From the NCBI GenBank assembly GCA_002840555.1, contig PHBJ01000010.1, positions 1 to 64,000 of the forward strand: a stretch of 64,000 nucleotides of DNA, written 5' to 3'. A program made the translations under genes and the position numbers. The stretch comes from Deltaproteobacteria bacterium HGW-Deltaproteobacteria-13. Lineage in GTDB: Bacteria; Desulfobacterota; Syntrophia; Syntrophales; Smithellaceae. This document shows, piece by piece, positions 1-64,000 of the stretch (positions are counted from its first letter, which is position 1; each line of letters begins with the position of its first letter). Under the pieces are notes generated by a model. The model was not told the origin of the DNA. It ran no database searches and saw nothing but the letters and a program-made list of their open reading frames with translations.

Positions 1-915
1 ACCTCTTCCCCCGTTTTAATCTGGGGAGAAACAGGCGTCGGCAAAGAAATCATGGCCGCTTTAATCCATCAGCTCAGCGACCGCAGCGAAAAACCGTTCG
101 TCGCCATCAACTGCGCCTCCATACCCGATGAACTTCTGGAAGCGGAATTGTTCGGATATGAAGAAGGTTCATTTACCGGTGCAAAAAGGAGCGGCAAGAA
201 GGGCCTCCTGGAAGAGGCGCATGAAGGAACGCTCTTTCTGGATGAAATCGGCGAATTGCCCTTGAAAATGCAAAGCAAGTTATTGCGATTCCTCCAGGGG
301 GGAAATTTCAAGAAGATCGGCGGCAACAAGACGCAGTCGGTGGATGTTCGCATCCTTTGCGCCACCAATCTCACCATGGACCAACTCATGAACAGCAAAC
401 ATTTCCGGCAGGATCTCTTTTACCGGATCGCGGTGATCCCGGTTTTCATCCCGCCGCTGCGTGACAGGCAGGAGGATATCCCGCCCCTGATCCTCCATTT
501 CATTCAGATCTTCAACGCAAAATATAAAACGGACATCAAACTTCCGGCGAAGCTGATGAATCGGCTCTATGCTTATGAATGGCCGGGCAACGTGCGGGAG
601 TTGAAAAATGTTATTGAGCGGATGGCTATCATGTATGCCTCTCAGGAGTTGAACGAGGAAGATCTGGAATTGATCCTGAACATCAACCCCCGTCAAGCCC
701 ATCAAGACAGCAGCGTCCGGGATCTTCCGGCATCTGAACCCGCTATGCCCGTGATGCCGCCTTCCCTGCCCAAGGCGATGGAACAGTTTGAGGAGAAATG
801 GATCAGGCAGGCGTATCAAATGACGGGCAGCATTATTGGCGCCGCAAAATTACTGGGTATCAATCCGTCGACCATCCATCGCAAATTAAAGAAAGGGATC
901 CTCCGGCTCGATTGA
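1..915 (+). CDS. Sigma-54-dependent transcriptional activator, C-terminal part (5' truncated by window edge)
   Basis: The reading frame is open from base 1, so the N-terminal sensor or receiver part lies outside the window. The visible part is an AAA+ sigma-54 interaction domain. Walker A GETGVGKE is at residues 9-16, the sigma-54 contact loop reads GSFTGA (residues 56-61, a Ser variant of GAFTGA), and Walker B is GTLFLDEIGE (76-85). The C-terminus is a Fis-type helix-turn-helix (GAAKLLGINPSTIHRKLKKG). The protein would use ATP to remodel RNA polymerase bound to sigma-54 at -24/-12 promoters. Its signal and target genes cannot be told from here. It ends in a TGA at 913-915; the next gene is on the opposite strand. 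Confidence 0.95.
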   Translation, partial: TSSPVLIWGETGVGKEIMAALIHQLSDRSEKPFVAINCASIPDELLEAELFGYEEGSFTGAKRSGKKGLLEEAHEGTLFLDEIGELPLKMQSKLLRFLQGGNFKKIGGNKTQSVDVRILCATNLTMDQLMNSKHFRQDLFYRIAVIPVFIPPLRDRQEDIPPLILHFIQIFNAKYKTDIKLPAKLMNRLYAYEWPGNVRELKNVIERMAIMYASQELNEEDLELILNINPRQAHQDSSVRDLPASEPAMPVMPPSLPKAMEQFEEKWIRQAYQMTGSIIGAAKLLGINPSTIHRKLKKGILRLD

Positions 916-972
916 CTCATGCGTTGTCATTGCATCATGCAACAGATCTCTTGCACGATGAATCAGTTTGTT

Positions 973-1338
973 TTAAGCTTGGTTCGCCAGAAAGTCTTTT
1001 GCTTCTTCAAGGTTCTTAAAAAGAACAAGGTTCTTCCTGCCGGTGAATGCCAGGACGCTTTTGAATATTATTTCCTTCAAACCTTCAATACCGTAAACAG
1101 CAGCGACTTTGACATAGGGTTCGTTTCCCTTCGCGAATTCTTTCAGGGCGGAGGTTACCTGCGTGTCAAATTTTGCATTTTTGACATTAAGCAGAGCAAG
1201 TACGGATTTTTCAGGCTGACTGCGAATAACCACTTTAGCTCTTTCGATCCATGGCAGCACTTCCTCGGAGTGAGCATTTTCAAGATCTTCATATAATATC
1301 CTTACGCCCTTATGAGTCAGAAAAGTTGCTTCTCGCAT
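973..1338 (-). CDS. SpoIIAA-like (STAS-fold) small protein
   Basis: This is a soluble protein of 121 residues. The longer frame reaches 1380, but the ATG at 1338 has a strong AAGGAGGTG Shine-Dalgarno five bases upstream and is the better start (N-terminus MREATFLTHKG). The C-terminal half, with YVKVAAVYGIEGLKEIIFK followed by a TGRK...LFKNLEEAKDFL segment, resembles the SpoIIAA-like family (PF11964) related to STAS domains. Members are small stand-alone proteins with no settled function, so the role here is unknown. It is convergent with the sigma-54 activator. The family call is by pattern only. Confidence 0.75.
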   Translation of the reverse strand: MREATFLTHKGVRILYEDLENAHSEEVLPWIERAKVVIRSQPEKSVLALLNVKNAKFDTQVTSALKEFAKGNEPYVKVAAVYGIEGLKEIIFKSVLAFTGRKNLVLFKNLEEAKDFLANQA

Positions 1339-1471
1339 ATCCGCACCTCCTTTATCGTAATGCTGTTTGTTTAACTTCAAATGTAATCTTTGACTTTATA
1401 TTAGCATTTTTCTTTTGTTTGTCCAATTTTTTGTAAAGACCGGAGCTCGCTTCATCCTCGAGAAACACACC

Positions 1472-1518
1472 AAAGAACGTTTCTTATACTGCCGATAAAT
1501 AAAAGCAGGCCCTTATCA
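1472..1518 (+). repeat. Copy 1 of a ~47-bp dispersed repeat
   Basis: This stretch shares the core CGTTTCTTATACTGCCG and the following AAATAAAAGCA and CTTATCA blocks with 7740-7787, with only a few differences. At 7740-7787 the repeat contains the -10 box of a good sigma-70 promoter. Here the TATACT (1485-1490) is kept but the -35 position (GAAACA) is poor. No plus-strand gene follows, so this copy looks like a decayed or relocated promoter segment. The gap 1339-1554 holds nothing else that I recognise. Confidence 0.55.
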
Positions 1519-1554
1519 ATTCAATACATCCGTAAAGCCCCGGCTAAGAAATAT

Positions 1555-3615
1555 TTATTTAAGAAGATTGAGAGCGTTGCCACGGACGACCATGTCGGAG
1601 ACTTTAGCCAGAGATGATTGCTGATCATAAACCGTTTTGCAAAAATCCAGCCTGACTTGTTTGCGATTGTTAGCCTGGTAGCATTTGCCGCTGGTGAAGT
1701 TGTTATCGCCACGGTTAGTGTAAAAGACATTGGGTGTTTCAATGAGTTCGATGTTGCCGTAGCTGTCACGCCGGATAGCTACGGCTTGCCGTGGAGAAAG
1801 AAGATTTTGACCAAGCATGGTTCGTGGAGCTTTTATACCCAGGAGACCGAGGATGGTCGGGGCGTAGTCCAGGTGGCTGGCCGGTGTTTTGTCTTCACCG
1901 GCAATACCACGGCCCGGCACGTGGATGATCAAGGGGATATTTTCGCCATCATGAAAGAAACTGATCTGATCGAACTTATTCAAACCGAGGAATCTGGCAA
2001 AAGCCGTATCCTTTTCGTTACTGATAAAGGCTCTGTGATCTCCAAATAACACCAGGATGGAATTATCGTAGAGGCCGTTCTTTTTGAGTTCACTAATAAG
2101 CACGCCAATCTGTTTATCAACATAGGCCAGAGTGTGAATATAATCCATTTGATAGCCGGTAATGCCATGGTCATGGGTAATCTTGAGCAGCTTAAGATCT
2201 TGATCGAGCGAGAACGGTGCATGTGAAGTAACCATCATAATATTGGCATAAAACGGCTGCTCAATGCTCATTAGCTTTGGTATGCATTGTTTAATAAGGT
2301 CCTCGTCGCTCAGCCCCCAACCGACAGCCCTGTTAACCTTGAAGGAATCAACACAGTGATAGACCTTCCAGCCAAGGTAGGGATAGATTACGTTGCGGTT
2401 CCAAAAGGCAGCGGAATCACCATGAAAGACAGAAGTCGCATACTTTTGGTTATCAAGGACTTCGGGCAAGGCATTGTAGTCGTGAGTCGCGTACTCAAAG
2501 AAAGCCACCCGGTCCATGGTGGGCAGTAGAGAATTTTGACTTTCGAATTCCGCATCGGCGGTGTGACCGGCACTGACATCATCGTGATAATTCGAAAAGA
2601 ACATACTCTCCTTAAGGAGCTTGTTAAGATTAGGCGTAATTTCCTGCCCTTCAATCCTGCGATTGAGCGCAAAGGTCTCGAAGGATTCCATGAGCACAAG
2701 GATAATGTTCTTGCCTCTGGCGGCGCCAAAGTATGGGCCGGGAGCTTGGGCGGCGGGACGTCTCCCGGCCCAGTCGGCAACATATTTTTTATCGGCCGGG
2801 GTAATGCCGCGCGGACTGGCAAAGTAGCGATAGGTATCCAATACGGAGTACATGTGGACGCCAAATTTTTTAACCATATAGCTGTTATCGCAGCGCATGT
2901 TCAAAAGATCATTCAGGTGACCGTTCCTGCGATACTCAATGCCAAGCACAGCGGCAAAAAATGCGATGCCAACGAGCAGGACGGCAACCAGGCCGATCAA
3001 TCTGGTGCGACGGCGATAACGCAGTTGCGGTGTGCGGCGATCCACATACCAGTACCACAAAGCAATGATTGGCAGCATCGTTATAAAAAACAGCAGCGAT
3101 GGCGAAAGTTGGATTTTGATGGATTCACCGACAGAACCGACGTAACGGGCATAGCGAATAGCCGATCCGTGAATAAAAGTATTTAGTGACTGGAAATAAA
3201 TAAACTGGGCAACAAAAAGTAGTTCGATGAGTACAGCGGAAATGGTTACCCAAATATAGCGAGCCTTGCGATGCAAGACGATGGCCGGCCCAAGCACTAA
3301 GGTACCAAAAGCCAACGAGGAGGCCAGGCGCTCCCAGGATAGTAACGGTTTTTTAATATTAAGCCAGATATTAAAGACTTGAGTTTGAATCAAAAACAAC
3401 GCGATGAGGATGGCAGGCAACAACCATTGCCGGCGCGCAGCCCATACCTTGGAAACCAACTTTGCAATCCTCCCAGCGCAGCGTGATATGTTCATAGATA
3501 AATAATATTCCGGATGACGATCAATAAGTGAACTTGGTTCTGCTTGTGTTGATGATCTGTCCAAAATGCTTTTAGCACACGTTAAGTCAGAGTTCAGCCA
3601 TTTTTTGATGATCAT
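1555..3615 (-). CDS. LtaS-type membrane sulfatase / phosphoglycerol transferase
   Basis: The protein has up to 686 residues. After a hydrophilic start there are about five membrane segments (roughly residues 60-225), then an extracytoplasmic alkaline-phosphatase-superfamily domain. Visible active-site signatures are MESF (metal-binding Glu) near residue 310, GHTADAEFESQ, whose Thr corresponds to the catalytic Thr of LtaS, and FGDHRAF (Asp-His metal pair). In Gram-negatives such enzymes transfer phosphoglycerol or phosphoethanolamine to glycans or lipids; the acceptor here is unknown. The start is uncertain: neither the ATG at 3615 nor the internal ATG at 3492 (MNISRCAG) has a convincing ribosome binding site, and the 41 residues between them are unlike the family. 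Confidence 0.9.
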   Translation of the reverse strand: MIIKKWLNSDLTCAKSILDRSSTQAEPSSLIDRHPEYYLSMNISRCAGRIAKLVSKVWAARRQWLLPAILIALFLIQTQVFNIWLNIKKPLLSWERLASSLAFGTLVLGPAIVLHRKARYIWVTISAVLIELLFVAQFIYFQSLNTFIHGSAIRYARYVGSVGESIKIQLSPSLLFFITMLPIIALWYWYVDRRTPQLRYRRRTRLIGLVAVLLVGIAFFAAVLGIEYRRNGHLNDLLNMRCDNSYMVKKFGVHMYSVLDTYRYFASPRGITPADKKYVADWAGRRPAAQAPGPYFGAARGKNIILVLMESFETFALNRRIEGQEITPNLNKLLKESMFFSNYHDDVSAGHTADAEFESQNSLLPTMDRVAFFEYATHDYNALPEVLDNQKYATSVFHGDSAAFWNRNVIYPYLGWKVYHCVDSFKVNRAVGWGLSDEDLIKQCIPKLMSIEQPFYANIMMVTSHAPFSLDQDLKLLKITHDHGITGYQMDYIHTLAYVDKQIGVLISELKKNGLYDNSILVLFGDHRAFISNEKDTAFARFLGLNKFDQISFFHDGENIPLIIHVPGRGIAGEDKTPASHLDYAPTILGLLGIKAPRTMLGQNLLSPRQAVAIRRDSYGNIELIETPNVFYTNRGDNNFTSGKCYQANNRKQVRLDFCKTVYDQQSSLAKVSDMVVRGNALNLLK

Positions 3616-3760
3616 GAATTGAAGTGTGGACTTTTAAAAAAATGACATAAAAAGCAAATTTTTTGCTATTTTTTATTAGAAGAAAAGACTTTCTTTTCAA
3701 TTCAATTAATGACAACCATTAATAGATAATGATATGAAAAGTTATAGGGAGGTAAGCAGT

Positions 3761-4531
3761 ATGGGAAAGAGAATTTTAGTTGGCGCAATCGCCCTGTTAT
3801 GCGGCTTCTTAATTTCAGGGTGCGCAGCAAATAATGACAAGATCATGTTATCTAATATAAAAAGCGGTTTAGATTCCTGCATCGGAAAATTAACGAAAGA
3901 TAAATTAATCATGATAGCTTCTACGCCGACAGATAAAATGACCGTAGATGATGGAGAGATATGGGTTTATAAATATAAAAAAACAAAAACCAACACGACT
4001 TACCGTCATTACGGAGGGATTTTCAATGACGAAGCAGAATCAGAAAATGAAGAGTACCCTTATGAAGTGAGATTGCGTTTTGATAAAAGAGGGGTGCTCG
4101 TTAATTATGTTTCAACGGGATATTATACTATGGTTAACCACCCATTTAAAACTTTGAGCTGTGAAGGGTTTCCGAATCCTGTTCCAGATTCCGGGAATAC
4201 TCCGGCTCCCGCCAACGCTGCCGGCGGATACTTCGGTGTCAAACTTCAGACAATGACTCAAGATATAGCGGATGCCTCCGGCCTGGATAAAGTCACTGGA
4301 GCATTTGTTATCATAGCACAGAAAAATTCACCCGCGGAACAGGCTGGTATTAAATCCGGCGATATCATACTTGCCTTTGACGGGAAAAAAATCAATGAAG
4401 CGAGCGCACTGCCTCCCATAGTAGCCATAACGCCAATCGGGAAGACGGTCGATGTTGTTATTTTCCGTAATGGCAAGGAACAAACTGTCAAAGTCAAGAT
4501 AGGCAATATTCAAAATTTCAATCAGAAATGA
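3761..4531 (+). CDS. PDZ-domain lipoprotein
   Basis: This is a 256-residue lipoprotein. The start at 3761 (MGKRILVGAIALL) follows GGGAGGT by a normal spacing; an upstream in-frame ATG at 3734 has no such site. The N-terminus is a lipoprotein signal with lipobox LISGC. The middle has no recognised domain. A PDZ domain fills the last ~90 residues (FGVKLQTMTQDIADASGL ... SPAEQAGIKSGDIILAFDGK), as in DegP/HtrA and RseP, but no protease domain is attached. It probably binds C-termini or scaffolds envelope proteins. It stands alone, with an AT-rich 145-bp promoter region upstream (3616-3760). Confidence 0.88.
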   Translation: MGKRILVGAIALLCGFLISGCAANNDKIMLSNIKSGLDSCIGKLTKDKLIMIASTPTDKMTVDDGEIWVYKYKKTKTNTTYRHYGGIFNDEAESENEEYPYEVRLRFDKRGVLVNYVSTGYYTMVNHPFKTLSCEGFPNPVPDSGNTPAPANAAGGYFGVKLQTMTQDIADASGLDKVTGAFVIIAQKNSPAEQAGIKSGDIILAFDGKKINEASALPPIVAITPIGKTVDVVIFRNGKEQTVKVKIGNIQNFNQK

Positions 4532-4655
4532 ATGACACGGTGTATAAGAAAAGCCCGGCCCTGTGTTGATTGGCCGGTATGCGCACAGGCAAGAAAGCAG
4601 CAAAAAATTGAACTCTATATCAATATAGGATAATATCTTGTCGCCTATACAGTTC

Positions 4656-4670
4656 ACTCCATTTAGGAGT
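4656..4670 (+). promoter_or_regulatory. Small hairpin covering the Shine-Dalgarno of the PilZ gene
   Basis: ACTCC at 4656-4660 can pair with GGAGT at 4666-4670 across a five-base loop. The right arm contains the AGGAG ribosome binding site, six bases before the ATG at 4676. The stem is only 5 bp, so any effect on translation would be mild. This is seen in the sequence; a regulatory role is inference. Confidence 0.3.
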
Positions 4671-4675
4671 CAGTC

Positions 4676-5101
4676 ATGAAAGACGGTTTAGAAAGAAGAA
4701 ATTTTCATCGCCTTAAATACCCTTTGGAAGGCACCATTAATATTACATCCATTAAGGGAGCGCCAAACAATCTTCCTCCTTTGCATGTTAAAAGTCGAAA
4801 TCTTTCAGAAGATGGAATCTGTATCGAGATAAAGCCTGTCGAGGTTAAAGACATTAATCTGCTCTCGGGACAACCTTTTGCCAGGGAACACAGCATACAC
4901 ATGAGTATTAAGCTCATGCCTGATGAACCGCTGTTTGAAGCGATAGGAGAAGTCCGCTGGTACGACATCCCTCGAGATGAATGCGTCTATCAAGTGGGAG
5001 TCGCTTTCATAGACATTAAGAACAACGGAAAAGAACAACTTTTAAGGTTTTTAAAAACCCATAAAAGCAAAAAGGGCTTTTTTCAAAAATTATTTAAATA
5101 A
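4676..5101 (+). CDS. PilZ-domain protein (c-di-GMP-binding type)
   Basis: This is a 141-residue single-domain protein. The PilZ signature is present: an Arg-rich start (ERRNFHRLKYP, residues 7-17, fitting RxxxR) and NLSEDGICIE (a DxSxxG-like motif, with Glu before Asp) about 40 residues later. These form the c-di-GMP-binding surface in the family. The motif deviates slightly (LSEDG rather than DxSxxG), so binding is likely but not certain. It probably acts as a c-di-GMP receptor for motility, exopolysaccharide or pilus control. It lies between the PDZ lipoprotein and the P-type ATPase on the same strand. A second PilZ-like protein lies at 50.9 kb. Confidence 0.9.
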   Translation: MKDGLERRNFHRLKYPLEGTINITSIKGAPNNLPPLHVKSRNLSEDGICIEIKPVEVKDINLLSGQPFAREHSIHMSIKLMPDEPLFEAIGEVRWYDIPRDECVYQVGVAFIDIKNNGKEQLLRFLKTHKSKKGFFQKLFK

Positions 5102-5140
5102 ACTACCGGCCAATCGAAGCCGCTGACGTGCAGGGAAACT

Positions 5141-7663
5141 ATGATCCAGCAACCGCCTAAATATTGGAGTATTTCTCAGGCCGATTTGCTGACTCAGCTT
5201 AATGCCAAACCGGAAGGATTAAGCGCTGAAGAAGCAAAAAAGCGGTTGACACAGTATGGCGCAAATCTTCTGAAACCGCAGAAACGCTCCGACGCGCTGG
5301 CGCTGCTCATTGCCCAATTCAAAAGTCCCATCATCCTGACCTTGATTTTTGCGGCAGGGCTTTCTGCCTTTCTTCATGATCCGGCGGATGCCGCTATCAT
5401 TATCGCCATCGTTTTAATCAGCGGCCTTCTGGGCTTCTGGCAGGAAAAGGGCGCGGCTGATGCTCTGGAAAAGATGCTGGCGATCGTCAAGATCAAGACT
5501 ACTGTCCTGCGAGACGGCACGGAGTGCGATATCGCGCTGGAAGATGTTGTCCCGGGTGACGTCGTTGTGCTGAATGCCGGGGACGCGATTCCCGCCGACA
5601 GCGTGATTCTGGAATCCAGAGATCTTTTTGTGGATGAGGCAACCCTGACGGGGGAGAGCTTCCCGGTCGAAAAAGAGGCCGGGGAAATGCCTGAGGATAC
5701 GCCGCTCGCCAAACGTGCCAACAGCCTTTTTATGGGAACCCATGTTATCAGCGGCACCGCCAAAGCTTTGGTGGTCTATACGGGAAAGCAGGCCCAGTTC
5801 GGCAAAATATCAGAAAAGCTGAAACTGCGGCCGCAGGAGACGGAATTTGAGCATGGCATCAGGCAGTTCGGTTATTTACTGCTCGAAGTAACCCTGCTGC
5901 TGGTCATTGCCGTATTTGCCATCAATGTCTTTTTCCACCGACCTGTTCTCGAATCCTTCCTTTTTTCCCTGGCCCTGGCTGTCGGGCTGACGCCGCAGCT
6001 GCTGCCGGCTATTATCAGCATCAACCTGGCTCACGGCGCTAAAAAAATGGCTGAGCAAAAGGTCATTGTAAAGCGCCTCGCCGCCATAGAAAACTTCGGG
6101 AGCATGAATGTTCTGTGTTCGGATAAGACGGGCACGCTGACGGAAGGGACCGTGCGCCTGCATTCGGCATTGGACATCGACGGCAATCCCAGTGATCGGG
6201 TTTTCTTTCACGCCTACCTGAACTCTTTTTATGAAAAAGGTTTTTCCAATCCCATCGATGAAGCGATCCGCTCTTACCAAAAGCCGGATGTTTCCGGCTA
6301 TGAAAAAGTTGACGAGATCCCCTATGATTTCCTCCGCAAGCGATTGAGCATCATGATCAAAAAGGATGGCCGGTATCTCATGGTGACCAAAGGCGCTCTC
6401 TCGAATGTGCTTGCCGTTTGTCCTTTCGCCCAAAACAAGGCCGGGGATAAGATAGCGACAAACACCGTGGAGCAAGTGATCCAGCAGAAGTTCGAGGAAC
6501 TCAGCAGCCAGGGCTTCCGTGTGCTGGGCGTTGCCATGCGGGATATGGGGACACAATCCGTCATCAATAAAGATTCCGAGCAGGATATGACATTTCTCGG
6601 GTTCCTGCTTTTCTTCGATCCGCCTAAAAAAGGAGTTCTGGAAACGATCAATCGCCTCAAGCAACTTGGTGTTTCCCTTAAAATTATCACGGGAGATAAC
6701 CGCCTCGTTGCCGCCAAGGTCAGTCAGGATATAGGAATGCCTGATGCTAAAATCCTCACCGGCGCCGAACTGCATGAAATAAGCGATGCCGCTCTATTGC
6801 AAAAAGTAACCCGGACGGACATTTTCGCGGAAGTGGAGCCTAATCAAAAAGAACACCTCATCATCGCGCTTCGGAAGGCCGGATATGTTGTGGGTTATAT
6901 CGGAGACGGCATCAATGATGTTTCCGCCCTCCACGCCTCGGATGTGAGCATTTCCGTTGATACGGCGGTGGATGTGGCCAAAGAATCGGCCGATATCGTG
7001 CTTCTGGAAAAGAATCTGGAGGTGCTCGTGCAGGGTGTTCATCAGGGACGAACGACGCTGGCCAATACAATGAAATACGTCTTCATGGCGACCAGCGCCA
7101 ATTTCGGAAACATGTTCAGTATGGCGGGCGCCTCTCTGTTCCTGTCTTTCCTTCCTTTGCTGCCCAAACAGATTCTATTGACGAACCTGATGACCGATTT
7201 TCCGGAAATGACGATTGCCACGGATCGGACGGATATCGAAATGGTCAGTCAACCGAAACGGTGGAATATTTCTTTTATTAAAAAATTCATGATCACGTTC
7301 GGCCTGATCAGTTCGGTTTTTGATTATCTGACTTTTGGCGTTCTGTTGTTCATCCTTCAGGCATCGCCAGCGCAATTCCGAACGGGATGGTTCATGGAAT
7401 CCGTGATTTCCGCCTCGATTATCGTGCTGGTCATTCGCAGCAGACGGCCATTCTTCAGAAGCCGGCCGGGGAAATATCTCTTCATCGCCACAATTGCCGT
7501 TGTTGCCGCCACACTCATCTTTCCTTTCACGCCTGCCGGAAAGATATTCGATTTTGTCAGCCTGCCCCTATCGTTTCTTTTGATCCTGGGACTCATTATG
7601 GCGCTCTATATCTTAACGGCGGAACTGGCAAAAAAAATATTCTATAAAAAGGTGAGTTCCTGA
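5141..7663 (+). CDS. mgtA: P-type ATPase, Mg2+-type (MgtA/P3B-like)
   Basis: This is an 840-residue cation pump. Domains in order: cation-ATPase N-terminus (ISQADLLTQLNAKPEGLSAEE); actuator with TGES (ATLTGESFPVEKE); phosphorylation site CSDKTGTLTEG; nucleotide-binding domain; hinge GDGINDVSALHASD; and a C-terminal six-helix membrane part. The LTPQLLPAIISINLAHGAKKMA segment before the phosphorylation site and NLMTDFPEMTIATDRTD are features of the P3B Mg2+ importers (MgtA/MgtB) rather than Ca2+ or heavy-metal pumps; there is no CPx motif or N-terminal metal domain. It is slightly shorter than enteric MgtA (~900). No Mg2+ leader is evident upstream. Mg2+ is the likely substrate, not proven. Confidence 0.9.
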   Translation: MIQQPPKYWSISQADLLTQLNAKPEGLSAEEAKKRLTQYGANLLKPQKRSDALALLIAQFKSPIILTLIFAAGLSAFLHDPADAAIIIAIVLISGLLGFWQEKGAADALEKMLAIVKIKTTVLRDGTECDIALEDVVPGDVVVLNAGDAIPADSVILESRDLFVDEATLTGESFPVEKEAGEMPEDTPLAKRANSLFMGTHVISGTAKALVVYTGKQAQFGKISEKLKLRPQETEFEHGIRQFGYLLLEVTLLLVIAVFAINVFFHRPVLESFLFSLALAVGLTPQLLPAIISINLAHGAKKMAEQKVIVKRLAAIENFGSMNVLCSDKTGTLTEGTVRLHSALDIDGNPSDRVFFHAYLNSFYEKGFSNPIDEAIRSYQKPDVSGYEKVDEIPYDFLRKRLSIMIKKDGRYLMVTKGALSNVLAVCPFAQNKAGDKIATNTVEQVIQQKFEELSSQGFRVLGVAMRDMGTQSVINKDSEQDMTFLGFLLFFDPPKKGVLETINRLKQLGVSLKIITGDNRLVAAKVSQDIGMPDAKILTGAELHEISDAALLQKVTRTDIFAEVEPNQKEHLIIALRKAGYVVGYIGDGINDVSALHASDVSISVDTAVDVAKESADIVLLEKNLEVLVQGVHQGRTTLANTMKYVFMATSANFGNMFSMAGASLFLSFLPLLPKQILLTNLMTDFPEMTIATDRTDIEMVSQPKRWNISFIKKFMITFGLISSVFDYLTFGVLLFILQASPAQFRTGWFMESVISASIIVLVIRSRRPFFRSRPGKYLFIATIAVVAATLIFPFTPAGKIFDFVSLPLSFLLILGLIMALYILTAELAKKIFYKKVSS

Positions 7664-7730
7664 GCGAATCGCTTCGTGAATAGAGGCTCGCCGGGCATAT
7701 TACGTGCTTCTAACTCGCGGCAAAAGATTC

Positions 7731-7759
7731 TTGACACACAAGAAATCGTTTCTTATACT
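7731..7759 (+). promoter_or_regulatory. Sigma-70 promoter for the metallo-beta-lactamase-fold gene
   Basis: A perfect -35 TTGACA (7731-7736) is followed by 17 bases and a -10 TATACT (7754-7759). Transcription would begin near 7766, about 120 bases before the preferred ATG at 7890. The -10 lies inside the dispersed repeat copy at 7740-7787. Confidence 0.7.
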
Positions 7760-7787
7760 GCCGGCAAATAAAAGCAAGTTCTTATCA
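7740..7787 (+). repeat. Copy 2 of a ~47-bp dispersed repeat, carrying a promoter -10 box
   Basis: This is near-identical to 1472-1518 in the same orientation. A shorter related string (AAAGGAACGTTTCATACTGC) occurs at about 47364-47383. Here it forms the -10 and initial transcribed region of the downstream gene. Confidence 0.55.
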
Positions 7788-7889
7788 GTTAAATTCAATT
7801 TCAATATAATATACATGACAAAAGCAATCCGGCCGCTCGCCGCGCTCTGCCTGCTTTTCGTTATGTTAATCGAAGTCAGGAGGCCCAAA

Positions 7890-8747
7890 ATGCATAAGCC
7901 CAAAAGAAAACCCTATGTATTGCCGAAGCAGACGATCAGAAACTGGAACGAAGCATTGTCCGCCCCCCAGGATATTGAAATTGAAATAATCGAAACAGGA
8001 AAGCTTTACATCTCAAACCGCCTTTTTCTAAATATGAGGCATCCGAACGCCAAAGGCATTAAAAAGGAAAAACTGACCGTACCGGTTTACTGTTATCTAA
8101 TACGCCATTCGTTCCGGGGCGATTATCTTGTCGATGCAGGACTGGACCGGTCCTTTCAGGACAATACCCACGGGAATATTCGGGGGCCTTTGCGGAAGTT
8201 GTTTTGGCCTCTTTGCAGCTATCAAGAAAACGGGCAGGACATAGGCGCCCGGATGCGAGATAAAAAAGTTGATTTGAAAGGTGTGTTTTTTACCCACCTG
8301 CATATAGATCATGCTTCCGGCATGCAGCATCTTCCGAAAGACATTTCGCTGGTGGTTGGGAAAGACGAACCGGTGCAAAGCTTGTGGCCCTTATACTATC
8401 AGGACAACTTTGCGGGAGTCGAGGCCCTCTACGAGATAGATTTTGAATCGACAAACGATCTTTCTCCCCTGGGCAAATGCGCGGACATCTTCGGCGACGG
8501 TTCTTTCTGGGCCATTCCAACGCCGGGACATAGAAAAGGACATGTGAGCTTTTTAGTCAATGGGAAACAGGGTGCATATTTAATAACCGGCGATGCCTGT
8601 GACATAAAATTGAATTTTGATCATGGCGTTGGACCCGGCTTCGGGAGTTTTAACAGCGCTCAGGCGCAAAAAAGCCTTGAACGGTTGAGGGATTTTGCTC
8701 ATGAGCATCGGCAAATCAAAGTCTATTTCGGGCACGAGATCCCATGA
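7890..8747 (+). CDS. Metallo-beta-lactamase-fold hydrolase (AHL-lactonase-like)
   Basis: This 285-residue protein starts at 7890, where AGGAGG stands six bases upstream. An in-frame ATG at 7815 would add a hydrophobic, signal-like stretch (RPLAALCLLFVMLIEV) but lacks a ribosome binding site. The dinuclear-metal motif HLHIDH is at residues 136-141, with further ligands in PGHRKGH, TGDACD and the terminal FGHEIP. The layout matches the N-acyl-homoserine-lactonase (AiiA-like) branch of the superfamily, which hydrolyses lactones or other esters; the substrate cannot be told. It is transcribed alone from its own promoter. Confidence 0.88.
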   Translation: MHKPKRKPYVLPKQTIRNWNEALSAPQDIEIEIIETGKLYISNRLFLNMRHPNAKGIKKEKLTVPVYCYLIRHSFRGDYLVDAGLDRSFQDNTHGNIRGPLRKLFWPLCSYQENGQDIGARMRDKKVDLKGVFFTHLHIDHASGMQHLPKDISLVVGKDEPVQSLWPLYYQDNFAGVEALYEIDFESTNDLSPLGKCADIFGDGSFWAIPTPGHRKGHVSFLVNGKQGAYLITGDACDIKLNFDHGVGPGFGSFNSAQAQKSLERLRDFAHEHRQIKVYFGHEIP

Positions 8748-9083
8748 AAGAAATACACTCGCGCATGAATATAACATTGAGCAGTTGTTTCTTTCCCCCT
8801 TCACCTGTTTTTTTAACCTTGAACCTAGAACATAGAACGTAGAACTATCTTTTCCTTTTCCCCGTTCACCTTTAACCGTCGCCGATTACTTAAATAGAAC
8901 CGTCCCTTATTTCCATTTCTCCCTTATTTCTCCTATAGATGTTCGCAACAATTCCTCTTGACAAGTTTTTTCCAATATGTCAATTTACTCGTGAGCGGTG
9001 AGTCCGTTACAGGTTGTTCGGAGTGTTCCCATCCATCGGTTGGCAAAAGCTTCGACGCAAAAGTCTGTAAGGCACGCTCTTTT
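8748..9083. repeat. Intergenic region with heptamer-periodic repeat array
   Basis: There is no gene here. From about 8771 to 8850 there are Cs (TTCACC) and a run of the 7-nt unit GAACNTW (8814-8847). At 8889-8909 stands the dispersed motif AAATAGAACCGTCCC. The remaining ~150 bases (8940-9083) show nothing recognisable. Confidence 0.7.
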
Positions 9084-9740
9084 TTATTTGTCCGGCAGAT
9101 AGATAGAGTCATATCTTATCTTTCCCTTAATGATATCGTACCATTCTTTTTTCCTTCGCTCATGCTTTTCAAAAACCGCATATGAAAATAAATCAACCGC
9201 CTGTAAAGCGCAATTTTCAATTGAATTTACGTGATAGATATTAAGAGGCACGGCAGGATCAATTTTTGATTCAAGTTCTCTGTAAATATATTGGTTAAAC
9301 TCTACGATTTCGGGTTTGCTTTTTGATTTATCAATAGTCAATTCTACTTTTTGTTCTGCATTTCCATATGGAATTTGATCAAGTACTTGTCTTGCAATAA
9401 AGTTATATACGCGCGATTTTTGCTTAACAAGAGATTGATATACGCGCCGTTTGTTTAGTACTATTGAATAAACTGCAAAATCTAAATCACTTATCTGCTT
9501 GTAAAAATAATCTTTTATCTCGATGGTTGTTTTTGTACCCTTAAGCTCCTCAACAATTCTTTTGCGTTTATTTTTCGGATTTAATTTTCTTTTTAATGTT
9601 TTTTTAACACCGTTTATCAGGCGCCTGTTAGTTTCACTTCCCTTTACTGCGAGGATTGTCACAACAAAATACTTTGACGGCTTTTTGTTTACAAAATCAA
9701 ATCCAAGATCACCGCTTTCATCAAGGTAGAGATAAAGCAT
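9084..9740 (-). CDS. DUF3800 family protein
   Basis: This 218-residue protein starts with the acidic signature LYLDESGDLGF and ends with a segment containing ENCALQAVDLFSYAVFEKHE. Both are typical of DUF3800 (PF12686), a predicted RNase-H-like nuclease family common in accessory and phage-defence regions. The invariant Asp residues of the N-terminal DESGD and the late QAVDLFSYA motif are present, so it should be intact. It is AT-rich relative to the core genes and flanked on both sides by repeat arrays, which fits acquisition by transfer. No partner gene is adjacent; function unknown. Confidence 0.85.
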   Translation of the reverse strand: MLYLYLDESGDLGFDFVNKKPSKYFVVTILAVKGSETNRRLINGVKKTLKRKLNPKNKRKRIVEELKGTKTTIEIKDYFYKQISDLDFAVYSIVLNKRRVYQSLVKQKSRVYNFIARQVLDQIPYGNAEQKVELTIDKSKSKPEIVEFNQYIYRELESKIDPAVPLNIYHVNSIENCALQAVDLFSYAVFEKHERRKKEWYDIIKGKIRYDSIYLPDK

Positions 9741-10249
9741 TAATTTTTTAACCCTTCATTATCTTGATAAGCTTTTCTTATTCAACTTCATTTCCAGCGC
9801 TTCATAATCACCCAAGTGTGCGCGCATCGGAACGTAGAACTATCTTTTCCCTTTTACCTTTTCCTTCACTCTTCACGCTTCTTCTCTTAACAACTTACTT
9901 ACTTAAAACTTAAAACGGCTGTTTCTTCACTTAATTACTTTAAATATTTTTCCTGGATTCCCGCCTGCGCGGGAATGACAGAGGAGGTTTTTTCCATTCA
10001 CCCTTCACCATTCACTATCCACAGGCTTTTCCAAACATTGAACTTAGAACTGTCTTTTTACTCTTCACAGTTTTTACTTAACTACTTAACCCTTAACTAC
10101 TTAAAACTATCTTTTCTTAACATTGAACATAGAACGTAGAACTGTTGTTTCTTTCACCCTTCACTTTTTACATTTCTTCTCTTAACTACTTAATTACTTA
10201 AATCTTAAAACTTTTGTTTCTTTTCTTAACTACTTAACTTCTTAATTAC
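9741..10249. repeat. Long composite heptamer/octamer repeat array (509 bp, no gene)
   Basis: From about 9828 to the lgt stop codon the sequence is almost wholly three kinds of short periodic units: TTCACYN (7 nt), CTTAACTA/CTTAATTA (8 nt) and GAACNTW (7 nt), joined by T-rich spacers such as CTTTTCTTAAC. A palindrome of the common ATTCCCGC...GCGGGAAT type lies at 9958-9975. The array runs into the lgt gene, whose TAA (10252-10250) is part of a CTTAAAAC unit. I see no promoter or gene. Confidence 0.8.
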
Positions 10250-11152
10250 TTAAAACTTCTTTTCCCTTTTGTTCTGTTTTTCCATGGTTTTCTTTTTTTT
10301 AGCTGAAGCTTTTTTTGATTCCGTCTTTTCAGGAATCTCTTTAACAACCATTGATTCTATAGCTTCCGGTTTAAGACGAAGAGAGTAAATCAAAATGAAT
10401 ATGCCGATTACCACAAACGGAATACTGAGACACTGTCCCATTGTCAGCGGAAAGGTATTGTTCGGATCAATCTGGAACTCTTTGAAATATTCAACAAAGA
10501 ACCGGAACGTAAAATACTCGATCAGGAAAACACCGGAAAATAGCCCTGGCCGCTTTTTCCCCTTGAGGAAATACTCAACCGCGAACAGCGATAAAAGAAC
10601 GATCAGACCGCCGGCCGCTTCATAAAGCTGTGAAGGATGCCGCAGATACAAGCCGTGATCGGTGTAACGCATGAAATGAACACCCCACGGCACGGTCGTA
10701 ACCCGTCCGACAATCTCGCTGTTCATGAAGTTGCCTATCCGGAAAAGTATGGCGCCTAGGGCCGCCGCGAAAACTATTCCGTCGCCAAGGATCGCAAACG
10801 GAATTTTACGCGACCTGGCAAACCAGATAGCCGAAATAAAAAGGCCCACCGTAGCGCCGTGGCTCGATATGCCGCCTTTCCAGATCTTGAATACGTCTAG
10901 CGGATAATAAATAAAATGCGATGTCTCGTAAAAATAACAGTGGACGAGCCTTGCCCCGATGAACGTGCTCAGCATTCCCCAAAACAAGTAATCAAGTGAT
11001 ACCTGTTCGGAATACCCGTATTTCTTCATCTGCTTCTGGAAAAAATAATAGCCAACCACAAGGGTGATGCCCAAAAGAATTCCGTAATATCTAAGATGGA
11101 TAGGACCGATAACAAAAATATCGGGATCAACATTCCAGACAAAACCATTCAT
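10250..11152 (-). CDS. lgt: Prolipoprotein diacylglyceryl transferase
   Basis: This is a 300-residue membrane enzyme that attaches diacylglycerol from phosphatidylglycerol to the lipobox Cys of prolipoproteins, the first step of lipoprotein maturation. The early helix LRYYGILLGITLVVGYYF, GARLVHCYFYE, the mid-protein GNFMNSEIVGR signature and the HPSQLYEA motif are all present, with about seven membrane helices. The tail after residue ~275 is very Lys/Glu-rich (KKASAKKKKTMEKQNKREKKF region), longer than usual and reaching into the repeat array. Substrates within the window include the lipoproteins at 3761 and 30781. The start has a modest AGGA site. Confidence 0.96.
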   Translation of the reverse strand: MNGFVWNVDPDIFVIGPIHLRYYGILLGITLVVGYYFFQKQMKKYGYSEQVSLDYLFWGMLSTFIGARLVHCYFYETSHFIYYPLDVFKIWKGGISSHGATVGLFISAIWFARSRKIPFAILGDGIVFAAALGAILFRIGNFMNSEIVGRVTTVPWGVHFMRYTDHGLYLRHPSQLYEAAGGLIVLLSLFAVEYFLKGKKRPGLFSGVFLIEYFTFRFFVEYFKEFQIDPNNTFPLTMGQCLSIPFVVIGIFILIYSLRLKPEAIESMVVKEIPEKTESKKASAKKKKTMEKQNKREKKF

Positions 11153-11583
11153 GATTATTTCATCCTATTTCTTTCACAGAACATCCAGAATCACCCAGTC
11201 TGTTGTTGCGCTATAATAATTTTGGTCTTGTATTGTAATTAAATAGAACCGTTTCCTATGATTTCCTTTTAACATAGAACCTAGAACATTGAACTTAGAA
11301 CTATCTTTTCCCTTCACTCTTCACGTTTCTTTTCTTAACTACTTAACTACTTAACTACTTAAATCTTAAATCTTAAATCTTAAATCTTAAATCTGTTTTT
11401 CTAACATTGAACTTAGAACTTTGAACAATCTTTCCCTTCACCGTCCCCGATTTTTTTCACTCTTCACTCTTCACCAGCCCCTATTCCCCATTCACTGGTT
11501 TTTTTAACTTAGAACATTGAACCTAGAACGTAGAACTATCTTTTCCATCCCCCTTTAACCGTCCCCTTGACTTTCAAATTTTG
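11153..11583. repeat. Composite repeat array with perfect tandem runs (no gene)
   Basis: After the 88-bp repeat copy (11165-11252) the stretch 11268-11575 is a mosaic of GAACNTW, TTCACYN and CTTAACTA units. It includes a clean tandem run: three CTTAACTA octamers followed by five CTTAAAT heptamers at about 11334-11394. Two more GAACNTW arrays follow (11402-11428 and 11505-11538). No coding potential is seen. Confidence 0.8.
11165..11252. repeat. 88-bp dispersed repeat, copy 1
   Basis: This block, from CTATTTCTTTC to AATAGAACCGT, matches 15658-15746 with roughly ten differences and one single-base indel. It sits 12 bp upstream of lgt, read on the minus strand. On that strand it contains TTACAA ... 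TTATAG, which could act as a weak promoter. Its end carries the shared AAATAGAACCGT motif. Confidence 0.7.
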
Positions 11584-12246
11584 TTATCCTCCTATCTTCC
11601 TTACAGTGTTCATAGCTGTATCGCTCAGGAGCTTGCTCGCATTCGATATCATATTTAAAATCTGCTGTTGTTGCTGCAACGCATTCTGAAGAGCAATATT
11701 GGCCAGTTGAGCGTCATCGCCAACAGCGTTTAACTTGTCTTGTAGGTATCGCAGATAGACCTGCCGCTCCTGTTCGGTTTTTACAATACCGCCATTCTGT
11801 GGAGATATTATTATCGGAGTTCCTTTTCCTGTCGCTATGTTCATCTTGATAATTGGTGCAGAGCCGGGGGTAAATTTTGCTTTGCGAGTTTTGTCCTGTT
11901 CATCTCTGATCTTTTTTTTCGTCTCGTTAAAATATTGGACTTTATCTTTCAATTTATTGAGATCCTCTTTTTGTTGCTGGTAGGACGCTCGCATAACTGA
12001 CTGAACAAGGGTATTGATATCCAGATTTCGATCATTTGTACCGACAAGCATGGCTTTCCACTTCCCCAGAATGGCTTCTTTTGATTCGCCTCTGGCGATC
12101 ATGGAACCAAGAATTTTAATATCTGACGGTGCAACAGCACGTATTTGCGGTTTTATAGGCTGCCCCGTGTTCATCGGGACTTTATCGGCGGCCTGAGCTA
12201 TTACGCAAAAGAAAAGCAGAAAAAAAAGAACAATTATTTGCTTCAT
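11584..12246 (-). CDS. Secreted protein of unknown function, Gln-rich C-terminus
   Basis: This is a 220-residue protein with a clear Sec signal (KQIIVLFFLLFFCVIAQAADK, cleavage after AQA) and a good AAGGAGATAATTT start. The mature part is mostly charged and probably helical: a coiled-coil-like segment at about 90-125 (QQQKEDLNKLKDKVQ) and a late segment with QNALQQQQQILNMI. I recognise no family. It is the last of three secreted-protein genes on the same strand (13001, 12505, 11584), which may act together, though a repeat array separates it from the second. The length and repeated Gln suggest a structural or assembly role, but this is a guess. Confidence 0.8.
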   Translation of the reverse strand: MKQIIVLFFLLFFCVIAQAADKVPMNTGQPIKPQIRAVAPSDIKILGSMIARGESKEAILGKWKAMLVGTNDRNLDINTLVQSVMRASYQQQKEDLNKLKDKVQYFNETKKKIRDEQDKTRKAKFTPGSAPIIKMNIATGKGTPIIISPQNGGIVKTEQERQVYLRYLQDKLNAVGDDAQLANIALQNALQQQQQILNMISNASKLLSDTAMNTVRKIGG

Positions 12247-12504
12247 AAATTATCTCCTTTTTTGATTTTGCTCATGGCATCTTCAGCAATGCTCATATAA
12301 TTTAGATTTTTCATAATAATCTCCCCACTACCTGTCATTCCGTCGAAGGACGGAATCCAGTCCTTAATTCCCTTCAACCTTAAACATAGAACTTAGAACT
12401 TAGAACATTGAACAGTTGTTTCTTTTTCCCTTCAGCCTTCAGTCTTCAGCCTAATCCCCTAATCTTTCAACCTTGAACTTAAAACAGTTCTTTCTAAGCG
12501 TTTT
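12247..12504. repeat. Repeat array between two secreted-protein genes
   Basis: The stretch 12372-12495 is made of GAACNTW units, TTCAGYC units (a variant of TTCACYN) and T-rich spacers. Before it, a GTCATTCCGTCGAAGGACGGAAT palindrome-type sequence lies at about 12336-12357. No gene was found. Confidence 0.7.
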
Positions 12505-12975
12505 TCATTTTATTACTTTATTTTTTTGCAGCTGCGGAACGGATGATGAAGTTCTTGGTAGCGGACCCTCAACCCTGGTTACCAGTTGTGTACCGGCTTT
12601 GGCCTTGCAAGCGCTCGTCGAAGCATCAACCTTGGGCGTGCAGCCGCTTGCCGCACTGGTGTGAAACAGAGCTATTTCACAAACCCAATAATTCATTTCT
12701 GAGGCTATGCTGTCCGGAACCGTCACCGGAACATCTACGATCCCGTCATAGTTCTTGCTTACATTGATATCCGTTCTTCCATGTGTCCACAGAGTATTCG
12801 GGTTATCGGCTTTTGTGACTTTGCATGACGCAGAAAACGATTTAACATCCGCATAAAGGTTGTTGAGTTTCACCGGCACTTTAAACATTATTGTCTGGTC
12901 GGCAATGGCGGTATTCGCGCCAAACAAAACCAGAAATATTATGAGTAAGAAAAATCCATTTCGTCTGCTTTTCAT
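12505..12975 (-). CDS. Secreted protein of unknown function
   Basis: This 156-residue protein has a Sec signal (FFLLIIFLVLFGANTAIA before DQTI). The ATG at 12975 has GGAGG five bases upstream; the slightly longer TTG frame begins inside that site and is rejected. The mature part is a predicted beta-rich domain of about 100 residues with four Cys (CKV, CEI, CTP, CKA), so disulfides are likely, followed by a low-complexity tail. It recalls small secreted beta-sandwich domains but I cannot name a family. It starts 25 bp after the stop of the gene at 13001-13432, consistent with one transcript. Confidence 0.8.
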   Translation of the reverse strand: MKSRRNGFFLLIIFLVLFGANTAIADQTIMFKVPVKLNNLYADVKSFSASCKVTKADNPNTLWTHGRTDINVSKNYDGIVDVPVTVPDSIASEMNYWVCEIALFHTSAASGCTPKVDASTSACKAKAGTQLVTRVEGPLPRTSSSVPQLQKNKVIK

Positions 12976-13000
12976 ACTGTCCTCCAATTTTCAATAAAAG

Positions 13001-13432
13001 TTACTGACCAATCCCGGTTACAACAATGCCGGGAGTAGATATCGATAAAGGAAACTTTGGCACATCACCGACGGCGACGCCGGTTACCAGGAGTTGTGCC
13101 GTATTAATTTTCGCGGGAAGTTTTGGAATTGCCCCGGCATCTCCCGTCACCAGCAGCGGTGCGGTGTTTATCGTGGATGGAAGTTTCTGTATCGCTTGCG
13201 CGTCACCCGTTACAATGAGCGATGGTGTGACAATACTGGCCGGCAGATTTTGCTGCCGTTGCCCAGATAAAGCAGGTGTATTCATTTGCTGAGATTTAGC
13301 AGATGTTGCAGGCGAAAGCTGAGTCCGGCTTTTGGGTGTGCGCGACACATCAGCCGCGCGCGAAACCTGTGCCGATAGCATAAAGATAAAAGCTACATGA
13401 CAAATGATTATTGATAAGCAGATTCTTTTCAT
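13001..13432 (-). CDS. Secreted protein with four ~27-residue VTG repeats
   Basis: This is a 143-residue protein with a signal peptide ending SRAADV. From residue ~60 it is built of four repeats of the pattern LPa-x-I-x-T-x-x-L-x-VTGdA-x-I-x-K, each ending in VTG (for example SIVTPSLIVTGDAQAIQK, TINTAPLLVTGDAGAIPK). The last copy is diverged (FPLSISTPGIVVTGIGQ). Such short repeats suggest a repetitive beta structure at the cell surface. It is the first gene of the three-gene secreted set. No strong Shine-Dalgarno is visible before the ATG. The family is unknown to me. Confidence 0.75.
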   Translation of the reverse strand: MKRICLSIIICHVAFIFMLSAQVSRAADVSRTPKSRTQLSPATSAKSQQMNTPALSGQRQQNLPASIVTPSLIVTGDAQAIQKLPSTINTAPLLVTGDAGAIPKLPAKINTAQLLVTGVAVGDVPKFPLSISTPGIVVTGIGQ

Positions 13433-13618
13433 TGCTTAAAATATAATATAAGCTGTCTGTTATGCAAGGATAAAGATTTGACCATTCTCTTCAATCATTA
13501 ACCACGCACCGTATCTGAACATTTAAATAGAACCGTCCCCGATTATTACAAGGATAAAGATTTGACCCTATTTCCCTGCCGGGAATCCAGTCCCCTTCAG
13601 TCTTCAGCCTTCCGCCCA
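13433..13618. repeat. Short intergenic with dispersed motifs
   Basis: It holds two copies of CAAGGATAAAGATTTGACC (about 13463-13481 and 13549-13568) and one AAATAGAACCGTCCCC (13526-13541). The same motifs occur together again at 14132-14178. No gene is seen. Confidence 0.6.
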
Positions 13619-14059
13619 TTAATTATACTGAACGCCATGTCCTATTCTTTTCCAATTTTCCTTATATTTATCATTTTCATATGCACGCGGTTGGAGCCAA
13701 TAACTAACTTTCCCGTCCTTCTCTCCTTTATGTGCAAGGTCTCTCACTTCGCCCGGTGTCATTACATAACAAACAGGTTCATTGGAGGAATTGCGAACAC
13801 AAATTACAACATAATCTGCAAAAAAGTTATCTAAGTTTGTTCCCAATGGTACAGGGTTTCTTTTGGATAGTGTTTTTACTTGGATAGAAAGTTTCCGAGA
13901 CGCATTTTGGCTAAATATTATTATATCAACACCTTTAGCATTGCGCGATGTTGGCAGAACATTCCATCCAAACAATGACAGTTCATAGCAAACGTAAAAT
14001 AATCCGATATTCCCGATTGTTTGGGTAGTTATATATTTCTTGGGAAATTTTGTCCTCAT
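13619..14059 (-). CDS. PD-(D/E)XK nuclease-like protein
   Basis: This 146-residue protein contains a compact restriction-endonuclease-like core: KGVDIIIFSQNASRKLSIQVKT gives the Asp and the QxK of the PD-(D/E)XK motif, after an early helix (IGNIGLFYVCYELSLFGW) that often carries the Glu. A later strand (ADYVVICVRN) and a YVMTPGEVRDLA segment match the predicted-nuclease families found as stand-alone proteins (DUF4365-like). A TTG at 14062 is possible, but the ATG at 14059 is simpler. It sits in the accessory region beside two larger nuclease genes. Target unknown. Confidence 0.7.
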   Translation of the reverse strand: MRTKFPKKYITTQTIGNIGLFYVCYELSLFGWNVLPTSRNAKGVDIIIFSQNASRKLSIQVKTLSKRNPVPLGTNLDNFFADYVVICVRNSSNEPVCYVMTPGEVRDLAHKGEKDGKVSYWLQPRAYENDKYKENWKRIGHGVQYN

Positions 14060-14322
14060 CAAGCGCCGTGCACCCTATTTTTTGCATGAAACAATTAAAA
14101 AACGTGCCTTGCAAAAAGAAATGTGAAATTAAATAGAACCGTCACCGATTTTTTTTATGCAAGGATAAAAATTTGACTACAATTCCCATGTAGATGACTT
14201 CAGTCTTCGGCCTTCAGCCTAATCCCCTAATCTTTTAACTTTGAACCTTAAACTTAGAACGTTGAACAATCTTTCCATCCACCTTTAACCGTCGCCGATT
14301 ATTCTCAGGCGTCTTTTAATCT
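14060..14322. repeat. Short intergenic with dispersed motifs and a heptamer array
   Basis: AAATAGAACCGTCACC at 14134-14149 and the CAAGGATAAAAATTTGAC motif at 14159-14176 are followed by TTCAGYC and GAACNTW units (14195-14270). No gene is seen. Confidence 0.65.
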
Positions 14323-15543
14323 TTACTCGTATGAAATCCCTTTGGCCTCGAGTGTAGTGAAAAAATCTTCACAGGTCATCCATTCCGAACTCTTCTTTGC
14401 CGAACTCAACTGCCACACTGTCCTTTCGCGTATTTGTTCCGGTGTCATGTCCTGTAGTGCTTTTAATCCGCCCTTTATACCAATGTACATTTTGGGCTTC
14501 CCATATTTGGCCACTCTGTAAAGGTTTTTGGTAGCAAAAGGGCTGTTAGCCCAAGTAAGTTTCTCAAGCGTTTGATTGTAAGGATCAATGCTCCATTTGA
14601 CTAACACAATAAAATCTTCAATCGGCAAATACTGCCACCCCCTGCTTTCTTCCGACAAAGTCACTTCAGTATTCAAGAACTCAGGATTCTTCCATCCATT
14701 ATCCACAACACCACCTCGCCCATACTGTATGCCAACATAGTAATCACCAGACATTTTTAACACATCAGCAACCTTGTGTTTGGGGCTTCCATTTTTCTTG
14801 ACAGCAGCTTTTTCATAATAGAAACCTTGGAATTCACCGATTGCAAAATCGACAAGTGATAGGAGGGCATGTCGCACCTCCATATTAATTGGGGCAATCA
14901 TCCCATTTGCCTCATCGCTCAAAATTTCCCGTATGATTGATATGATTGATACGGTAGCAACCGTCTCATCTGTTGCTGGCTGCCAGGACACCAAGGCTTT
15001 GAAGTCGCTTTCACGAAGTTCAACTTTATCTATTTCATTGTAGAAGCTTGGTGACACAGACCAGCCACCTTCAGATTGAGTTGCTGGCACCAGGTAAATA
15101 ATCAATATCCGATAATTCTCTCCAAATTCACGATTACGTATAGCCTCATTATGCAGGACATCTTGCAGACCTTTATATTGCTCCTTGATCTGGTTTTCCC
15201 TCTTTGAAGACTGAATAATTTTGTTTTCAATCATGATGAACCAATTATCAATTTTTATAACAACGTCAATGAAACCACCTTGATAAGAAAATTCAAGTTC
15301 AACAACCGGAAAGGAAATGTCTGCAGCAAAAATGTTTTCCCATAGCCTACTTTTAAATTGGGAAGCCAATTCGTTTAATGGCTTAGCTTGATTCTTTTCT
15401 GCCACATGCGTCAATAATCGAGATAATACAGTGAAACCTAGACCATGATCCATTTTGGGAGAAAGAAGGTATGCCAGAAAAGCAGAAACAAACTCTTCCC
15501 GAAATGCATGTTTACCTGATGCTATAGTTCTAAATATATTCAT
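14323..15543 (-). CDS. PD-(D/E)XK nuclease superfamily protein
   Basis: This 406-residue protein starts at 15543 (MNIFRTIASGKHAFREEF), with GAGGA seven bases upstream; a longer in-frame start at 15606 lacks this. The N-terminal 150 residues carry the nuclease core: FIDVVIKIDNWFIMIENKI supplies the D...ExK catalytic set. The pattern fits the PDDEXK_4 (PF14281) group found near defence genes. The rest has no recognised domain. The DUF2075 helicase lies 227 bp upstream on the same strand, so the two could act together in phage or plasmid restriction, but the gap holds a dispersed repeat and cotranscription is uncertain. Confidence 0.8.
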   Translation of the reverse strand: MNIFRTIASGKHAFREEFVSAFLAYLLSPKMDHGLGFTVLSRLLTHVAEKNQAKPLNELASQFKSRLWENIFAADISFPVVELEFSYQGGFIDVVIKIDNWFIMIENKIIQSSKRENQIKEQYKGLQDVLHNEAIRNREFGENYRILIIYLVPATQSEGGWSVSPSFYNEIDKVELRESDFKALVSWQPATDETVATVSIISIIREILSDEANGMIAPINMEVRHALLSLVDFAIGEFQGFYYEKAAVKKNGSPKHKVADVLKMSGDYYVGIQYGRGGVVDNGWKNPEFLNTEVTLSEESRGWQYLPIEDFIVLVKWSIDPYNQTLEKLTWANSPFATKNLYRVAKYGKPKMYIGIKGGLKALQDMTPEQIRERTVWQLSSAKKSSEWMTCEDFFTTLEAKGISYE

Positions 15544-15770
15544 GACTAAGTCCTCATGTCTCAGCGAATAACGCAAATTAACCAAAGACAGCAAATAATA
15601 CCACAATACTCTATGATTGTTTCCAGCAATGCCTTCCCTATCGCGCGTGATCTCGTTCTATTTCTTTCGCAGAACATCCAGAAGCACCCCCATCTGTGTT
15701 TGCGTTATAATAATTTTGGTCTTGTATTGTAATTAAATAGAACCGTCCCGGATTATTTCCAGTTTTCATT
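15544..15770. other. Intergenic gap between nuclease and helicase genes
   Basis: Apart from the 88-bp repeat copy at 15658-15746 I see only unremarkable sequence. The repeat would supply the same weak minus-strand promoter upstream of the nuclease gene that it supplies upstream of lgt. Confidence 0.5.
15658..15746. repeat. 88-bp dispersed repeat, copy 2
   Basis: This is the partner of 11165-11252 in the same orientation. Both copies lie upstream of minus-strand genes and end in AAATAGAACCGT. Confidence 0.7.
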
Positions 15771-17747
15771 TTAAATCACATTAAAGCCTATGTCTTTTAG
15801 ATACTCAAAAGTTGGATCGTAAAACTTTGGTGATCTGGTCCAATCCTCTATATCACCTGGGGGAATAACAATCACCATTCCTTGTCGAGCACGTGTTAGA
15901 AGTACGCGATAAGCATTCTTCTGATAGTTTTGCCTTTCATCTTTATTAATATGCTTCCATTTATTTCCAACAAATGACCAATGCTGCCAACCTTTTTCAG
16001 TATATCTAAAATCAGCATCCCATGTCACGCATACCCAATCAAGTTCTAGCCCTTGCACGTCAAATTCAGTAGCTACATCTTCCAAGTAATATGAGGAGCG
16101 AACATCCTTTTTCTCTTCAAGGAACCAATGCACGGGATTCATTGGTGCCTTTACAAATATTCCATGTGGTTTTAACCGCTCGGCTTGCGATGAAACAACA
16201 ATTCCATATCGCTCTGTGCCACGTGCTTGTTGCTTTAGCCATTGTCGCGCTTTGGTAAGATCACGAGTGATTACAATTGGGTACTTCTCTCTAACTTTTT
16301 CGAGTGTATTTTTTGCCTCATCAATGTTGCGATCAAGCACTTGTTTCACAAGTAGAGAAACATCCTCCGCGCGGAAAGAACGGTTTGAAACAGCAAGATG
16401 TAATGACTCATTGTATTTTACATTGGGGCGCGACTTTAATTTTTGCAACACTTCTCCTGCGCTATATTCGCTATCGGTGAGCCGATCAGAAATATAAATA
16501 TCCCAATCAGTGAATGAACGTTCCAGTGATTGGATCCATTCGCTAATTCCTGCTTCTCCAGTATTTATTTCCTGTCCACCGCCAACTAAGCACACAACCA
16601 CAGCCCAATCTTTATGTCGATCAAGACATGACATCAGAAACTCTGGTTCAGACTGAATAAAATTATGCCTATTCTTTTTTCGACTCATGAAATTTGAGGT
16701 CTGTTCTAAATTCCAAGCACGCTGCGCTTCGTCGAATAGAGCAACATGCTCGATAGGTGCTGATGTTAGATCAACAAGACATTCATCACGAAAGTTGTGT
16801 ACATTCTGGATAAACATCTTAACTTCACTCATGGCCACGCCTTTCTTTATTTTACCTCCCTTAGCTTTTTCTCGTTTAACTTTATCACGCGCCAACGCTT
16901 CGCGTAAAATTGCTACAAGGGGACCATTGCCAGAAAGAAAAACGCTGTAAAGATCATTGGCTTTATCAATATGTGTAGTTGCTATATGAAGTCCGATCAA
17001 TGTTTTTCCCGCACCGGGGACACCGGTTACGAAACAAATAGATTTGCGAGAATTCTCTTTTGAGAAACGAATAACGGCAGATACAGCCTCTGATGTTTGA
17101 CTGAGGTTGATCGCGCTGGCATCACTACGTGATATATCTTCAACAGAATGATTGTTGTATAGCGCCATTGCTGCTTCGATTATTGTTGGAGTCGGGCAAT
17201 ATCGCCCTTGCTCCCATTGGGTTCGGTTAATCTCGTTTCCTTCACTAAAGCACAACACATCTTCAATTATTTCGCCCAGCAATCCAATATTACTCCTGAT
17301 AGGTATGAGTAACTTGTCGTTTTGTGGTGTTGCTGCGATAGTCGAATAGCTGCTTTTCGCTTTTGTTGCGATTAGAATTGGAGCAATGAATTGTTCATGA
17401 CTTGATTCGTGAAAATTCTTTAAATCTAAAGCATAGTCCATAACCTGATCTATTGCATTGGCGTTGTATTCTTTTTCACCTATCTTGAATTCAAGGATAA
17501 AGATAACTGCCCCAATTAGAAGCACCACATCAATTCGCTGCCCCATGCGAGGGATTGAATATTCAAAATAAATTGATCCTTTGTAAGGAGATAAAACTTC
17601 CTTCAAAATGATGACTTCTGCAAACCAAGCATCCTTTTGAGTTTGTTCCAAGGGAAATTCGTTTTGCAGCACTATTTTCCCAATTATTTCTTCAGGAGAG
17701 GTATTGAGAAAATCTTTAATGGTCGCCGAATAGTAAGCTCGATTCAT
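15771..17747 (-). CDS. Nuclease-helicase fusion (DUF2075 family)
   Basis: This is a 658-residue protein. The N-terminal ~150 residues resemble a PD-(D/E)XK nuclease domain ([20 protein letters not shown] gives D...ExK). A superfamily-1-type ATPase follows, annotated as DUF2075: Walker [12 protein letters not shown] near residue 240, Walker [12 protein letters not shown] near 330, and a late helicase motif ([19 protein letters not shown]). The domain order nuclease-helicase and the accessory setting suggest a role against foreign DNA. Base composition is AT-rich compared with neighbours. The ATG at 17747 has no strong Shine-Dalgarno. Confidence 0.85.
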
Positions 17748-18112
17748 TTATCAATCCAAAAATGAGAAAAGGGTTTCTGCTTCCAGTAGATATTTAATTT
17801 TCTATGAAATTTGTCAGATATTACAACTTTCAAAATACATTGCAAGAATAAAATGGGAAAAAGAGAAGTGTGAATGAAAAAATAGTTCTACTTTCTATGT
17901 TCAAGGTTCTATGTTAAAAAACGAGGGAATGGTGAAGAAAATGGATACCGGCCTTCGCCGGTATGACAAAAGAAAGATTGCCACGGCGCGCAAGGCGCTC
18001 CTCGCAATGACAAAGGAGTTCACTATTCCCTACCCCCATTCGCTGCGCTGCGTAATGCTCAAATCCCCCTCAATCCCCCTTTAGAAAAGGGGGAGTTTAA
18101 GGATTGTGTTTA
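17748..18112. repeat. Intergenic with first reversed repeat array
   Basis: At 17883-17921 the GAACNTW array appears in reverse complement (GTTCWANR type units), opposite to all arrays between 8.7 and 14.3 kb. After it come a GGATACCGGCC...GGTATGAC palindrome (17941-17968), AATCCCCCTC-type repeats (18062-18085) and nothing else recognisable. Confidence 0.65.
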
Positions 18113-19081
18113 TCATCTTTTTATTTCTCCGGGGAGGATGTAGACGTAGGGCTTGCGGAGGATTTTCAGATGCAGAAAACGGTCAATCTTTCGAAAGGCC
18201 AGATATACTCTCCATATCAGAGCGTCTTCCTTGTAATAGGAAACAATCTCCTTTTCGGTGATCGGGGCAATGCCGAATTGCGCGCCCTCATTGGCAAAGA
18301 AACTGTTGGCCGCGGCGATGAGCATGGGAATATATTCCGGGCGCTGTTCTTTGTAAAAATTGGCGATCAGATCAATCGTCACTTTGCGGAAATCATAGTA
18401 GCGGTTCATGACTTCTTCGAGAAAAAACAACCGAATCAGCCAGACCAGAAATGACGGCGTGCTCCGGAGAAACAGTTCCGGATTCAGCTGTTCGATGCCT
18501 TCTTTGCGCATGAGCGGCGTACCCGTATCGATATAAAAGAGTTCTGTTTTTTCGGTAACCGGCTTGCCTTCCTGATAATCTTTAACTGCCCAGTTGGATA
18601 TCTGGCCGTCGATCCCGAACGTAAGCGACGGCCGCTCCCGATTGGACGCAAACACTTTCCTGAGGTCTAGAAGCACGCACAAAAAAAGCAGGCGCACGGA
18701 ATTTTCATCAAGCCGCTGAATCAGCGCATTGCCGATGGACGTCGGGGGAAGCTTCTCCTGCGCCACATAAATGACGCTGTTGCCTTTGCCGGGAGTCACT
18801 CTTGCCGATGAGGATTCCGGAACATGGATGCCGATTCCGCCCAGTTCCGCGGTATATTCCGCGAACAGGCGTTCATAGGTTTCCATTTCATCCAGCGACC
18901 GGAAGATCGGCATGCGTTTGTAGGCAATATTTTCCTGGCCGGGATGGTTGATGATGAAGATGGTGCTCATCTCGCCATAGCCGATGATCCTTGCGGGTAT
19001 TTTGCTGCAATCGGGGTTCTGCGGGTCCAGCCCCGCTTCAAATCCTTCCAGAAGTCCGGCGTCAATTTTGTCTTTCAGCAT
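18113..19081 (-). CDS. Kinase-fold-like protein coupled to aminotransferase (DUF6206-like)
   Basis: This is a 322-residue soluble protein. The start ATG overlaps the stop of the upstream aminotransferase in ATGCTGA, so the two are translationally coupled. IIGYGEMSTIF followed by IAYKRMPIF looks like the glycine loop and lysine of an aminoglycoside-phosphotransferase/protein-kinase fold, and YIDTGTPLM resembles its metal-binding Asp motif, but the catalytic HxD loop is not evident. I therefore call it kinase-like without a defined activity; I think it matches a family annotated as DUF6206. Its job is presumably tied to the aminotransferase substrate. Confidence 0.7.
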   Translation of the reverse strand: MLKDKIDAGLLEGFEAGLDPQNPDCSKIPARIIGYGEMSTIFIINHPGQENIAYKRMPIFRSLDEMETYERLFAEYTAELGGIGIHVPESSSARVTPGKGNSVIYVAQEKLPPTSIGNALIQRLDENSVRLLFLCVLLDLRKVFASNRERPSLTFGIDGQISNWAVKDYQEGKPVTEKTELFYIDTGTPLMRKEGIEQLNPELFLRSTPSFLVWLIRLFFLEEVMNRYYDFRKVTIDLIANFYKEQRPEYIPMLIAAANSFFANEGAQFGIAPITEKEIVSYYKEDALIWRVYLAFRKIDRFLHLKILRKPYVYILPGEIKR

Positions 19082-20334
19082 AATTGAAGAAACCTTTTGG
19101 TGTCCGTGATGGCAAGGTCAAGTCTTTCAATAATCTCCTGCGCCACGGATCTTTCGATATTCAGCGGCGGCAGAAGCTGGCTTACGGTTTTGTTGTTGTT
19201 CGCGTAAATGCTCAGGATGCCGTGATCGTAGGCAACTTTGGTCATCACGGGTCCGCAGAGGTCGTTGACCATCTCGATGCCCATCATCAGCCCGAGCTGT
19301 CTTAAGCCGACAAGGATTTCAGGATGTTTTGTCCGGAGCTCTTCGAAGCTCTTTTTGAAGAAGGCGGCAAGTTCGTTGACATGTTCCAGAAACGCGGGGC
19401 TGGCTGTGATCTCCAGCACTTTCATGGCCACGGGGCAGCCGACTTCCGCGCCGCCGAATGTGGAAATATGAATAAACGGATTTTTGTGGAAAAAGGTTTG
19501 CAGTTCGTCGTTGAAGCACGTTGCGCTCATCGGGTAAATGCCGCCGGACAGTCCTTTTCCAATCACCATGATGTCGGGGGTTGTTTCAAAATGTTCGATT
19601 CCCCAGAATTTGCCTGTACGGCCCAGCCCGGTCTGCACTTCGTCAATGATCAGCAGTGCGCCTTTCTTTTTGCAAAGGGCTTTGACGAAAGGGTAAAAAC
19701 TTTTTTCGGGAACGGGCATGCCGTAGGTCGCGGGAATGGTTTCAAAGATGACTGCGGCGGTTGTTTCATCAAGCTCTTTGGCAAGAGCTTCCCGGTCGTT
19801 GAAGGGCACCTGGACAAAGCCGGGCATATTGGGTCCGAACGGCGCGCGGTATTGTTCATCGCCGGTGGCCAGCGCAAGCCCGGTATGGCCGTGATATCCG
19901 CCGGTCGCGGATAGGATCTTCGTCCGTCCGGTATAGCCTTTGGCCAGTTTGATGGCCAGATCGATGGCCTCGCCGCCGCCCACGCCGAAAACGGTATAGT
20001 TCAGGCCTCCGGGCGAGAGCGCGGCCAAACGCTCGGCCAGCCTTGCTCGCTGCTCGCTGATGAAATGATGATTGCCAATGTCGAGTTCGCCCACCGATTC
20101 GATCAGCGCCTGAATGATCTGCGGATTTCTGTGCCCCAGATTAAAAACACCGCCGTTGCAATGGCAGTTGATCAGCCTCTTCTCGCCCGAGGCATCCCAG
20201 ACATAAGGCCCTTCTCTCTTTCCGAAGACAAAGTCAATGTCCACACTTTTGAAAAATTCGGCTTTCCCCGAGGAAACATGTTTTGAAAATCTGGAGATGA
20301 TTTTCTCTTTAGGATCTCTTCCAATATATTTCAT
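19075..20334 (-). CDS. PLP-dependent class III aminotransferase
   Basis: This 419-residue enzyme starts at 20334 (MKYIGRDPKEKI), with AGGAAGG upstream. Fold-type I features are present: GVGGGEAIDLAIKLAK, YHGHTGLALA, LIIDEVQTGLGRTGKFWG (PLP-binding Asp) and VIGKGLSGGIYPMSAT, with the Schiff-base Lys in GKG. The family moves amino groups from omega-amino acids or amines to 2-oxo acids. It is clearly paralogous to the enzyme at 40269-41540 (both share the IYPxSAT and PFIHxSTFGG stretches). The coupled kinase-like gene downstream sets it apart. Substrate not determined. Confidence 0.93.
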   Translation of the reverse strand: MKYIGRDPKEKIISRFSKHVSSGKAEFFKSVDIDFVFGKREGPYVWDASGEKRLINCHCNGGVFNLGHRNPQIIQALIESVGELDIGNHHFISEQRARLAERLAALSPGGLNYTVFGVGGGEAIDLAIKLAKGYTGRTKILSATGGYHGHTGLALATGDEQYRAPFGPNMPGFVQVPFNDREALAKELDETTAAVIFETIPATYGMPVPEKSFYPFVKALCKKKGALLIIDEVQTGLGRTGKFWGIEHFETTPDIMVIGKGLSGGIYPMSATCFNDELQTFFHKNPFIHISTFGGAEVGCPVAMKVLEITASPAFLEHVNELAAFFKKSFEELRTKHPEILVGLRQLGLMMGIEMVNDLCGPVMTKVAYDHGILSIYANNNKTVSQLLPPLNIERSVAQEIIERLDLAITDTKRFLQLC

Positions 20335-20519
20335 GAATAAACCTTCCTGATTAGGAGTATGGATCTTGCAGCCCGGCATCAGCCGGGGAAAACCGCCTTG
20401 ATAGTTCCCTCCTTTCTTAAAGGAGGGTTAGGGTGGATTTTTCAAATCCCCCTCACTTCCCCTTTAGGAAAGGGGGAAGACGTTCCGATCATCACTTCAT
20501 TCGATCTCAACGAGTCTCA

Positions 20520-21101
20520 TTAGTATTTAAGCTGTTTCGACTGAAGTGAATTAATCTGATCCGCGAGCTTATGCTGGTTGGCGTCAAGCATCTTGATCTG
20601 ATTCGCCAGTTTCAGTTCGTCTGCCTCAAGGCCGTTGAGCTTGACCTGATCGGCCTGATTAACCTTATGTACGTTCGACCTCAAGAATTTAAACTGGTTT
20701 GACAACTTGTATTCATTAGCCTTCAGGTTGTTGATCTGATCGGCAAGCTTATGTTCATTCGCCTGCCAGTTCTTGTGCTGCGTCGCGTCGAATTTCCCCT
20801 GACGTGATTCCCCTTTGATCTGGTTCCAAAATTTAATCTGAGATGACTCAAACATTTTAATCTGCTCGGAGAGCTTTATCTGGGACGCGTTCATATTTGC
20901 CCAATCCAATGGCATCGCAGTTTTATGCTGTACCGCTTCGCCGCGAACAGGCGTTTTTGATTCCGCCGCAATAAGATCGGTAACGTTGACGCCCAGGGAA
21001 GTCCCCAGAGAGGCAACAACGGTAGCGACGCTAATGGCTTTCATGACGGGGCTTTTTTCGGGAGCCTTTGGCTGTGATTTGTCTTGTTTTTTTTGTTTCA
21101 T
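20520..21101 (-). CDS. Membrane-anchored or secreted coiled-coil protein with 14-residue repeats
   Basis: This 193-residue protein starts at 21101, with AAGGAG eight bases upstream. A basic N-terminus (MKQKKQDKSQPKAPEK) is followed by one hydrophobic segment (MKAISVATVVASLGTSLGV), an uncleaved anchor or signal. From residue ~80 the chain is built of 14-residue units such as ANEHKLADQINNLK and ANQHKLADQINSLQ, two heptads each, with Leu/Ile at core positions, so a long coiled coil is expected. No family is recognised. Its start lies inside the 3' end of the YkgJ gene (71-bp overlap), so the two are probably translated in a coupled way. Confidence 0.8.
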   Translation of the reverse strand: MKQKKQDKSQPKAPEKSPVMKAISVATVVASLGTSLGVNVTDLIAAESKTPVRGEAVQHKTAMPLDWANMNASQIKLSEQIKMFESSQIKFWNQIKGESRQGKFDATQHKNWQANEHKLADQINNLKANEYKLSNQFKFLRSNVHKVNQADQVKLNGLEADELKLANQIKMLDANQHKLADQINSLQSKQLKY

Positions 21102-21801
21102 GGTCTTGTCTCCTTTCCGAGTTGTTGGCCCAGGCTTCAACAGCCTGAATGTGGATTAACATTTTATCGTCTATACTTTCGGGTATCGATATATTCAGCT
21201 TTTCGCAGAAGGCGGCTGCAATGGCATCCACATCGGCAAATCCGATGTCCCCATGGCGTTCACCGCCGGCAAAATTCTGAATCACACTGACGATGGCATT
21301 TTGTTTCTCCGGTTCAGCCGCCTCTTCTTCCAGTATATGGCACAGTTTCCAAAGTAGATCGAGATACTTGTCGGCGGCATCCATGAAAGGACGGGCGCCC
21401 TGCGCGTCGAGATACGCCGTAATCACGCCGTTATCGCTATAAACACCCTTACAATCCTGATCCGGCTCGATCTCGGAGAAGGTTTCCTCTCCCGACGCCA
21501 GAACGTGACGGCCCAGCGGGTATAAACGGCAGACGAGCGGGCGATCAGGATGAACGCCGCATCCCCTGGCATCAAGGAAGACGCAGGCGCCGTCTTCTTC
21601 CCAGTTCAGAACGGTTCCGCTGTCGTGGGTGTAGCGGTCAATGAACCCGGCAGTGGACAGGCCCCGGTTGGCGGCAAGACGCGCGACTTCGTAAGGGTTG
21701 ACCTGGATTTTCTTGTGGCGGCAGCAAAGAAGACATTGCGAACACAAGAAGAAAAAAGGCGTCTCCCGGTTTAGTCCTGTTCTGCGAATCGGCAAGCTCA
21801 T
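21031..21801 (-). CDS. YkgJ-family cysteine cluster protein
   Basis: This is a 256-residue protein. The CSQCLLCCRHK motif near residue 20, together with CVFLDARGCGVHPDRPLVCRLYPLG further on, makes the eight-Cys pattern of the YkgJ (CxxCxxCC) family (PF03692), thought to bind Zn2+ or an Fe-S cluster. Biochemical roles of the family are mostly unknown; some members sit beside peptide or flagellin modification genes. It overlaps the downstream coiled-coil gene by 71 bp. The C-terminal tail (residues ~225-256) is basic and lies in the overlap. Confidence 0.88.
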   Translation of the reverse strand: MSLPIRRTGLNRETPFFFLCSQCLLCCRHKKIQVNPYEVARLAANRGLSTAGFIDRYTHDSGTVLNWEEDGACVFLDARGCGVHPDRPLVCRLYPLGRHVLASGEETFSEIEPDQDCKGVYSDNGVITAYLDAQGARPFMDAADKYLDLLWKLCHILEEEAAEPEKQNAIVSVIQNFAGGERHGDIGFADVDAIAAAFCEKLNISIPESIDDKMLIHIQAVEAWANNSERRQDHETKKTRQITAKGSRKKPRHESH

Positions 21802-22159
21802 AGTTTGATAAGAACTCCCTCTTTTGTGTAGGAATGGAATGTAGAAATATAAAACTGTCGGCCTTCTACGTCAAGGGAAGATTTAAGGGGGAATAAGACA
21901 GTTTTAAGATTTAAGTAATTAAGTAGTTAAGAAATAACCGTGAAGGGCGAAGAGTGAATGGAAAAACCTCCTCTGTCATTCCCGCGCAGGCGGGAATCCA
22001 GGAAAAATGTTTAAAGTAATTAAGTGAAGAAACAGCCGTTTTAAGTTTTAAGTAATTAAGTAGTTAAGAAAAGAAACGTGAAGGGTGAAGGGGGAAAAGA
22101 AAAGTCCACCCCCGTCGCGGCAGATCTTTGACCTAATGAATTAAGAACAACATATATAT
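21802..22159. repeat. Reversed composite repeat array (no gene)
   Basis: From 21896 to 22108 the sequence consists of TTAAGTAATTAAGTAG, GTGAAGRG and related units: the reverse complements of the CTTAACTA and TTCACYN units seen before 15 kb. A CATTCCCGCGCAGGCGGGAATC palindrome lies at about 21976-21998. No gene is seen. Confidence 0.75.
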
Positions 22160-23614
22160 TTAATATTTTTGATCTCGCATGGAGACCACATAATAAATAC
22201 CATTTATATTAGCAATACTATCACGGACAAATTCCCGCATGGATTCAGGTGAATAGTTTTCCAACTTGGCATCCTGAACTTCGCGGGCAAGAGCAATTTT
22301 CAATGATTCTTCAGGCGATTTATAAAGACTAATGCCTCCGAACACATTCCAATGCCGGCTCTTGTCTGAACTATCTTCCTTGTTGCCGGGGAGGAGAAAG
22401 TTTTCCAATGCAATGGACGAGGGAAGCAAATTTTTAGGAATGGAATGAACCCATCCAAAAGGTATTCGAATAGCCTCATCCAAAAGACCGACAGCGGCCA
22501 GTTTGTCATTATTTTTTATTTGCAGGGCTTTGCGAAATAATAGAATCATCGGAAGATTATGGTTTTCAACTGTGACATCAGTTAGTTTTCTTGTGGTCTT
22601 GGAAACTGCGCGGAGATAACGACGATCATATTGCGCGTATAGCACCAATCGCTCGAAATCATTTTTTTTGTTTGTTGACTTGTAATATTGCCATTTAATC
22701 CGATCGGCATAATTCTCGAGTTTTAATAAATCTCGCGGAGGAGAGAGATTTTCCAACCGGAGGTCCATGGATAAGTCCGAACTGATATATTGATCTATTT
22801 GTTTAAAAATCTTGTCAGCATTCTCTTTGCCGCCTTTGAATTCTCTAAAAGTTTCGGATTTCAACAACGAACGAAGATGATCTCTAAAATATAGAATTTT
22901 TTGAATGAATGGTGTTTGTTGATTATAGAAAAGTGTTTCGGCATCCTCAGTGAGGCTGATAACTTCCAGCAGTAAATTGAAAAATTGACCTTTTTCTAAA
23001 AGAGTCTTGCAGAGTTTTGTTTTACCTTTCAGATACTCAATTTCTACAGGTTCTAAGAAATCCTTTCTTTTTTCATAAGCAATACTAAACCTGACGGCTT
23101 CATCATATATTTCTCGTACTAATTCCAACTGATAAGGTGAATATGAATCATTGATTATGCCCGATAAGAAACTGAGGGGCGAATCGTTTGGTATAATATT
23201 GGGTAAAGTAAAAACGGGGCGTTGAAGATATTCGTTCCTGGGATGATATTTAAAAAGTTCACGCGCACGCGGGTAGGCTTCACTGCCTTTATTAAAACTG
23301 TCGGCCGCCTGATAAGGATTTTCAACTTTATAAAGCTGCTGAAGGATGAGGATATCTTCATTGTCAATAAGGCCATTGTGATTTACATCTATCTTAAAAG
23401 CTATACGGTCTGAATAATCATGAGGAGAACGCACAAACTTAATCAGAATTTCCTCATCTTGTTTATTCCAACGATTATCTTCGTTGAGGTCACCGAGCAT
23501 TATTAATTCCGCGGTTAGGGGAACACGAACCGTTGGAAAACCAAGATAGATATAAATTCCTGCGCCGGACAAAATGAAAACAGCGACAATAAAAATAATA
23601 TAACTTTTTTTCAT
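22160..23614 (-). CDS. Membrane-anchored protein with dockerin-like EF-hand pair
   Basis: This 484-residue protein has one N-terminal membrane segment (YIIFIVAVFILSGAGIYIYLG). Residues ~40-95 hold two Ca2+-loop repeats, DLNEDNRWNKQDEEIL and DVNHNGLIDNEDILIL, spaced as in type I dockerin domains. The rest (~390 residues) is mainly alpha-helical with no known family. Dockerins usually bind cohesins on cellulosome-like scaffolds; no cohesin is seen in the window, so the pair may simply be a Ca2+-stabilised module. A good AAGGGGAAAATT start is present. It probably faces the periplasm. Confidence 0.8.
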   Translation of the reverse strand: MKKSYIIFIVAVFILSGAGIYIYLGFPTVRVPLTAELIMLGDLNEDNRWNKQDEEILIKFVRSPHDYSDRIAFKIDVNHNGLIDNEDILILQQLYKVENPYQAADSFNKGSEAYPRARELFKYHPRNEYLQRPVFTLPNIIPNDSPLSFLSGIINDSYSPYQLELVREIYDEAVRFSIAYEKRKDFLEPVEIEYLKGKTKLCKTLLEKGQFFNLLLEVISLTEDAETLFYNQQTPFIQKILYFRDHLRSLLKSETFREFKGGKENADKIFKQIDQYISSDLSMDLRLENLSPPRDLLKLENYADRIKWQYYKSTNKKNDFERLVLYAQYDRRYLRAVSKTTRKLTDVTVENHNLPMILLFRKALQIKNNDKLAAVGLLDEAIRIPFGWVHSIPKNLLPSSIALENFLLPGNKEDSSDKSRHWNVFGGISLYKSPEESLKIALAREVQDAKLENYSPESMREFVRDSIANINGIYYVVSMRDQKY

Positions 23615-23669
23615 AATTTTCCCCTTGAAAAGAGGATCAGTGCGCTAAGCTTGTTCTCAACGAGTGTCA

Positions 23670-24110
23670 CTAATGTTTTAGCATCAATGGAATTGCAATT
23701 GCCGCAATGATGCCGACAACCATGAGTGTGATTCCAATGATGCAAACTATTCCCAGAAATTTCCAGAATGATTTCTGGTAGGAAAGTGCCGATGCCATTT
23801 CAGATTCCATTTTATTGTTCAGGTAACGATTGAGCGCTGAGGAGTACTTGAAAAGGTATATTGACGGAATGATGTAAAAAAACGAAAATAGTATATAAAT
23901 TGGCCCCATAAAAGGCGGAATCTTGGCACTTCCTTCTGTCGGTAATAAATTGCTTGCCAACATTATAAATATTCCCATCAGCACCATGAACCCGGCCATG
24001 ATAAAACCCATGATGGATAAAAATTTTGTCCACATCTTTGTCGAACGCAGATAATCAATCATTTGACCGGTTACTTTTAAAGCTGGAGACATAACTTGTT
24101 GTTCGTCCAT
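23670..24110 (-). CDS. Small membrane protein (DUF5362-like)
   Basis: This 146-residue protein has about three to four hydrophobic helices: residues ~30-55 (FLSIMGFIMAGFMVLMGIFI), ~65-90 (MGPIYILFSFFYIIPSIYLF) and ~118-143 (FLGIVCIIGITLMVVGIIAA). The layout matches small integral membrane proteins annotated DUF5362. It is 55 bp from the dockerin-like gene, on the same strand and upstream of it, so they could share a transcript. Function unknown. Confidence 0.7.
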   Translation of the reverse strand: MDEQQVMSPALKVTGQMIDYLRSTKMWTKFLSIMGFIMAGFMVLMGIFIMLASNLLPTEGSAKIPPFMGPIYILFSFFYIIPSIYLFKYSSALNRYLNNKMESEMASALSYQKSFWKFLGIVCIIGITLMVVGIIAAIAIPLMLKH

Positions 24111-24541
24111 AAACGTACCCCCTTATTTTATTATTTAAAACATTGATATTGTGTTGGTGTGGATCTTTATTTGTAAGAATTGCTTTTCGAATAATAAAGA
24201 ACAACAACTTGTGTGTCAAGGAGGAAAAGAGAAAAGAAGTTTTAAGTAATTAAGATTTAAGTAGTTAAGTAAAGAAATGTGAAGAGTGAAGAGTGATGAG
24301 TGAAGTGTGAATGGGGAAAAGAAAAACTGTTCTAAGTTCTAAGTTCTATGTTCTAAGTTCTATGTTCTAGGTTCAAGGTTAAAAAAACAGTTTTAAGATT
24401 TAAGTTTTAAGTAATTAAGTAGTTAAGAAAAGTCCACCTCCGTCGCCACGCGACACCCCCGCCAGCGGGGGACAGAAACGAGGGACAGCGCTCTGTCTTT
24501 TTCACTTTCGTCGGTGTTTTTCTTTTGTCTTCTTGTGTGTT
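24111..24541. repeat. Reversed composite repeat array (431 bp, no gene)
   Basis: TTAAGTAATTAAG units, GTGAAGAG units and an eight-unit run of the reversed GAACNTW heptamer (24326-24380) fill 24238-24430. After them GGGGGACAGAAACGAGGGAC (24468-24486) repeats a string found at 25930-25948. There is no gene. Confidence 0.8.
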
Positions 24542-25720
24542 TCAAATCGCCCCCAATTCTTTTAAGCTCTCTTTAATTCCCAGTACGCGCGCGCCACTGT
24601 TAATCGGGTAGCCGGTATCCGTCATGGGGCAGACAACCCAGGCCCGCTCCGGCTTCAATGCTTTGACTGTGTCGGCAAATCCCCGGGAAAGATGCGGCGT
24701 CAGGGAGGCCTTGATCTCAATTGCCAGGCGTCTTTTCCCCCGGACTAAAACAAGATCAATTTCCTCGCCTGATGATGTTCTATAGAAAAAAGGCTGCCAT
24801 AGGGGTAACGCCGCAATAATTTGTTCAATACACCAGCCTTCCCATGATGCTCCGAATACAGGATGCCCGTAAAGCTCTGTCATGCTGTCAATCTCTAAAA
24901 TGGTGTGTAAAAGCCCGCTGTCGCGAAGATATATCTTGGGTGATTTGACCAGGCGTTTTTTCAGGTTGATCTCCAATGGCGGCAAAACGCGCACCATAAA
25001 GGTCTGCTCCAGAATATCAAGATATTTGCGAACGGTGTTGTGGGATATGTCCATTGATTGACCTATTTTCGAAGCATTAAAAATGCAGCCGTGATAGTGC
25101 GCGATCATTTTCCAAAAGCGCGACATAACCGGCATAGGCATGGTAAAGCCAAAGGATGGAATGTCGCGGCTCAAATAATCCTGAATCATATCTCTTCGCC
25201 ATGCATCGCTTTGCGCGTCTTCCCGCGCGAGAAACGCGGGCGGGAAACCTCCTCGCCACCAATGTTTATTAAAATCACGATTCTTATCGCTTTTATCGTT
25301 CTGAAGTTCCGACCAGGTAAAAGGCGTCAGTTCAATGTAGTGGATGCGTCCGGCAAGCGTTTCACCGCCCTGCCTGATAAGATCACGCGATGCGGAGCCC
25401 AGGACAAGAAATCGCCCCGGTCGCCTGTCCTTGTCTATTAGCGCTCTTAAAAGCGGGAAGAGATCAGGCCGTAATTGTACTTCATCTATGCAGATTAATT
25501 GCCGGGTGTGTTCTCCAAGAAATAATTCCGCATCGGCAAGCTTGCGCATGTCCGACGGAAGTTCCAGATCAAGAAAGAGGGCCTCTTTATTTTTCTGCAG
25601 AATGTGACGCGCCAGTGTTGATTTGCCGCATTGACGCGGACCAATCAGTGCTGTAACCGGATTATGTTGCAAAGAATTTTGTATTTCACCGGCTTTGCTT
25701 CGTTCTATATATCTTTGCAT
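24542..25720 (-). CDS. AAA_14/DUF4143 family ATPase
   Basis: This 392-residue protein has Walker A GPRQCGKSTLAR at residues 27-38 and Walker B RQLICIDEVQ near 80. The C-terminal DUF4143 half includes the EIDLVL...LAIEIKAS segment, a PD-(D/E)XK-like fold remnant or active nuclease motif. Such ATPases are very common stand-alone genes in genomes of anaerobes and are thought to be of accessory or toxin/defence type; no specific function is proven. It is flanked by repeat-rich sequence on both sides. The ATG at 25720 has AAGGTG upstream. Confidence 0.9.
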   Translation of the reverse strand: MQRYIERSKAGEIQNSLQHNPVTALIGPRQCGKSTLARHILQKNKEALFLDLELPSDMRKLADAELFLGEHTRQLICIDEVQLRPDLFPLLRALIDKDRRPGRFLVLGSASRDLIRQGGETLAGRIHYIELTPFTWSELQNDKSDKNRDFNKHWWRGGFPPAFLAREDAQSDAWRRDMIQDYLSRDIPSFGFTMPMPVMSRFWKMIAHYHGCIFNASKIGQSMDISHNTVRKYLDILEQTFMVRVLPPLEINLKKRLVKSPKIYLRDSGLLHTILEIDSMTELYGHPVFGASWEGWCIEQIIAALPLWQPFFYRTSSGEEIDLVLVRGKRRLAIEIKASLTPHLSRGFADTVKALKPERAWVVCPMTDTGYPINSGARVLGIKESLKELGAI

Positions 25721-26209
25721 ATTGTCACCTTGCGTTACAATTTACAAAGATAATATCATGAAATATTTCTTTTGTCAGCTAATTTTTCTATCCCAAATCC
25801 CGCGCAGCTATCAATTGAAGATTCACCCTCCCTCAATCCCTCCCCTCAAGGGAGGGAAGAAAGATGTGTTTACTATTCCGCGGCGCCACCAATTGTAAAG
25901 TTTTTAATGCCCGCCTTTTGTAAAGGAGCGGGGGACAGAAACGAGGGACAGCGCCCGGTTAGAGGCAGTTGTTGCAAAAAATGCAACAGTTGCCTTCCGA
26001 GTAAGTTCAACTTCACTTTAAACATTGCGTAAATGACGAGATATAACTGACTTATCTCGTTCGAATAAATCAGCCAATTGATTCAGGCTCAGCCAGACGG
26101 TATCTTGTTGCAGGTGTCAATCACGATAGGCCTCTGCACTCAAGGGAGAGGAGGTTTTCCGGATTCCCGCCTGCGCGGGAATTACATTTTTTTGTCTTTT
26201 AATACTGCA
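25721..26209. other. 489-bp gap without a gene
   Basis: It contains a CCTCCCCTCAAGGGAGGG palindrome (25838-25855), the GGGGGACAGAAACGAGGGAC string (25930-25948), a hairpin at 25964-25994, and an ATTCCCGC..GCGGGAAT palindrome (26162-26181). No plausible gene, promoter or RNA was found. Codon-like frames here have no ribosome binding sites. Confidence 0.5.
25964..25994. other. Hairpin in gene-free gap
   Basis: GGCA-GT-TGTTGCA pairs with TGCAACA-GT-TGCC around a five-A loop: 11 bp with a two-base internal mismatch. No U tract follows on either strand, so a terminator is unlikely. It may be a small mobile repeat or RNA structure. Confidence 0.4.
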
Positions 26210-28282
26210 CTAAACCAGGTTCCAGGCGGTATCGAAACCGTCACGCACGGCCTGCGCGATGCGGCCAATTTTACGGGCATCACCGATGGTGTAAAGTCTT
26301 TCAAAGTGTGGCTGGAGTTCTTGGGCCAGTTTATCATTGCTTTTCACGCCCACAGAAAGAACAACGTTATCTATATTTTCTTCACTTTGCCGCCTGCTCG
26401 ATGTATTTTCCATGATAATGCTGTTCTCAGTAATCTTGATCAGTTTATGGCCGGCAATGAAATCAACTTTATACTCTTTTAACCGCGGAAGGATATCGTC
26501 CAAATTCTGTCCAAACGCGTCCGGTCCGATCTGGCTGAGCATTTCCACGACGATAATCTGATTGCCGTCCTCGGCCAGTTTTTCCGCGGTCTCCAGACCC
26601 GTCAGGCCGGAGCCGATAACGGCCACCCGCTTGCCTTCAAGTTTTACGGTGCCGTTCAGGATTTCCGTAACGGTGCAGACGTGCGGCTGTTTGACTCCCT
26701 CGATGGGCGGGATGACGGAGTTGCCGCCCGTGGCAACGATAACCGCATAAGGGTTAAGAGCCTTGATGGCTTCCGGCGTTGCTTCGGTATTGAATCTGAT
26801 CTCGGCCCCGTTTTTCACGGCGGCATTGTGCAGATCGGTAAAGCACCAATTGATTTTTTCTTTTTTGGGCGGCTTGTTGGCTAATTGTAATTGGCCGCCG
26901 ACAAAAGCGTTCTTTTCCAAAACGATTGGTTTGAATCCGCGCAATCCGGAAATTTCCGCTGCGGAAAGTCCCGCCGGCCCTGCCCCGATAATCGCGATCA
27001 CACGGCCTGCGCCATTTTTCAGAGGGTTGGCTGTTTGGCTTTCACGGCCGAGGCGCGGGTTAACAGCGCATTCGAGCGGCATGCCGACAAGAGCATTAAT
27101 AAGCAGGGATTCAAAGCACCACAGACAGCTGATACAGCGTTTGATGTCCTGTTCGCGACCCTCGCTGACTTTTCGCGACCAGGCCGCGTCGGCCAGATGC
27201 GGCCTTCCCAGGCATACGAAATCCTGGTATCCTCCCCTGAGCTGGGTTTCAGCCTGATCGGCGCTGCGAATCAAATTGGCGGCCAGTACCGGAGTCTTGA
27301 CTTTTTCCTTGACGGCTTTGGCCAGATTGTTGCGCCACCCCGGTTCGTAAGAAATCGGTTCCAGCCAGTAGTTCATGGTCTCATAATTGGCGGAGGATAC
27401 ATCAATGGCGTCGATGCCAGCCTGTTCCAGACGCTTCGCCATCTCGATGCCTTCGGCCAGTTCAATACCCTGGCCGGGCTTATCGATACAGCGATAGTAT
27501 TCATCAACGGACAGACGCACAGCTATCGGGAAATTTTTCCCGCACTGATTGCGGATACCCTGGATGATCTCCAAAAGGAAACGCATGCGGTTTTCCAGCG
27601 AACCGCCGTATTCGTCCGTGCGCCGGTTGGTGTGAGGGCTCAAGAACTGCTGGATGAGATAGCCGTGCGCGGCGTGCAGTTCCACACCGTCGGCGCCGGT
27701 TTGCTGCACACGATGGGCGGCTTTGATGAAATCTTTGATCAGGCCTTTGAGTTCCCATTTCATCAGCGCCCGCGTTTTCTGCATGGAATGTTCGCAGGCC
27801 ACGGCCGATGGCGCAACGACCGGAGGCACCAGACCGGTTTTGGCGAATTTGTCCATGGCCGGCACGATCTTGAAGAAGTATTTCCAATAGCCGGGCCAGA
27901 CGCGGCCGATGAATTCAATCATGGGCCAGAATTCAGTCATCAGTGAAATGCCCTGACGGCCGGGATGATGGAGCTGGCAGAAAATTTTTGTGCCGTGCGC
28001 ATGCACACGCTCGACCATGCGGGCAAAGGGTTCGATATGGCGGTCGCTGGTCATGGCCAATTGACGCGGCAAAGCGGCGCCATGCCGTCCATTGACGCGC
28101 GTGATGCCGGTAATCAACAACCCTAAACCGTTGCGCGCTCTTTCTTCATAATAAGCAATCAGCTGTTCCGAAGGCGTGCCGTCAGGATTGGCCATGCCTA
28201 CTTCCATCGGAGGCATGACAACGCGGTTTTTCAATGTCACCGAACCGATACGGCCTTCCGAAAACAATTTTTCGTACTGCAT
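26210..28282 (-). CDS. FadH-like flavoenzyme (2,4-dienoyl-CoA reductase / OYE-FAD fusion)
   Basis: This is a 690-residue enzyme. The N-terminal ~370 residues are an Old-Yellow-Enzyme FMN barrel (VELHAAHGYLIQQFLSPHTN). An iron-sulfur Cys set follows (CISCLWC, then C in LECAVNP about 15 residues on). The C-terminal half is a two-dinucleotide-binding FAD/NAD(P)H domain (IIGAGPAGLSAAEI and VIGSGLTGLETAEKL). The architecture is that of E. coli FadH, which reduces 2,4-dienoyl-CoA, and of bile-acid or enoate reductases in anaerobes. Acyl-CoA synthetases elsewhere in the window fit a fatty-acid or aromatic-acid context. The start has AAAGGAGGACAT. Confidence 0.92.
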   Translation of the reverse strand: MQYEKLFSEGRIGSVTLKNRVVMPPMEVGMANPDGTPSEQLIAYYEERARNGLGLLITGITRVNGRHGAALPRQLAMTSDRHIEPFARMVERVHAHGTKIFCQLHHPGRQGISLMTEFWPMIEFIGRVWPGYWKYFFKIVPAMDKFAKTGLVPPVVAPSAVACEHSMQKTRALMKWELKGLIKDFIKAAHRVQQTGADGVELHAAHGYLIQQFLSPHTNRRTDEYGGSLENRMRFLLEIIQGIRNQCGKNFPIAVRLSVDEYYRCIDKPGQGIELAEGIEMAKRLEQAGIDAIDVSSANYETMNYWLEPISYEPGWRNNLAKAVKEKVKTPVLAANLIRSADQAETQLRGGYQDFVCLGRPHLADAAWSRKVSEGREQDIKRCISCLWCFESLLINALVGMPLECAVNPRLGRESQTANPLKNGAGRVIAIIGAGPAGLSAAEISGLRGFKPIVLEKNAFVGGQLQLANKPPKKEKINWCFTDLHNAAVKNGAEIRFNTEATPEAIKALNPYAVIVATGGNSVIPPIEGVKQPHVCTVTEILNGTVKLEGKRVAVIGSGLTGLETAEKLAEDGNQIIVVEMLSQIGPDAFGQNLDDILPRLKEYKVDFIAGHKLIKITENSIIMENTSSRRQSEENIDNVVLSVGVKSNDKLAQELQPHFERLYTIGDARKIGRIAQAVRDGFDTAWNLV

Positions 28283-28737
28283 ATGTCCTCCTTTGGGGAA
28301 ACGAGGGATAACGTCTTATTTTCTTATCCCAGTAAATATTTATTTTTTTATTGAATGCGCAAGATAATACAACTTCGTGAAAACAATGCAAGAATAAAAT
28401 GGGAAAAGAAAAAATGTTCAAGGTTCTAAGTTCTATGTTCTATGTCAAAAAAAACAGGGGAAGGGGGAATAAGACAGTTTTAAGTTTTAAGTTTTAAGTA
28501 ATTAAGTAGTTAAGTAGATAACCGTGAAGAGTGAAAGGTGAAGGGAAAAGAGGAAAAGAGTTCTATGTTCTATGTTCTATGTTCAAGGTTAAAAAAAGCG
28601 GTGAAGACTGAAGAGATTTTAACAATACAATATTATATTGACATAAAAGCATCGCTTCTTTACAGTCTTTTTTCCAGAGGACTGGTTTTATCAGGTCCAA
28701 CTCTGAGTTGCAGATTTTAATGAAAGAGGATGATACC
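28283..28737. repeat. Reversed composite repeat array (455 bp)
   Basis: From 28408 to about 28620 there are reversed GAACNTW runs (28412-28442 and 28560-28592) and TTAAGTTTTAAGTAATTAAG units. The last ~110 bases before the next gene are AT-rich and should hold the promoter of the ATP-grasp gene, but no convincing -35/-10 pair was seen. Confidence 0.7.
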
Positions 28738-29757
28738 GTGCCGTTAGATGTAGCGCCCGCAAAAATTCCGGTGGTTTTATTGTACAATGTCAATCCGGAA
28801 TGGACGCAAAGCGAAAAAGACGAAGTGATCAGATTGTCCACAGAGCTTCATGATGCTCTTGCCGGCATTGGACACCCCACGGTTTCCGTTCCCATCATGG
28901 ATGATGATATTGCCGGTCATCTTCGTCCCTTTGATCCTGACAAATATATTATTTTCAACTGGTGCGAAGGGCTTCCGGGCGTTGAAAACAGCGAGTCGCT
29001 GGTGATTAAAAAGCTGGAAATGCTGGGTTATACCTTCACCGGCGCGAACTCCGAAGCCCTGGCCCTCGCGTATGATAAATACCGCGTCAAAGTCATTCTG
29101 GATAAAGCCCGCATTCCCACACCGGCCTGGCAAATTTTTAATTCCCCGGACATCCGGGACTGGAAAACATTTCCGGCGATTGTCAAACCGCAGAACGAAC
29201 ATTGCTCCGCGGGCATTACACCCGAATCCGTGGTAATGAATCAACCGGATTTAAAAAATCGAATATCCTTTATTCTGAATCAATATTCCCAACCGGCGCT
29301 GGTGGAGGATTTTATAGACGGCCGCGAATTCCATGTTTCCGTCTGGGGCAACGATCAATTAACGGTGCTGCCGGCGGCGGAAATGGATTTTTCCAGTTTC
29401 GGCAATATGAAGGACAGGCTTTGCACGTATGACGCAAAATTTATTCCCGGTTCACAACATTACGAAAAAATTGAAACCCTGCTGCCCGCCCCGCTCACGA
29501 ATGACGAAAAGAAGGCGTTGGAAGAGGCTTGCGGCAACGCCTACCGCGCGACCGGATGCCGGGATTACGCCCGCATGGACATACGGCTGCGGGACAATAT
29601 CTTTTATGTTCTGGATGTTAATCCCAACGCGGATATCAGCTCAGACGCCAGCATGGCCTGCGCCGCCGAGATTGCCGGCATCAGCTACGCTCAAATGGGA
29701 AGCATTATCGTACGCATGGCCGCCCGAAGACATCCCGTCTTTGGGAAACTGCTTTAA
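28738..29757 (+). CDS. ATP-grasp ligase (D-Ala-D-Ala ligase-like)
   Basis: This 339-residue enzyme is best started at the GTG 28738, which has AGAGGA seven bases upstream; in-frame ATG 28720 and TTG 28708 precede it. The ATP-grasp fold is recognised from FPAIVKPQNEHCSAGI (ATP-binding Lys and loop), PALVEDFIDGREFHVSVWG and the Mg2+ site YVLDVNPNADIS. The order resembles D-alanine-D-alanine ligase, but the N-terminal domain differs and the genome context has no peptidoglycan genes. It could join an amino acid or peptide carboxylate to an amine. It lies 2 kb from the RiPP genes, though on its own; a link is speculative. Confidence 0.88.
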   Translation: MPLDVAPAKIPVVLLYNVNPEWTQSEKDEVIRLSTELHDALAGIGHPTVSVPIMDDDIAGHLRPFDPDKYIIFNWCEGLPGVENSESLVIKKLEMLGYTFTGANSEALALAYDKYRVKVILDKARIPTPAWQIFNSPDIRDWKTFPAIVKPQNEHCSAGITPESVVMNQPDLKNRISFILNQYSQPALVEDFIDGREFHVSVWGNDQLTVLPAAEMDFSSFGNMKDRLCTYDAKFIPGSQHYEKIETLLPAPLTNDEKKALEEACGNAYRATGCRDYARMDIRLRDNIFYVLDVNPNADISSDASMACAAEIAGISYAQMGSIIVRMAARRHPVFGKLL

Positions 29758-29820
29758 CAGGTGTCTCTTAAATAGCCTGTAGCCCAAGAGTTGATTGATA
29801 GATTTTAAAAAGTCCTGGGC

Positions 29821-30438
29821 TCAACTTTTTTGCGAACAAGGAATACAGACCTGCCGCCCATCGCTCAGCTTCACCCTCTTTACATCCATCGTCATCTCAC
29901 CGCAGACGGCGCAAGGTTCCGACGGCGCCAGCGGCGCATAGAGAGGCTCGGCAAAGGGCGCTTCCATCGTGGTAAAGATTTCTTCGAAGGGACGCGCAAG
30001 CAGATCATCTATCTTCAACCGCTTCAGCTTTCGCCGGTCATCCTCCGAGGCCGACCCATTGGCAACAGCCGCGTCCAGCCGGTCAAACTCGCGCTTGTCT
30101 TTGCCCGCGTATTCGTAGCGCGTCTTTCGGGAAAAACGATAAGCCTGTTTTTTACCACGGTTCAGCACCGTATAGGCATTCTTTCCAAAATCTTTGATGA
30201 TCAGATTGCCCTTGCCCGCCGCCGTGCCCAGCAAAACCTGAATGGCGTCGACGGCGCAGGAATCGTTTTCACAAACGGCAACCACTTCCTCATCGACAGC
30301 CCGCCTGAGATTCATCAGCCGTATAGCTTCTTTTGCCACCCGGTAACCATAGATCAGACCCGGGCAGATATGCCCGTGAAATTCCACGCATCTCCTGAGA
30401 TCATCCGGCATCTTTTGTTTGCTGTCTATCGCGGTCAT
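29821..30438 (-). CDS. FmdE-family protein (metal/molybdopterin-related)
   Basis: This 205-residue protein starts at ATG 30438; GAGGA is eight bases upstream. FHGHICPGLIYGYRVAKEA (residues 18-36) is the FmdE signature, with the conserved GHxCPG. ENDSCAVDAIQVLLG follows. The C-terminus carries a zinc-ribbon-like CAVCGEMTM...CIPC. FmdE was named from formylmethanofuran dehydrogenase operons but is widespread in deltaproteobacteria lacking that pathway, where it is thought to act with molybdenum/tungsten enzymes. Role here unproven. It is convergent with the ATP-grasp gene. Confidence 0.9.
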   Translation of the reverse strand: MTAIDSKQKMPDDLRRCVEFHGHICPGLIYGYRVAKEAIRLMNLRRAVDEEVVAVCENDSCAVDAIQVLLGTAAGKGNLIIKDFGKNAYTVLNRGKKQAYRFSRKTRYEYAGKDKREFDRLDAAVANGSASEDDRRKLKRLKIDDLLARPFEEIFTTMEAPFAEPLYAPLAPSEPCAVCGEMTMDVKRVKLSDGRQVCIPCSQKS

Positions 30439-30463
30439 AAAAATTTTCCTCACTAAATTTAAC

Positions 30464-30504
30464 TTTCACCCTTTCTCAACGGGAAGCATTGAGAAAGTGT
30501 GAAA
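30464..30504 (-). terminator. Hairpin after the HD-repeat lipoprotein gene
   Basis: TTTCAC and CTTTCTCAA (30464-30479) pair with TTGAGAAAG and GTGAAA (30489-30504): 15 bp with one mismatch and a nine-base loop. Read on the minus strand it follows the lipoprotein gene at 30551 and precedes fmdE. The T tract is weak, so termination is likely but not certain. Confidence 0.5.
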
Positions 30505-30550
30505 CCTTTCTTAAGATTTGCCGAGTCTCTTGAAGCCGGCGATGCAGTTT

Positions 30551-30781
30551 TTAGTACCGGCGATCCATGCCGTTTCTATCACCATCATCATGTCGATCAC
30601 CACCATCATGCCTATTGTCCCTGTCATGCCTGTCATCTCTATCATGCCTGTCGCCCCGGTCATACCTATCGCCCCGGTCATATCCATCTCCCCCGCCACG
30701 TTCTTCATAGGGTATAAAACATCCGCTTATGAATATAACCATGATGACTAACGATATTACCAACGTGATTATTTTCTTCAT
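30551..30781 (-). CDS. Small lipoprotein with Asp/Arg/His-rich repeats
   Basis: This 76-residue protein has a lipoprotein signal (ITLVISLVIMVIFISGC) and then repeats of the type DRxDRGD/DRHD (YDRGDRYDRGDRHDRDDRHD). The start has AGGAGG. The repeated Asp-His-Arg content suggests metal binding or an extended surface tail. It is short and repetitive but has a clean signal and Shine-Dalgarno, so it is probably real. Function unknown. The reverse strand shows similar His-rich frames that are shadows. Confidence 0.7.
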   Translation of the reverse strand: MKKIITLVISLVIMVIFISGCFIPYEERGGGDGYDRGDRYDRGDRHDRDDRHDRDNRHDGGDRHDDGDRNGMDRRY

Positions 30782-30990
30782 TTTTTCCTCCTGTCTTTAT
30801 TGCGGTTACTGTTAATAGTGTCTCAAGTCTTTCGCGGCTGCATTGACAGAATTTTGCTTAAAAATAATAGATGCGTCACCAATGAATTAGTGGCCTATTA
30901 TACACCTTTTTTGCAAACAAGTTACGAGATTTTACAACCGGACAGCGGAAAAGCAAAGCGGGTAAAGAAAATTCGGGCTTCTTTCGGGCG

Positions 30991-32445
30991 TCAACGCGAA
31001 AATTGCTCCATACGATTTTTTACCCTTCGCGATATCGTGTCAAAAAACATTTGCGGCCACCTTTGCATCGGCGTCAGCCGCAATCGCGCGAGCCGGTGAT
31101 GCTTTCTCGAAAACGGTTCAAGCCGCGACTGTGTCCAGTGTTTCCTCTCTTCAGGCGTAACTTCGGAAAAAATATCCGCCGCGTAAAAGCCGCGCACATT
31201 ATCCCGCGTCCAATCCTGCGTTTCAAAAAATTTTTCTCCCGTCTCTTGATATAACAGGGAACCCGGTTGACGCAGCAATGGATGCCAACTGAACGTATCC
31301 GGCTTATGGCGCTTCAACCAATTCAGTTTCACATCCAGGTCCGTCAGAGACTCTCCCGCCGTCCGCGTCATGATACTCGCGTGGACAGTTATTCCCGCAT
31401 CACGGCAGAACCGCAGAGCTCTCTCATTGACACTGACCGTTGTGCCTTTTCGCACAGCGTCCAAATCTTTTTGCTGAGCGGTTTCCACGCCGATTTCGAT
31501 CTGGACGCAGCCCGCCTGCCGCATCAGCCGCAGCAAATCGGGTTCCAGCCTGTCCGCCCGTGCCTGCACCGCCCATAAAAACCGTTTTGCGAGTCCCGTC
31601 CCGATAAAGCGGCGGCAGAGATGCTCCACTCTGACCGGGTCAATCAGAAAATCATTGTCGTGAAAATAGATGCCTTCGACCTGCGGGTATTGCCGCAGGG
31701 TGCTTGCGACCATTTCTGTGATATAGTCCACGCTATGAAAACGCACTCCGCCGCCATAAATCAGCGACTCGGTGCAAAAAGAGCAGCGGTAACTGCATCC
31801 CCTTGACCCCAGCATGGATAATGTCGACAGATGAAATCCGCGAAGAACAGCTGAAGCGCGGCGCGTATAAAATCCGGTGTCAAACAATGAATAGTCAGGG
31901 AAAGGCAGCCCATCAAGCTCCCGGACGCGGCCCAAACATGGTTCAGACGGCTGCCGCGTTTCTTTATCCTGGCCGTTTTCGCAATTTTGCCGCCAAAGGA
32001 TTCCGCTGATGTCATCTCGCTTTGTCCCTTGAGCCAGCGCCAGCAGAGAATCTTCACCTTCGCCTACACCTACACCGTCGAGTTCCGGAATCTTTTCCAG
32101 CGTAACCCGCGGGAGCGCCGTCACGTGGTGTCCACCCGCCAGCATGATGCCCTGAAAATCATCGCGAAGGATTTTCGCGCAATGCACCGTGTCATAGATC
32201 ATCGGTGAAACGGTGGACAAGCCGACGACATCCGGCGCAAACGTTTTTGCCGCTTTAAGCATCGCCTGATCGATCCTCTGCTTGTCAAGTCCGAACCGGG
32301 CCATCGCGGCATAACGATCAAAAACTTGCACGGCATGCCCATGCCGTTTCAGCAGCGCGCCGATGTAGGCGAATCCCAGCGGGATCCAATGAGGCAACGG
32401 AAGCTTCTTTTCTTCCGTGCCGTGCGTAACGAACAAAAATCGCAT
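30991..32445 (-). CDS. B12-binding radical SAM enzyme (RiPP-associated)
   Basis: This 484-residue protein has an N-terminal cobalamin-binding domain (residues ~1-140, PDVVGLSTVSPMIYD and LAGGHHVTALP), then a radical SAM core with the 4Fe-4S motif GCSYRCSFC (CxxxCxxC). A C-terminal extension of ~100 residues follows the SAM core. Family members are B12-dependent methyltransferases or ring-forming enzymes, including ones acting on peptides. It lies 30 bp after the lasso-B2-like protease gene, with a clear AAGGAAG site, so it is the third gene of the operon DUF362-B2-radical SAM. Peptide modification of the nearby precursors is inferred from this position. Confidence 0.92.
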   Translation of the reverse strand: MRFLFVTHGTEEKKLPLPHWIPLGFAYIGALLKRHGHAVQVFDRYAAMARFGLDKQRIDQAMLKAAKTFAPDVVGLSTVSPMIYDTVHCAKILRDDFQGIMLAGGHHVTALPRVTLEKIPELDGVGVGEGEDSLLALAQGTKRDDISGILWRQNCENGQDKETRQPSEPCLGRVRELDGLPFPDYSLFDTGFYTRRASAVLRGFHLSTLSMLGSRGCSYRCSFCTESLIYGGGVRFHSVDYITEMVASTLRQYPQVEGIYFHDNDFLIDPVRVEHLCRRFIGTGLAKRFLWAVQARADRLEPDLLRLMRQAGCVQIEIGVETAQQKDLDAVRKGTTVSVNERALRFCRDAGITVHASIMTRTAGESLTDLDVKLNWLKRHKPDTFSWHPLLRQPGSLLYQETGEKFFETQDWTRDNVRGFYAADIFSEVTPEERKHWTQSRLEPFSRKHHRLARLRLTPMQRWPQMFFDTISRRVKNRMEQFSR

Positions 32446-32475
32446 GGGGTTTGTCTTCCTTTTCTTTTTTGCCGC

Positions 32476-32910
32476 TCAGCCTTCCAGCATCACCGTATAT
32501 TCGCTCTCCAGCGATACGGGATCTTCCCGATATACCTGTCCGTACACATGCAGCCACGCATGACCCTTCAGCATGTCTCCATCTTTTCCCACACCCACAA
32601 ACAATTTGCTGTCTATGCCATGTTTCCGGCACCAGCGGTACAGAACCAGAGAGCGGCGAAGACAGGGACGCGGATTCCGCAGTAACCGCGCCATCCAAAA
32701 ACCGCAGGCTCGCCACAGTTTGTCCAGTGTAACCATTGCTTCCTCAGGCAAGGGCGAAAAAGATATATCATTATCCATTTCACGAATTCCGGCCAGAATA
32801 TTCGGCAACGGTTTCCGGTGAATCATCATCTCATAATAAATCAGCCGCAATAGCGCTCCGGCGATCAGAGGCACATCCTGCGGTAATTCATATCCTTTAT
32901 GCTTCCACAA
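32476..32910 (-). CDS. Lasso-B2-type leader peptidase (transglutaminase-like)
   Basis: This is a 144-residue protein if started at TTG 32910; the ATG at 32979 would overlap the upstream gene by 83 bp, so the start is uncertain. It matches the lasso peptide biosynthesis B2 protein family (PF13471), a Cys protease that removes leader peptides. The catalytic Cys is in NPRPCLRRSLVLY (residue 83), the His in KGHAWLHVYG (117) and the Asp in REDPVSLE (130). Stops and starts are tightly packed in the operon with DUF362 and the radical SAM enzyme. In lasso systems B2 works with a PqqD-like B1; a B1-type PqqD lies at 36442. Confidence 0.88.
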   Translation of the reverse strand: MWKHKGYELPQDVPLIAGALLRLIYYEMMIHRKPLPNILAGIREMDNDISFSPLPEEAMVTLDKLWRACGFWMARLLRNPRPCLRRSLVLYRWCRKHGIDSKLFVGVGKDGDMLKGHAWLHVYGQVYREDPVSLESEYTVMLEG

Positions 32911-33820
32911 TGCGGTATCCCTGCCAATCTTTGTTTCCGACACCAATCTGACGAGCGTATTGCAACTGACGCATCTCAAACGGATCCTCCGAGAATCCTT
33001 CCAGACAATCGAATTCCCTCTTCAAAGCGTACAACCTTCGATACGCTTCCACATCGACCGCCAAAGGATTTTCGCCCCACAACACGACGCCGGCTTTTTC
33101 CACCACACCTGTTGCCGGCCCTCCGCAGATAAAAGCCTTTCGTCCATCAATAATGGTCAGGTCCGGCTGCACCGCCAGCGCGAGTTCCGCCACTTTCTCC
33201 CGCAAATATTCCCGATGCAGTTCCCTGCGCTCCAGCGGATGCATGTACCCCACACCCAGCTTCATCCCGAAACTAAAATCCGCCAGGGAATGCGTCTTCA
33301 TGTTAGCCAGATGAATAATGCGGTCAACCTCGGACACCATCTTCGGCACTACGGCTGAAGAAAGATATTTTCCGCCGATAGGGACTCGCACCCACGGCCT
33401 TTTGTCAAAACAAATCAGCCGGGCTTTGCCGCGTACCGCTTCCTCGATGCCTGTGTGAGCCGCCACTTTTTTCGTGGGCAACGCGCCGATGGAAGAACAA
33501 TCCCCGACCGACACGTTCCGGTATCCTTTATCCTGCAGCGCATCCAGCAATGCAGTCAAAAAAGCCGGATCCGTCGACGCCGGATACGCATCCGCCGTGT
33601 TGAGGTTAATCTTGATAAGAATCCGTTCGTTAATATCCCACGCGGGTAAGAGGGATTGGCATAATCCTTTCAGGCTGGCCGGCTCATTTTTGCAGTCACG
33701 GAAGAACACCTGTTCGTCAGTCAGGCGTTTGCCGGCAATCCGCATCTCTCCCCGCCCGGCGAGTACTATCCGACGAAGCACTGAAGGCCGGATCACATAG
33801 CGAAACAAACGTCGGAACAA
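32897..33820 (-). CDS. DUF362 domain protein
   Basis: This 307-residue protein carries the DUF362 domain, recognisable by ILIKINLNTADAYPASTDPAFLTALLDAL, NMKTHSLADFSFGMKLGVGYMHP and LTIIDGRKAFICGGPATG. Many DUF362 proteins also have an N- or C-terminal ferredoxin; this one does not. The family is widespread in anaerobes and its activity is unknown. It is the first gene of the operon with the B2 protease and the radical SAM enzyme, and its 3' end overlaps the likely B2 start by 14 bp. The start at 33820 has no strong ribosome binding site. Confidence 0.88.
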   Translation of the reverse strand: MFRRLFRYVIRPSVLRRIVLAGRGEMRIAGKRLTDEQVFFRDCKNEPASLKGLCQSLLPAWDINERILIKINLNTADAYPASTDPAFLTALLDALQDKGYRNVSVGDCSSIGALPTKKVAAHTGIEEAVRGKARLICFDKRPWVRVPIGGKYLSSAVVPKMVSEVDRIIHLANMKTHSLADFSFGMKLGVGYMHPLERRELHREYLREKVAELALAVQPDLTIIDGRKAFICGGPATGVVEKAGVVLWGENPLAVDVEAYRRLYALKREFDCLEGFSEDPFEMRQLQYARQIGVGNKDWQGYRIVEA

Positions 33821-34018
33821 AAATTTTCCTCCCCGGCAGGATTGTTATGAATTGAGTCGAATGAACGCGTTATGCGCGCCGGATGAATTCGCTCCCCATC
33901 AATGTCCGGTTTCCCCGCCTGTTGCTGCCCCGGCATAACATGATCATGCGGCGGCGTAAAACTATAAAAAAGTTCCATTTACGTGTCAATGTTATTCTTC
34001 CATAATGAAATAAATTCG

Positions 34019-34047
34019 TTTGACTGAACCGGCTCTTTGTAATAAGT
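34019..34047 (+). promoter_or_regulatory. Putative promoter of precursor gene 1
   Basis: TTGACT (34019-34024) is followed after 17 bases by TAAGTT (34042-34047), a weak -10. A GGCTCTTTGTAA string between them recurs upstream of precursor 5, which supports a shared function. The rest of 33821-34018 shows nothing recognisable. Confidence 0.35.
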
Positions 34048-34085
34048 TTTCACCAATTGGTTATCCCACGACAGGAGAAATAGAT

Positions 34086-34181
34086 ATGAAACAAGACTAT
34101 GAGAAGCCTGAACTCGTAATTTATGAGGATCTTTCTGATGTAACGGCCGGAGTAGAACCAGTGAGTGGTGTAACGGGTTAA
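34086..34181 (+). CDS. RiPP precursor peptide 1 (VSG type)
   Basis: This 31-residue gene is preceded by AGGAG eight bases upstream. The leader MKQDYEKPELVIYEDLSDVT has the YxxPxL...T pattern recognised by lasso-type RiPP RRE (PqqD/B1) proteins. The core region AGVEPVSGVTG differs from the other five copies. The leader of all six peptides is nearly identical. The gene is followed by TAAGTCCGGACATTG, shared with copies 2 and 3. Function as a modified peptide is inferred from the flanking enzymes. Confidence 0.8.
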   Translation: MKQDYEKPELVIYEDLSDVTAGVEPVSGVTG

Positions 34182-34202
34182 GTCCGGACATTGCGCAAAA
34201 AT

Positions 34203-34229
34203 TTGATCCTAATGGCGTTTTATTATAAT
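34203..34229 (+). promoter_or_regulatory. Promoter before precursor gene 2
   Basis: TTGATC (34203-34208) and a perfect -10 TATAAT (34224-34229) with a 15-base spacer. The same pair in near-identical sequence stands before copies 3 and 4, about 40 bases before each ATG. The short spacer is unusual. Confidence 0.5.
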
Positions 34230-34268
34230 CTTTCGTAAAATAATTTATCATGAAAGGCAGGAAATCTG

Positions 34269-34364
34269 ATGAAAAAAGACTATGAGAAACCTGAACTTGT
34301 AATCTACGAAGACCTTTCGGATGTAACGGCCGGAGGAGAACCTGTGAGCGGTACAATTACCTAA
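34269..34364 (+). CDS. RiPP precursor peptide 2 (VSG type)
   Basis: This is a 31-residue gene. Leader MKKDYEKPELVIYEDLSDVT; core AGGEPVSGTIT. Relative to copy 1 the core differs at about five positions while the leader has one change (Q3K). An 87-bp spacer from copy 1 carries a promoter of its own. The same strand and close spacing mean it is part of the six-gene tandem set. Confidence 0.8.
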   Translation: MKKDYEKPELVIYEDLSDVTAGGEPVSGTIT

Positions 34365-34639
34365 GTCCGGACATTGAGCGCCGTGCTTGTGATCAGGGAA
34401 TTCTTACTGGAAAGATATTAGTATGTTGCCGGTATAATTTTTTAATCATTATATACCCCTATCAAATTATTGACAGATCAATCAAATCAAGACGGCATCT
34501 TGAAGCTCTGCTTTCCGGTTGATTCTGAATCATTGACACATAAGACACTTGTTTGAAAATCGTAAAAAAAATTTGACCCTTACGGATTTTTATTATAATC
34601 TTTCGTAAAATAATTCTTCCATGAAAGGCAGAAAACCTG
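34365..34639. other. 275-bp spacer between precursors 2 and 3
   Basis: It is longer than the other precursor spacers. The last ~80 bases are the type-A promoter unit (TTGACC-N15-TATAAT) before copy 3. The first ~190 bases are AT-rich and show no gene; a decayed seventh copy was looked for but no leader codons were found. Confidence 0.5.
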
Positions 34640-34735
34640 ATGAAAAAAGAATATGAGAAACCTGAACTTATCGTTTATGAAGATCTTTCGGATGTAACGG
34701 GCGGAGAAATTTCAGTGAGTGGTGGAAAAAGCTAA
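34640..34735 (+). CDS. RiPP precursor peptide 3 (VSG type)
   Basis: This is a 31-residue gene. Leader MKKEYEKPELIVYEDLSDVT; core GGEISVSGGKS. It is the only copy ending in Ser, the residue that HPr-kinase-like enzymes phosphorylate in some lasso precursors (paeninodin group); this match is suggestive only. It shares the VSG motif with copies 1 and 2. Confidence 0.8.
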   Translation: MKKEYEKPELIVYEDLSDVTGGEISVSGGKS

Positions 34736-34823
34736 GTCCGGACATTGCACAAAAATTTGACCCTAATGGCTTTTTATTATAATCTTTCGTAAAATAATTC
34801 TTCCATGAAAGGCAGAAAATCTG

Positions 34824-34916
34824 ATGAAAAAAGAATATGAAAAACCTGAACTTGTAATCTACGAAGATCTTTCAGATGTAACGACCGGTCTTGCTGCAAG
34901 TGCTCCGCCGGATTAA
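34824..34916 (+). CDS. RiPP precursor peptide 4 (SAP type)
   Basis: This is a 30-residue gene. Leader MKKEYEKPELVIYEDLSDVT; core TGLAASAPPD. It begins the second subfamily, whose cores contain an AxSAxP-like string in place of VSG. Its upstream spacer still belongs to the VSG-type unit, so the subfamily boundary is inside the coding region, as a recombination event would leave it. Confidence 0.8.
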   Translation: MKKEYEKPELVIYEDLSDVTTGLAASAPPD

Positions 34917-35046
34917 AATGTAAGATTCTGTTTTTTATTCGGACAACCAATACAGGAGGTTTAAGCCCCTGCATTGATTGTAAGTAAATTGGAAAGCTTT
35001 GGCTCTTTGTTGTAAATGATATCACAAAGTAAAAGGATGAATGAGC

Positions 35047-35136
35047 ATGAAACAAGACTATGAGAAACCTGAGCTTGTAATCTACGAAGATCTTCAGGAT
35101 GTAACGGCCATTCTTGCAAGTGCTCCGCCAGAGTAA
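35047..35136 (+). CDS. RiPP precursor peptide 5 (SAP type)
   Basis: This is a 29-residue gene. Leader MKQDYEKPELVIYEDLQDVT; core AILASAPPE. An in-frame ATG six bases earlier (35041) is possible, but the conserved leader begins at 35047; the AAAGGA site is 10 bases before it. The 130-bp spacer on either side is a duplicated unit (TCGGACAA-CAATACAGG...). Shortest core of the six. Confidence 0.8.
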   Translation: MKQDYEKPELVIYEDLQDVTAILASAPPE

Positions 35137-35266
35137 ACTGCAAGATTCTGTTTCTTATTCGGACAATCAATACAGGAGGTTTAAGTCCCTGCATTGAATG
35201 TAAGTAAATTGGAAAGCTTTGGCTGCCTGTTGTAAATGATATCACGAAGCAAAAGGATGAATGAGC

Positions 35267-35359
35267 ATGAAACAAGACTATGAGAAACCTGAACTTGTAA
35301 TCTACGAAGATATTTCGGACGTAACGGCCGGTACTCAGGTAAGCGCTTCGCCAAATTAA
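35267..35359 (+). CDS. RiPP precursor peptide 6 (SAP type)
   Basis: This is a 30-residue gene. Leader MKQDYEKPELVIYEDISDVT; core AGTQVSASPN. Its core mixes VSA with SP and looks intermediate between the two types. It is the last gene of the array, 82 bp before the convergent HPr-kinase-like gene. Confidence 0.8.
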   Translation: MKQDYEKPELVIYEDISDVTAGTQVSASPN

Positions 35360-35441
35360 GAAAATTTAAGGCTCTGCTTTTAACGGGCGTCCGAATTCAG
35401 AAAGTTTGCATTCGGGCATTGAGCGTTATCGTGTTATTTCA

Positions 35442-36434
35442 TCAAATTGTTTCCGCCAGTTCCTCTATCTTCGCCGCAAAATCATCCATATCTGTTCCGA
35501 ACTTAACAAGCCGGCACTCGATATTTTCGACCATTTCCATAATAAAATCAAACTTGGCGGCCCTGAATTGAGGGCTCACGGCGGTTATTGTTACAGGGAA
35601 AAGGCCTCCCGCAAGCTTTATCGGGTTAATGGCTCTCACCTCCGTTTTGGGAAGACCTGTCTGTTCCAGCATGCACAAAACCTTCAGAGGCGCCCGGTTT
35701 TGCCACGCGGAGGCTTTTGATCCGCCCAGCTTCAAATAGTGTTCCCCGGCTATGACATCATATTCAGGACACGAACCCGGCTTAGCAAAGAATCTCGATA
35801 TGACATCATACCGCACTTTAATAATATCCGAAATGGATCCTGCCGAGTATCCCGCCTCTTTAAATATAAACAACTTTTCATCAGTCAGTATGGGCATCCC
35901 TTTCTGCATAAGGGCAAAGGCTGCCGTCGATTTGCCGGCCCCGGAGTTGCCCGTGAAGGCGATCCCTTTCCCCCCGACCGAGGCGCAGGAGGCGTGCATG
36001 GAGAAAATACCCCTTGATGTTAAAAGTTTGTCTAAAGGGTAGTCGGCAAAAAGATATTTCTGGTACGTGGGGAGCATGGCCTCGCTGCACAGCATTGATA
36101 CAGCGCTGCCTTTGTCATAATCGAGCATAATGCGCCCGACGCCGGCATAGTCCGTCCATTGCCTGAGTCCGTCGATGTAAGTCGAGAAATCAAAGTTCTG
36201 ATTTGTAATAATAATGCCGCTTCTGGTTTTGTATTCTTCGGCAGGCAGTTCAAGAAGCTTCTCCATCCCTTCACGGTCAACCCCTGTGATTTCAAGGGTA
36301 AGTTCCGGCGTTTTTGATCCTTCGAACGGGGGCATTGCATACCATGAGCGCATATCCTTTAAGCAGGGAGCCCAATCTCCGAAAATCCTTAACGGCTTGT
36401 CGAACGCGTTAAATGTGTACGAATAATTCTTCAC
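35442..36434 (-). CDS. HPr-kinase-like protein (RiPP-associated)
   Basis: This 330-residue protein starts at GTG 36434, seven bases after the pqqD-like stop. The Walker A GNSGAGKST (162-170) and the ILTDEK motif ~20 residues on are those of HPr kinase/phosphorylase-type P-loop folds. Stand-alone HprK-like proteins of this kind are common in lasso and related RiPP clusters, where some phosphorylate the C-terminal Ser of the precursor. Third gene of the NTase-PqqD-HprK set on the minus strand. No HPr protein is seen nearby, which argues against a carbon-control role. Confidence 0.88.
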   Translation of the reverse strand: MKNYSYTFNAFDKPLRIFGDWAPCLKDMRSWYAMPPFEGSKTPELTLEITGVDREGMEKLLELPAEEYKTRSGIIITNQNFDFSTYIDGLRQWTDYAGVGRIMLDYDKGSAVSMLCSEAMLPTYQKYLFADYPLDKLLTSRGIFSMHASCASVGGKGIAFTGNSGAGKSTAAFALMQKGMPILTDEKLFIFKEAGYSAGSISDIIKVRYDVISRFFAKPGSCPEYDVIAGEHYLKLGGSKASAWQNRAPLKVLCMLEQTGLPKTEVRAINPIKLAGGLFPVTITAVSPQFRAAKFDFIMEMVENIECRLVKFGTDMDDFAAKIEELAETI

Positions 36435-36441
36435 GATTTTG

Positions 36442-36708
36442 TTAATCCAAAGTTACAAGTTTGTTTTCGGTCAGTGTTTTAATCAAAGCTTCGAGATCCT
36501 TGAGGAGTCTCTCCTTCTCTACGTTGAACTCATCCAGCAGCAATGCGGAAATATCGGACAAACTTTTTGTGCCGTCTATTTTTTCCCAGAAGGCGCAGCC
36601 GACCTTATTAAGACCATAATACTTTCCGGTCACGGGATTAAGCAGCACAATCTCTCCGCGGACATTCTTCCAAATAATGTCCGGATTCTTTTTAGGAATT
36701 CTCTCCAT
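36442..36708 (-). CDS. PqqD-family RRE (B1-like) protein
   Basis: This 88-residue protein is a PqqD-type RiPP recognition element: NPDIIWKNVRGEIVLLNPVTGKYYGLNKVGCAFWEKIDG forms the three-stranded sheet and wing, and the helical C-terminus (LSDISALLLDEFNVEKERLL) completes the fold. Such proteins bind precursor leader peptides and deliver them to the enzymes. The precursor leaders here carry the YxxPxL pattern typical of B1 partners. GGAG precedes the ATG by nine bases. Confidence 0.92.
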   Translation of the reverse strand: MERIPKKNPDIIWKNVRGEIVLLNPVTGKYYGLNKVGCAFWEKIDGTKSLSDISALLLDEFNVEKERLLKDLEALIKTLTENKLVTLD

Positions 36709-36767
36709 AGGGTTTATCTCCTTCTATATTATTTTACGCAAGCGTTGAATATTTTATCATCAGACGA

Positions 36768-37961
36768 TTACGCGCGTCTCCCTCGCAACAGCTGACTGCC
36801 GATTATGTAAATATTATAAACAGGCTGAAGCCATTTGGGAATCCGGACGCCGGATTCACGCCATAATATGACACCCTGCGAATCAAACAGGAAGTGGGAA
36901 ATCATCCTCAAACGGCCGGCAAGCGTTGCGGGGCAAAGCGGCATGCAGATATATGAAGCCAGCCGCGATCTTTCTTCCCGCATCAGGCAGCTTTTGTAAA
37001 AGCGATACTCACCCGGCAACATCGTGCTATCGTGCAGGAATCTGCGCCAGTTTGCCGCCCCCGGCCATGAATCGCCCATGTAATCGGCGACAAGCCGTAA
37101 ACAGACGCCCTGCAATTTGCGGCCGTCAGGTGATGCTGCCGTTTTGTATATGAATTCCCAGTCCAGATCATTGCCGTACCGCTTCAGGAAAAGGGCCAGT
37201 TCGATAAACCATCTCAGGCCGGTGTATTGATGATGAAGGGCAAAATGCAAGGCCAGATGAATAAACTGCATCTCGGGAGACAGCCTTCTTGCCGTGACGC
37301 CCCCGATTAAGACCGTGCCGGTATTTTCCCACCAGGGGAAGCCATCCAACGCCAGGTAATTATTCATAGGATAGTGTGCCCGTAAACGCCAATGCAGATC
37401 GATGTTTATTGTCAGGGCGCCGGATTTCTTCATAAAGTGCGCCTCGCCAATCAGGTCGGTCAAATTGGTAAAATCGTCCTGACCGCCCTGAAATGACGGG
37501 ATGACATAGTTTGTATAGCCTTCGGCAAGCAGATATTCGAGCGCCTTAATCCTGTCATCCGGATGAATAAGCAGGTCGATGTCACTCATGGTCCGGGAGG
37601 AAGTATCACCATATATGTCTTCCATGTAGGACAAACCCTTCAGGATGATGTTTTCCACACCCGCCGCGGATAATCCCTGCAGAATTCCCGCGCACCGGGA
37701 TTCATAAAAGACATTGTGAGCGGCAACGCGGCGGGCAGCCATCCTAAGGGTATCAACAACTTTTACCGGTATTTCCGAATCGGCTTTGGTTTGAAAAAAA
37801 AGAGCGGAAAAATATCCGGACATGCCTGTCTTTTGTATAGCCGTGATGATCGCCCGCCAATCCACATTTCGCAAGGCGGACGTTTTGCCCAAAGACGGTC
37901 CCCCTGAGTTCAAGCCGGAAACGATGGATAATATTTTTTCGTTAAGGTTTGGTTCATACAT
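36768..37961 (-). CDS. Nucleotidyltransferase family protein (RiPP-associated)
   Basis: This is a 397-residue protein. ILKGLSYMEDIYGD and RTMSDIDLLI (SDID at residues 126-129) give the metal-binding Asp pair of the nucleotidyltransferase fold (NTP_transf_5 group). Members occur next to HprK-like and PqqD-like genes in lasso and other RiPP clusters; a role in modifying the peptide or its phosphate is inferred from that position. The ATG has GGAG seven bases upstream. It is the first gene of the three-gene set. Confidence 0.88.
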   Translation of the reverse strand: MYEPNLNEKILSIVSGLNSGGPSLGKTSALRNVDWRAIITAIQKTGMSGYFSALFFQTKADSEIPVKVVDTLRMAARRVAAHNVFYESRCAGILQGLSAAGVENIILKGLSYMEDIYGDTSSRTMSDIDLLIHPDDRIKALEYLLAEGYTNYVIPSFQGGQDDFTNLTDLIGEAHFMKKSGALTINIDLHWRLRAHYPMNNYLALDGFPWWENTGTVLIGGVTARRLSPEMQFIHLALHFALHHQYTGLRWFIELALFLKRYGNDLDWEFIYKTAASPDGRKLQGVCLRLVADYMGDSWPGAANWRRFLHDSTMLPGEYRFYKSCLMREERSRLASYICMPLCPATLAGRLRMISHFLFDSQGVILWRESGVRIPKWLQPVYNIYIIGSQLLRGRRA

Positions 37962-38113
37962 TCAGGTTTCTCCGCTCATATCAGGAACAGGTAAAACTTC
38001 CATGGATAAGGCATGTTTGCGGTCGGAGTATAGGTGAAGTGTTTTTATATGTCAATGAAAGGCTCACCAGCTGCAAAAGAAGAAGGATTCCCGGGTCGCC
38101 CCTGTATTGCGTT

Positions 38114-38710
38114 TTATTTAAAAAATGTTTTCAGAACCTGCTTATTGAAATTATTCAATATATCCTTCCATTCATGTTCTTTGTCATCGAAGACAATGGA
38201 GAGAAGAGAAATACCCTCGAAGAAGGCAATCATCGAGACGCTCAATTGTTTTGCGGCTTTCTTATCCTTGATAACCTTCGCGAACTCATCCGTGACCGTC
38301 TGTTCCCATATCCTGTACATCTGCTTGAGCTTCCGGCGGACCTCCTTATTGTAGAGAGAGATTTCCCATATCTCGATGAATATTTTAGAAATATTTCTAT
38401 CGAGGGTAACCCTTTTGTTTATAAAAAGTAAAGTTTCCTCGATAAAAACTCTCTGACTGGGATATTTTTTACCGGCAGCAGAAACCCATTTGGTGAAAAC
38501 AGTTAAATATCTATCAATGATGAAATCAATATAATTGAGAAGAATATCTTCTTTGCTTTTAAAGTAATAATGAAGAACGCCATGATTGACGTTGGCTTTT
38601 TTCGCGATGTCCTTGATGGTTGTTTCAGAAAACGAAGTTGTCAAGAGGCAATCGTTAAGGGCTTCCAGTATTTGTAATTTTCTTTTTTCTTTGACGCTGA
38701 TACGCGGCAT
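38114..38710 (-). CDS. TetR/AcrR family transcriptional regulator
   Basis: This is a 198-residue protein. The N-terminal helix-turn-helix is TTIKDIAKKANVNHGVLHYYFKSKEDIL (residues ~25-50), standard for TetR. The C-terminal ligand domain is unassigned. It is divergent from the alanine dehydrogenase gene, with a 357-bp shared region that holds a promoter and a short inverted repeat, so it probably represses the catabolic cluster on the plus strand; it could also act on the RiPP genes to its 3' side. Confidence 0.9.
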   Translation of the reverse strand: MPRISVKEKRKLQILEALNDCLLTTSFSETTIKDIAKKANVNHGVLHYYFKSKEDILLNYIDFIIDRYLTVFTKWVSAAGKKYPSQRVFIEETLLFINKRVTLDRNISKIFIEIWEISLYNKEVRRKLKQMYRIWEQTVTDEFAKVIKDKKAAKQLSVSMIAFFEGISLLSIVFDDKEHEWKDILNNFNKQVLKTFFK

Positions 38711-38877
38711 AATTTTCTCTTTTTATAAAATTTGGTGTTAAAATGTTTATATCCATTCTCGTCGCGACAGCAAAACATTATCCATGATATTTAAAATTTT
38801 CACTTCACTTTATAAATAGAAAAGGGGAAAATGTAAATGAATCATTTTCAATATTTTCTATAGCCAACAATTAAAAG

Positions 38878-38905
38878 TTGACATTTGCGAAACGCGTGGC
38901 ATAAT
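38878..38905 (+). promoter_or_regulatory. Sigma-70 promoter of the alanine dehydrogenase cluster
   Basis: TTGACA (38878-38883), 16 bases, CATAAT (38900-38905). It is the best promoter in the 38711-39067 gap and points to the catabolic genes. Confidence 0.6.
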
Positions 38906-38906
38906 G

Positions 38907-38922
38907 TTAGTTGGTTGACTAA
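38907..38922. promoter_or_regulatory. Putative TetR operator
   Basis: TTAGT (38907-38911) and ACTAA (38918-38922) form an inverted repeat with a six-base centre, starting just after the -10 box. A TetR-type dimer bound here would block the initiating polymerase. Inferred from position and symmetry only. Confidence 0.4.
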
Positions 38923-38984
38923 TTATCATACATTATAACTGGCTGCATATTTTTTTGATATGACCTCTTTACAGGAGGATTCTT

Positions 38985-39041
38985 ATGGATAAAAGAATTT
39001 CATTGCAGCAGCAGGAGGCGGTGATCATCCCGGCAATTTAA
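38985..39041 (+). CDS. Short 18-codon ORF upstream of alanine dehydrogenase
   Basis: ATG at 38985 follows an excellent AGGAGG (six bases) and reads MDKRISLQQQEAVIIPAI before TAA. Twenty-six bases later the alanine dehydrogenase ATG begins. It may be a leader peptide coupled to the cluster or the remains of a lost gene. No attenuator structure was seen. Confidence 0.35.
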   Translation: MDKRISLQQQEAVIIPAI

Positions 39042-39067
39042 CCCATCATGGTTTCTGGAGATCTTTT

Positions 39068-40177
39068 ATGAAAATATCTATCCCCAAGGAAATTAAAATT
39101 ATGGAAGGCCGGGTGGCCATAACGCCGGCGGGAGTAAAAACGCTCGTAGAAAACGGCCATACGGTCTATGTCGAAAAGAACGCGGGAATCATCTCCGGTA
39201 TCGGGGACGACAAATACATCGCGTCGGGAGCGATTATTCTCGATTCAGCCGCCGACGTATGGGATGCCGCGGAAATGATCCTGAAAGTCAAAGAACCGCT
39301 GGAGCCGGAATTCAGTTTGATGAAAGAAGGCCAGATCCTCTTTACGTTTCTTCATCTTGCCGCCGACAGAACAATGACGGACAGACTTCTCAAAAAGAAA
39401 ATCATCGGAATCGCCTATGAAACGGTTCAACTGCCGGACGGCAGTCTTCCCCTCCTGGCGCCTATGAGCGAGATCGCCGGACGGCTGGCGATCCAGATGG
39501 GATGTGCCTGTCTGGAGATTAAAAACGGGGGCAAGGGGATTCTTCTGTCCGGGGTGCCGGGGGTCGCGTCCGCTAATGTAACCATTGTCGGCGGCGGCAT
39601 AGCCGGTTTGAACGCGGCTCATCTCGCGGCAGGCATTGGCGCCAGAGTTACGATTCTCGACGTCAACCTTGCCCGGCTTCGTTACCTGGAAGACATATTT
39701 CATTCCCGGGCGGTTACCCTCATGGCGAATTCAACAAACATTGAGGAAAGCTGCGCCCATGCAGACCTGATCATCGGGTCGGTGCTGATACCGGGAGCGC
39801 AGGCGCCGAAACTGATCACGCGGGATATTCTTCGAAGCATGGAAAAGGGATCCGCTCTTGTGGATATCGCGATAGATCAGGGCGGATGCGCCGAAACCAG
39901 CAAGCCCACAACGCATCTTGATCCGATTTACATTCAGGAGGGTATCGTCCACTACTGTGTTGCCAATATGCCGGGAGCGGTTCCGAGAACCTCAACATTT
40001 GCATTAACAAACGCAACGCTTCCCTACGCGGTGGCCATCGCCAACAAGGGGTACAGAAAAGCCATTGCCGACGATCCCGCGCTCGCCAGGGGGGTAAATG
40101 TCCACAAGGGAAATCTCACGTGCAGCCGGGTCGCCGAGGCTTTCTGTATGGACTATACTAAAATAGCAGCGGCATAG
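39068..40177 (+). CDS. ald: Alanine dehydrogenase
   Basis: This is a 369-residue NAD-dependent enzyme that interconverts L-alanine with pyruvate and ammonia. Signatures: MKISIPKEIKIMEGRVAITP at the start, LLAPMSEIAGRLAIQMG, the NAD-binding VTIVGGGIAGLNAAHLAAG, and NMPGAVPRTSTFALTNATLPY near the end. Length and order match the Ald family. Likely feeds nitrogen or reducing equivalents in a cluster with an aminotransferase and an amino acid permease: transamination to alanine followed by its oxidation would close the amino-group cycle. Confidence 0.96.
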   Translation: MKISIPKEIKIMEGRVAITPAGVKTLVENGHTVYVEKNAGIISGIGDDKYIASGAIILDSAADVWDAAEMILKVKEPLEPEFSLMKEGQILFTFLHLAADRTMTDRLLKKKIIGIAYETVQLPDGSLPLLAPMSEIAGRLAIQMGCACLEIKNGGKGILLSGVPGVASANVTIVGGGIAGLNAAHLAAGIGARVTILDVNLARLRYLEDIFHSRAVTLMANSTNIEESCAHADLIIGSVLIPGAQAPKLITRDILRSMEKGSALVDIAIDQGGCAETSKPTTHLDPIYIQEGIVHYCVANMPGAVPRTSTFALTNATLPYAVAIANKGYRKAIADDPALARGVNVHKGNLTCSRVAEAFCMDYTKIAAA

Positions 40178-40268
40178 GGAAGTCGCGGAGCGTTTATTAA
40201 AATACCCGGCAATTCATTATGTAAGAAATTTTTTTGGTTTGACAAATATATAATACCCTGGAGGTGGC

Positions 40269-41540
40269 ATGATGGGAAATGATCCGGCAAAAATGAAGGC
40301 GGAAGCCCTGTCCGATTTCGCGAAATTCATCGGCCCGATGAAGGTGCGAACCATGAAGGCCGCGGGACTTGACATCATCGAAGACAAACGCGAAGGTGTC
40401 AATGTCTGGGACATAACGGGGAAAAAGTATATCGACTGCCAGACCGGTTCCGGCATAATGAACGTGGGGCGGCGCAACCCGGAAATAATTTCCGCCCTGA
40501 AAAAGGCCCTCGACACCTATGATATCGGCGTTTTTCTTCTCTGTTCAAAGCCGAAAGCGGACCTCGCTAAAAAACTTGCCGGGATCGCACCGGGAGACCT
40601 GAAATGCTCCATTTTCGGCGCCGGCGGGGGTGAAGCGAATGACGCGGCGATCAAGATCGCGCGCGGCTACACCATGAAAAAGGAAATCATCTATACCGAA
40701 AAAGCCTACCACGGCCATACCGGCTTCGCGCTTTCCGCCATCGGACGTGATGCCTACAAGGAGCCATTCGAGCCGCTCATGCCGGGGTTCAAGATGGTGC
40801 CGTTTGGAGACATCGAGGCCATCAGAAAAACGATTACGGCGGATACCGCCGCGATCATCCTTGAACCGATCCAGGGCGAAGGCGGCATCAATATTCCGCC
40901 TGACGATTATCTCCCGCAGGTCCGGAAACTCTGCGATGATCATGAAATCCTGCTCATCCTCGATGAAATACAGACCGGGTTCGGGCGCACGGGAAAGATG
41001 TTCGCTTCCGAACACTGGGGTGTTGTTCCGGACATTATGACCGTCGCCAAATCGTTAGGCGGCGGCATATATCCGATTTCAGCAACCCTCTTCAAGGAGG
41101 AGATTCAGGATTTTTTCATTCCTCACCCTTTTATTCACCTCTCCACGTTCGGCGGTTCCGACCTCGGCTGCATTGTGGGCATGGCCGTTATCGACTACAT
41201 CCAAAAGTACGACCTTGCCGGTCACGCAGAATTAATGGGCGCAAGATTCAGGGCCGGGTTCGACGCGCTCCTCAAGGAATATCCGTCGCTCCTGCTCGAT
41301 GTGCGCCAGAAGGGTCTCATGATGGGCTTGCAGTATACGAATGAATCCATCGGGCCGCGGATGACGAAAAAACTTGCCGACAGGGGGGTCATCGCCATTT
41401 ACACAGGCAACGATCCGAGCATCTGCCGGCTGATGCCTCCTCTGGTGATTACGCCCGCGGAAGTTGATTTCGTTCTCGATGCTCTTTCGGACGCCATGAA
41501 AGAACTCTCCGGGGAAGCGGGCCTCGGCAAAAACGATTAA
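40269..41540 (+). CDS. PLP-dependent class III aminotransferase
   Basis: This 423-residue enzyme has the fold-type I motifs: [45 protein letters not shown] and [16 protein letters not shown] (Schiff-base Lys). GGAGGTGGC precedes the ATG. It is paralogous to the enzyme at 19075. With Ald, the APC permease and the amidohydrolase it forms a cluster that could take up and deaminate an amino acid or amine. Substrate class (omega-amino acid or diamine) is inferred from the family. Confidence 0.93.
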
Positions 41541-41818
41541 CGACGAATCCCAAGGAAGTCACCCCCACCTAACCTCCCCCCTCAAGGGGGAGGAATTAAT
41601 GGGGTGACCCCAGGCAAGGGGTGGAGCATCGCTAAATTTCTCTCTCCTTCGAGGGGAGGGTTCAGGGGAGGGTGAAATACCGGATTGCCGGTTCGTCACC
41701 AACCTAACCTCCCCCCTCAAGGGGCAGGAATTATGGGGTGACCCCAAAACATAGGGAGGGATCTACAAGGTGATCCCGTAGCAGGAATTACAATTTTAAA
41801 TATTTCAGGAGGAAAGAC
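41541..41818. repeat. Tandem duplicate of a G/C-rich palindromic repeat
   Basis: ACCTAACCTCCCCCCTCAAG...GAATTAATGGGGTGACCCC occurs twice, at about 41570-41612 and 41702-41744. The first has GGGGGAGG completing the palindrome; the second has GGGGCAGG. Similar CCTCCCC-type repeats are at 25840 and 49806. The rest of the gap ends in a GGAGG site for the SCP2 gene. Confidence 0.6.
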
Positions 41819-42178
41819 ATGGCTACAAGTCAGGAAATTCTTGAAGCGCTGGCCGATTATCAGGTCCAGTGCAACGAAAACAAAAGATTGCGCAAGATGC
41901 AGCGGGACTGGTCGAAGCTCCTTCATTTCGTGGCCGAGGACACGAAAGATACATTCACCATGAATGTGGTGAATGGCGAAATCGTCTCCTTTGAAGCAGG
42001 TCTGAACGGAACGCCCGATATCATCGTCACGTCGACCAGTGAGAATTTCTGCGACATGTTCTGGGGCGACCTGAATCCCTCACAGAAATATCTTGCGGGG
42101 GAAATTCGCGTCAAGGCGAGCCAGGAAGATGTCGTCAGGCTCGATGCCATCACCATGATCATTTGGCCCGACGTATAG
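41819..42178 (+). CDS. SCP2 sterol-binding domain protein
   Basis: This is a 119-residue small lipid-binding protein. The SCP2 fold is seen in NVVNGEIVSFEAGLNGTPDIIVTSTSENFCDMFWGDLNPSQKYLAGEIRVKAS, where xxDxxxxxs and LAGEIRVKA are typical. Such proteins carry acyl chains or sterol-like ligands. It is ten bases upstream of the APC permease and has AGGAGG upstream. In this cluster it may bind the hydrophobic substrate or product; that is inference. Confidence 0.85.
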   Translation: MATSQEILEALADYQVQCNENKRLRKMQRDWSKLLHFVAEDTKDTFTMNVVNGEIVSFEAGLNGTPDIIVTSTSENFCDMFWGDLNPSQKYLAGEIRVKASQEDVVRLDAITMIIWPDV

Positions 42179-42187
42179 GAGAAACCG

Positions 42188-43585
42188 ATGACTGAACTGA
42201 AGAAGGTAATAAAACTCCGAACCGTTATCTCCACCTCCGCGGGAATGGCCATCGCCACCTCCTGCTATCTCGCGGGTATCCAGCTGGCCACTATCCTCGT
42301 GGGCGAACTCGCTTGGATTTCCATACTGCTTGCGGGGTTTCTATGCCTGCTGTCCTCCATGTGTTTCTCGGAGCTGACATCGCTCTACCCGACAGCGGCG
42401 GGAATCAAACTCTACATTCAAAACGCTTTTAACGAAAAGGTTTCCATCATCATCGGCATGTTTTACGTCATTCTGGGCATTTCCATGGTGGGAGCCGAAA
42501 GCTATCTGCTGGCAAGCGTCCTGTCCGGCACCTTTCAAATATTCACGCCCTTATATGACAAATTACTGTGGATGCTTTTCTTTATCGTCTTCGTGGTATT
42601 GATCAACATCAGAGGAGTTTACATTACAGGCCTTGTTCAGGACATCATGACCTACAGCATGATTGCTTTCATGATCGGTGTTTCCATTTATACCTTTGCC
42701 ACGCATGATATAAACTTCAGCCTCGCCGCGCAGAGCGCAAAATTCACGCTGGGCAATATCATTCAGGCGGCGGGAGTCGGCGTCTTTCTCTTTGTCGGGT
42801 ACGAGTGGGTCACCCCACTGGCCGAGGAGACAACCGACTACCGGCTCATCGGCAAGGGCATGATCTGGGCTATCGGCATCCTCACCGTTACGTATTCTCT
42901 TTTTATCGTCGCCATGTATACGGGTCTCACGCCCGCGCAGCTCGCCTCCGGCACGCCGATTCCGCATATTGTTTTCGGCACGAACCTCTTCGGCGTGGCG
43001 GGTACGATAACTTTCATTTGCATGAGCATTCTCGCTTCAGTCACATCGTTCAACTCGGGACTCCTTAACACATCAAGGTTTTCCTACGCAATGGGCAGGG
43101 ACAACGTTCTCCCCCGGTTCTTCAGCAAGCTCCACCCGTCCTACGCGACGCCATGGGTATCTATACTCTTCCTGGGTGGTTTAGCGATTGTCATAAGCCT
43201 TACAACCCTGTTTACGGGGAAATATCTCTTTATCATTCTGATGGCGGCGGCGCTGGAGTGCTTTATCTACGTTGTCGCGGCCGTATGCGTCATCAAGCTC
43301 CGGAAAAAATATCCCCAGAAAGAAAGAGCGTTCAAAATCCCGGGAGGCTATACCGTACCGATCATCGTCATCGTGGTCTTTACCGGCCTGATGATCGGCA
43401 TATTTACCGATGTCAGCCGTGATTATCTGGGAAGAGAGCTCTTTAAAAATTACTGGGTGGCCGTTGTCATGGCCGGATTTTTTCTTTGCATGGTTCTCTA
43501 TACGCTGATGGTCGTGCCCATCTTCAAGAAGAAAGCTCAAGAAAAAGAGAAAACGAGAGTTAAAAGAAGGCCGGGCAAAAGCTGA
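42188..43585 (+). CDS. APC-family amino acid permease
   Basis: This 465-residue transporter has about twelve membrane helices and the APC N-terminal pattern (ISTSAGMAIATSCYLAGIQLATILVGELAW). FVGYEWVTPLAEET, in helix 6, is close to the substrate site of APC transporters. Start codon 42188 follows the SCP2 stop by ten bases, with a GGAGAA site. Amino acid or amine uptake for the adjacent catabolic enzymes is likely; the exact substrate is unknown. Confidence 0.92.
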   Translation: MTELKKVIKLRTVISTSAGMAIATSCYLAGIQLATILVGELAWISILLAGFLCLLSSMCFSELTSLYPTAAGIKLYIQNAFNEKVSIIIGMFYVILGISMVGAESYLLASVLSGTFQIFTPLYDKLLWMLFFIVFVVLINIRGVYITGLVQDIMTYSMIAFMIGVSIYTFATHDINFSLAAQSAKFTLGNIIQAAGVGVFLFVGYEWVTPLAEETTDYRLIGKGMIWAIGILTVTYSLFIVAMYTGLTPAQLASGTPIPHIVFGTNLFGVAGTITFICMSILASVTSFNSGLLNTSRFSYAMGRDNVLPRFFSKLHPSYATPWVSILFLGGLAIVISLTTLFTGKYLFIILMAAALECFIYVVAAVCVIKLRKKYPQKERAFKIPGGYTVPIIVIVVFTGLMIGIFTDVSRDYLGRELFKNYWVAVVMAGFFLCMVLYTLMVVPIFKKKAQEKEKTRVKRRPGKS

Positions 43586-43657
43586 AAAAGCCTGCTTTCC
43601 AACACGGATACGATTAATATAAAAATTTTGAAAATAATGTCTTGAAGGAGGAGATCC

Positions 43658-45292
43658 ATGGATCACCAGCAGGAGGTTCTATTCAGCAATGCAGTGCTCT
43701 GGGCCCGCAGTCCCATCACGAAGATCGGGGGCGGCATGCGCATAAGGGATGGGAAGATCCTTGAGATCTCCCAGGGAGAAGCGCAGGCAGGCGGGAACTC
43801 CGCGGTTGATCTTCAGGGAATGCATGTCATCCCGGGGCTTATTGATGCGCATCAGCATTTCTTCGTTGCGTCCTTACTGCCCCTGCATGGAAACGCCGGC
43901 GTCTGGACATCAAAAGACGATGCGCTCGGAGCCATCGAGGCTGCCTGCAAGTTGGCGGGGTCTGATGCGCAATGGGTCTTTTTCTCCGGTCTGGACAATT
44001 ACAAGTGGAAGAAACCGGCGCTGCCGCTGATAAAAGAGATCGACGCGGCAGCCCATGGCTTGCCGGTCCTTGTCGTCGACTCCACCTGCCATAAGGGTTT
44101 TGTTTCCACGAAGGCCCTCAGGCGATCAGGGATCAACAGGGATGCCTTGCGGCGTCCCATAGATATTGACATAAGCCGAGATGGTAAACCTACGGGAACT
44201 ATCTGGGAAGACGCCCTGGGCAGAGTGCTTTTCAGGTTGTATCGGGATATCTTCCGGACATACAGTAAAGAGGAGCAGATCAAGATCATTGTTGATGAGG
44301 CCGACCGGTGCCTGCGGAAAGGACTTACCCATGTCAACGACCCCGGCGTTCCGTCGGATGTACAGCGGCTCCTGAAAGAAGCGCAGGAGCATACCCCGCT
44401 AAAAATAAGCTGGTGTGTGACGGAATATGAAAGTTATCTTGCCCCGCCGGAATTGAAGGATGAGAGGGAAGCTCTCCATTCGGATCATGCCCCGAAAAGT
44501 GTAAAGTTCTTTCTGGACGGCGCAAACAGGACCGCCGCGACCATGCCCCTCATCGCGGGGTTGAAAGCGGCTCTTCGGGCGGCAAAGGAAAGCGCGTGCG
44601 AAGGAAGTTTTTCACCCTTTCATCTGCTCCTTGAACAAAAGTCCACCATCAAAAACGGTAAGATCTATCTGCCCTACCTGAGGTTCGAAGATACGGAAGA
44701 CCTTATCGGAAGGGCCAGATTCTTCACGGAGAAGGGATACCGGCTGGTCATGCATGCGCTGGGCAATGTGGCGGCATCCCAGGCCGCCAGCGTGGTGAAG
44801 GCGTTGGGCGTGGGATCGAGTTCATCCATAGAGCATGCGATGGTTATGGAGCGGGAAGATTTGGATACGTTTGCCTCCTGCGGCGCGGTAGCATCGATCC
44901 AGCCGGGATTCATCCCGTTTTACGCGGGCAGCATTGAGCGTATGGGCACCATCCCGTATCTGAAGACATTCCCTTTAAGAAGCCTCATGGAAAGGGGTGT
45001 TCCCATCTGCATCAGTTCCGACGGCCCCTGCGGGGCGGATGACCCGCTGCACAACATCAGGCGCGCGGTGGACAGGAAGAAATCGGACGGTTCCATGTTG
45101 GATTCCGATGAGAGTATCAGCGAAGTCCAGGCCCTTACCGCCGGAACCATCGGAGGAGCAAATTCACTCGGCATAAAGAACGACGGACTTTCCGAGGGTG
45201 CGCCTGCGACCTTTTGCATTGTTGACGGAGACCCCTTTTCGGATTCAAGCCGGGTGGTTCAAACCTGGGTTGACGGGAAGAGGGCCTTTTGA
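43658..45292 (+). CDS. Amidohydrolase family protein (YtcJ-like)
   Basis: This is a 544-residue amidohydrolase 3 (PF07969) protein. Metal-ligand motifs: LIDAHQHFFV, DSTCHKGFV, VMHALGN, and ISSDGPCGADDPLHNIRRAV at the C-terminus. It starts with AAGGAGGAG. Members hydrolyse amides or cyclic ureas. Because it follows the permease in a cluster with transaminase and alanine dehydrogenase it may release an amine from an N-acyl substrate. No signal peptide is seen, so it is cytosolic. Confidence 0.9.
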   Translation: MDHQQEVLFSNAVLWARSPITKIGGGMRIRDGKILEISQGEAQAGGNSAVDLQGMHVIPGLIDAHQHFFVASLLPLHGNAGVWTSKDDALGAIEAACKLAGSDAQWVFFSGLDNYKWKKPALPLIKEIDAAAHGLPVLVVDSTCHKGFVSTKALRRSGINRDALRRPIDIDISRDGKPTGTIWEDALGRVLFRLYRDIFRTYSKEEQIKIIVDEADRCLRKGLTHVNDPGVPSDVQRLLKEAQEHTPLKISWCVTEYESYLAPPELKDEREALHSDHAPKSVKFFLDGANRTAATMPLIAGLKAALRAAKESACEGSFSPFHLLLEQKSTIKNGKIYLPYLRFEDTEDLIGRARFFTEKGYRLVMHALGNVAASQAASVVKALGVGSSSSIEHAMVMEREDLDTFASCGAVASIQPGFIPFYAGSIERMGTIPYLKTFPLRSLMERGVPICISSDGPCGADDPLHNIRRAVDRKKSDGSMLDSDESISEVQALTAGTIGGANSLGIKNDGLSEGAPATFCIVDGDPFSDSSRVVQTWVDGKRAF

Positions 45293-45298
45293 GAAAAA

Positions 45299-45333
45299 AT
45301 GCGGGGAAAGATTTTTATGATCTTTCCCCGCAT
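45299..45333. terminator. Bidirectional rho-independent terminator
   Basis: ATGCGGGGAAAGAT (45299-45312) and ATCTTTCCCCGCAT (45320-45333) form a perfect 14-bp stem with a seven-base loop. It has an A tract before it and a T tract after it, so it can stop transcripts from both sides. It ends the catabolic cluster (plus) and the acyl-CoA synthetase gene (minus). Confidence 0.95.
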
Positions 45334-45377
45334 TCATTTTTTTCTATTTAGCTTTTCGGGCTTTTCCCCAAACAGAC

Positions 45378-47288
45378 CTATTCGTACAGGCCTTTAATCT
45401 CGTCATTGAAGTGCTTGATCACTTCGTTGCGTTTGACCTTCATGGTGGGAGTCATCTCCCCTTCTTCCACGGTCAGCTTTCGTCTCAATATAAGATACTT
45501 CTTTATGCGCTCATAATCTTCAAGCTCGGCGTTGACCTTCTGGATGTCGGCATCGATAATGGCCTTCAGCTCCGGCTTATCAATGAAGTCCTGTCCCGCC
45601 TGGATACAGGTTCGGGCGCCATCGGCATTGGAAAAGACCAGCGTGTTCCTGTCATAGGCGATGCCCTGCTCGTCAAAATGGCGGATAAAGGCATCAAAGT
45701 TCGGCACCACGAGCGCGCCGACATACTTGCGGTTGTCGCCCACCGGCATGACCACGTCGATGAATTGTGACAGCGAGAACTTGGCTTCGATCTTGGCAGA
45801 AGGGACATTCTTGCCCGTATCGAGGACCATGAGGCCTTTCTTGCGGTCCACGATTTTCAGGTATCCGTCGGCCAGCATGACCACGATGTCTCCGGTCTTG
45901 TAGAACCCGTCAGGAGTAAAGGCTTCCTTTGTGGCCTCCGGATTGTTCCAGTAGCCCGCAAAGATGTTTTCCCCCTTGACCAGCCACTCGCCGTCTTCGG
46001 CGATCTTGCCTTCCACACCGGGTGCCACGGGTCCGACCGATCCGGGAAGGATCTTATTCACCGGATTGATATTGATGGTATTGCAGGTCTCGGTGGAACC
46101 GTAGCCCTCGCAGATGCGGATGCCCATGGCCAGAAACACCTTGCATAAATCCGCGGGCAAACTGCCTGCCGCGGAGAAGGTCAGACTCAACCGGCCGCCC
46201 ATCATTTCGCGCACTTTGGAAAACATAATCTTGTCGATAAGCTTGTACCTGAATTTCAGAGACAGGGGCACGCCGGCCGTAAGATCAGCGCCCTCGGACA
46301 TATCGATAAATCCGTTTTTATCCGTCCGGGCGTCAATGAGCGCCAGGCCGGTTTTCATGGCATATTCGAAGATGGCCTTCTTGACGGGAGAGCTTGCGGT
46401 GCGGGACTGCATTGTCATATAGATGCGTTCAAAGAGCCTCGGTACGGACATGAAGACGGTGGGCCGGAAGATCCGCAAATCGTCCACGAGGGTCCTGGGA
46501 TCGGAGTAGGCAATCGTTACGGCGCCGTGCGTGGCACAGCCATGGCCGCACTCGCGCTCGTAAGTGTGGGACAGAGGCAAAAAGGACAGGAAGACATCAT
46601 CAGCCCTGAGCGGCCGGGTTACCGCAAGGTCGCGCCTGCAGGCGGCGTTGATGCTGCGGTGAGTATGCACCGCGCCTTTGGGCAGGCCCGTGGTTCCCGA
46701 GGTGTAGACGATGGTCATCGGATCGTCGATCGTAACCCCGCGCCAACGCTGTTCATAAGCGGCCACATCTTTGGAAAGCAGGTCACGGCCGGACGCTTTG
46801 AGCCTGTTTAAAGAAATGACCCGCTCATCCCCTCCCTCGTACTCATCCTTCATGAAAATCACTTTTTCCAGCGTCGGCATGTCCGGCCAGACGCTTTTGA
46901 TTTTCGTCAGGTTCTCTTCGTCATCCACATAGACGAAACGCGCTCCGGAATCGTTTACGATATGCCTGATCTCGGCGGGAGAAACCGTTGGATAAATGCA
47001 GACCGTAATGGCCCCGCCGCAAAGGATGGAATAATCGGCCCACACCCATGGGGGGCTTGTGTGCGCCATAATGCACGCGCGGTCTGACTTGGCAAGGCCG
47101 AGTTTCATAAGGCCCGCAGAAAGCTCGCTCACGATAACGGCAAGTTGCGAGTAGGTTATGGAGTCGGTGTTTATTCCCTCGGTCTTCCACCACTGGGCGC
47201 GACGGGCGCCGAACTGCGTTGCGTTGCGGTGGAGGAGCTCAGGAAACGTCTGGACGGTCAAATACCATTTATCTGCTGCTGTTTTCAT
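45378..47288 (-). CDS. Long-chain fatty acid-CoA ligase (AMP-forming)
   Basis: This is a 636-residue ANL-superfamily enzyme. Motifs: MTIVYTSGTTGLPKGAVHTH (ATP/AMP loop), GYGSTETCNTIN, and YKTGDIVV with the C-terminal lid RKKGLMVLDTGKNVPSAKIE. It activates a fatty or related acid to acyl-adenylate and then to CoA thioester. Size and the longer C-terminal subdomain fit the FAA1/FadD15-like long-chain group. Similar ligase at 53311. It has GGAG upstream. Confidence 0.94.
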   Translation of the reverse strand: MKTAADKWYLTVQTFPELLHRNATQFGARRAQWWKTEGINTDSITYSQLAVIVSELSAGLMKLGLAKSDRACIMAHTSPPWVWADYSILCGGAITVCIYPTVSPAEIRHIVNDSGARFVYVDDEENLTKIKSVWPDMPTLEKVIFMKDEYEGGDERVISLNRLKASGRDLLSKDVAAYEQRWRGVTIDDPMTIVYTSGTTGLPKGAVHTHRSINAACRRDLAVTRPLRADDVFLSFLPLSHTYERECGHGCATHGAVTIAYSDPRTLVDDLRIFRPTVFMSVPRLFERIYMTMQSRTASSPVKKAIFEYAMKTGLALIDARTDKNGFIDMSEGADLTAGVPLSLKFRYKLIDKIMFSKVREMMGGRLSLTFSAAGSLPADLCKVFLAMGIRICEGYGSTETCNTININPVNKILPGSVGPVAPGVEGKIAEDGEWLVKGENIFAGYWNNPEATKEAFTPDGFYKTGDIVVMLADGYLKIVDRKKGLMVLDTGKNVPSAKIEAKFSLSQFIDVVMPVGDNRKYVGALVVPNFDAFIRHFDEQGIAYDRNTLVFSNADGARTCIQAGQDFIDKPELKAIIDADIQKVNAELEDYERIKKYLILRRKLTVEEGEMTPTMKVKRNEVIKHFNDEIKGLYE

Positions 47289-47475
47289 GGTAACTCTCCT
47301 CTTATCGGGTATCTTATTTACATTTTGTTAATGAAAATTCTTTTTGACCTCAATGGGGAACGAAAGGAACGTTTCATACTGCCGGAGTTTGACTGGACCT
47401 TTTTCTTGCGGTTTAAATATAGGGAGATACCGTTTTTATGTCAAATATTTTTATCATCCCGCCCCGGATTATTTT

Positions 47476-48315
47476 CTATCTGTATGCGGTCAGGTTGTGA
47501 AGCAGTTGTTTATTGGCCATGCTCATTACATCGATGGCGGAGAGGATACCGCTTTCAATAAAATATTCACCCAGAGGACGCTGGAGTTGCCGCTGTCTCC
47601 CGACAAGGGCAATCTGCTGGAAATGTGAAATATATCCGATGCGAAGCGCGCATTCGCAGAATTTTTCATTCAGGGCGCGGGCGGTGATGATCCGAATGAC
47701 ATCCTGACAGGAAAGCAGCCCCCAGGCCATCGCTATCTGTCCGATTTGAGGACGCTGCCGCTGCTGCCATACAATAGCTTCGATCAGCGTTTGCCATGAA
47801 ATGAGACCGGAGTAATATAAAAACTGGCCGAGCATAAGATTTCCCTTCGGCAAGCTGCCTGTGTAGAAATGATCCGGAGGGTTTTTACGTTTTTTATGAG
47901 CAGCTCTTTGTTTGAATGAACTTTTCTTTTGTCCGCCCGCGTGCTGTCGAGTGTTTTGGTGTGGCGATCTTTTTGAAGATTTATATAAGGGCGCTTGTTC
48001 GGTGCTGAAATCGTCAAAGAGATCGTCGCTCTCAGCACTTGTGCTTTTCATTTCAACAAATAAAAGAAGTCTTTCATAGGCCTGCCGGACATTTATGAAT
48101 TCCGAATTTAAATCCCCGGCTAAAATTCCCAGTATTTTTGCCCGATCGGGGTGTGTCTCAAACGCTTTTTTCCGGTAAGCTGTTTTAATGCCTTTGGGCT
48201 GAAGATATTCCAGAAAATCATGGGACACTTTTACATCCGTCCCAAAAATTGTTGCGCATGCCTGAAAAAGCTCCGATGAAGTGGTCTGTGGTGAAGTCGT
48301 TTCCGTTGTCGGCAT
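47476..48315 (-). CDS. J-domain protein with MshEN-like repeats
   Basis: This 279-residue protein starts at 48315 (MPTTETTS), after AGAGGT. The N-terminal J domain is recognised by KKAFETHPDRAKILG (HPD tripeptide, residues ~50-52). The middle is basic and low-complexity. The C-terminal ~110 residues hold two units (RPQIGQIAMAWGLLSCQDV and QRPLGEYFIESGILSAIDV) that resemble the MshEN/T2SSE N-terminal repeats of type IV pilus and secretion ATPases. This combination is unusual. It could recruit DnaK to a c-di-GMP- or pilus-related target. Confidence 0.8.
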   Translation of the reverse strand: MPTTETTSPQTTSSELFQACATIFGTDVKVSHDFLEYLQPKGIKTAYRKKAFETHPDRAKILGILAGDLNSEFINVRQAYERLLLFVEMKSTSAESDDLFDDFSTEQAPLYKSSKRSPHQNTRQHAGGQKKSSFKQRAAHKKRKNPPDHFYTGSLPKGNLMLGQFLYYSGLISWQTLIEAIVWQQRQRPQIGQIAMAWGLLSCQDVIRIITARALNEKFCECALRIGYISHFQQIALVGRQRQLQRPLGEYFIESGILSAIDVMSMANKQLLHNLTAYR

Positions 48316-48487
48316 GAACCTGATACCTCTGAGAAATATGTTGTTCTGAAATAGCAATATGCCGGAGAATTATCAAGGAGAAAAATCCGTCAGGCGCAAG
48401 CGCATTTATATTTACTCTCCCCTAACCCTTTTTAGAAAAAAGGAGAATGATGCGTGCCGGTCTCTTTATGACTCACCGTATTTTTGT

Positions 48488-49153
48488 TTATTCCATCCAA
48501 TGGACAAATTCGGTCAGTTTCATTCTGTCCCGTTCGAAATTGTTGAGAGGAAAGGCGGAATCGGGATAACCCAAAGCGATGCCCACAACAATTTTTTTAT
48601 CCTCCGGAATTGCCGCTATCTTTCTGATTTCATCACAGTAACGCGCGGTCGACGCCAAAAGACAAGTGCCGAGACCTTTGTCGTGCGCCGCCAGGCAGAT
48701 GGTCTGGGCGATGAGTCCGATATCCAGCATCTGATATTCGACAAGATTATCCCGCGAAATACAGGCAAAAATAAGGCAGGGAGCGTCAAAGGCGGAAACC
48801 ATCGTCTGATAATATTTATCGCGTGCTTCCTTATCGTCCCTTTTTATGCCCTGTGCGGACAAAACAACTTTGCCCAGCGCTCCATACCTTGCTTTCATGG
48901 CGTCAGGCCAATCTGTCGGCATCGGTACATCGGACGCGGACGTCGTGCCCGCGAGCGTCTTCTTGAGATTCATCTCCTTAAATTTTGCAAGAGTCTTACC
49001 CGTCAGGACATATAAATCCCATGGCTGCGTGTTCCCCCACGACGGCGACCAGCGCGCCACCTCCAGAATCTCTGTAATTATATTTTTGGGTACATCCTGC
49101 GATTTGAATCTACGAATACTCCGTCTTCCCTGAACGGCAGCAACCAATTCCAT
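48488..49153 (-). CDS. Nitroreductase-family protein
   Basis: This is a 221-residue FMN enzyme. RRSIRRFKSQDVP at the start, WSPSWGNTQPWDLYVLTG, and LGTCLLASTARY are typical of the nitroreductase (NfsB/BluB-like) fold. Members reduce nitro, quinone or enone groups or dehalogenate. It starts with AAGGAGG. It stands alone between two minus-strand genes. Confidence 0.92.
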   Translation of the reverse strand: MELVAAVQGRRSIRRFKSQDVPKNIITEILEVARWSPSWGNTQPWDLYVLTGKTLAKFKEMNLKKTLAGTTSASDVPMPTDWPDAMKARYGALGKVVLSAQGIKRDDKEARDKYYQTMVSAFDAPCLIFACISRDNLVEYQMLDIGLIAQTICLAAHDKGLGTCLLASTARYCDEIRKIAAIPEDKKIVVGIALGYPDSAFPLNNFERDRMKLTEFVHWME

Positions 49154-49229
49154 GGCAACCTCCTTCGCGGAATCAATCCGCTTTTAATGACATTAAAACA
49201 AATGACAACTATCCCGGATGATCAAATCA

Positions 49230-49766
49230 TTATAAGCTGTTAACTATTTTTGCCAGCGACGGCATGTCGCTGATGTTTTCTCCGTAATAAGCATACCGGA
49301 CAACTTTATCCGCCGTTATGGCAAACGCGGCAGGAAGCTGTGTTTCCTTCCCTTCAAATTTACCATGCATAAAGCCCTGAGTGGTGGCCCTGATTGCCGC
49401 AATCAAACCGGCGGGATGAAGATATTTGATAATTCCTCCGGCCTCCACGCCATAGCGTTGAAAAATTTCCCCTTGAGGATCGCAAATGATCGTGAAGGGA
49501 AAATCATCTTTCTTGATCAAAGAAGCCATGGCTTCCGGAGCGCTTTGCAGAACGACAAATACCCGCGCTCCTTTTTGCCCGGCCAAATCGATTTCCTGTT
49601 TTATTTTTGCCATTTCCATTTGGCAGACCGAGCATCCGTAATAGCGCAGAAAAATCAAAATGGCCGGATGATTGCCGGCGGCTGCATAAAAATTAATCTC
49701 ATCATCCCACGGTGATCTAAATTTAAAGTCGGAAGCTTTATCTCCTATCACTGTTTTTGAATACAT
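49230..49766 (-). CDS. AhpC/TSA-like thioredoxin-fold protein
   Basis: This 178-residue protein has the fold (ASDFKFRSPW...AILIFLRYYGCSVCQMEM, with the CxxC of a redox-active site near residue 44). Later strands (VFVVLQSAP, TIICDPQGEIFQRYG) fit the AhpC/TSA and PRXL2-like families. The enzyme probably reduces peroxides or thiols. GGAGCG lies upstream of the ATG at 49766. No partner reductase is adjacent. Confidence 0.85.
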   Translation of the reverse strand: MYSKTVIGDKASDFKFRSPWDDEINFYAAAGNHPAILIFLRYYGCSVCQMEMAKIKQEIDLAGQKGARVFVVLQSAPEAMASLIKKDDFPFTIICDPQGEIFQRYGVEAGGIIKYLHPAGLIAAIRATTQGFMHGKFEGKETQLPAAFAITADKVVRYAYYGENISDMPSLAKIVNSL

Positions 49767-50015
49767 GTCAGAATCGCTCCTTCTCCATTATTACTCCCTT
49801 GACTTCCCTCCCTGAGGGGAGGAATCAAGGAAGATTGAAATCTTTTCGTGCAATTTTCATCCTGTTTTGTCATTGCCTCTTTTACTTCCCCATCCCATTA
49901 GATTGCCACCCGACATGCGCCGGGGTTCCCTGCCAAACAACGAGTGTCGGCTCGCAATGACAAAAAAAACAAAATCCGGAAACATTAAGTACAACATATC
50001 TGGATCTTCAAATAA

Positions 50016-50041
50016 CCACTATCGTGTCTCCAGGATAGTGG
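50016..50041 (-). terminator. Possible terminator after the thioesterase gene
   Basis: CCACTATC (50016-50023) and GATAGTGG (50034-50041) form an 8-bp stem with a ten-base loop immediately after the thioesterase stop (minus strand). A T-rich stretch is short. Low to moderate support. Confidence 0.4.
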
Positions 50042-50044
50042 GGC

Positions 50045-50542
50045 TTAATACAAAGGCAGCCAGCAAACCCTGGGGATTTTTTTCCTTTCTTCCATCCGCA
50101 ATTGCCCCGCCGCGAACTCCCGCCTTTCCGCATCGTTTTGTAAATCAAGTTGCGCGATGGGCTTGGGCGACATCGTTTTTTCGTCCAGGGCCACTAATAT
50201 AAAGTATGCTGTCAGACAGCATTTCCTGGTGCCCTGCAACATATCTTCCGCGTCGATATTTACCGCGATCTCCATGGAACGGTTGGAGACAAAGGTGAGA
50301 TGAGCATGACAGATCGCCAGATTGCCGAGAAAGACAGGGGCGTGAAAAGTTACGTTGTCAACGCCGGCGGTGACAACAATGGAACGTGAATGTTTAACGG
50401 CACAGGCCCCGGCCGCGCTGTCCATTATTTTCAGTAATTCTCCGCCGTGGGCATTTCCGACAGCGTTCGTATGGGCAGGTAAAATAATTTCACTCAAAAT
50501 AACGGCTGACTCCGCGATTGTTTTGGGCGCTAATTCCGTCAT
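50045..50542 (-). CDS. Acyl-CoA thioesterase (hotdog fold, YciA-like)
   Basis: This 165-residue protein starts at ATG 50542, with GGGAGGTGAAT upstream (a GTG six bases earlier lies inside that site). Hotdog features: NAVGNAHGGELLKIMDSAAG (catalytic Asp region) and VVTAGVDNVTFHAPVFLGNL. Length and order match the YciA/BFIT-type acyl-CoA thioesterases that release free acid from CoA. Fits the acyl-CoA metabolism genes nearby. Confidence 0.9.
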   Translation of the reverse strand: MTELAPKTIAESAVILSEIILPAHTNAVGNAHGGELLKIMDSAAGACAVKHSRSIVVTAGVDNVTFHAPVFLGNLAICHAHLTFVSNRSMEIAVNIDAEDMLQGTRKCCLTAYFILVALDEKTMSPKPIAQLDLQNDAERREFAAGQLRMEERKKIPRVCWLPLY

Positions 50543-50884
50543 ATTCACCTCCCTATACGAATATTTTATCCCAGATATCGGTTTTGCGCAATAATAACTA
50601 AAACAAATTAAATGTATTTTATATTACAAACAACTTTCCCCGGTAATGTTTTTTTTCTGATTTCTCCATTTCATGCCGGGTCATTCATGGAATCTTTTTC
50701 TTGACTTTTCGGCAAATTATGAACATAAAAAACGTATAAATAAAGGCATCTTTAAGCGGTTAACAGCTAATCTTAATCGCTTGAAGAGTGTAGCCATGAA
50801 GAGATTATTGAAACCCTGCGTCCCGGTAAGAAAGCTGTTTTTAGTGTTTTAATCATCCTTAAAGTTATGTGAGGTAACAGAATC
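50543..50884. other. 342-bp intergenic region
   Basis: The stretch is AT-rich. TTGACT (50702) with CATAAA (50725) may form a weak promoter for the PilZ gene. An 18-codon frame (50797-50853, MKRLLKPCVPVRKLFLVF) lacks a good Shine-Dalgarno. A c-di-GMP riboswitch was looked for upstream of the PilZ gene and not found. Confidence 0.4.
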
Positions 50885-51286
50885 ATGGCCGGTATTCTTG
50901 ACACATTCAAAAGGTTATTCCATCATCGAAAGCAACAGCGCTATTTCGTCGAAGACGGTACATTTGTCGTCATCTCGCCCGGCGATAGCGAACGTCGGGA
51001 ACAGGAAGTTCAGGTCATAGACATCAGCCGGGGAGGCATGGCATTCATCTACAAGGGATCTCCATCCGACCTGGAAAAATCCGGTATTCTCAAACTGCTC
51101 ACCAAGAGTCCGCCATTCAGAAGAGAGAGTATTAAATTCGATACGGTTTCCGACGTACCTGCCGCAGAAGGCACACAAACATCAGAAAATTTCCGGCGGC
51201 GAGGCGTAAAATTCAAGTGGCTGGGATCCTATGAAGGATCGGCCTTGAGCAATTTAATCGATGAAATAAAGATCTGTGAAAAATAA
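50885..51286 (+). CDS. PilZ-like domain protein
   Basis: This is a 133-residue protein. VQVIDISRGGMAFIYKGS fits the DxSxxG part of PilZ and KQQRYFVEDG is a degenerate N-terminal motif lacking the full RxxxR. The C-terminal GVKFKWLGSYE matches the last strand. c-di-GMP binding may therefore be weak or lost. GAGGTAAC precedes the ATG. Confidence 0.75.
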   Translation: MAGILDTFKRLFHHRKQQRYFVEDGTFVVISPGDSERREQEVQVIDISRGGMAFIYKGSPSDLEKSGILKLLTKSPPFRRESIKFDTVSDVPAAEGTQTSENFRRRGVKFKWLGSYEGSALSNLIDEIKICEK

Positions 51287-51338
51287 GGGATGGCAGGCTT
51301 TCAGCCGGAATCCATATTAACAGTCAACCCTCCCCCGA

Positions 51339-51836
51339 TCAGGTTTCGTAACAAGCCAGTATCTCACCAAAGTAAAGCGTGTGGTAATCTTTTTGCGGAT
51401 AAAGAGACGCATCATAATTTTTATCAAGATACGCCCCGTTCATGACGGACTTGAAAACTATTTTGCACTCATAATGAAATCCCGGGGTGTTGATAATTGG
51501 CGAGACAACCTTTTGCCCGCTGATTATTTCCAAATTGCACTTTTGGAATTTGTCCACATCCTGACCGGATTCGGAACCGCAAATAGCAATTTCTTTACTC
51601 ATGTCGCCGGCCGGCACCGTAACGGTAAAATCAGCAGCTTTTTCAATAATACTGAAAGTGTACCTCGTCGGCCGCACCGCCACCATTATGATCGGCTTTT
51701 GCCAGATAAATCCGAAAGTGGCCCAACCGATTGTCATCGTGTTGAGCGCGTTTCCCGCTTTCACGGTCAAAAAAGCTCCCTTTTTAATTTTCCTGATGAC
51801 ATCATCCGCAATGTTCATGTAATTTAAATCTTTCAT
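51339..51836 (-). CDS. Flavin reductase-like FMN-binding protein
   Basis: This 165-residue protein matches the flavoredoxin/flavin-reductase-like family: KKGAFLTVKAGNALNTMTIGWATFGFIWQKPIIMVAVRPTRYT is the FMN-binding core. In anaerobes such proteins shuttle electrons between flavins and iron-sulfur proteins. AAGGAG precedes the ATG. It is next to a PilZ gene but on the opposite strand. Confidence 0.9.
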   Translation of the reverse strand: MKDLNYMNIADDVIRKIKKGAFLTVKAGNALNTMTIGWATFGFIWQKPIIMVAVRPTRYTFSIIEKAADFTVTVPAGDMSKEIAICGSESGQDVDKFQKCNLEIISGQKVVSPIINTPGFHYECKIVFKSVMNGAYLDKNYDASLYPQKDYHTLYFGEILACYET

Positions 51837-52011
51837 ACCAATCTCCTTATGTTAAATTTTCGTTCCACTTTTTACTTTCCGCCTATACCTTTCCCATTGC
51901 GGACCGTTTCCTAAAAGAGTGGCAATCCTGACATTGAGCAAGGGTGAAATCTTTTTTATACAACGCCCGTGACTGCCCAAGGTAATCCAGTCCTCCTCTT
52001 CAAAGTTCTAA

Positions 52012-52503
52012 TCAATCCTTGAGAAGGACAGCCACCAGCCGGTTAATTCCCAAAATTCCCAGAATAAAAATACCGCCGACGATAAGTTCTATACTCATCC
52101 AGATATAAGGACTCACTTTTGCCGTGGGCATTGCCAGCGCAGCAACAAGAAAGAACATGAAGGCAAAACTGTTAAAGACATAGGGGATAGCTTCCTGCAG
52201 CAGGACAATGGAATAGACGAACAAACCGATAAAAAGGAGTTTAGCCGCTTCATACCCGATTAAAGGCTGCAGAGCATCTATAAATATTTCGCTCAGAACG
52301 ACGCAGGCGATTCCCGCAAGTCCGCCGATCAGAATATTGGGTGACTTTTTTGTATCCTCATGAACAACGAAAAAGAAGATCATGACCATAAAGGCCGGCC
52401 AGGCAGGAAGAGACAAGCGGGCCAGAATAATTTCGAAAACGATGATGAAAGCCACCAGCAGGAACCCGAACAGGATGCTTCTTTTCGTAAATACTTTTTC
52501 CAT
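52012..52503 (-). CDS. Small multi-span membrane protein
   Basis: This 163-residue protein starts at ATG 52503 (MEKVFTKRSILFGF), with GGAGGTAAATTG upstream; the TTG 18 bases earlier is less likely. About five hydrophobic helices (FLLVAFIIVFEIILA, WPAFMVMIFFFVV, LIGGLAGIACVVLSEIF, LLFIGLFVYSIVLL, FAFMFFLVAALAMP). No family recognised. Upstream 314 bp (52504-52817) is a plus-oriented repeat array. Confidence 0.75.
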   Translation of the reverse strand: MEKVFTKRSILFGFLLVAFIIVFEIILARLSLPAWPAFMVMIFFFVVHEDTKKSPNILIGGLAGIACVVLSEIFIDALQPLIGYEAAKLLFIGLFVYSIVLLQEAIPYVFNSFAFMFFLVAALAMPTAKVSPYIWMSIELIVGGIFILGILGINRLVAVLLKD

Positions 52504-52817
52504 CAATTTACCTCCAACCAACTCATTTCATTTATTCCCTCCTCACTGTTTTACTTAATTACTTAAATCATAAAACTTCCATTCACCTTTCACCATTCAC
52601 TCTTCACCGCTTTTTTTAACCTAGAACATTGAACGTAGAACTCTTCACATTTCACCCTTCAAATCAACCATTAATTTTTCACATTTTACTCTTCACTTTT
52701 CATTTTTTATTCTTAACCCTTAAATCTTAATTACTTAAAACTGTCTTATTCACTCTTCACCGGTTTTTTTAACCTTGACCGTTGAACTTAGAACTATTTT
52801 TCTCCATCCACCATATC
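52504..52817. repeat. Composite repeat array, plus orientation (no gene)
   Basis: Between about 52548 and 52800 are CTTAATTA/CTTAAAT units, TTCACYN units and two GAACNTW runs (52617-52643 and 52771-52798). The orientation matches 8.7-14.3 kb, not 17.9-28.6 kb. Confidence 0.75.
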
Positions 52818-53246
52818 TTATGGCTTGCGGGTCTTCATGGATTCGTGCTCCGCATGAAGATGTCCGGCATACTCTTCAAAAGTCCAGCTAAGAGCTGTCT
52901 CGGTTATCACGGCAAAAATAATATTCTGGGGATCGGACAAAACCGCCTTGAAACTCCTCATCACCTGAAACACCTGTTCACGCTCTTGCGCAAGTACAAC
53001 AACCACCCTGTATCGGTCAGGCCATAATGAATTATCCCGGTCTTTGTGCTTATCTGCAATACTCACACCCGAATCCGCAATCACGCTTGCCAATGCGTCT
53101 CCAACTTTCAAAGTCAGCATTGATTTGTTAATGGCAAACACTTCCAACTTTTCTGCTTCCTTGTTTAACCCGTAGAACGAGGCTTTCCCTTTTTCAATGT
53201 CCTCGTCTGACAAACCCAAACTAAAACAAATTATCTTTTCTTTCAT
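52818..53246 (-). CDS. Small protein, possibly DUF3783
   Basis: This 142-residue protein has no obvious membrane segment. The C-terminal third (QEREQVFQVMRSFKAVLSDPQNIIFAVITETALSWTFEEY) matches the pattern of DUF3783, where LxxxxF...SWTxxE is typical. Function unknown. It ends 65 bp before the next gene upstream (53311-55179), on the same strand. Confidence 0.65.
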   Translation of the reverse strand: MKEKIICFSLGLSDEDIEKGKASFYGLNKEAEKLEVFAINKSMLTLKVGDALASVIADSGVSIADKHKDRDNSLWPDRYRVVVVLAQEREQVFQVMRSFKAVLSDPQNIIFAVITETALSWTFEEYAGHLHAEHESMKTRKP

Positions 53247-53310
53247 TCTAATCCTCTATCGTTGACCTATGACAACCTGTTGTGAACTCGTGATGACAGC
53301 AATGGCCATC

Positions 53311-55179
53311 TCAACACTTACTTGATGCGGAAGAATTAATTTCTTCATCAATTATCTGACGCAGGAGAGTTTTATTTACCTTCTGCATTCCGGTAAGAGG
53401 TATCGTATCAACTATCTTAACAACCTTCGGCAAGGCATATTTGGCTACCGTGGATTTTAAGTAGTTAATAACTTTTTCTTCAGTGATGGGCTGTTCGTAT
53501 CCTTTCTTCGGCTGGATAAAGACGCAAACCCGCTCACTGCCTTTCCTCTCGGGATCGGGAATGCCTATGGTCGCGGCTCTTTCCACACCGGGATAATCAT
53601 GCAAAAGATCATCAATTTCTCTGGAATATACTTTAAATCCTGAAACAATGATCATATCCTTGGTTCTATCGACAATATAGAAATAACCGTTTTTATCAAC
53701 CCTGACGACATCGCCCGTGCGAACATAGCCTTCATCATCCAAGCCGCTTCCCGCTTCAGGCCAGTACCCTGACATCCTCTGCGAACCGCGCAGGCACATT
53801 TCACCGGTCTTGCCCTTGAGTATTTCGTCCCATGACAGAACGGCTCCCGTATCAACGTCGATAATTTTTATTTCAGTATCGGGCATCGGGATGCCTATGG
53901 TTCCCCTTTTTTCATGCTTTTTCTTTTTGGTTTTTTTGGCGCTGGACTTCGACAGCAGACCCATGCTCTTGCTTAAAAGATATCCGGTATTTTTACTGCC
54001 TAAAGCGCTCAATAGGGCACGGATACCAGCGGCGACACCGGGCCATTGAATCAGGGTATTGATAATTTTTACAGGGCCTCTGCCGCGCAGGATACGAAGC
54101 ATAAATGAAGTGTTCAGATGAGTGGTCGGCGACATTTCGGAAAGACCGTATCCTTCCATAATGCCGCCTCCGCCGCCCTTCTTCTCAAATTCCTCCTGAA
54201 CGGTCCGGGATAGTGGAGCGGAACCGGAGATGCCCAAAATATTCACATCCTTTAATTCCTGCTGCGATAATTTAAGGAATTGCGTGGGAACGCCCACTTG
54301 TAAAAACGGATGATATTCCTTGATCATTCTGACCATACTCGCCGTATCCCTGGCATCCGGAATCAGGATTTGATTAAAACCTTCCATGGTCATGCAGTGC
54401 ATGGTGCTGTGGCCGTATGAATGGAAGAAAGGCAATCCCATTAAGACGGTAAGAACGCCCCTGACCAGTAAATGCGCGGCCCCGAATGAATTCGCGTTTT
54501 GTATGGCGTTGGCATACACATTGCGGTGTGTCAGCATGCACCCTTTGGGCAGTCCTGTTGTACCGCCGGTAAAAAGAATCAATTCCAGATCCTTCTCCAC
54601 ATCTAAGGTGATATCAGGAGGATGGGGATCGGTTTTTGAAATCAGCTCCGCCCACCATACGGCGTTCTTTATTTTAAGCGGTTCGTAGCTCAGCGGTTTG
54701 TTGAGCGAGTAATCCGCCAATTTGGAAGCGATGATATTTTTTATCTTAACTTGCCGGAGGATTTCTTCAACGACGTCTAAATATTCATCCAGACAGATCA
54801 GCGCATGGGGTGAGCCTTCTTTGAATTTGTGCTGAAGGTGCTCAGCCGGTTCCAGGGAACTGCTGGGAATATGCACCAGGCCCGCTCTGGAAATAGCATA
54901 ATCCGCAATGACAAACTGGATGGAAGTAGGCAAAAGGGTAGCAACCCTATCGCCTTTTTTCAGGCCCATATTGAAAAGCGCCGTTGCCAGACGATCAACA
55001 TGATCCTTAACCTCCGGATAGGTCATCATGTAATCAAGTTGTATAAGTCCCTGATTCTTGTACTTCCCGGCGGTCTTGTAGAGAATGTCGTATGCCGGTT
55101 GATCGGGATAGGGTTTAAATGTTTCAGGTATTCCTAAGACGCTGTACTCTTTTAACCACGGTAAGTCCGTCCTTGCCAT
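53311..55179 (-). CDS. AMP-forming acyl-CoA synthetase
   Basis: This is a 622-residue ANL-superfamily enzyme. LILFTGGTTGLPKGCMLTHRN (nucleotide loop), GYGLSEMSPTTHLN and YVRTGDVVRVDKNGYFYIVDRTKDMII with IVSGFKVYSREID (hinge and lid) are present. A Lys-rich insert (SSAKKTKKKKHEKRGT) near residue 415 is unusual and may be a surface loop. It activates a carboxylic acid, likely aromatic or medium to long chain. It has GGAG upstream. It is paralogous but not close to the enzyme at 45378. Confidence 0.93.
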   Translation of the reverse strand: MARTDLPWLKEYSVLGIPETFKPYPDQPAYDILYKTAGKYKNQGLIQLDYMMTYPEVKDHVDRLATALFNMGLKKGDRVATLLPTSIQFVIADYAISRAGLVHIPSSSLEPAEHLQHKFKEGSPHALICLDEYLDVVEEILRQVKIKNIIASKLADYSLNKPLSYEPLKIKNAVWWAELISKTDPHPPDITLDVEKDLELILFTGGTTGLPKGCMLTHRNVYANAIQNANSFGAAHLLVRGVLTVLMGLPFFHSYGHSTMHCMTMEGFNQILIPDARDTASMVRMIKEYHPFLQVGVPTQFLKLSQQELKDVNILGISGSAPLSRTVQEEFEKKGGGGGIMEGYGLSEMSPTTHLNTSFMLRILRGRGPVKIINTLIQWPGVAAGIRALLSALGSKNTGYLLSKSMGLLSKSSAKKTKKKKHEKRGTIGIPMPDTEIKIIDVDTGAVLSWDEILKGKTGEMCLRGSQRMSGYWPEAGSGLDDEGYVRTGDVVRVDKNGYFYIVDRTKDMIIVSGFKVYSREIDDLLHDYPGVERAATIGIPDPERKGSERVCVFIQPKKGYEQPITEEKVINYLKSTVAKYALPKVVKIVDTIPLTGMQKVNKTLLRQIIDEEINSSASSKC

Positions 55180-55282
55180 ACAGTTTCTCCAATTAATTTA
55201 ATTATAGCAAAAAGAACTTAACGTTTACCAGACAAATCAGGATAGCAAAAACAAAGCTGTCTATATTGGCACACTTTACTTC

Positions 55283-56644
55283 TTATGCTGTGGCTTTACG
55301 ATTCTTAAGATTGCTGCGGACAAAGTCAATGTGCGAGCGCAATACGTAAAACTGGTCGCCATAAGAGGCAGGCACTTTCATTTTATTGACTTCGGATTCA
55401 ATTTCATCGATCCGCCGTGTCAGCACATCGATTTTCCCCGGTCCGAGTTGCGTGAGCGAATCCTGTTCCACCTGCAGCAGCAGCCGGTACCATTTGTTGA
55501 TCCGCAGCCTCATGCGCCAGCGGAATAAGGCGGGAATGCTTTTTGCCCCCGGAATCAATATGATGATGAGCGGCACAAACACAACGAGAATCCGGTTGAG
55601 GAGACTGGCTAACCAGAAAGGCAGATAGCGGTAAAAAAAGCTTTTGCCGGATTTATAAAAACGTTTCGCGTCGTCACTGATGCGGTATTCGTTTTCCAGC
55701 GGCGCCGGAAATTCGTCGCGGCTCTGAAACAGCGCCGCGCGCCCGTGTATGGTCATGGCAGCAGACAAAAGCATGTCGGACAGCGCCGGATGCAAATTAT
55801 CTCTGGCGATCAGTTCCACCGTGGGGCTGACTAAAACGACGTCCTGCGCCGGAATGTTTTTACCAAAGTCCAGGGCGCCCTGCGGAATGGTGAGCTTCTT
55901 TAAGTAACCGATGCGGCGGACATAACCGTCGGCCTGTTTGAAATTAACCAGCTTAATGCCGGGCGCCCGAAGCAGTTCTCTCATTGTCCGGGAAGAGGCG
56001 GATTCGGCCATCAGAAAAATTGCATCCACTTTTCCTGCCAGCAGAGCGGCTGCGGCGGCTTCACCTTCCAGATCCGTCAGCGCCGTCCCCCCTCCGGGCT
56101 CAATGCCGCTGACGGCAAGCAGCGCCAAGGCCAGCGAACGTGTCCCACTGCCCTCCTGGCCGATGGCAATACGCTTGCCATTGAACTGTGAGAGGAGTTC
56201 CACGGGCTGCGGGAGGCGATAAAAAATCAGAAGCGGTTGATAGGAAACGCTGCCCAGGGAAACCAGATGACTGATATTTTGCCCCTTAGCCAGCCCGGCC
56301 TGGACAAAACCGATATCCACTTTAGAAGACGGGTCGGCAAGCCGTTTGAGATTCTCTGTCGAACCGGCGGAAGTCAGGATTTTTAATTTCACGCCGTCGC
56401 GGGCCAGCACTTCGGCATATTTTTTGGCAATCTTATAATAAGAGCTGTCCGGATCGCCGCTGGTGATGGTAAGGGTTTTCGGCGGTGCGGAATGAAAAAA
56501 CCAGAAACAGGAAAAGATAATCACCAACCCGGTGATGATAGTGACCACAATGGACGCCGTGCGGTTCAGTCCGAAATTATCCATGAACGTCGCCAGAATC
56601 CTGTCGATATATCTATTATTTTGCGGTTGGGGTGTATTTTCCAT
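55283..56644 (-). CDS. TAXI-family TRAP solute-binding protein with C-terminal membrane segment
   Basis: This is a 453-residue protein. An N-terminal membrane helix (IVVTIITGLVIIFSCFWFF) is followed by the periplasmic TAXI domain (TITSGDPDSSYYKIAKKYAEVL, DIGFVQAG, IAIGQEGSGTRSLALALL). A second hydrophobic helix (ILVVFVPLIIILIP) stands near residue 350, with a soluble tail. Most TAXI proteins are secreted and act with TRAP membrane subunits; none is present here, and the second helix suggests a membrane-anchored sensor or orphan receptor instead. Confidence 0.85.
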   Translation of the reverse strand: MENTPQPQNNRYIDRILATFMDNFGLNRTASIVVTIITGLVIIFSCFWFFHSAPPKTLTITSGDPDSSYYKIAKKYAEVLARDGVKLKILTSAGSTENLKRLADPSSKVDIGFVQAGLAKGQNISHLVSLGSVSYQPLLIFYRLPQPVELLSQFNGKRIAIGQEGSGTRSLALALLAVSGIEPGGGTALTDLEGEAAAAALLAGKVDAIFLMAESASSRTMRELLRAPGIKLVNFKQADGYVRRIGYLKKLTIPQGALDFGKNIPAQDVVLVSPTVELIARDNLHPALSDMLLSAAMTIHGRAALFQSRDEFPAPLENEYRISDDAKRFYKSGKSFFYRYLPFWLASLLNRILVVFVPLIIILIPGAKSIPALFRWRMRLRINKWYRLLLQVEQDSLTQLGPGKIDVLTRRIDEIESEVNKMKVPASYGDQFYVLRSHIDFVRSNLKNRKATA

Positions 56645-56670
56645 TTTGCATTCTCTTCAACGGAATAAAT

Positions 56671-57462
56671 TTACTTGCCCAGAAGCGTCGGGAGTATTTT
56701 TATAAAAACTTCCGGCTGGATGCTGTATTTCCCCGTAAATGGATAATCGAGCGAGATAATTGTAAAAAGCGTAAAGGCAATCATCGCGGCCAAAAGTGAT
56801 GCCATGATTAAATGTTCGGTGAAGTTTTCCGTGCCGAAAAGCATTGTAAAGGATATCGTGATAAAGCTTCCGATAAAGAGGATAATATATAGAATCGGAT
56901 GAAGGCCTGTACTGGCATACAGAACGCGCTGCCTTCTCAGCTCACTGGCCTCATTCAATTTCTTGACGGATTCCGCCAAATATATTTTCTGCGTTTCGTT
57001 TTGCGGCTGAAAACTGCTATAGGACCGGACTAGTTTTTCCTGAAGGTCATGAACCTTGGAGCTCCTTTGACCTCTTTCCATGGTTTTCCATTCATCATGA
57101 ATAATCGCGTTGACATAATCTCTCAGCTCGCCTTGTACGCGGGCGCGGAATTCGGCGGGAAACGCTATGGAATCCTGATTCAAAGAAGCGATGCAATTTG
57201 CTTCTCTGCCGGTTATATCATCGGCTTTGTCAAATTGTTCCCACGTGACGATGACGGTAAAGGCAAGAACAACGGCGTAAATGACGCCGAGAGTGGCGAA
57301 AATAAAACCGGCGATGTCATTGTGATCTTTACAGCGTTTGTAAGGATAAAATTTACGGATAATAAAAAGACCGATGATTGTTGAAAAAACATAGAAAAGA
57401 ACCAGTATAAAACCCAGCAGAAAAGTCGGTACGTGGATAAGCAGATATTGGATAACCGGCAT
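56671..57462 (-). CDS. DUF4239 (bestrophin-like) membrane protein
   Basis: This 263-residue protein starts at 57462 (MPVIQYLLIHVPTFLLG), with AAGGAG seven bases upstream. Two helices stand at the N-terminus (LLGFILVLFYVFSTIIGLFI and IAGFIFATLGVIYAVVLAFTV) and two at the C-terminus. The domain matches DUF4239, related to bestrophin channels; function is unproven. It is 26 bp from the TAXI gene, same strand, so probably cotranscribed. Confidence 0.85.
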   Translation of the reverse strand: MPVIQYLLIHVPTFLLGFILVLFYVFSTIIGLFIIRKFYPYKRCKDHNDIAGFIFATLGVIYAVVLAFTVIVTWEQFDKADDITGREANCIASLNQDSIAFPAEFRARVQGELRDYVNAIIHDEWKTMERGQRSSKVHDLQEKLVRSYSSFQPQNETQKIYLAESVKKLNEASELRRQRVLYASTGLHPILYIILFIGSFITISFTMLFGTENFTEHLIMASLLAAMIAFTLFTIISLDYPFTGKYSIQPEVFIKILPTLLGK

Positions 57463-57603
57463 AACTTTCTCCTTAATCAAAATCAGTTGTTTCTATCAAA
57501 GGATACATATTATCTTGTTGAATTTATATGTCAATATGGGAATAAGTTCAACAAATTAATAAACATGTATTTCTATTTTTAAAATGATCCATGGAGAAAA
57601 ATT

Positions 57604-57630
57604 AAAAGCCCGCCAGGATAACGGGCTTTT
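57604..57630 (-). terminator. Terminator of tRNA-Ala
   Basis: AAAAGCCCG (57604-57612) and CGGGCTTTT (57622-57630) form a 9-bp stem with a nine-base loop. On the minus strand it lies 34 bp after the tRNA and ends in a T run. Confidence 0.85.
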
Positions 57631-57660
57631 GAATTTCTTTAGATTCGCGATTTCAAGTCT

Positions 57661-57736
57661 TGGTGGAGATGAGGGGGATCGAACCCCTGGCCTCGGCGTT
57701 GCGAACGCCGCGCTCTCCCAGCTGAGCTACATCCCC
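57661..57736 (-). tRNA. tRNA-Ala (anticodon CGC)
   Basis: All arms are visible: acceptor GGGGATG/CATCTCC with one G-T pair, D arm GCTC/GAGC, anticodon stem CGGCG/CGCCG with loop TTCGCAA (anticodon CGC, reading GCG), T arm AGGGG/CCCCT with loop TTCGATC. The CCA is encoded (57661-57663). It is intact, 76 nt. Confidence 0.98.
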
Positions 57737-57941
57737 TGATTGTCTCAGTGTCAAGAAATTGTTAGTCTAATTCCCGGATTGACAAAACAATTAAGCTTTT
57801 TCCATATTATCAAATAATTTTTAAATGAAATCCCGTAAAAAATGACTCTGCGGCAATAAATTTTGCATTTATTAAATATTTGATTCTCTTCCAACAGGAA
57901 AAATGGTAAAAGACAGCTAATTATTCACAAGGAGAAAATTA

Positions 57942-59024
57942 ATGGCAAAAATTGATGCTTTTTTTCATTTGATGCACGAGCAGGGCGCATCAGATCTCCA
58001 TCTCATTTCCGGTCAGCAGCCTGCCATCAGAATTCGAGGTGATATCGAAAGAATTAAGTATGATATTCTGACCAATGACTCTTTAAAGATTCTTCTTTAT
58101 GAAATCACGCCCGAACACAAAATCAAACATTTTGAAGAAACGGGAGATGTTGATTTCGCTTATGAAGTCCCCGGCCTGGCTCGCTACCGCGTCAATTACT
58201 TCCAGCAGAAAAACGGCATTGGAGCGGTTTTTCGTGAAATACCCGATAAAATTCAAACTTGCGTTGATCTGGGTCTTCCCTCCGTCATATCAAAGCTGGC
58301 GTCTCTTCCACGGGGTCTTGTGCTGGTCACCGGTCCTACAGGCTCGGGTAAATCCACAACACTGGCAGCCATTATTGATGAAGCCAACCGCCTGCGCAGA
58401 GACCATATTATTACCATTGAAGATCCTATTGAGTTTGTTCATAAGAGCCAGAACTGTATCGTTAATCACCGGGAAGTAGGCATTCATACTAAAAGTTTTT
58501 CTTCTGCTTTGCGCGGAGCATTGCGTGAAGACCCGGATATCATTCTGGTCGGCGAAATGCGCGATCTGGAAACCATCTCTCTGGCCATAGAAGCCGCTTC
58601 CACCGGCCATCTTGTTTTCTCCACCGTCCATACAACCAGCGCGGCCAAGACAGTGGACAGAATCATAGAGGTTTTCCCGTCAACAGAACAATTGCAGATC
58701 CGTTCCACGCTGGCCGATGGTTTACGCGCGGTTATTTCGCAGGTTCTGTTTAAGCGAATTGACATCAAAAGCCGCTGCGTCGCCCTGGAAATTTGCATTG
58801 CCACACCCGCTGTGCGTAATTTGATCCGCGAATCTAAAACCTTTCAAATTCCTTCCATGATGCAGACGGGTAAAAAATACGGAATGCAGCTTCTGGACGA
58901 CGGCATTATGGATCTATACAACCGCGGCTGGATAAGCGGCGATGATGCTTATATCAAAGCCAATGATAAAGCCCGATTCCGTCCGCTTTTGAAACATCCG
59001 CCGACAGACTTCACTGAAGCATAA
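57942..59024 (+). CDS. pilT: Twitching motility ATPase PilT
   Basis: This is a 360-residue hexameric ATPase that retracts type IV pili. Walker A GPTGSGKSTT near residue 130, Asp box HIITIEDPIEF, Walker B DPDIILVGEMRD and His box STGHLVFSTVHT are all present. It has AAGGAG before the ATG. The downstream paralogue makes a PilT-PilU pair; no pilin or PilB is in the window. The start region MAKIDAFFHLMHEQGASDLHL is typical for PilT. Confidence 0.95.
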   Translation: MAKIDAFFHLMHEQGASDLHLISGQQPAIRIRGDIERIKYDILTNDSLKILLYEITPEHKIKHFEETGDVDFAYEVPGLARYRVNYFQQKNGIGAVFREIPDKIQTCVDLGLPSVISKLASLPRGLVLVTGPTGSGKSTTLAAIIDEANRLRRDHIITIEDPIEFVHKSQNCIVNHREVGIHTKSFSSALRGALREDPDIILVGEMRDLETISLAIEAASTGHLVFSTVHTTSAAKTVDRIIEVFPSTEQLQIRSTLADGLRAVISQVLFKRIDIKSRCVALEICIATPAVRNLIRESKTFQIPSMMQTGKKYGMQLLDDGIMDLYNRGWISGDDAYIKANDKARFRPLLKHPPTDFTEA

Positions 59025-59043
59025 ATGATTGCGAGGATAGCTT

Positions 59044-60231
59044 ATGAGAAAACCGGAAATAGACCATATACTGACAAGAATGCTGGAATCCAATCCGGAC
59101 ATTTCCGACTTCATATTAACGGTCAATAAACCTTTGCAGGTATATTCCGCCGGTCAACTGCTCGGTGTTAATTTAAGACCGGCTTTTGATAAACTTACGC
59201 CCTTTCAAACAGAGATTTTCGCTCTCAATCTGATTAATCAGGACCACCGGCTGATGCAAGCCCTGATCAAAGAAGGGTCCTGCGATCTGTCCTATGAATT
59301 ACCCGGATTGGCCCGTTTTCGTGTAAATATTTTTTCTCAACTCGGCAACTACTCCATCGTTTTAAGAAAGCTTGAATCAAACATTCCCTCATGCGCCGCT
59401 TTGAACCTGCCTCCCGCCTTTTACAAAATTGCCAGTGAAAAATTCGGTATTGTTTTGATCACAGGCGCAACCGGCACCGGTAAAACGACGTCACTTGCCG
59501 CGATTATTAATGAAATCAATGAAAAGAATTCCGTGCACATCATCACATTGGAAGATCCTGTGGAATACACGCATCCTCAAAAACGATCCACCATTAATCA
59601 ACGCGAACTGGGCAAGGATTTTGATACCTTTGCCAATGGTTTGCGGGCCGCTCTGCGTCAGGCGCCAAAGGTAATTTTTGTGGGTGAAATGCGCGACCGG
59701 GAATCAGTGGAAATTGCGTTGAATGCCTCGGAAACAGGTCATTTGGTTTTGAGTACCTTACATACTGTAGACGCGGGTCAAACGATAAATCGTATTATCG
59801 GTATGTTTACCATAGAGGAAGAAAATCAAATGCGCGTGCGCCTTGCAGATTCTCTCCGCTGGATCGTCTGCCAGCGTTTGCTGCCAAAAGTCGGCGGGGG
59901 ACGTGTCGCGGCCTTTGAAGCGGTGAGCACCAGTCTGCGGGTTAAAGACGTTATACTGCATGGCGAATCGGAAGGGAAAACCTTTTCTGATATTATCGTG
60001 CAGGGAAAACCTTTCGGAATGATGACCTTTGACGATTGTATTATTGAGCTTTTTGAGAAAGGTTTGATTACCGAAGAGACATCTATCGCCTATGCTTCCA
60101 ACAGAGCTAATGTTAACCGTGGTGTAGATTTGATTAAAAAAGGCCGGGGAGAAAGGACTTCCACTATCGGCACACTGGAAGTTGACAAATCATATGGCAG
60201 GCCCCAACATAAAGACCCATGGAGAAAATAA
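59044..60231 (+). CDS. PilU-like retraction ATPase
   Basis: This is a 395-residue paralogue of PilT. GATGTGKTT (Walker A), HIITLEDPVEY, APKVIFVGEMRD and ETGHLVLSTLHT are conserved. The N-terminus (MLESNPDISDFILTVNKPLQVYS) and the longer C-terminus distinguish it, as in PilU. It starts 19 bp after pilT. It probably helps PilT retract against load. Confidence 0.93.
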   Translation: MRKPEIDHILTRMLESNPDISDFILTVNKPLQVYSAGQLLGVNLRPAFDKLTPFQTEIFALNLINQDHRLMQALIKEGSCDLSYELPGLARFRVNIFSQLGNYSIVLRKLESNIPSCAALNLPPAFYKIASEKFGIVLITGATGTGKTTSLAAIINEINEKNSVHIITLEDPVEYTHPQKRSTINQRELGKDFDTFANGLRAALRQAPKVIFVGEMRDRESVEIALNASETGHLVLSTLHTVDAGQTINRIIGMFTIEEENQMRVRLADSLRWIVCQRLLPKVGGGRVAAFEAVSTSLRVKDVILHGESEGKTFSDIIVQGKPFGMMTFDDCIIELFEKGLITEETSIAYASNRANVNRGVDLIKKGRGERTSTIGTLEVDKSYGRPQHKDPWRK

Positions 60232-60271
60232 TTTTCATGCGGCATAAATAATTAATTTTCAGGGAATGAAC

Positions 60272-60790
60272 ATGAATGAAGAAAATCTAATGCAAAATGC
60301 GGCAGAAGAAGAAATAGATTATTCCGGAAGGCCTTTTGATTATCGGGATAAGGACAGCAATACTTCGATGATTTGCGAACCTGATCCCGCCATCCGGCAA
60401 AAGATCCGGGACACATTGAAGTCGCTTAACTTTAACGTTGTTGAAGCGGCCACAGCCAAAGAAGCTTATAAATATTCAACTTTCCATACGTTTAATGTCG
60501 TTGTCGTCAATGAAAACTTTGATATCGGGAAAGATGGCATTAATCAGGTTCTCAGATATTTCGAAGGCTTACCCATGCCTGACCGCAGGAAGATTTTTAT
60601 TGTCCTGATCAGTTCAACTTTTGCGACCATGGATTACATGCATACTCTAAATAAAAGCGTAAACTTAATCATTAATGCAGATGAAATCTCGGGGATGGGC
60701 ATGATTCTTACCAGGGAAATGGAAGAGAATGAGTATTTTTATCATGTATTTAAGGACTATCAGCGCAAGTTCGGGAAATTGGAAGAATAA
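60272..60790 (+). CDS. Degenerate receiver-domain protein
   Basis: This 172-residue protein (start at 60272; AGGG is seven bases upstream, and ATG 60266 is closer to it) looks like a response-regulator receiver fold: TSMICEPDPAIRQKIRDTLKSLNFNVVEAATAKEA. The strand normally ending in the phosphorylated Asp reads NVVVVNENFDIG, so the Asp is replaced by Asn and phosphorylation is unlikely. It lies 40 bp after pilU on the same strand and may regulate or scaffold the ATPases. Confidence 0.78.
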   Translation: MNEENLMQNAAEEEIDYSGRPFDYRDKDSNTSMICEPDPAIRQKIRDTLKSLNFNVVEAATAKEAYKYSTFHTFNVVVVNENFDIGKDGINQVLRYFEGLPMPDRRKIFIVLISSTFATMDYMHTLNKSVNLIINADEISGMGMILTREMEENEYFYHVFKDYQRKFGKLEE

Positions 60791-60793
60791 ATT

Positions 60794-61738
60794 TTATTGG
60801 ACTTTATTGATTTCACGCAAAATGGCATCAGCCTGATCGGCAAACCCCATGCCTTGATAAGCCGCCGCCAGGCTTAAATAGTAAGGCCGTAATGGGTCAT
60901 AAGTGATGGCCTTACTAAAAGCATCTACTGCCTGTGAAAAATTGCCGGTCCTCAGCAACACATTTCCTAAACGATTGTAGTAAGCCCCGGCTCCGGAATG
61001 ATCACATTGCACGGCCTTCTCATAGGCCTTCACAGCATTCTGAAGCTGCCCCAGATGAACAAGGATATCCCCCAACGAACAATAATACAGGGAGTTAGAC
61101 GGATTCACGGCAATGCATTTATTGACCAATCTTTCAGCCTCTTTATCATTCCCGGCCTGCTGAAACAAGACGGCAATTTTAAAGTAATAACGATCCGGCT
61201 GGTCAGGATCAATCTCGCTCGCCTTCAGATAGGCTTTTTCACTTTCCCCGCTAAGTCCCGCGGCAAATAAAGCTTCGCCCCAATAGCAATAGTAAACAGG
61301 ATTATCGCTTTCGATTCCGATGAGTTTTTCGTAAATGTCACACGCCCTCCTGGGCTTACCTGATTGAAGACAGGCATTTCCCAGTTCAGTTAAAAGGCAT
61401 ATATCATCGGGCTGCACGCCGACAGCCCTTTCGCAAATTTCCGTTAATGCCTGAAAATCTTTGTTTTGCTTGTAGATGCGCACAAGTTCGTCAAAAGCAA
61501 AACCTGTAAAAACTTTTCGTTTGAGCTCCCGCTCCAGCAGGATATTAAAATACTTTATCGCCTGCTCTGTTTGGCCGCTGTCATAATATGCCCATGCCAA
61601 CAGGAGGACAACGGATTCTTCTTCCGGATATTCCTTATGAATTTCTTCACATAAGTCTATCGCTTCACGGTATTTTCCCTGCTTCAGAAATTTTTCCGCG
61701 GCATCAACTTTTCTTTTTGTTTTGGGTTTTTCAATCAT
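60794..61738 (-). CDS. Tetratricopeptide-repeat protein
   Basis: This is a 314-residue protein of about eight TPR units (for example ADFSKAI-type helices; QNAVKAYEKAVQCDHSGAGA and SQAVDAFSKAITYDPLRPYY). No signal peptide is seen. The start at 61738 (MIEKPKTKRK) is preferred over an in-frame ATG at 61804 that would lie within the HesB gene. Convergent with the receiver gene (3-bp gap). It immediately follows a terminator, so it must have a leaderless or very short promoter region or be read through. Confidence 0.9.
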   Translation of the reverse strand: MIEKPKTKRKVDAAEKFLKQGKYREAIDLCEEIHKEYPEEESVVLLLAWAYYDSGQTEQAIKYFNILLERELKRKVFTGFAFDELVRIYKQNKDFQALTEICERAVGVQPDDICLLTELGNACLQSGKPRRACDIYEKLIGIESDNPVYYCYWGEALFAAGLSGESEKAYLKASEIDPDQPDRYYFKIAVLFQQAGNDKEAERLVNKCIAVNPSNSLYYCSLGDILVHLGQLQNAVKAYEKAVQCDHSGAGAYYNRLGNVLLRTGNFSQAVDAFSKAITYDPLRPYYLSLAAAYQGMGFADQADAILREINKVQ

Positions 61739-61744
61739 GACATC

Positions 61745-61773
61745 AAAAAAAAGGGGAGGAAAACTCCTCCCCC
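61745..61773 (-). terminator. Terminator of the HesB selenoprotein gene
   Basis: On the minus strand GGGGAGGA and TCCTCCCC (61753-61760, 61765-61772) make an 8-bp stem with a four-base loop, followed by eight T. It lies seven bases after the HesB stop and just before the TPR start. Confidence 0.9.
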
Positions 61774-61779
61774 GAAAGT

Positions 61780-62094
61780 TTAGCAACTGCAACCCGAACC
61801 GCAAGCGCCTCCGGCGGCAGACAGGGCGGAAGTTAATTTAAACCCGGCCCCCTGCGGTGTTTCAATAAAATCAACATTGATCGGTTTTGCCTGATTAAAA
61901 ACATCTTTATCAATGATAAATTTTGTTCCTTTCTCTTCAAACACTTCATCTTCTTTTCCAGGCTCATCCAGAGCCATTCCCAAAGCGGGACCAGATCAAC
62001 CAATCGACATTGTGATCCGTACAGCCAAATCGGATTTCTTCTCTTGAATGAAGTTCTTGATTACTTCCAATGCCTTTTCTGTAACTGTAAACAT
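61780..62094 (-). CDS. HesB/IscA-like selenoprotein (in-frame UGA = Sec)
   Basis: This is a 104-residue protein if the UGA at codon 33 (61998-61996) is read as selenocysteine. The ATG at 62094 has AAGGAGG upstream. Residues 1-32 (MFTVTEKALEVIKNFIQEKK...ITMSIG) and 34-104 (SGPALGMALDEPGKEDEVF ... GGACGSGCSC) together match a HesB-like domain, in which the UGA replaces the first conserved Cys of the GCSG motif. HesB-like selenoproteins have been described in bacteria, including deltaproteobacteria. A frame starting only after the UGA would lack the first strands and any ribosome binding site. Likely role: iron-sulfur or selenium-related redox chemistry; exact role unknown. Confidence 0.85.
61961..61975 (-). 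promoter_or_regulatory. Candidate bacterial SECIS hairpin
   Basis: On the minus strand GGCTC and GAGCC make a perfect 5-bp stem with loop TGGAT, starting 20 bases after the UGA. The distance fits bacterial SECIS elements, whose loops contain a G-rich or GU motif read by SelB. An alternative TCCC/GGGA stem lies closer to the UGA. Seen in sequence; function inferred. Confidence 0.5.
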
Positions 62095-62294
62095 TAAATA
62101 TCCTCCTTTTTCGATGAATCCTTCTTGTCCATCGTCAACTTAAGATAGCCATACTTAACAATATGTCAATATGTCAATCAAATTCTGGGTTTTTTCTGTG
62201 TTATTATCTCTGGACATGTAAATTTATGAATTGACATTACAAATTCTCTGTGGCTTATTATTGGCAATCGAATTTTTCACAAAAAGAAGAAAAT

Positions 62295-63353
62295 ATGGAA
62301 GAAAAACAGCAGACCAATTTTGAAAAAATTGCCTTTTTGATCTTACTCTTATTTATAACTGTTTTCTTAACCTATATTCTACAGCCTTTTTTCTTTGCCA
62401 TTTTCTGGGCAGTTTTAGTCGCCAGTATATTTTCTCCTTTATATAAATTTATTAATAAAAAAGTTTTGAATCCGAATCTGTGCGCCGGTATAACGCTGAT
62501 TACCGTTTTTCTCTGTTTGATACTACCTGTGGGTCTGCTCATTGACCTCCTGGTGGTTGAAGCCATTGATATATATCAATCTTTAAATTCCAGTAACAAC
62601 AACTGGATAGGAACTCTTTCGGAAGTACTTAAGTCGTTGAACAATAATCCGCTATTAGCCAAACTGGATGTGGACCAGGCCTTTCTGATTAGTAAATCAC
62701 AGGAAGCGTTGAAAGCCCTTACACAATACGTTTTAACGCACATATCGGAATTTACTCAAAATACCATTTTTGTCTTCGTCAGTTTTGCGGTTATGCTTTA
62801 CAGCTTGTTTTACTTTTTGAGGGACGGAAAAAAGCTTACGGCAACTATAATAGATAACATCCCCGTGGATAACAAACATCTTCGTCATTTTATCGATCAG
62901 TTTTTAACCACCGCCAAATCATCTTTGAAATTCACTTTTGTCATCGGCGGTATTCAGGGTTTTCTGGGAGGATTGGTTTTTTACCTGACCGGAGTTGAAA
63001 GGGCGCTCGTCTGGGGAGTGCTCATGTTCGGCCTATCCATTGTTCCCGCCGTCGGCTCTGCCATAATCTGGGCGCCCGCGGGCATTATCATGTTATTCCT
63101 CGGCCATATCTGGCAGGGAATAGTGATTCTTTTATTCGGCTCACTGGTTATCAGCAGCGTGGATAACCTGCTCAGACCGGTTCTGATGGGACGTGATACC
63201 CAGATGCATCCTCTTTTAATATTTCTTTCCACCTTGGGCGGAATAGCCGCCTTAGGATTCTCCGGTTTCATTCTGGGGCCGGTGATCGCATCTCTTTTCC
63301 TGGCCGGATGGAAGATATTCCCGGAAATCTTTCAAAAAGAGATTCAGCAATAA
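62295..63353 (+). CDS. AI-2E family transporter
   Basis: This 352-residue protein (start at 62295, MEEKQQTNFEKIAFL, with AAGAAG upstream; GTG at 62250 is possible) is an AI-2E (PF01594) membrane protein with about eight helices, including the PxxGLVVIL-like late segment LLFGSLVISSVDNLLRPVLMG and LIFLSTLGGIAALGFSGFILGPVI. Members export AI-2, Na+(Li+)/H+ or other solutes; the substrate here is unknown. It overlaps the glycosylase gene by 10 bp at the 3' end (convergent). Confidence 0.92.
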   Translation: MEEKQQTNFEKIAFLILLLFITVFLTYILQPFFFAIFWAVLVASIFSPLYKFINKKVLNPNLCAGITLITVFLCLILPVGLLIDLLVVEAIDIYQSLNSSNNNWIGTLSEVLKSLNNNPLLAKLDVDQAFLISKSQEALKALTQYVLTHISEFTQNTIFVFVSFAVMLYSLFYFLRDGKKLTATIIDNIPVDNKHLRHFIDQFLTTAKSSLKFTFVIGGIQGFLGGLVFYLTGVERALVWGVLMFGLSIVPAVGSAIIWAPAGIIMLFLGHIWQGIVILLFGSLVISSVDNLLRPVLMGRDTQMHPLLIFLSTLGGIAALGFSGFILGPVIASLFLAGWKIFPEIFQKEIQQ

Positions 63354-63919
63354 TCTTTGACTAAAAATCGCCAGAGAGCATCCCTGTCTTTTTGATGCGC
63401 GTAATCGATGCCGATGCGGGGAGTGGCGATGATTTTCGAATCCGGGATTTTTTTATAATTTTCCACCCACAATTTACTGCCCAGCGTAACATCCCAACCG
63501 TATAAAGACTTGTCTATGGACAATGCCTGACAAAGCTTGGCCGGACCGTTGGTTAACTGCGCGCCTTTTTTCTTCCGGCGGGTTTCCATTTCTTCAATTC
63601 CGGTAAGAGGCAGAATTGCGCGGATCAGGACGGCGCAGGGATTTTCCTCTTTCTCGGTCACCAGATTAAGCATGTAGTGCATGCCGTAAGTAAAATAAAC
63701 GTAAGCGTGGCCGGGCTTGCCGAACATGATGGCATTGCGCGGCGTCTTGCCGCGATGCGCGTGGCAGGCGCTGTCCGATTGACCGCAATAAGCTTCCGTC
63801 TCCGTAATCATGCCGGAAAGTTCAAGACCATTTATTTGGCGCACCAGCTTTTTCCCCAAAAGCTCCCGCGCCACCCGCAGCGTATCCCGATGATAAAATT
63901 TTCTGTTTAAGATTTTCAT
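63344..63919 (-). CDS. 3-Methyladenine DNA glycosylase (AAG/MPG type)
   Basis: This is a 191-residue base-excision enzyme of the AAG/MPG family. LLGKKLVRQI, ITETEAYCGQSDSACHAHRGKTPRNAIMFG and GHAYVYFTYGMHYMLNLV contain the catalytic Glu (ETEAY) and substrate-pocket Tyr/His. It removes alkylated purines. Complete length. AI-2E gene overlaps its 3' end. The last ~80 bases of the window hold no feature. Confidence 0.95.
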   Translation of the reverse strand: MKILNRKFYHRDTLRVARELLGKKLVRQINGLELSGMITETEAYCGQSDSACHAHRGKTPRNAIMFGKPGHAYVYFTYGMHYMLNLVTEKEENPCAVLIRAILPLTGIEEMETRRKKKGAQLTNGPAKLCQALSIDKSLYGWDVTLGSKLWVENYKKIPDSKIIATPRIGIDYAHQKDRDALWRFLVKDYC

Positions 63920-64000
63920 GATTGGTTTTTATTACCACAAAAGACAAGGCAGCAAAAGTTTATTGAAGTTTGATTTTTAAAGCTATTTTCTCTTTTCTTT

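Follow-up and report, generated by a model that had tools for sequence, protein, structure and literature searches.

A cyclase-less RiPP locus with lasso-type leaders and very short, putatively phosphorylated cores in a Smithella-type bacterium

Related peptide systems and composition of the locus

Linear polyphosphorylated peptides (LPPs) are RiPPs of Bacillota whose loci combine lasso-like leaders with an HprK kinase and a nucleotidyltransferase (NTase) and contain no cyclase (Popov et al. 2026, Nat Commun, PMC13381572). The phosphorylated lasso system Bsf of Bradymonas (Duan et al. 2023, PMC10368454) has a B1 RRE, a B2 protease, an HprK-like kinase and a nucleotidyltransferase. Its core has the form Gly1...Asp8, and it also encodes an ABC transporter and the macrolactam cyclase. 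The Ser3 residue of the core is phosphorylated in both BsfA (PMC10368454) and LppA (PMC13381572). In the paeninodin and pseudomycoidin pathways, a kinase and a nucleotidyltransferase-type enzyme likewise act on a precursor Ser (review PMC9266682); however, the target lies at the C-terminus of a longer core, which a cyclase closes into a lasso ring.

The window analyzed here is a 64,000-nt stretch of contig PHBJ01000010.1 from Deltaproteobacteria bacterium HGW-Deltaproteobacteria-13, a Smithella-type host. The original prediction of a RiPP locus at 30991–37961 was borne out in its gene content, each part being found in place. Six tandem precursor genes on the plus strand (34086–35359) are flanked on both sides by minus-strand blocks. 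The first block (37961–35442) encodes an NTP_transf_5 nucleotidyltransferase-like protein (36768–37961, 397 aa; PF14907, 1e-43), a discrete, B1-like RRE of the PqqD type (36442–36708, 88 aa) and a putative HprK-like peptide Ser kinase (35442–36434, 330 aa). The second (33820–30991) comprises a DUF362 protein (32897–33820, 307 aa; PF04015, 1.5e-41), a lasso B2-type Cys leader peptidase (32476–32979) and a B12-binding radical SAM enzyme (30991–32445, 484 aa; PF02310 and PF04055) with a CxxxCxxC motif at C217/C221/C224. Comparison with the related locus L060 makes a GTG at 32943 the more probable start of the B2 gene, which would overlap the DUF362 gene.

The locus resembles those of LPPs in its YxxP leaders, discrete PqqD-type RRE, HprK-like kinase, NTP-transferase and lack of a cyclase, as well as in a Ser early in the core, which is the kinase target in LPPs. 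However, LPP loci employ a SipW-like signal peptidase and an MsbA-like exporter, whereas a lasso B2 protease is found here; no SpI/SipW-like leader peptidase occurs among the larger genes of the locus, all of which belong to other families, and no MsbA-like or other dedicated exporter lies within 30991–37961, the sole transporter among the flanking genes scanned being an amino-acid permease at 42188. LPP precursors span 35–200 aa, with a 45-residue core in the studied case, and carry the leader YxxPxVLxHQxIxFETxxS, with which the leader pattern of the window, YEKPELVIYEDLSDVT, does not agree. Furthermore, LPPs are described as restricted to Bacillota, whereas the present system has a Smithella/Syntrophaceae host, precursor arrays of up to eight and extra tailoring enzymes. 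The prediction of a new class holds for the non-lasso character of the locus but not for its entire novelty, since LPPs already combine lasso-like leaders, an HprK kinase and an NTase without a cyclase (PMC13381572). The variant with lasso B2 handling, no cyclase and very short, phosphorylation-suited cores is not described in the literature searched, in which queries on Smithella and RiPPs returned nothing relevant.

Precursor family and the missing cyclase

The same kind of locus is present in seven other genomes of the phylum, giving a family of 36 precursors together with the window locus. The six small ORFs of the window are regarded as real genes since similar leaders recur at the seven further loci, the leader dN/dS is ~0.10 across the family, and the precursors score 22–48 bits with a leader PSSM, whereas 266 kb of control DNA yields no score above 4.1 bits. 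Purifying selection acts on the leaders, and the upstream region has been duplicated together with each precursor copy. Split at the predicted cleavage site, the precursors comprise leader MKQDYEKPELVIYEDLSDVTA with core GVEPVSGVTG (34086–34181), MKKDYEKPELVIYEDLSDVTA with GGEPVSGTIT (34269–34364), MKKEYEKPELIVYEDLSDVTG with GEISVSGGKS (34640–34735), MKKEYEKPELVIYEDLSDVTT with GLAASAPPD (34824–34916), MKQDYEKPELVIYEDLQDVTA with ILASAPPE (35047–35136) and MKQDYEKPELVIYEDISDVTA with GTQVSASPN (35267–35359). All six have a lasso-type YxxPxL leader with T(-2), in which the Y(-17)/P(-14)/L(-12) spacing relative to that site is the same as in Bsf-type systems.

Lasso peptides share this leader, the B1 RRE and the B2 Cys protease with the present locus, but their macrolactam cyclase (C protein) and their core, with D/E at 7–9 and a tail, are both missing here. 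The predicted absence of a ring-forming AsnB-like enzyme extends beyond the window to the whole host genome (3.5 Mb, 100% complete), in which a PF00733 search matched 60-aa PP-loop fragments only, and to the whole genomes of four relatives (G000, G395, G407, G436 and G440, host included). An ATP-grasp gene at 28708–29757 was rejected as a ring former, being D-Ala-D-Ala-ligase-like and having no counterpart in any sister locus. The cores also agree with the prediction of a short, non-lasso product: the window cores have 8–10 residues, 31 of 35 family cores have at most 10 and most have 5–10, and none of the 35 combines D/E at 7–9 with a threading tail. In two control lasso loci of the phylum (L105 and L106), by comparison, similar leaders accompany an RRE, a B2 protease, a kinase and an adjacent cyclase, and the cores of 16 and 22 residues contain Asp8. 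Were this a lasso-peptide locus that has its cyclase elsewhere or has lost it recently, its leader, RRE, B2, kinase and NTase would be expected to be of the kind found in Bsf-type lasso clusters, as they are, and AsnB-like genes do exist in G282, G480 and G396, on other contigs or far off. This explanation is nevertheless highly improbable and largely refuted by the genome-wide absence of the cyclase in the host and four relatives and by the composition of the cores, while the low leader dN/dS and the open enzyme genes in eight loci speak against decay after a recent loss.

The conserved module and the core serine

Leader, RRE, B2 protease and kinase form the constant module of the family, and the NTase is found in most loci. 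A Ser lies within the first eight residues of 34 of the 35 family cores, compared with ~13 expected at 6% Ser (P ~5e-14, with paralogous cores counted as independent), and in agreement with this it is present in all three orphan precursors of G282. The near-universal core Ser points to the kinase. The HprK-like protein has a Pfam match below the cut-off (28.9 vs 33.3 bits), and its AlphaFold model (pLDDT 83) adopts the HprK/PEPCK fold. Its H147, K168, S169, D185 and E186 correspond to H148, K169, S170, D186 and D187 of BsfK, whose catalytic residues are essential by mutagenesis (PMC10368454). The one difference, Glu in place of Asp as the second catalytic acid, is conservative but, like the Pfam score below the cut-off, weighs against the phosphorylation reading. 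A profile search with this kinase across the genome contigs retrieved five close relatives only. Taken together, the Ser frequency and the conserved kinase residues make (poly)phosphorylation of the core Ser the best reading, against which weigh the varying Ser position (2–7) and the general richness of short cores in Gly, Pro and Ser.

The remaining constant proteins resemble lasso components. The RRE matches PF05402 (PqqD, 1.1e-18) and, below the cut-off, the lasso PqqD model NF033536 (1.5e-13), and among solved structures lasso TbiB1 is nearest to it (5.6e-7). The B2 protein matches Transglut_core3 (PF13471, 6.6e-15) and exceeds the cut-off of NF033537 (lasso_biosyn_B2; 48.2 bits, cut-off 33); its C106/H140/D153 residues are invariant across five relatives and form the same triad as in Bsf-type systems. 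The NTP_transf_5 protein, for which a PsmN/LppN/BsfN-type role is suggested, is 58–70% identical to its orthologues in L040, L041, L042 and L060. As none was found near L054, and the contig ends within L070, the NTase may lie outside the core set.

We consider it probable that the locus directs a cyclase-less RiPP pathway to very short, likely linear peptides with Ser (poly)phosphorylation as the primary modification. By analogy with experimentally studied relatives, the PqqD-type RRE would bind the YxxPxL motif (-17 to -12) of each of the six precursors, and the HprK-like kinase, aided by the RRE, would phosphorylate the Ser near the core N-terminus, perhaps several times. Judging from its family, the NTP_transf_5 enzyme may then extend the phosphate with another moiety, possibly a hexose, after which the RRE-delivered B2 cysteine protease is expected to cut one residue past Thr(-2), releasing the core.

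Alternatively, the peptides might not be free small molecules but acceptors to which surface glycans are attached (phosphoglycosyl-peptides). LPP loci are located in capsule loci (PMC13381572), the pseudomycoidin NTase puts a hexose on phospho-Ser (PMC9266682), a Wzx-like flippase lies next to L054, and glycosyltransferases stand beside sister PqqD-HprK-NTase loci of the genus; however, the window locus, L040, L041 and L060 have no glycosyltransferase, and such a role appears quite unlikely. Other NTP_transf_5 loci of the genus were rejected as homologous systems, as they contain no stand-alone lasso-type leaders and their kinases and NTases are only 20–25% identical.

Variable tailoring genes

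In contrast to the constant module, the radical SAM and DUF362 genes vary among loci, being replaced by a glutamine cyclotransferase (QC), a formyltransferase or a Mur-ligase-like enzyme. Orthologues of the B12-radical SAM enzyme occur in L060, L070 and L054 (69, 43 and 35% identity, respectively), and DUF362 is present in all four loci with this enzyme, the window included, and in none of the others. Two extra matches of the B12-radical SAM profile over the phylum, L081 and L082, were rejected as family loci, having no kinase, RRE or leader. The enzyme has a B12-binding radical SAM architecture in common with RiPP C-methyltransferases and ApyD, yet leaders and partners differ, and the curated NCBIfam cut-offs are far from reached (84 bits vs 281.85 for TIGR03975, a RiPP maturation C-methyltransferase; 112 vs 750 for ApyD, among the best partial matches). 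The DUF362 structure model (pLDDT 57) is too low in confidence for a fold search, and no paper treating DUF362 and RiPPs together was found in the literature search.

In the original prediction, the B12-radical SAM enzyme takes the place of macrolactam formation; as the class-defining enzyme, together with DUF362, it would then build a C–C or C–X macrocycle. Some B12-radical SAM enzymes of RiPP pathways form crosslinks, the best-match group includes ApyD, albeit far below its cut-off, and the pair with DUF362 recurs in four loci scattered across the phylum. Nevertheless, the sister loci L040 and L041 and the distant L080 retain the leader, RRE, kinase, NTase and B2 protease without B12-radical SAM or DUF362, and aromatic residues are nearly absent from the cores, which also have no conserved residue pair for linking. 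This part of the prediction is not supported; nothing points to a macrocycle, and we regard such a product as unlikely. The radical SAM gene is instead assigned to an optional tailoring module, since it is missing from L040, L041 and L080. Going by its family, this enzyme, with DUF362, may modify the core in the window, probably by C-methylation or another radical change, whereas QC (forming pyroGlu on Gln1), a formyltransferase or a Mur-ligase-like enzyme might do so in sister loci.

QC (PF05096, 4.7e-72; no obvious signal peptide) occurs in three Smithella loci, each with a Gln1 core (QQPSKIMG, QVSAPV and QLSKGSG), and in no other sampled Smithella genome. The link between QC and Gln1 (3/3 QC loci vs 1/5 others; Fisher ~0.07, computed by hand) is suggestive but was set aside, being weakened by Gln1 cores at two loci without QC, L070 and the orphan L104 of G282, the G282 genome having no QC altogether. 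N-terminal capping could itself be the point of the system, the B2 protease exposing residue 1 for QC, formyltransferase or another enzyme, with phosphorylation merely aiding processing, just as the unphosphorylated LPP precursor is poorly processed by LppS (PMC13381572). Against this stand the Gln1 cores at loci without QC and the absence from the window of capping enzymes of the QC or formyltransferase type; moreover, the formyltransferase could act on a sugar instead. A system centered on capping is improbable.

Returning to the phosphorylation pathway, a distinct RiPP class in Syntrophales and relatives can be proposed tentatively, at slightly less than even confidence. In this class, lasso-style leader arrays would feed mostly 5–10-residue linear cores to one kinase/NTase/B2 module, and interchangeable tailoring enzymes (B12-radical SAM with DUF362, pyroglutamate-forming cyclotransferase, formyltransferase, Mur-ligase-like) would diversify them, some precursors far from the enzymes being served in trans (G282). 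If so, delivery by the lasso leader/RRE/B2 machinery would be general and not tied to the lasso fold, a role beside a radical SAM enzyme could be tested for DUF362, and phosphorylated linear RiPPs would reach beyond Bacillota into syntrophic anaerobes, a group with few peptide natural products to our knowledge. Cores of this length are accessible to chemical synthesis, and thus the kinase, NTase, B12-radical SAM enzyme, DUF362, cyclotransferase and formyltransferase are each directly assayable.

Sigma-70-like candidate promoters, each an 11/12 consensus match only, lie on the minus strand upstream of the DUF362–B2–radical SAM block (33961–33989) and the NTase–RRE–kinase block (38027–38055), in a search that returned 13 sites vs 7.5 expected.

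Gene organization and precursors

All parts of the system lie within window positions 30991-37961, as originally noted. Two minus-strand blocks, one encoding the NTP_transf_5 protein (NTase), the PqqD-type RRE, and the HprK-like kinase (37961-35442) and the other the DUF362 protein, the lasso B2-type cysteine protease, and the B12-binding radical SAM enzyme (33820-30991), flank six plus-strand precursors at 34086-34181, 34269-34364, 34640-34735, 34824-34916, 35047-35136, and 35267-35359. The DUF362 gene overlaps the B2 gene, and the precursors are duplicated units of ~140-215 bases, in which the upstream region has been copied as well. Just 5' of each block is a minus-strand sigma-70-like promoter with an 11/12 consensus match (38055-38027 and 33989-33961, respectively), such matches being only moderately more frequent than chance in this region. 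A stand-alone D-Ala-D-Ala-ligase-like ATP-grasp protein is encoded at 28708-29757, adjoining an FmdE-type gene; no counterpart of the ATP-grasp gene was found in the sister loci.

The six small ORFs are genes; their leaders are clearly separated from control DNA and display a low dN/dS. With a PSSM covering the 16-residue leader, precursors score 22-48 bits, whereas control DNA from related genomes (266 kb) reaches 4.1 bits at most; as the matrix was built on family members, the informative part is this contrast. For 22 Syntrophaceae leaders, the mean dN is 0.10 and the mean dS is 1.03 (ratio ~0.10). When 395 genomes of the phylum were searched with the leader profile, 6/6 window copies were recovered, along with eight in the distant genome G282. 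In G282, orphan precursors sharing this leader (L103:9098 and 9294, minus strand; L104:9554, plus strand; cores GRDGSQVID, GRDGSER, and QVAPSNT) lie 0.7-0.8 Mb from the enzyme locus of that genome with no enzymes nearby, which suggests that they are served in trans. In the related locus L042, two minus-strand precursors of identical protein sequence (6577 and 6226; core GLIVTPSGPT), ~350 bases apart, represent a recent duplication.

Absence of a cyclase and the predicted fate of the core

The proposed lack of an asparagine-synthetase-like cyclase extends to the whole host genome G000 (3.5 Mb, rated 100% complete); full-length Asn_synthase (PF00733) was found neither there nor in genomes G395, G407, G436, and G440, all five giving short PP-loop matches only. 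As a positive control, the same leader profile retrieved true lasso loci of the phosphorylated-lasso type from the same phylum (L105 in G298 and L106 in G339), in which RRE, B2, HprK, and AsnB cyclase genes are adjacent; the same cutting rule predicts their cores as AKGGTLADKTPPDTKK and GTAGSGADIPGTTCSSCDPKTT, both with Asp8. In the studied family, 31/35 cores comprise 4-10 residues, and a lasso-like core (D/E at 7-9 plus a tail) was found in 0/35.

Ser occurs within the first eight residues of 34/35 distinct cores, versus ~13 expected at 6% Ser (P ~5e-14 assuming independent cores, a significance inflated by kinship among them), and also in 3/3 of the G282 orphan cores. H147, K168, S169, D185, and E186 of the window kinase align with H148, K169, S170, D186, and D187 required by BsfK (PMC10368454), and the HprK/PEPCK fold is seen in the structure model of the window kinase (pLDDT 83). 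HprK-like kinases phosphorylate core Ser3 of both the lasso precursor BsfA (PMC10368454) and the LPP precursor LppA (PMC13381572), and the leader motif spacing from the predicted cut, Y(-17), P(-14), and L(-12), matches BsfA. Taken together, these features make RRE-assisted Ser phosphorylation of the core by the kinase, followed by B2 cleavage, the most economical pathway by analogy. The NTase may act like its counterpart in the pseudomycoidin pathway, without which no hexose is added to phospho-Ser (review PMC9266682); this role is less certain, since LppN was inactive in B. subtilis (PMC13381572).

Constant and variable enzymes

Relatives of the kinase occur in Smithella sp. SCADC (L056), Smithella sp. 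D17 (L057), a Smithella MAG (L058), and two Syntrophaceae MAGs (L059, which stops at a contig edge and contributes no precursor, and L060); further loci belong to other families of the order (L070, L080) and another class of the phylum (L054). The system is rare, with the kinase in 8/155 genomes of the class and few elsewhere in the sample.

The leader and kinase are common to 8/8 precursor-bearing loci, from which the RRE is missing only in L070 and B2 only in L042 and L070, both of which are truncated at a contig end. The window, L040, L041, L042, L060, and L080 have the NTase, whereas none was found near L054. The B12-radical SAM enzyme and the DUF362 protein belong together, always being paired (window, L060, L070, L054) and both missing from the other precursor-bearing loci. 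The former, originally proposed to replace macrolactam formation in a new class, is therefore not class-defining, as close sister loci do without it; judged by its family, it likely performs methylation or another radical modification, while a macrocycle made by it is possible, if unsupported. The DUF362 structure model is poor (pLDDT 57). L060 uniquely encodes a second radical SAM enzyme (11422-12969, 515 aa) with precursors on both sides.

Instead of this pair, L040, L041, and L042 carry a glutamine cyclotransferase (PF05096, 4.7e-72), which has no obvious signal peptide and was not found in the other sampled Smithella genomes. Each of these loci (3/3) has at least one Gln1 core; however, N-terminal capping of Gln1 is a lead rather than a result, because L070 and a G282 orphan have such cores, too, but no cyclotransferase gene in the same cluster. 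A formyltransferase (PF00551, 3.9e-24) is found in L040, L042, and L060 and a Mur-ligase-like enzyme in L041.

Relation to known systems

The LPP family is the closest known system, sharing the RRE, kinase, and NTase logic and the absence of a cyclase; however, it relies on a SipW-like peptidase and an MsbA-like exporter, its precursors are long and bear a different leader motif, and it has been described from Bacillota (PMC13381572), whereas the window system, LPP-like in operation, has a lasso peptidase and much shorter cores. The Bsf lasso system, second closest, shares B1, B2, kinase, and NTase but additionally has a cyclase and an exporter (PMC10368454). Since defining features of both families are missing here, we file the window system with neither of them but as a separate variant, of which an earlier description beyond the open-licence literature is possible.

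PqqD-domain proteins with a C-terminal tail like FNVPVLNKYTDMQDLLLLDPIHEVDATGWP are encoded on contigs C20 and C25 of the host genome (L052:7097-7528 and L044:9536-9997), and similar ones at L039, L043, L046-L050, and L071. Each of their genes has an NTP_transf_5 neighbor, joined in several loci by an HprK-like gene. The similarity of the tail to the leader motif [FY]xxPxLxxYxDLxD suggests that RRE and precursor are here fused into a single protein.
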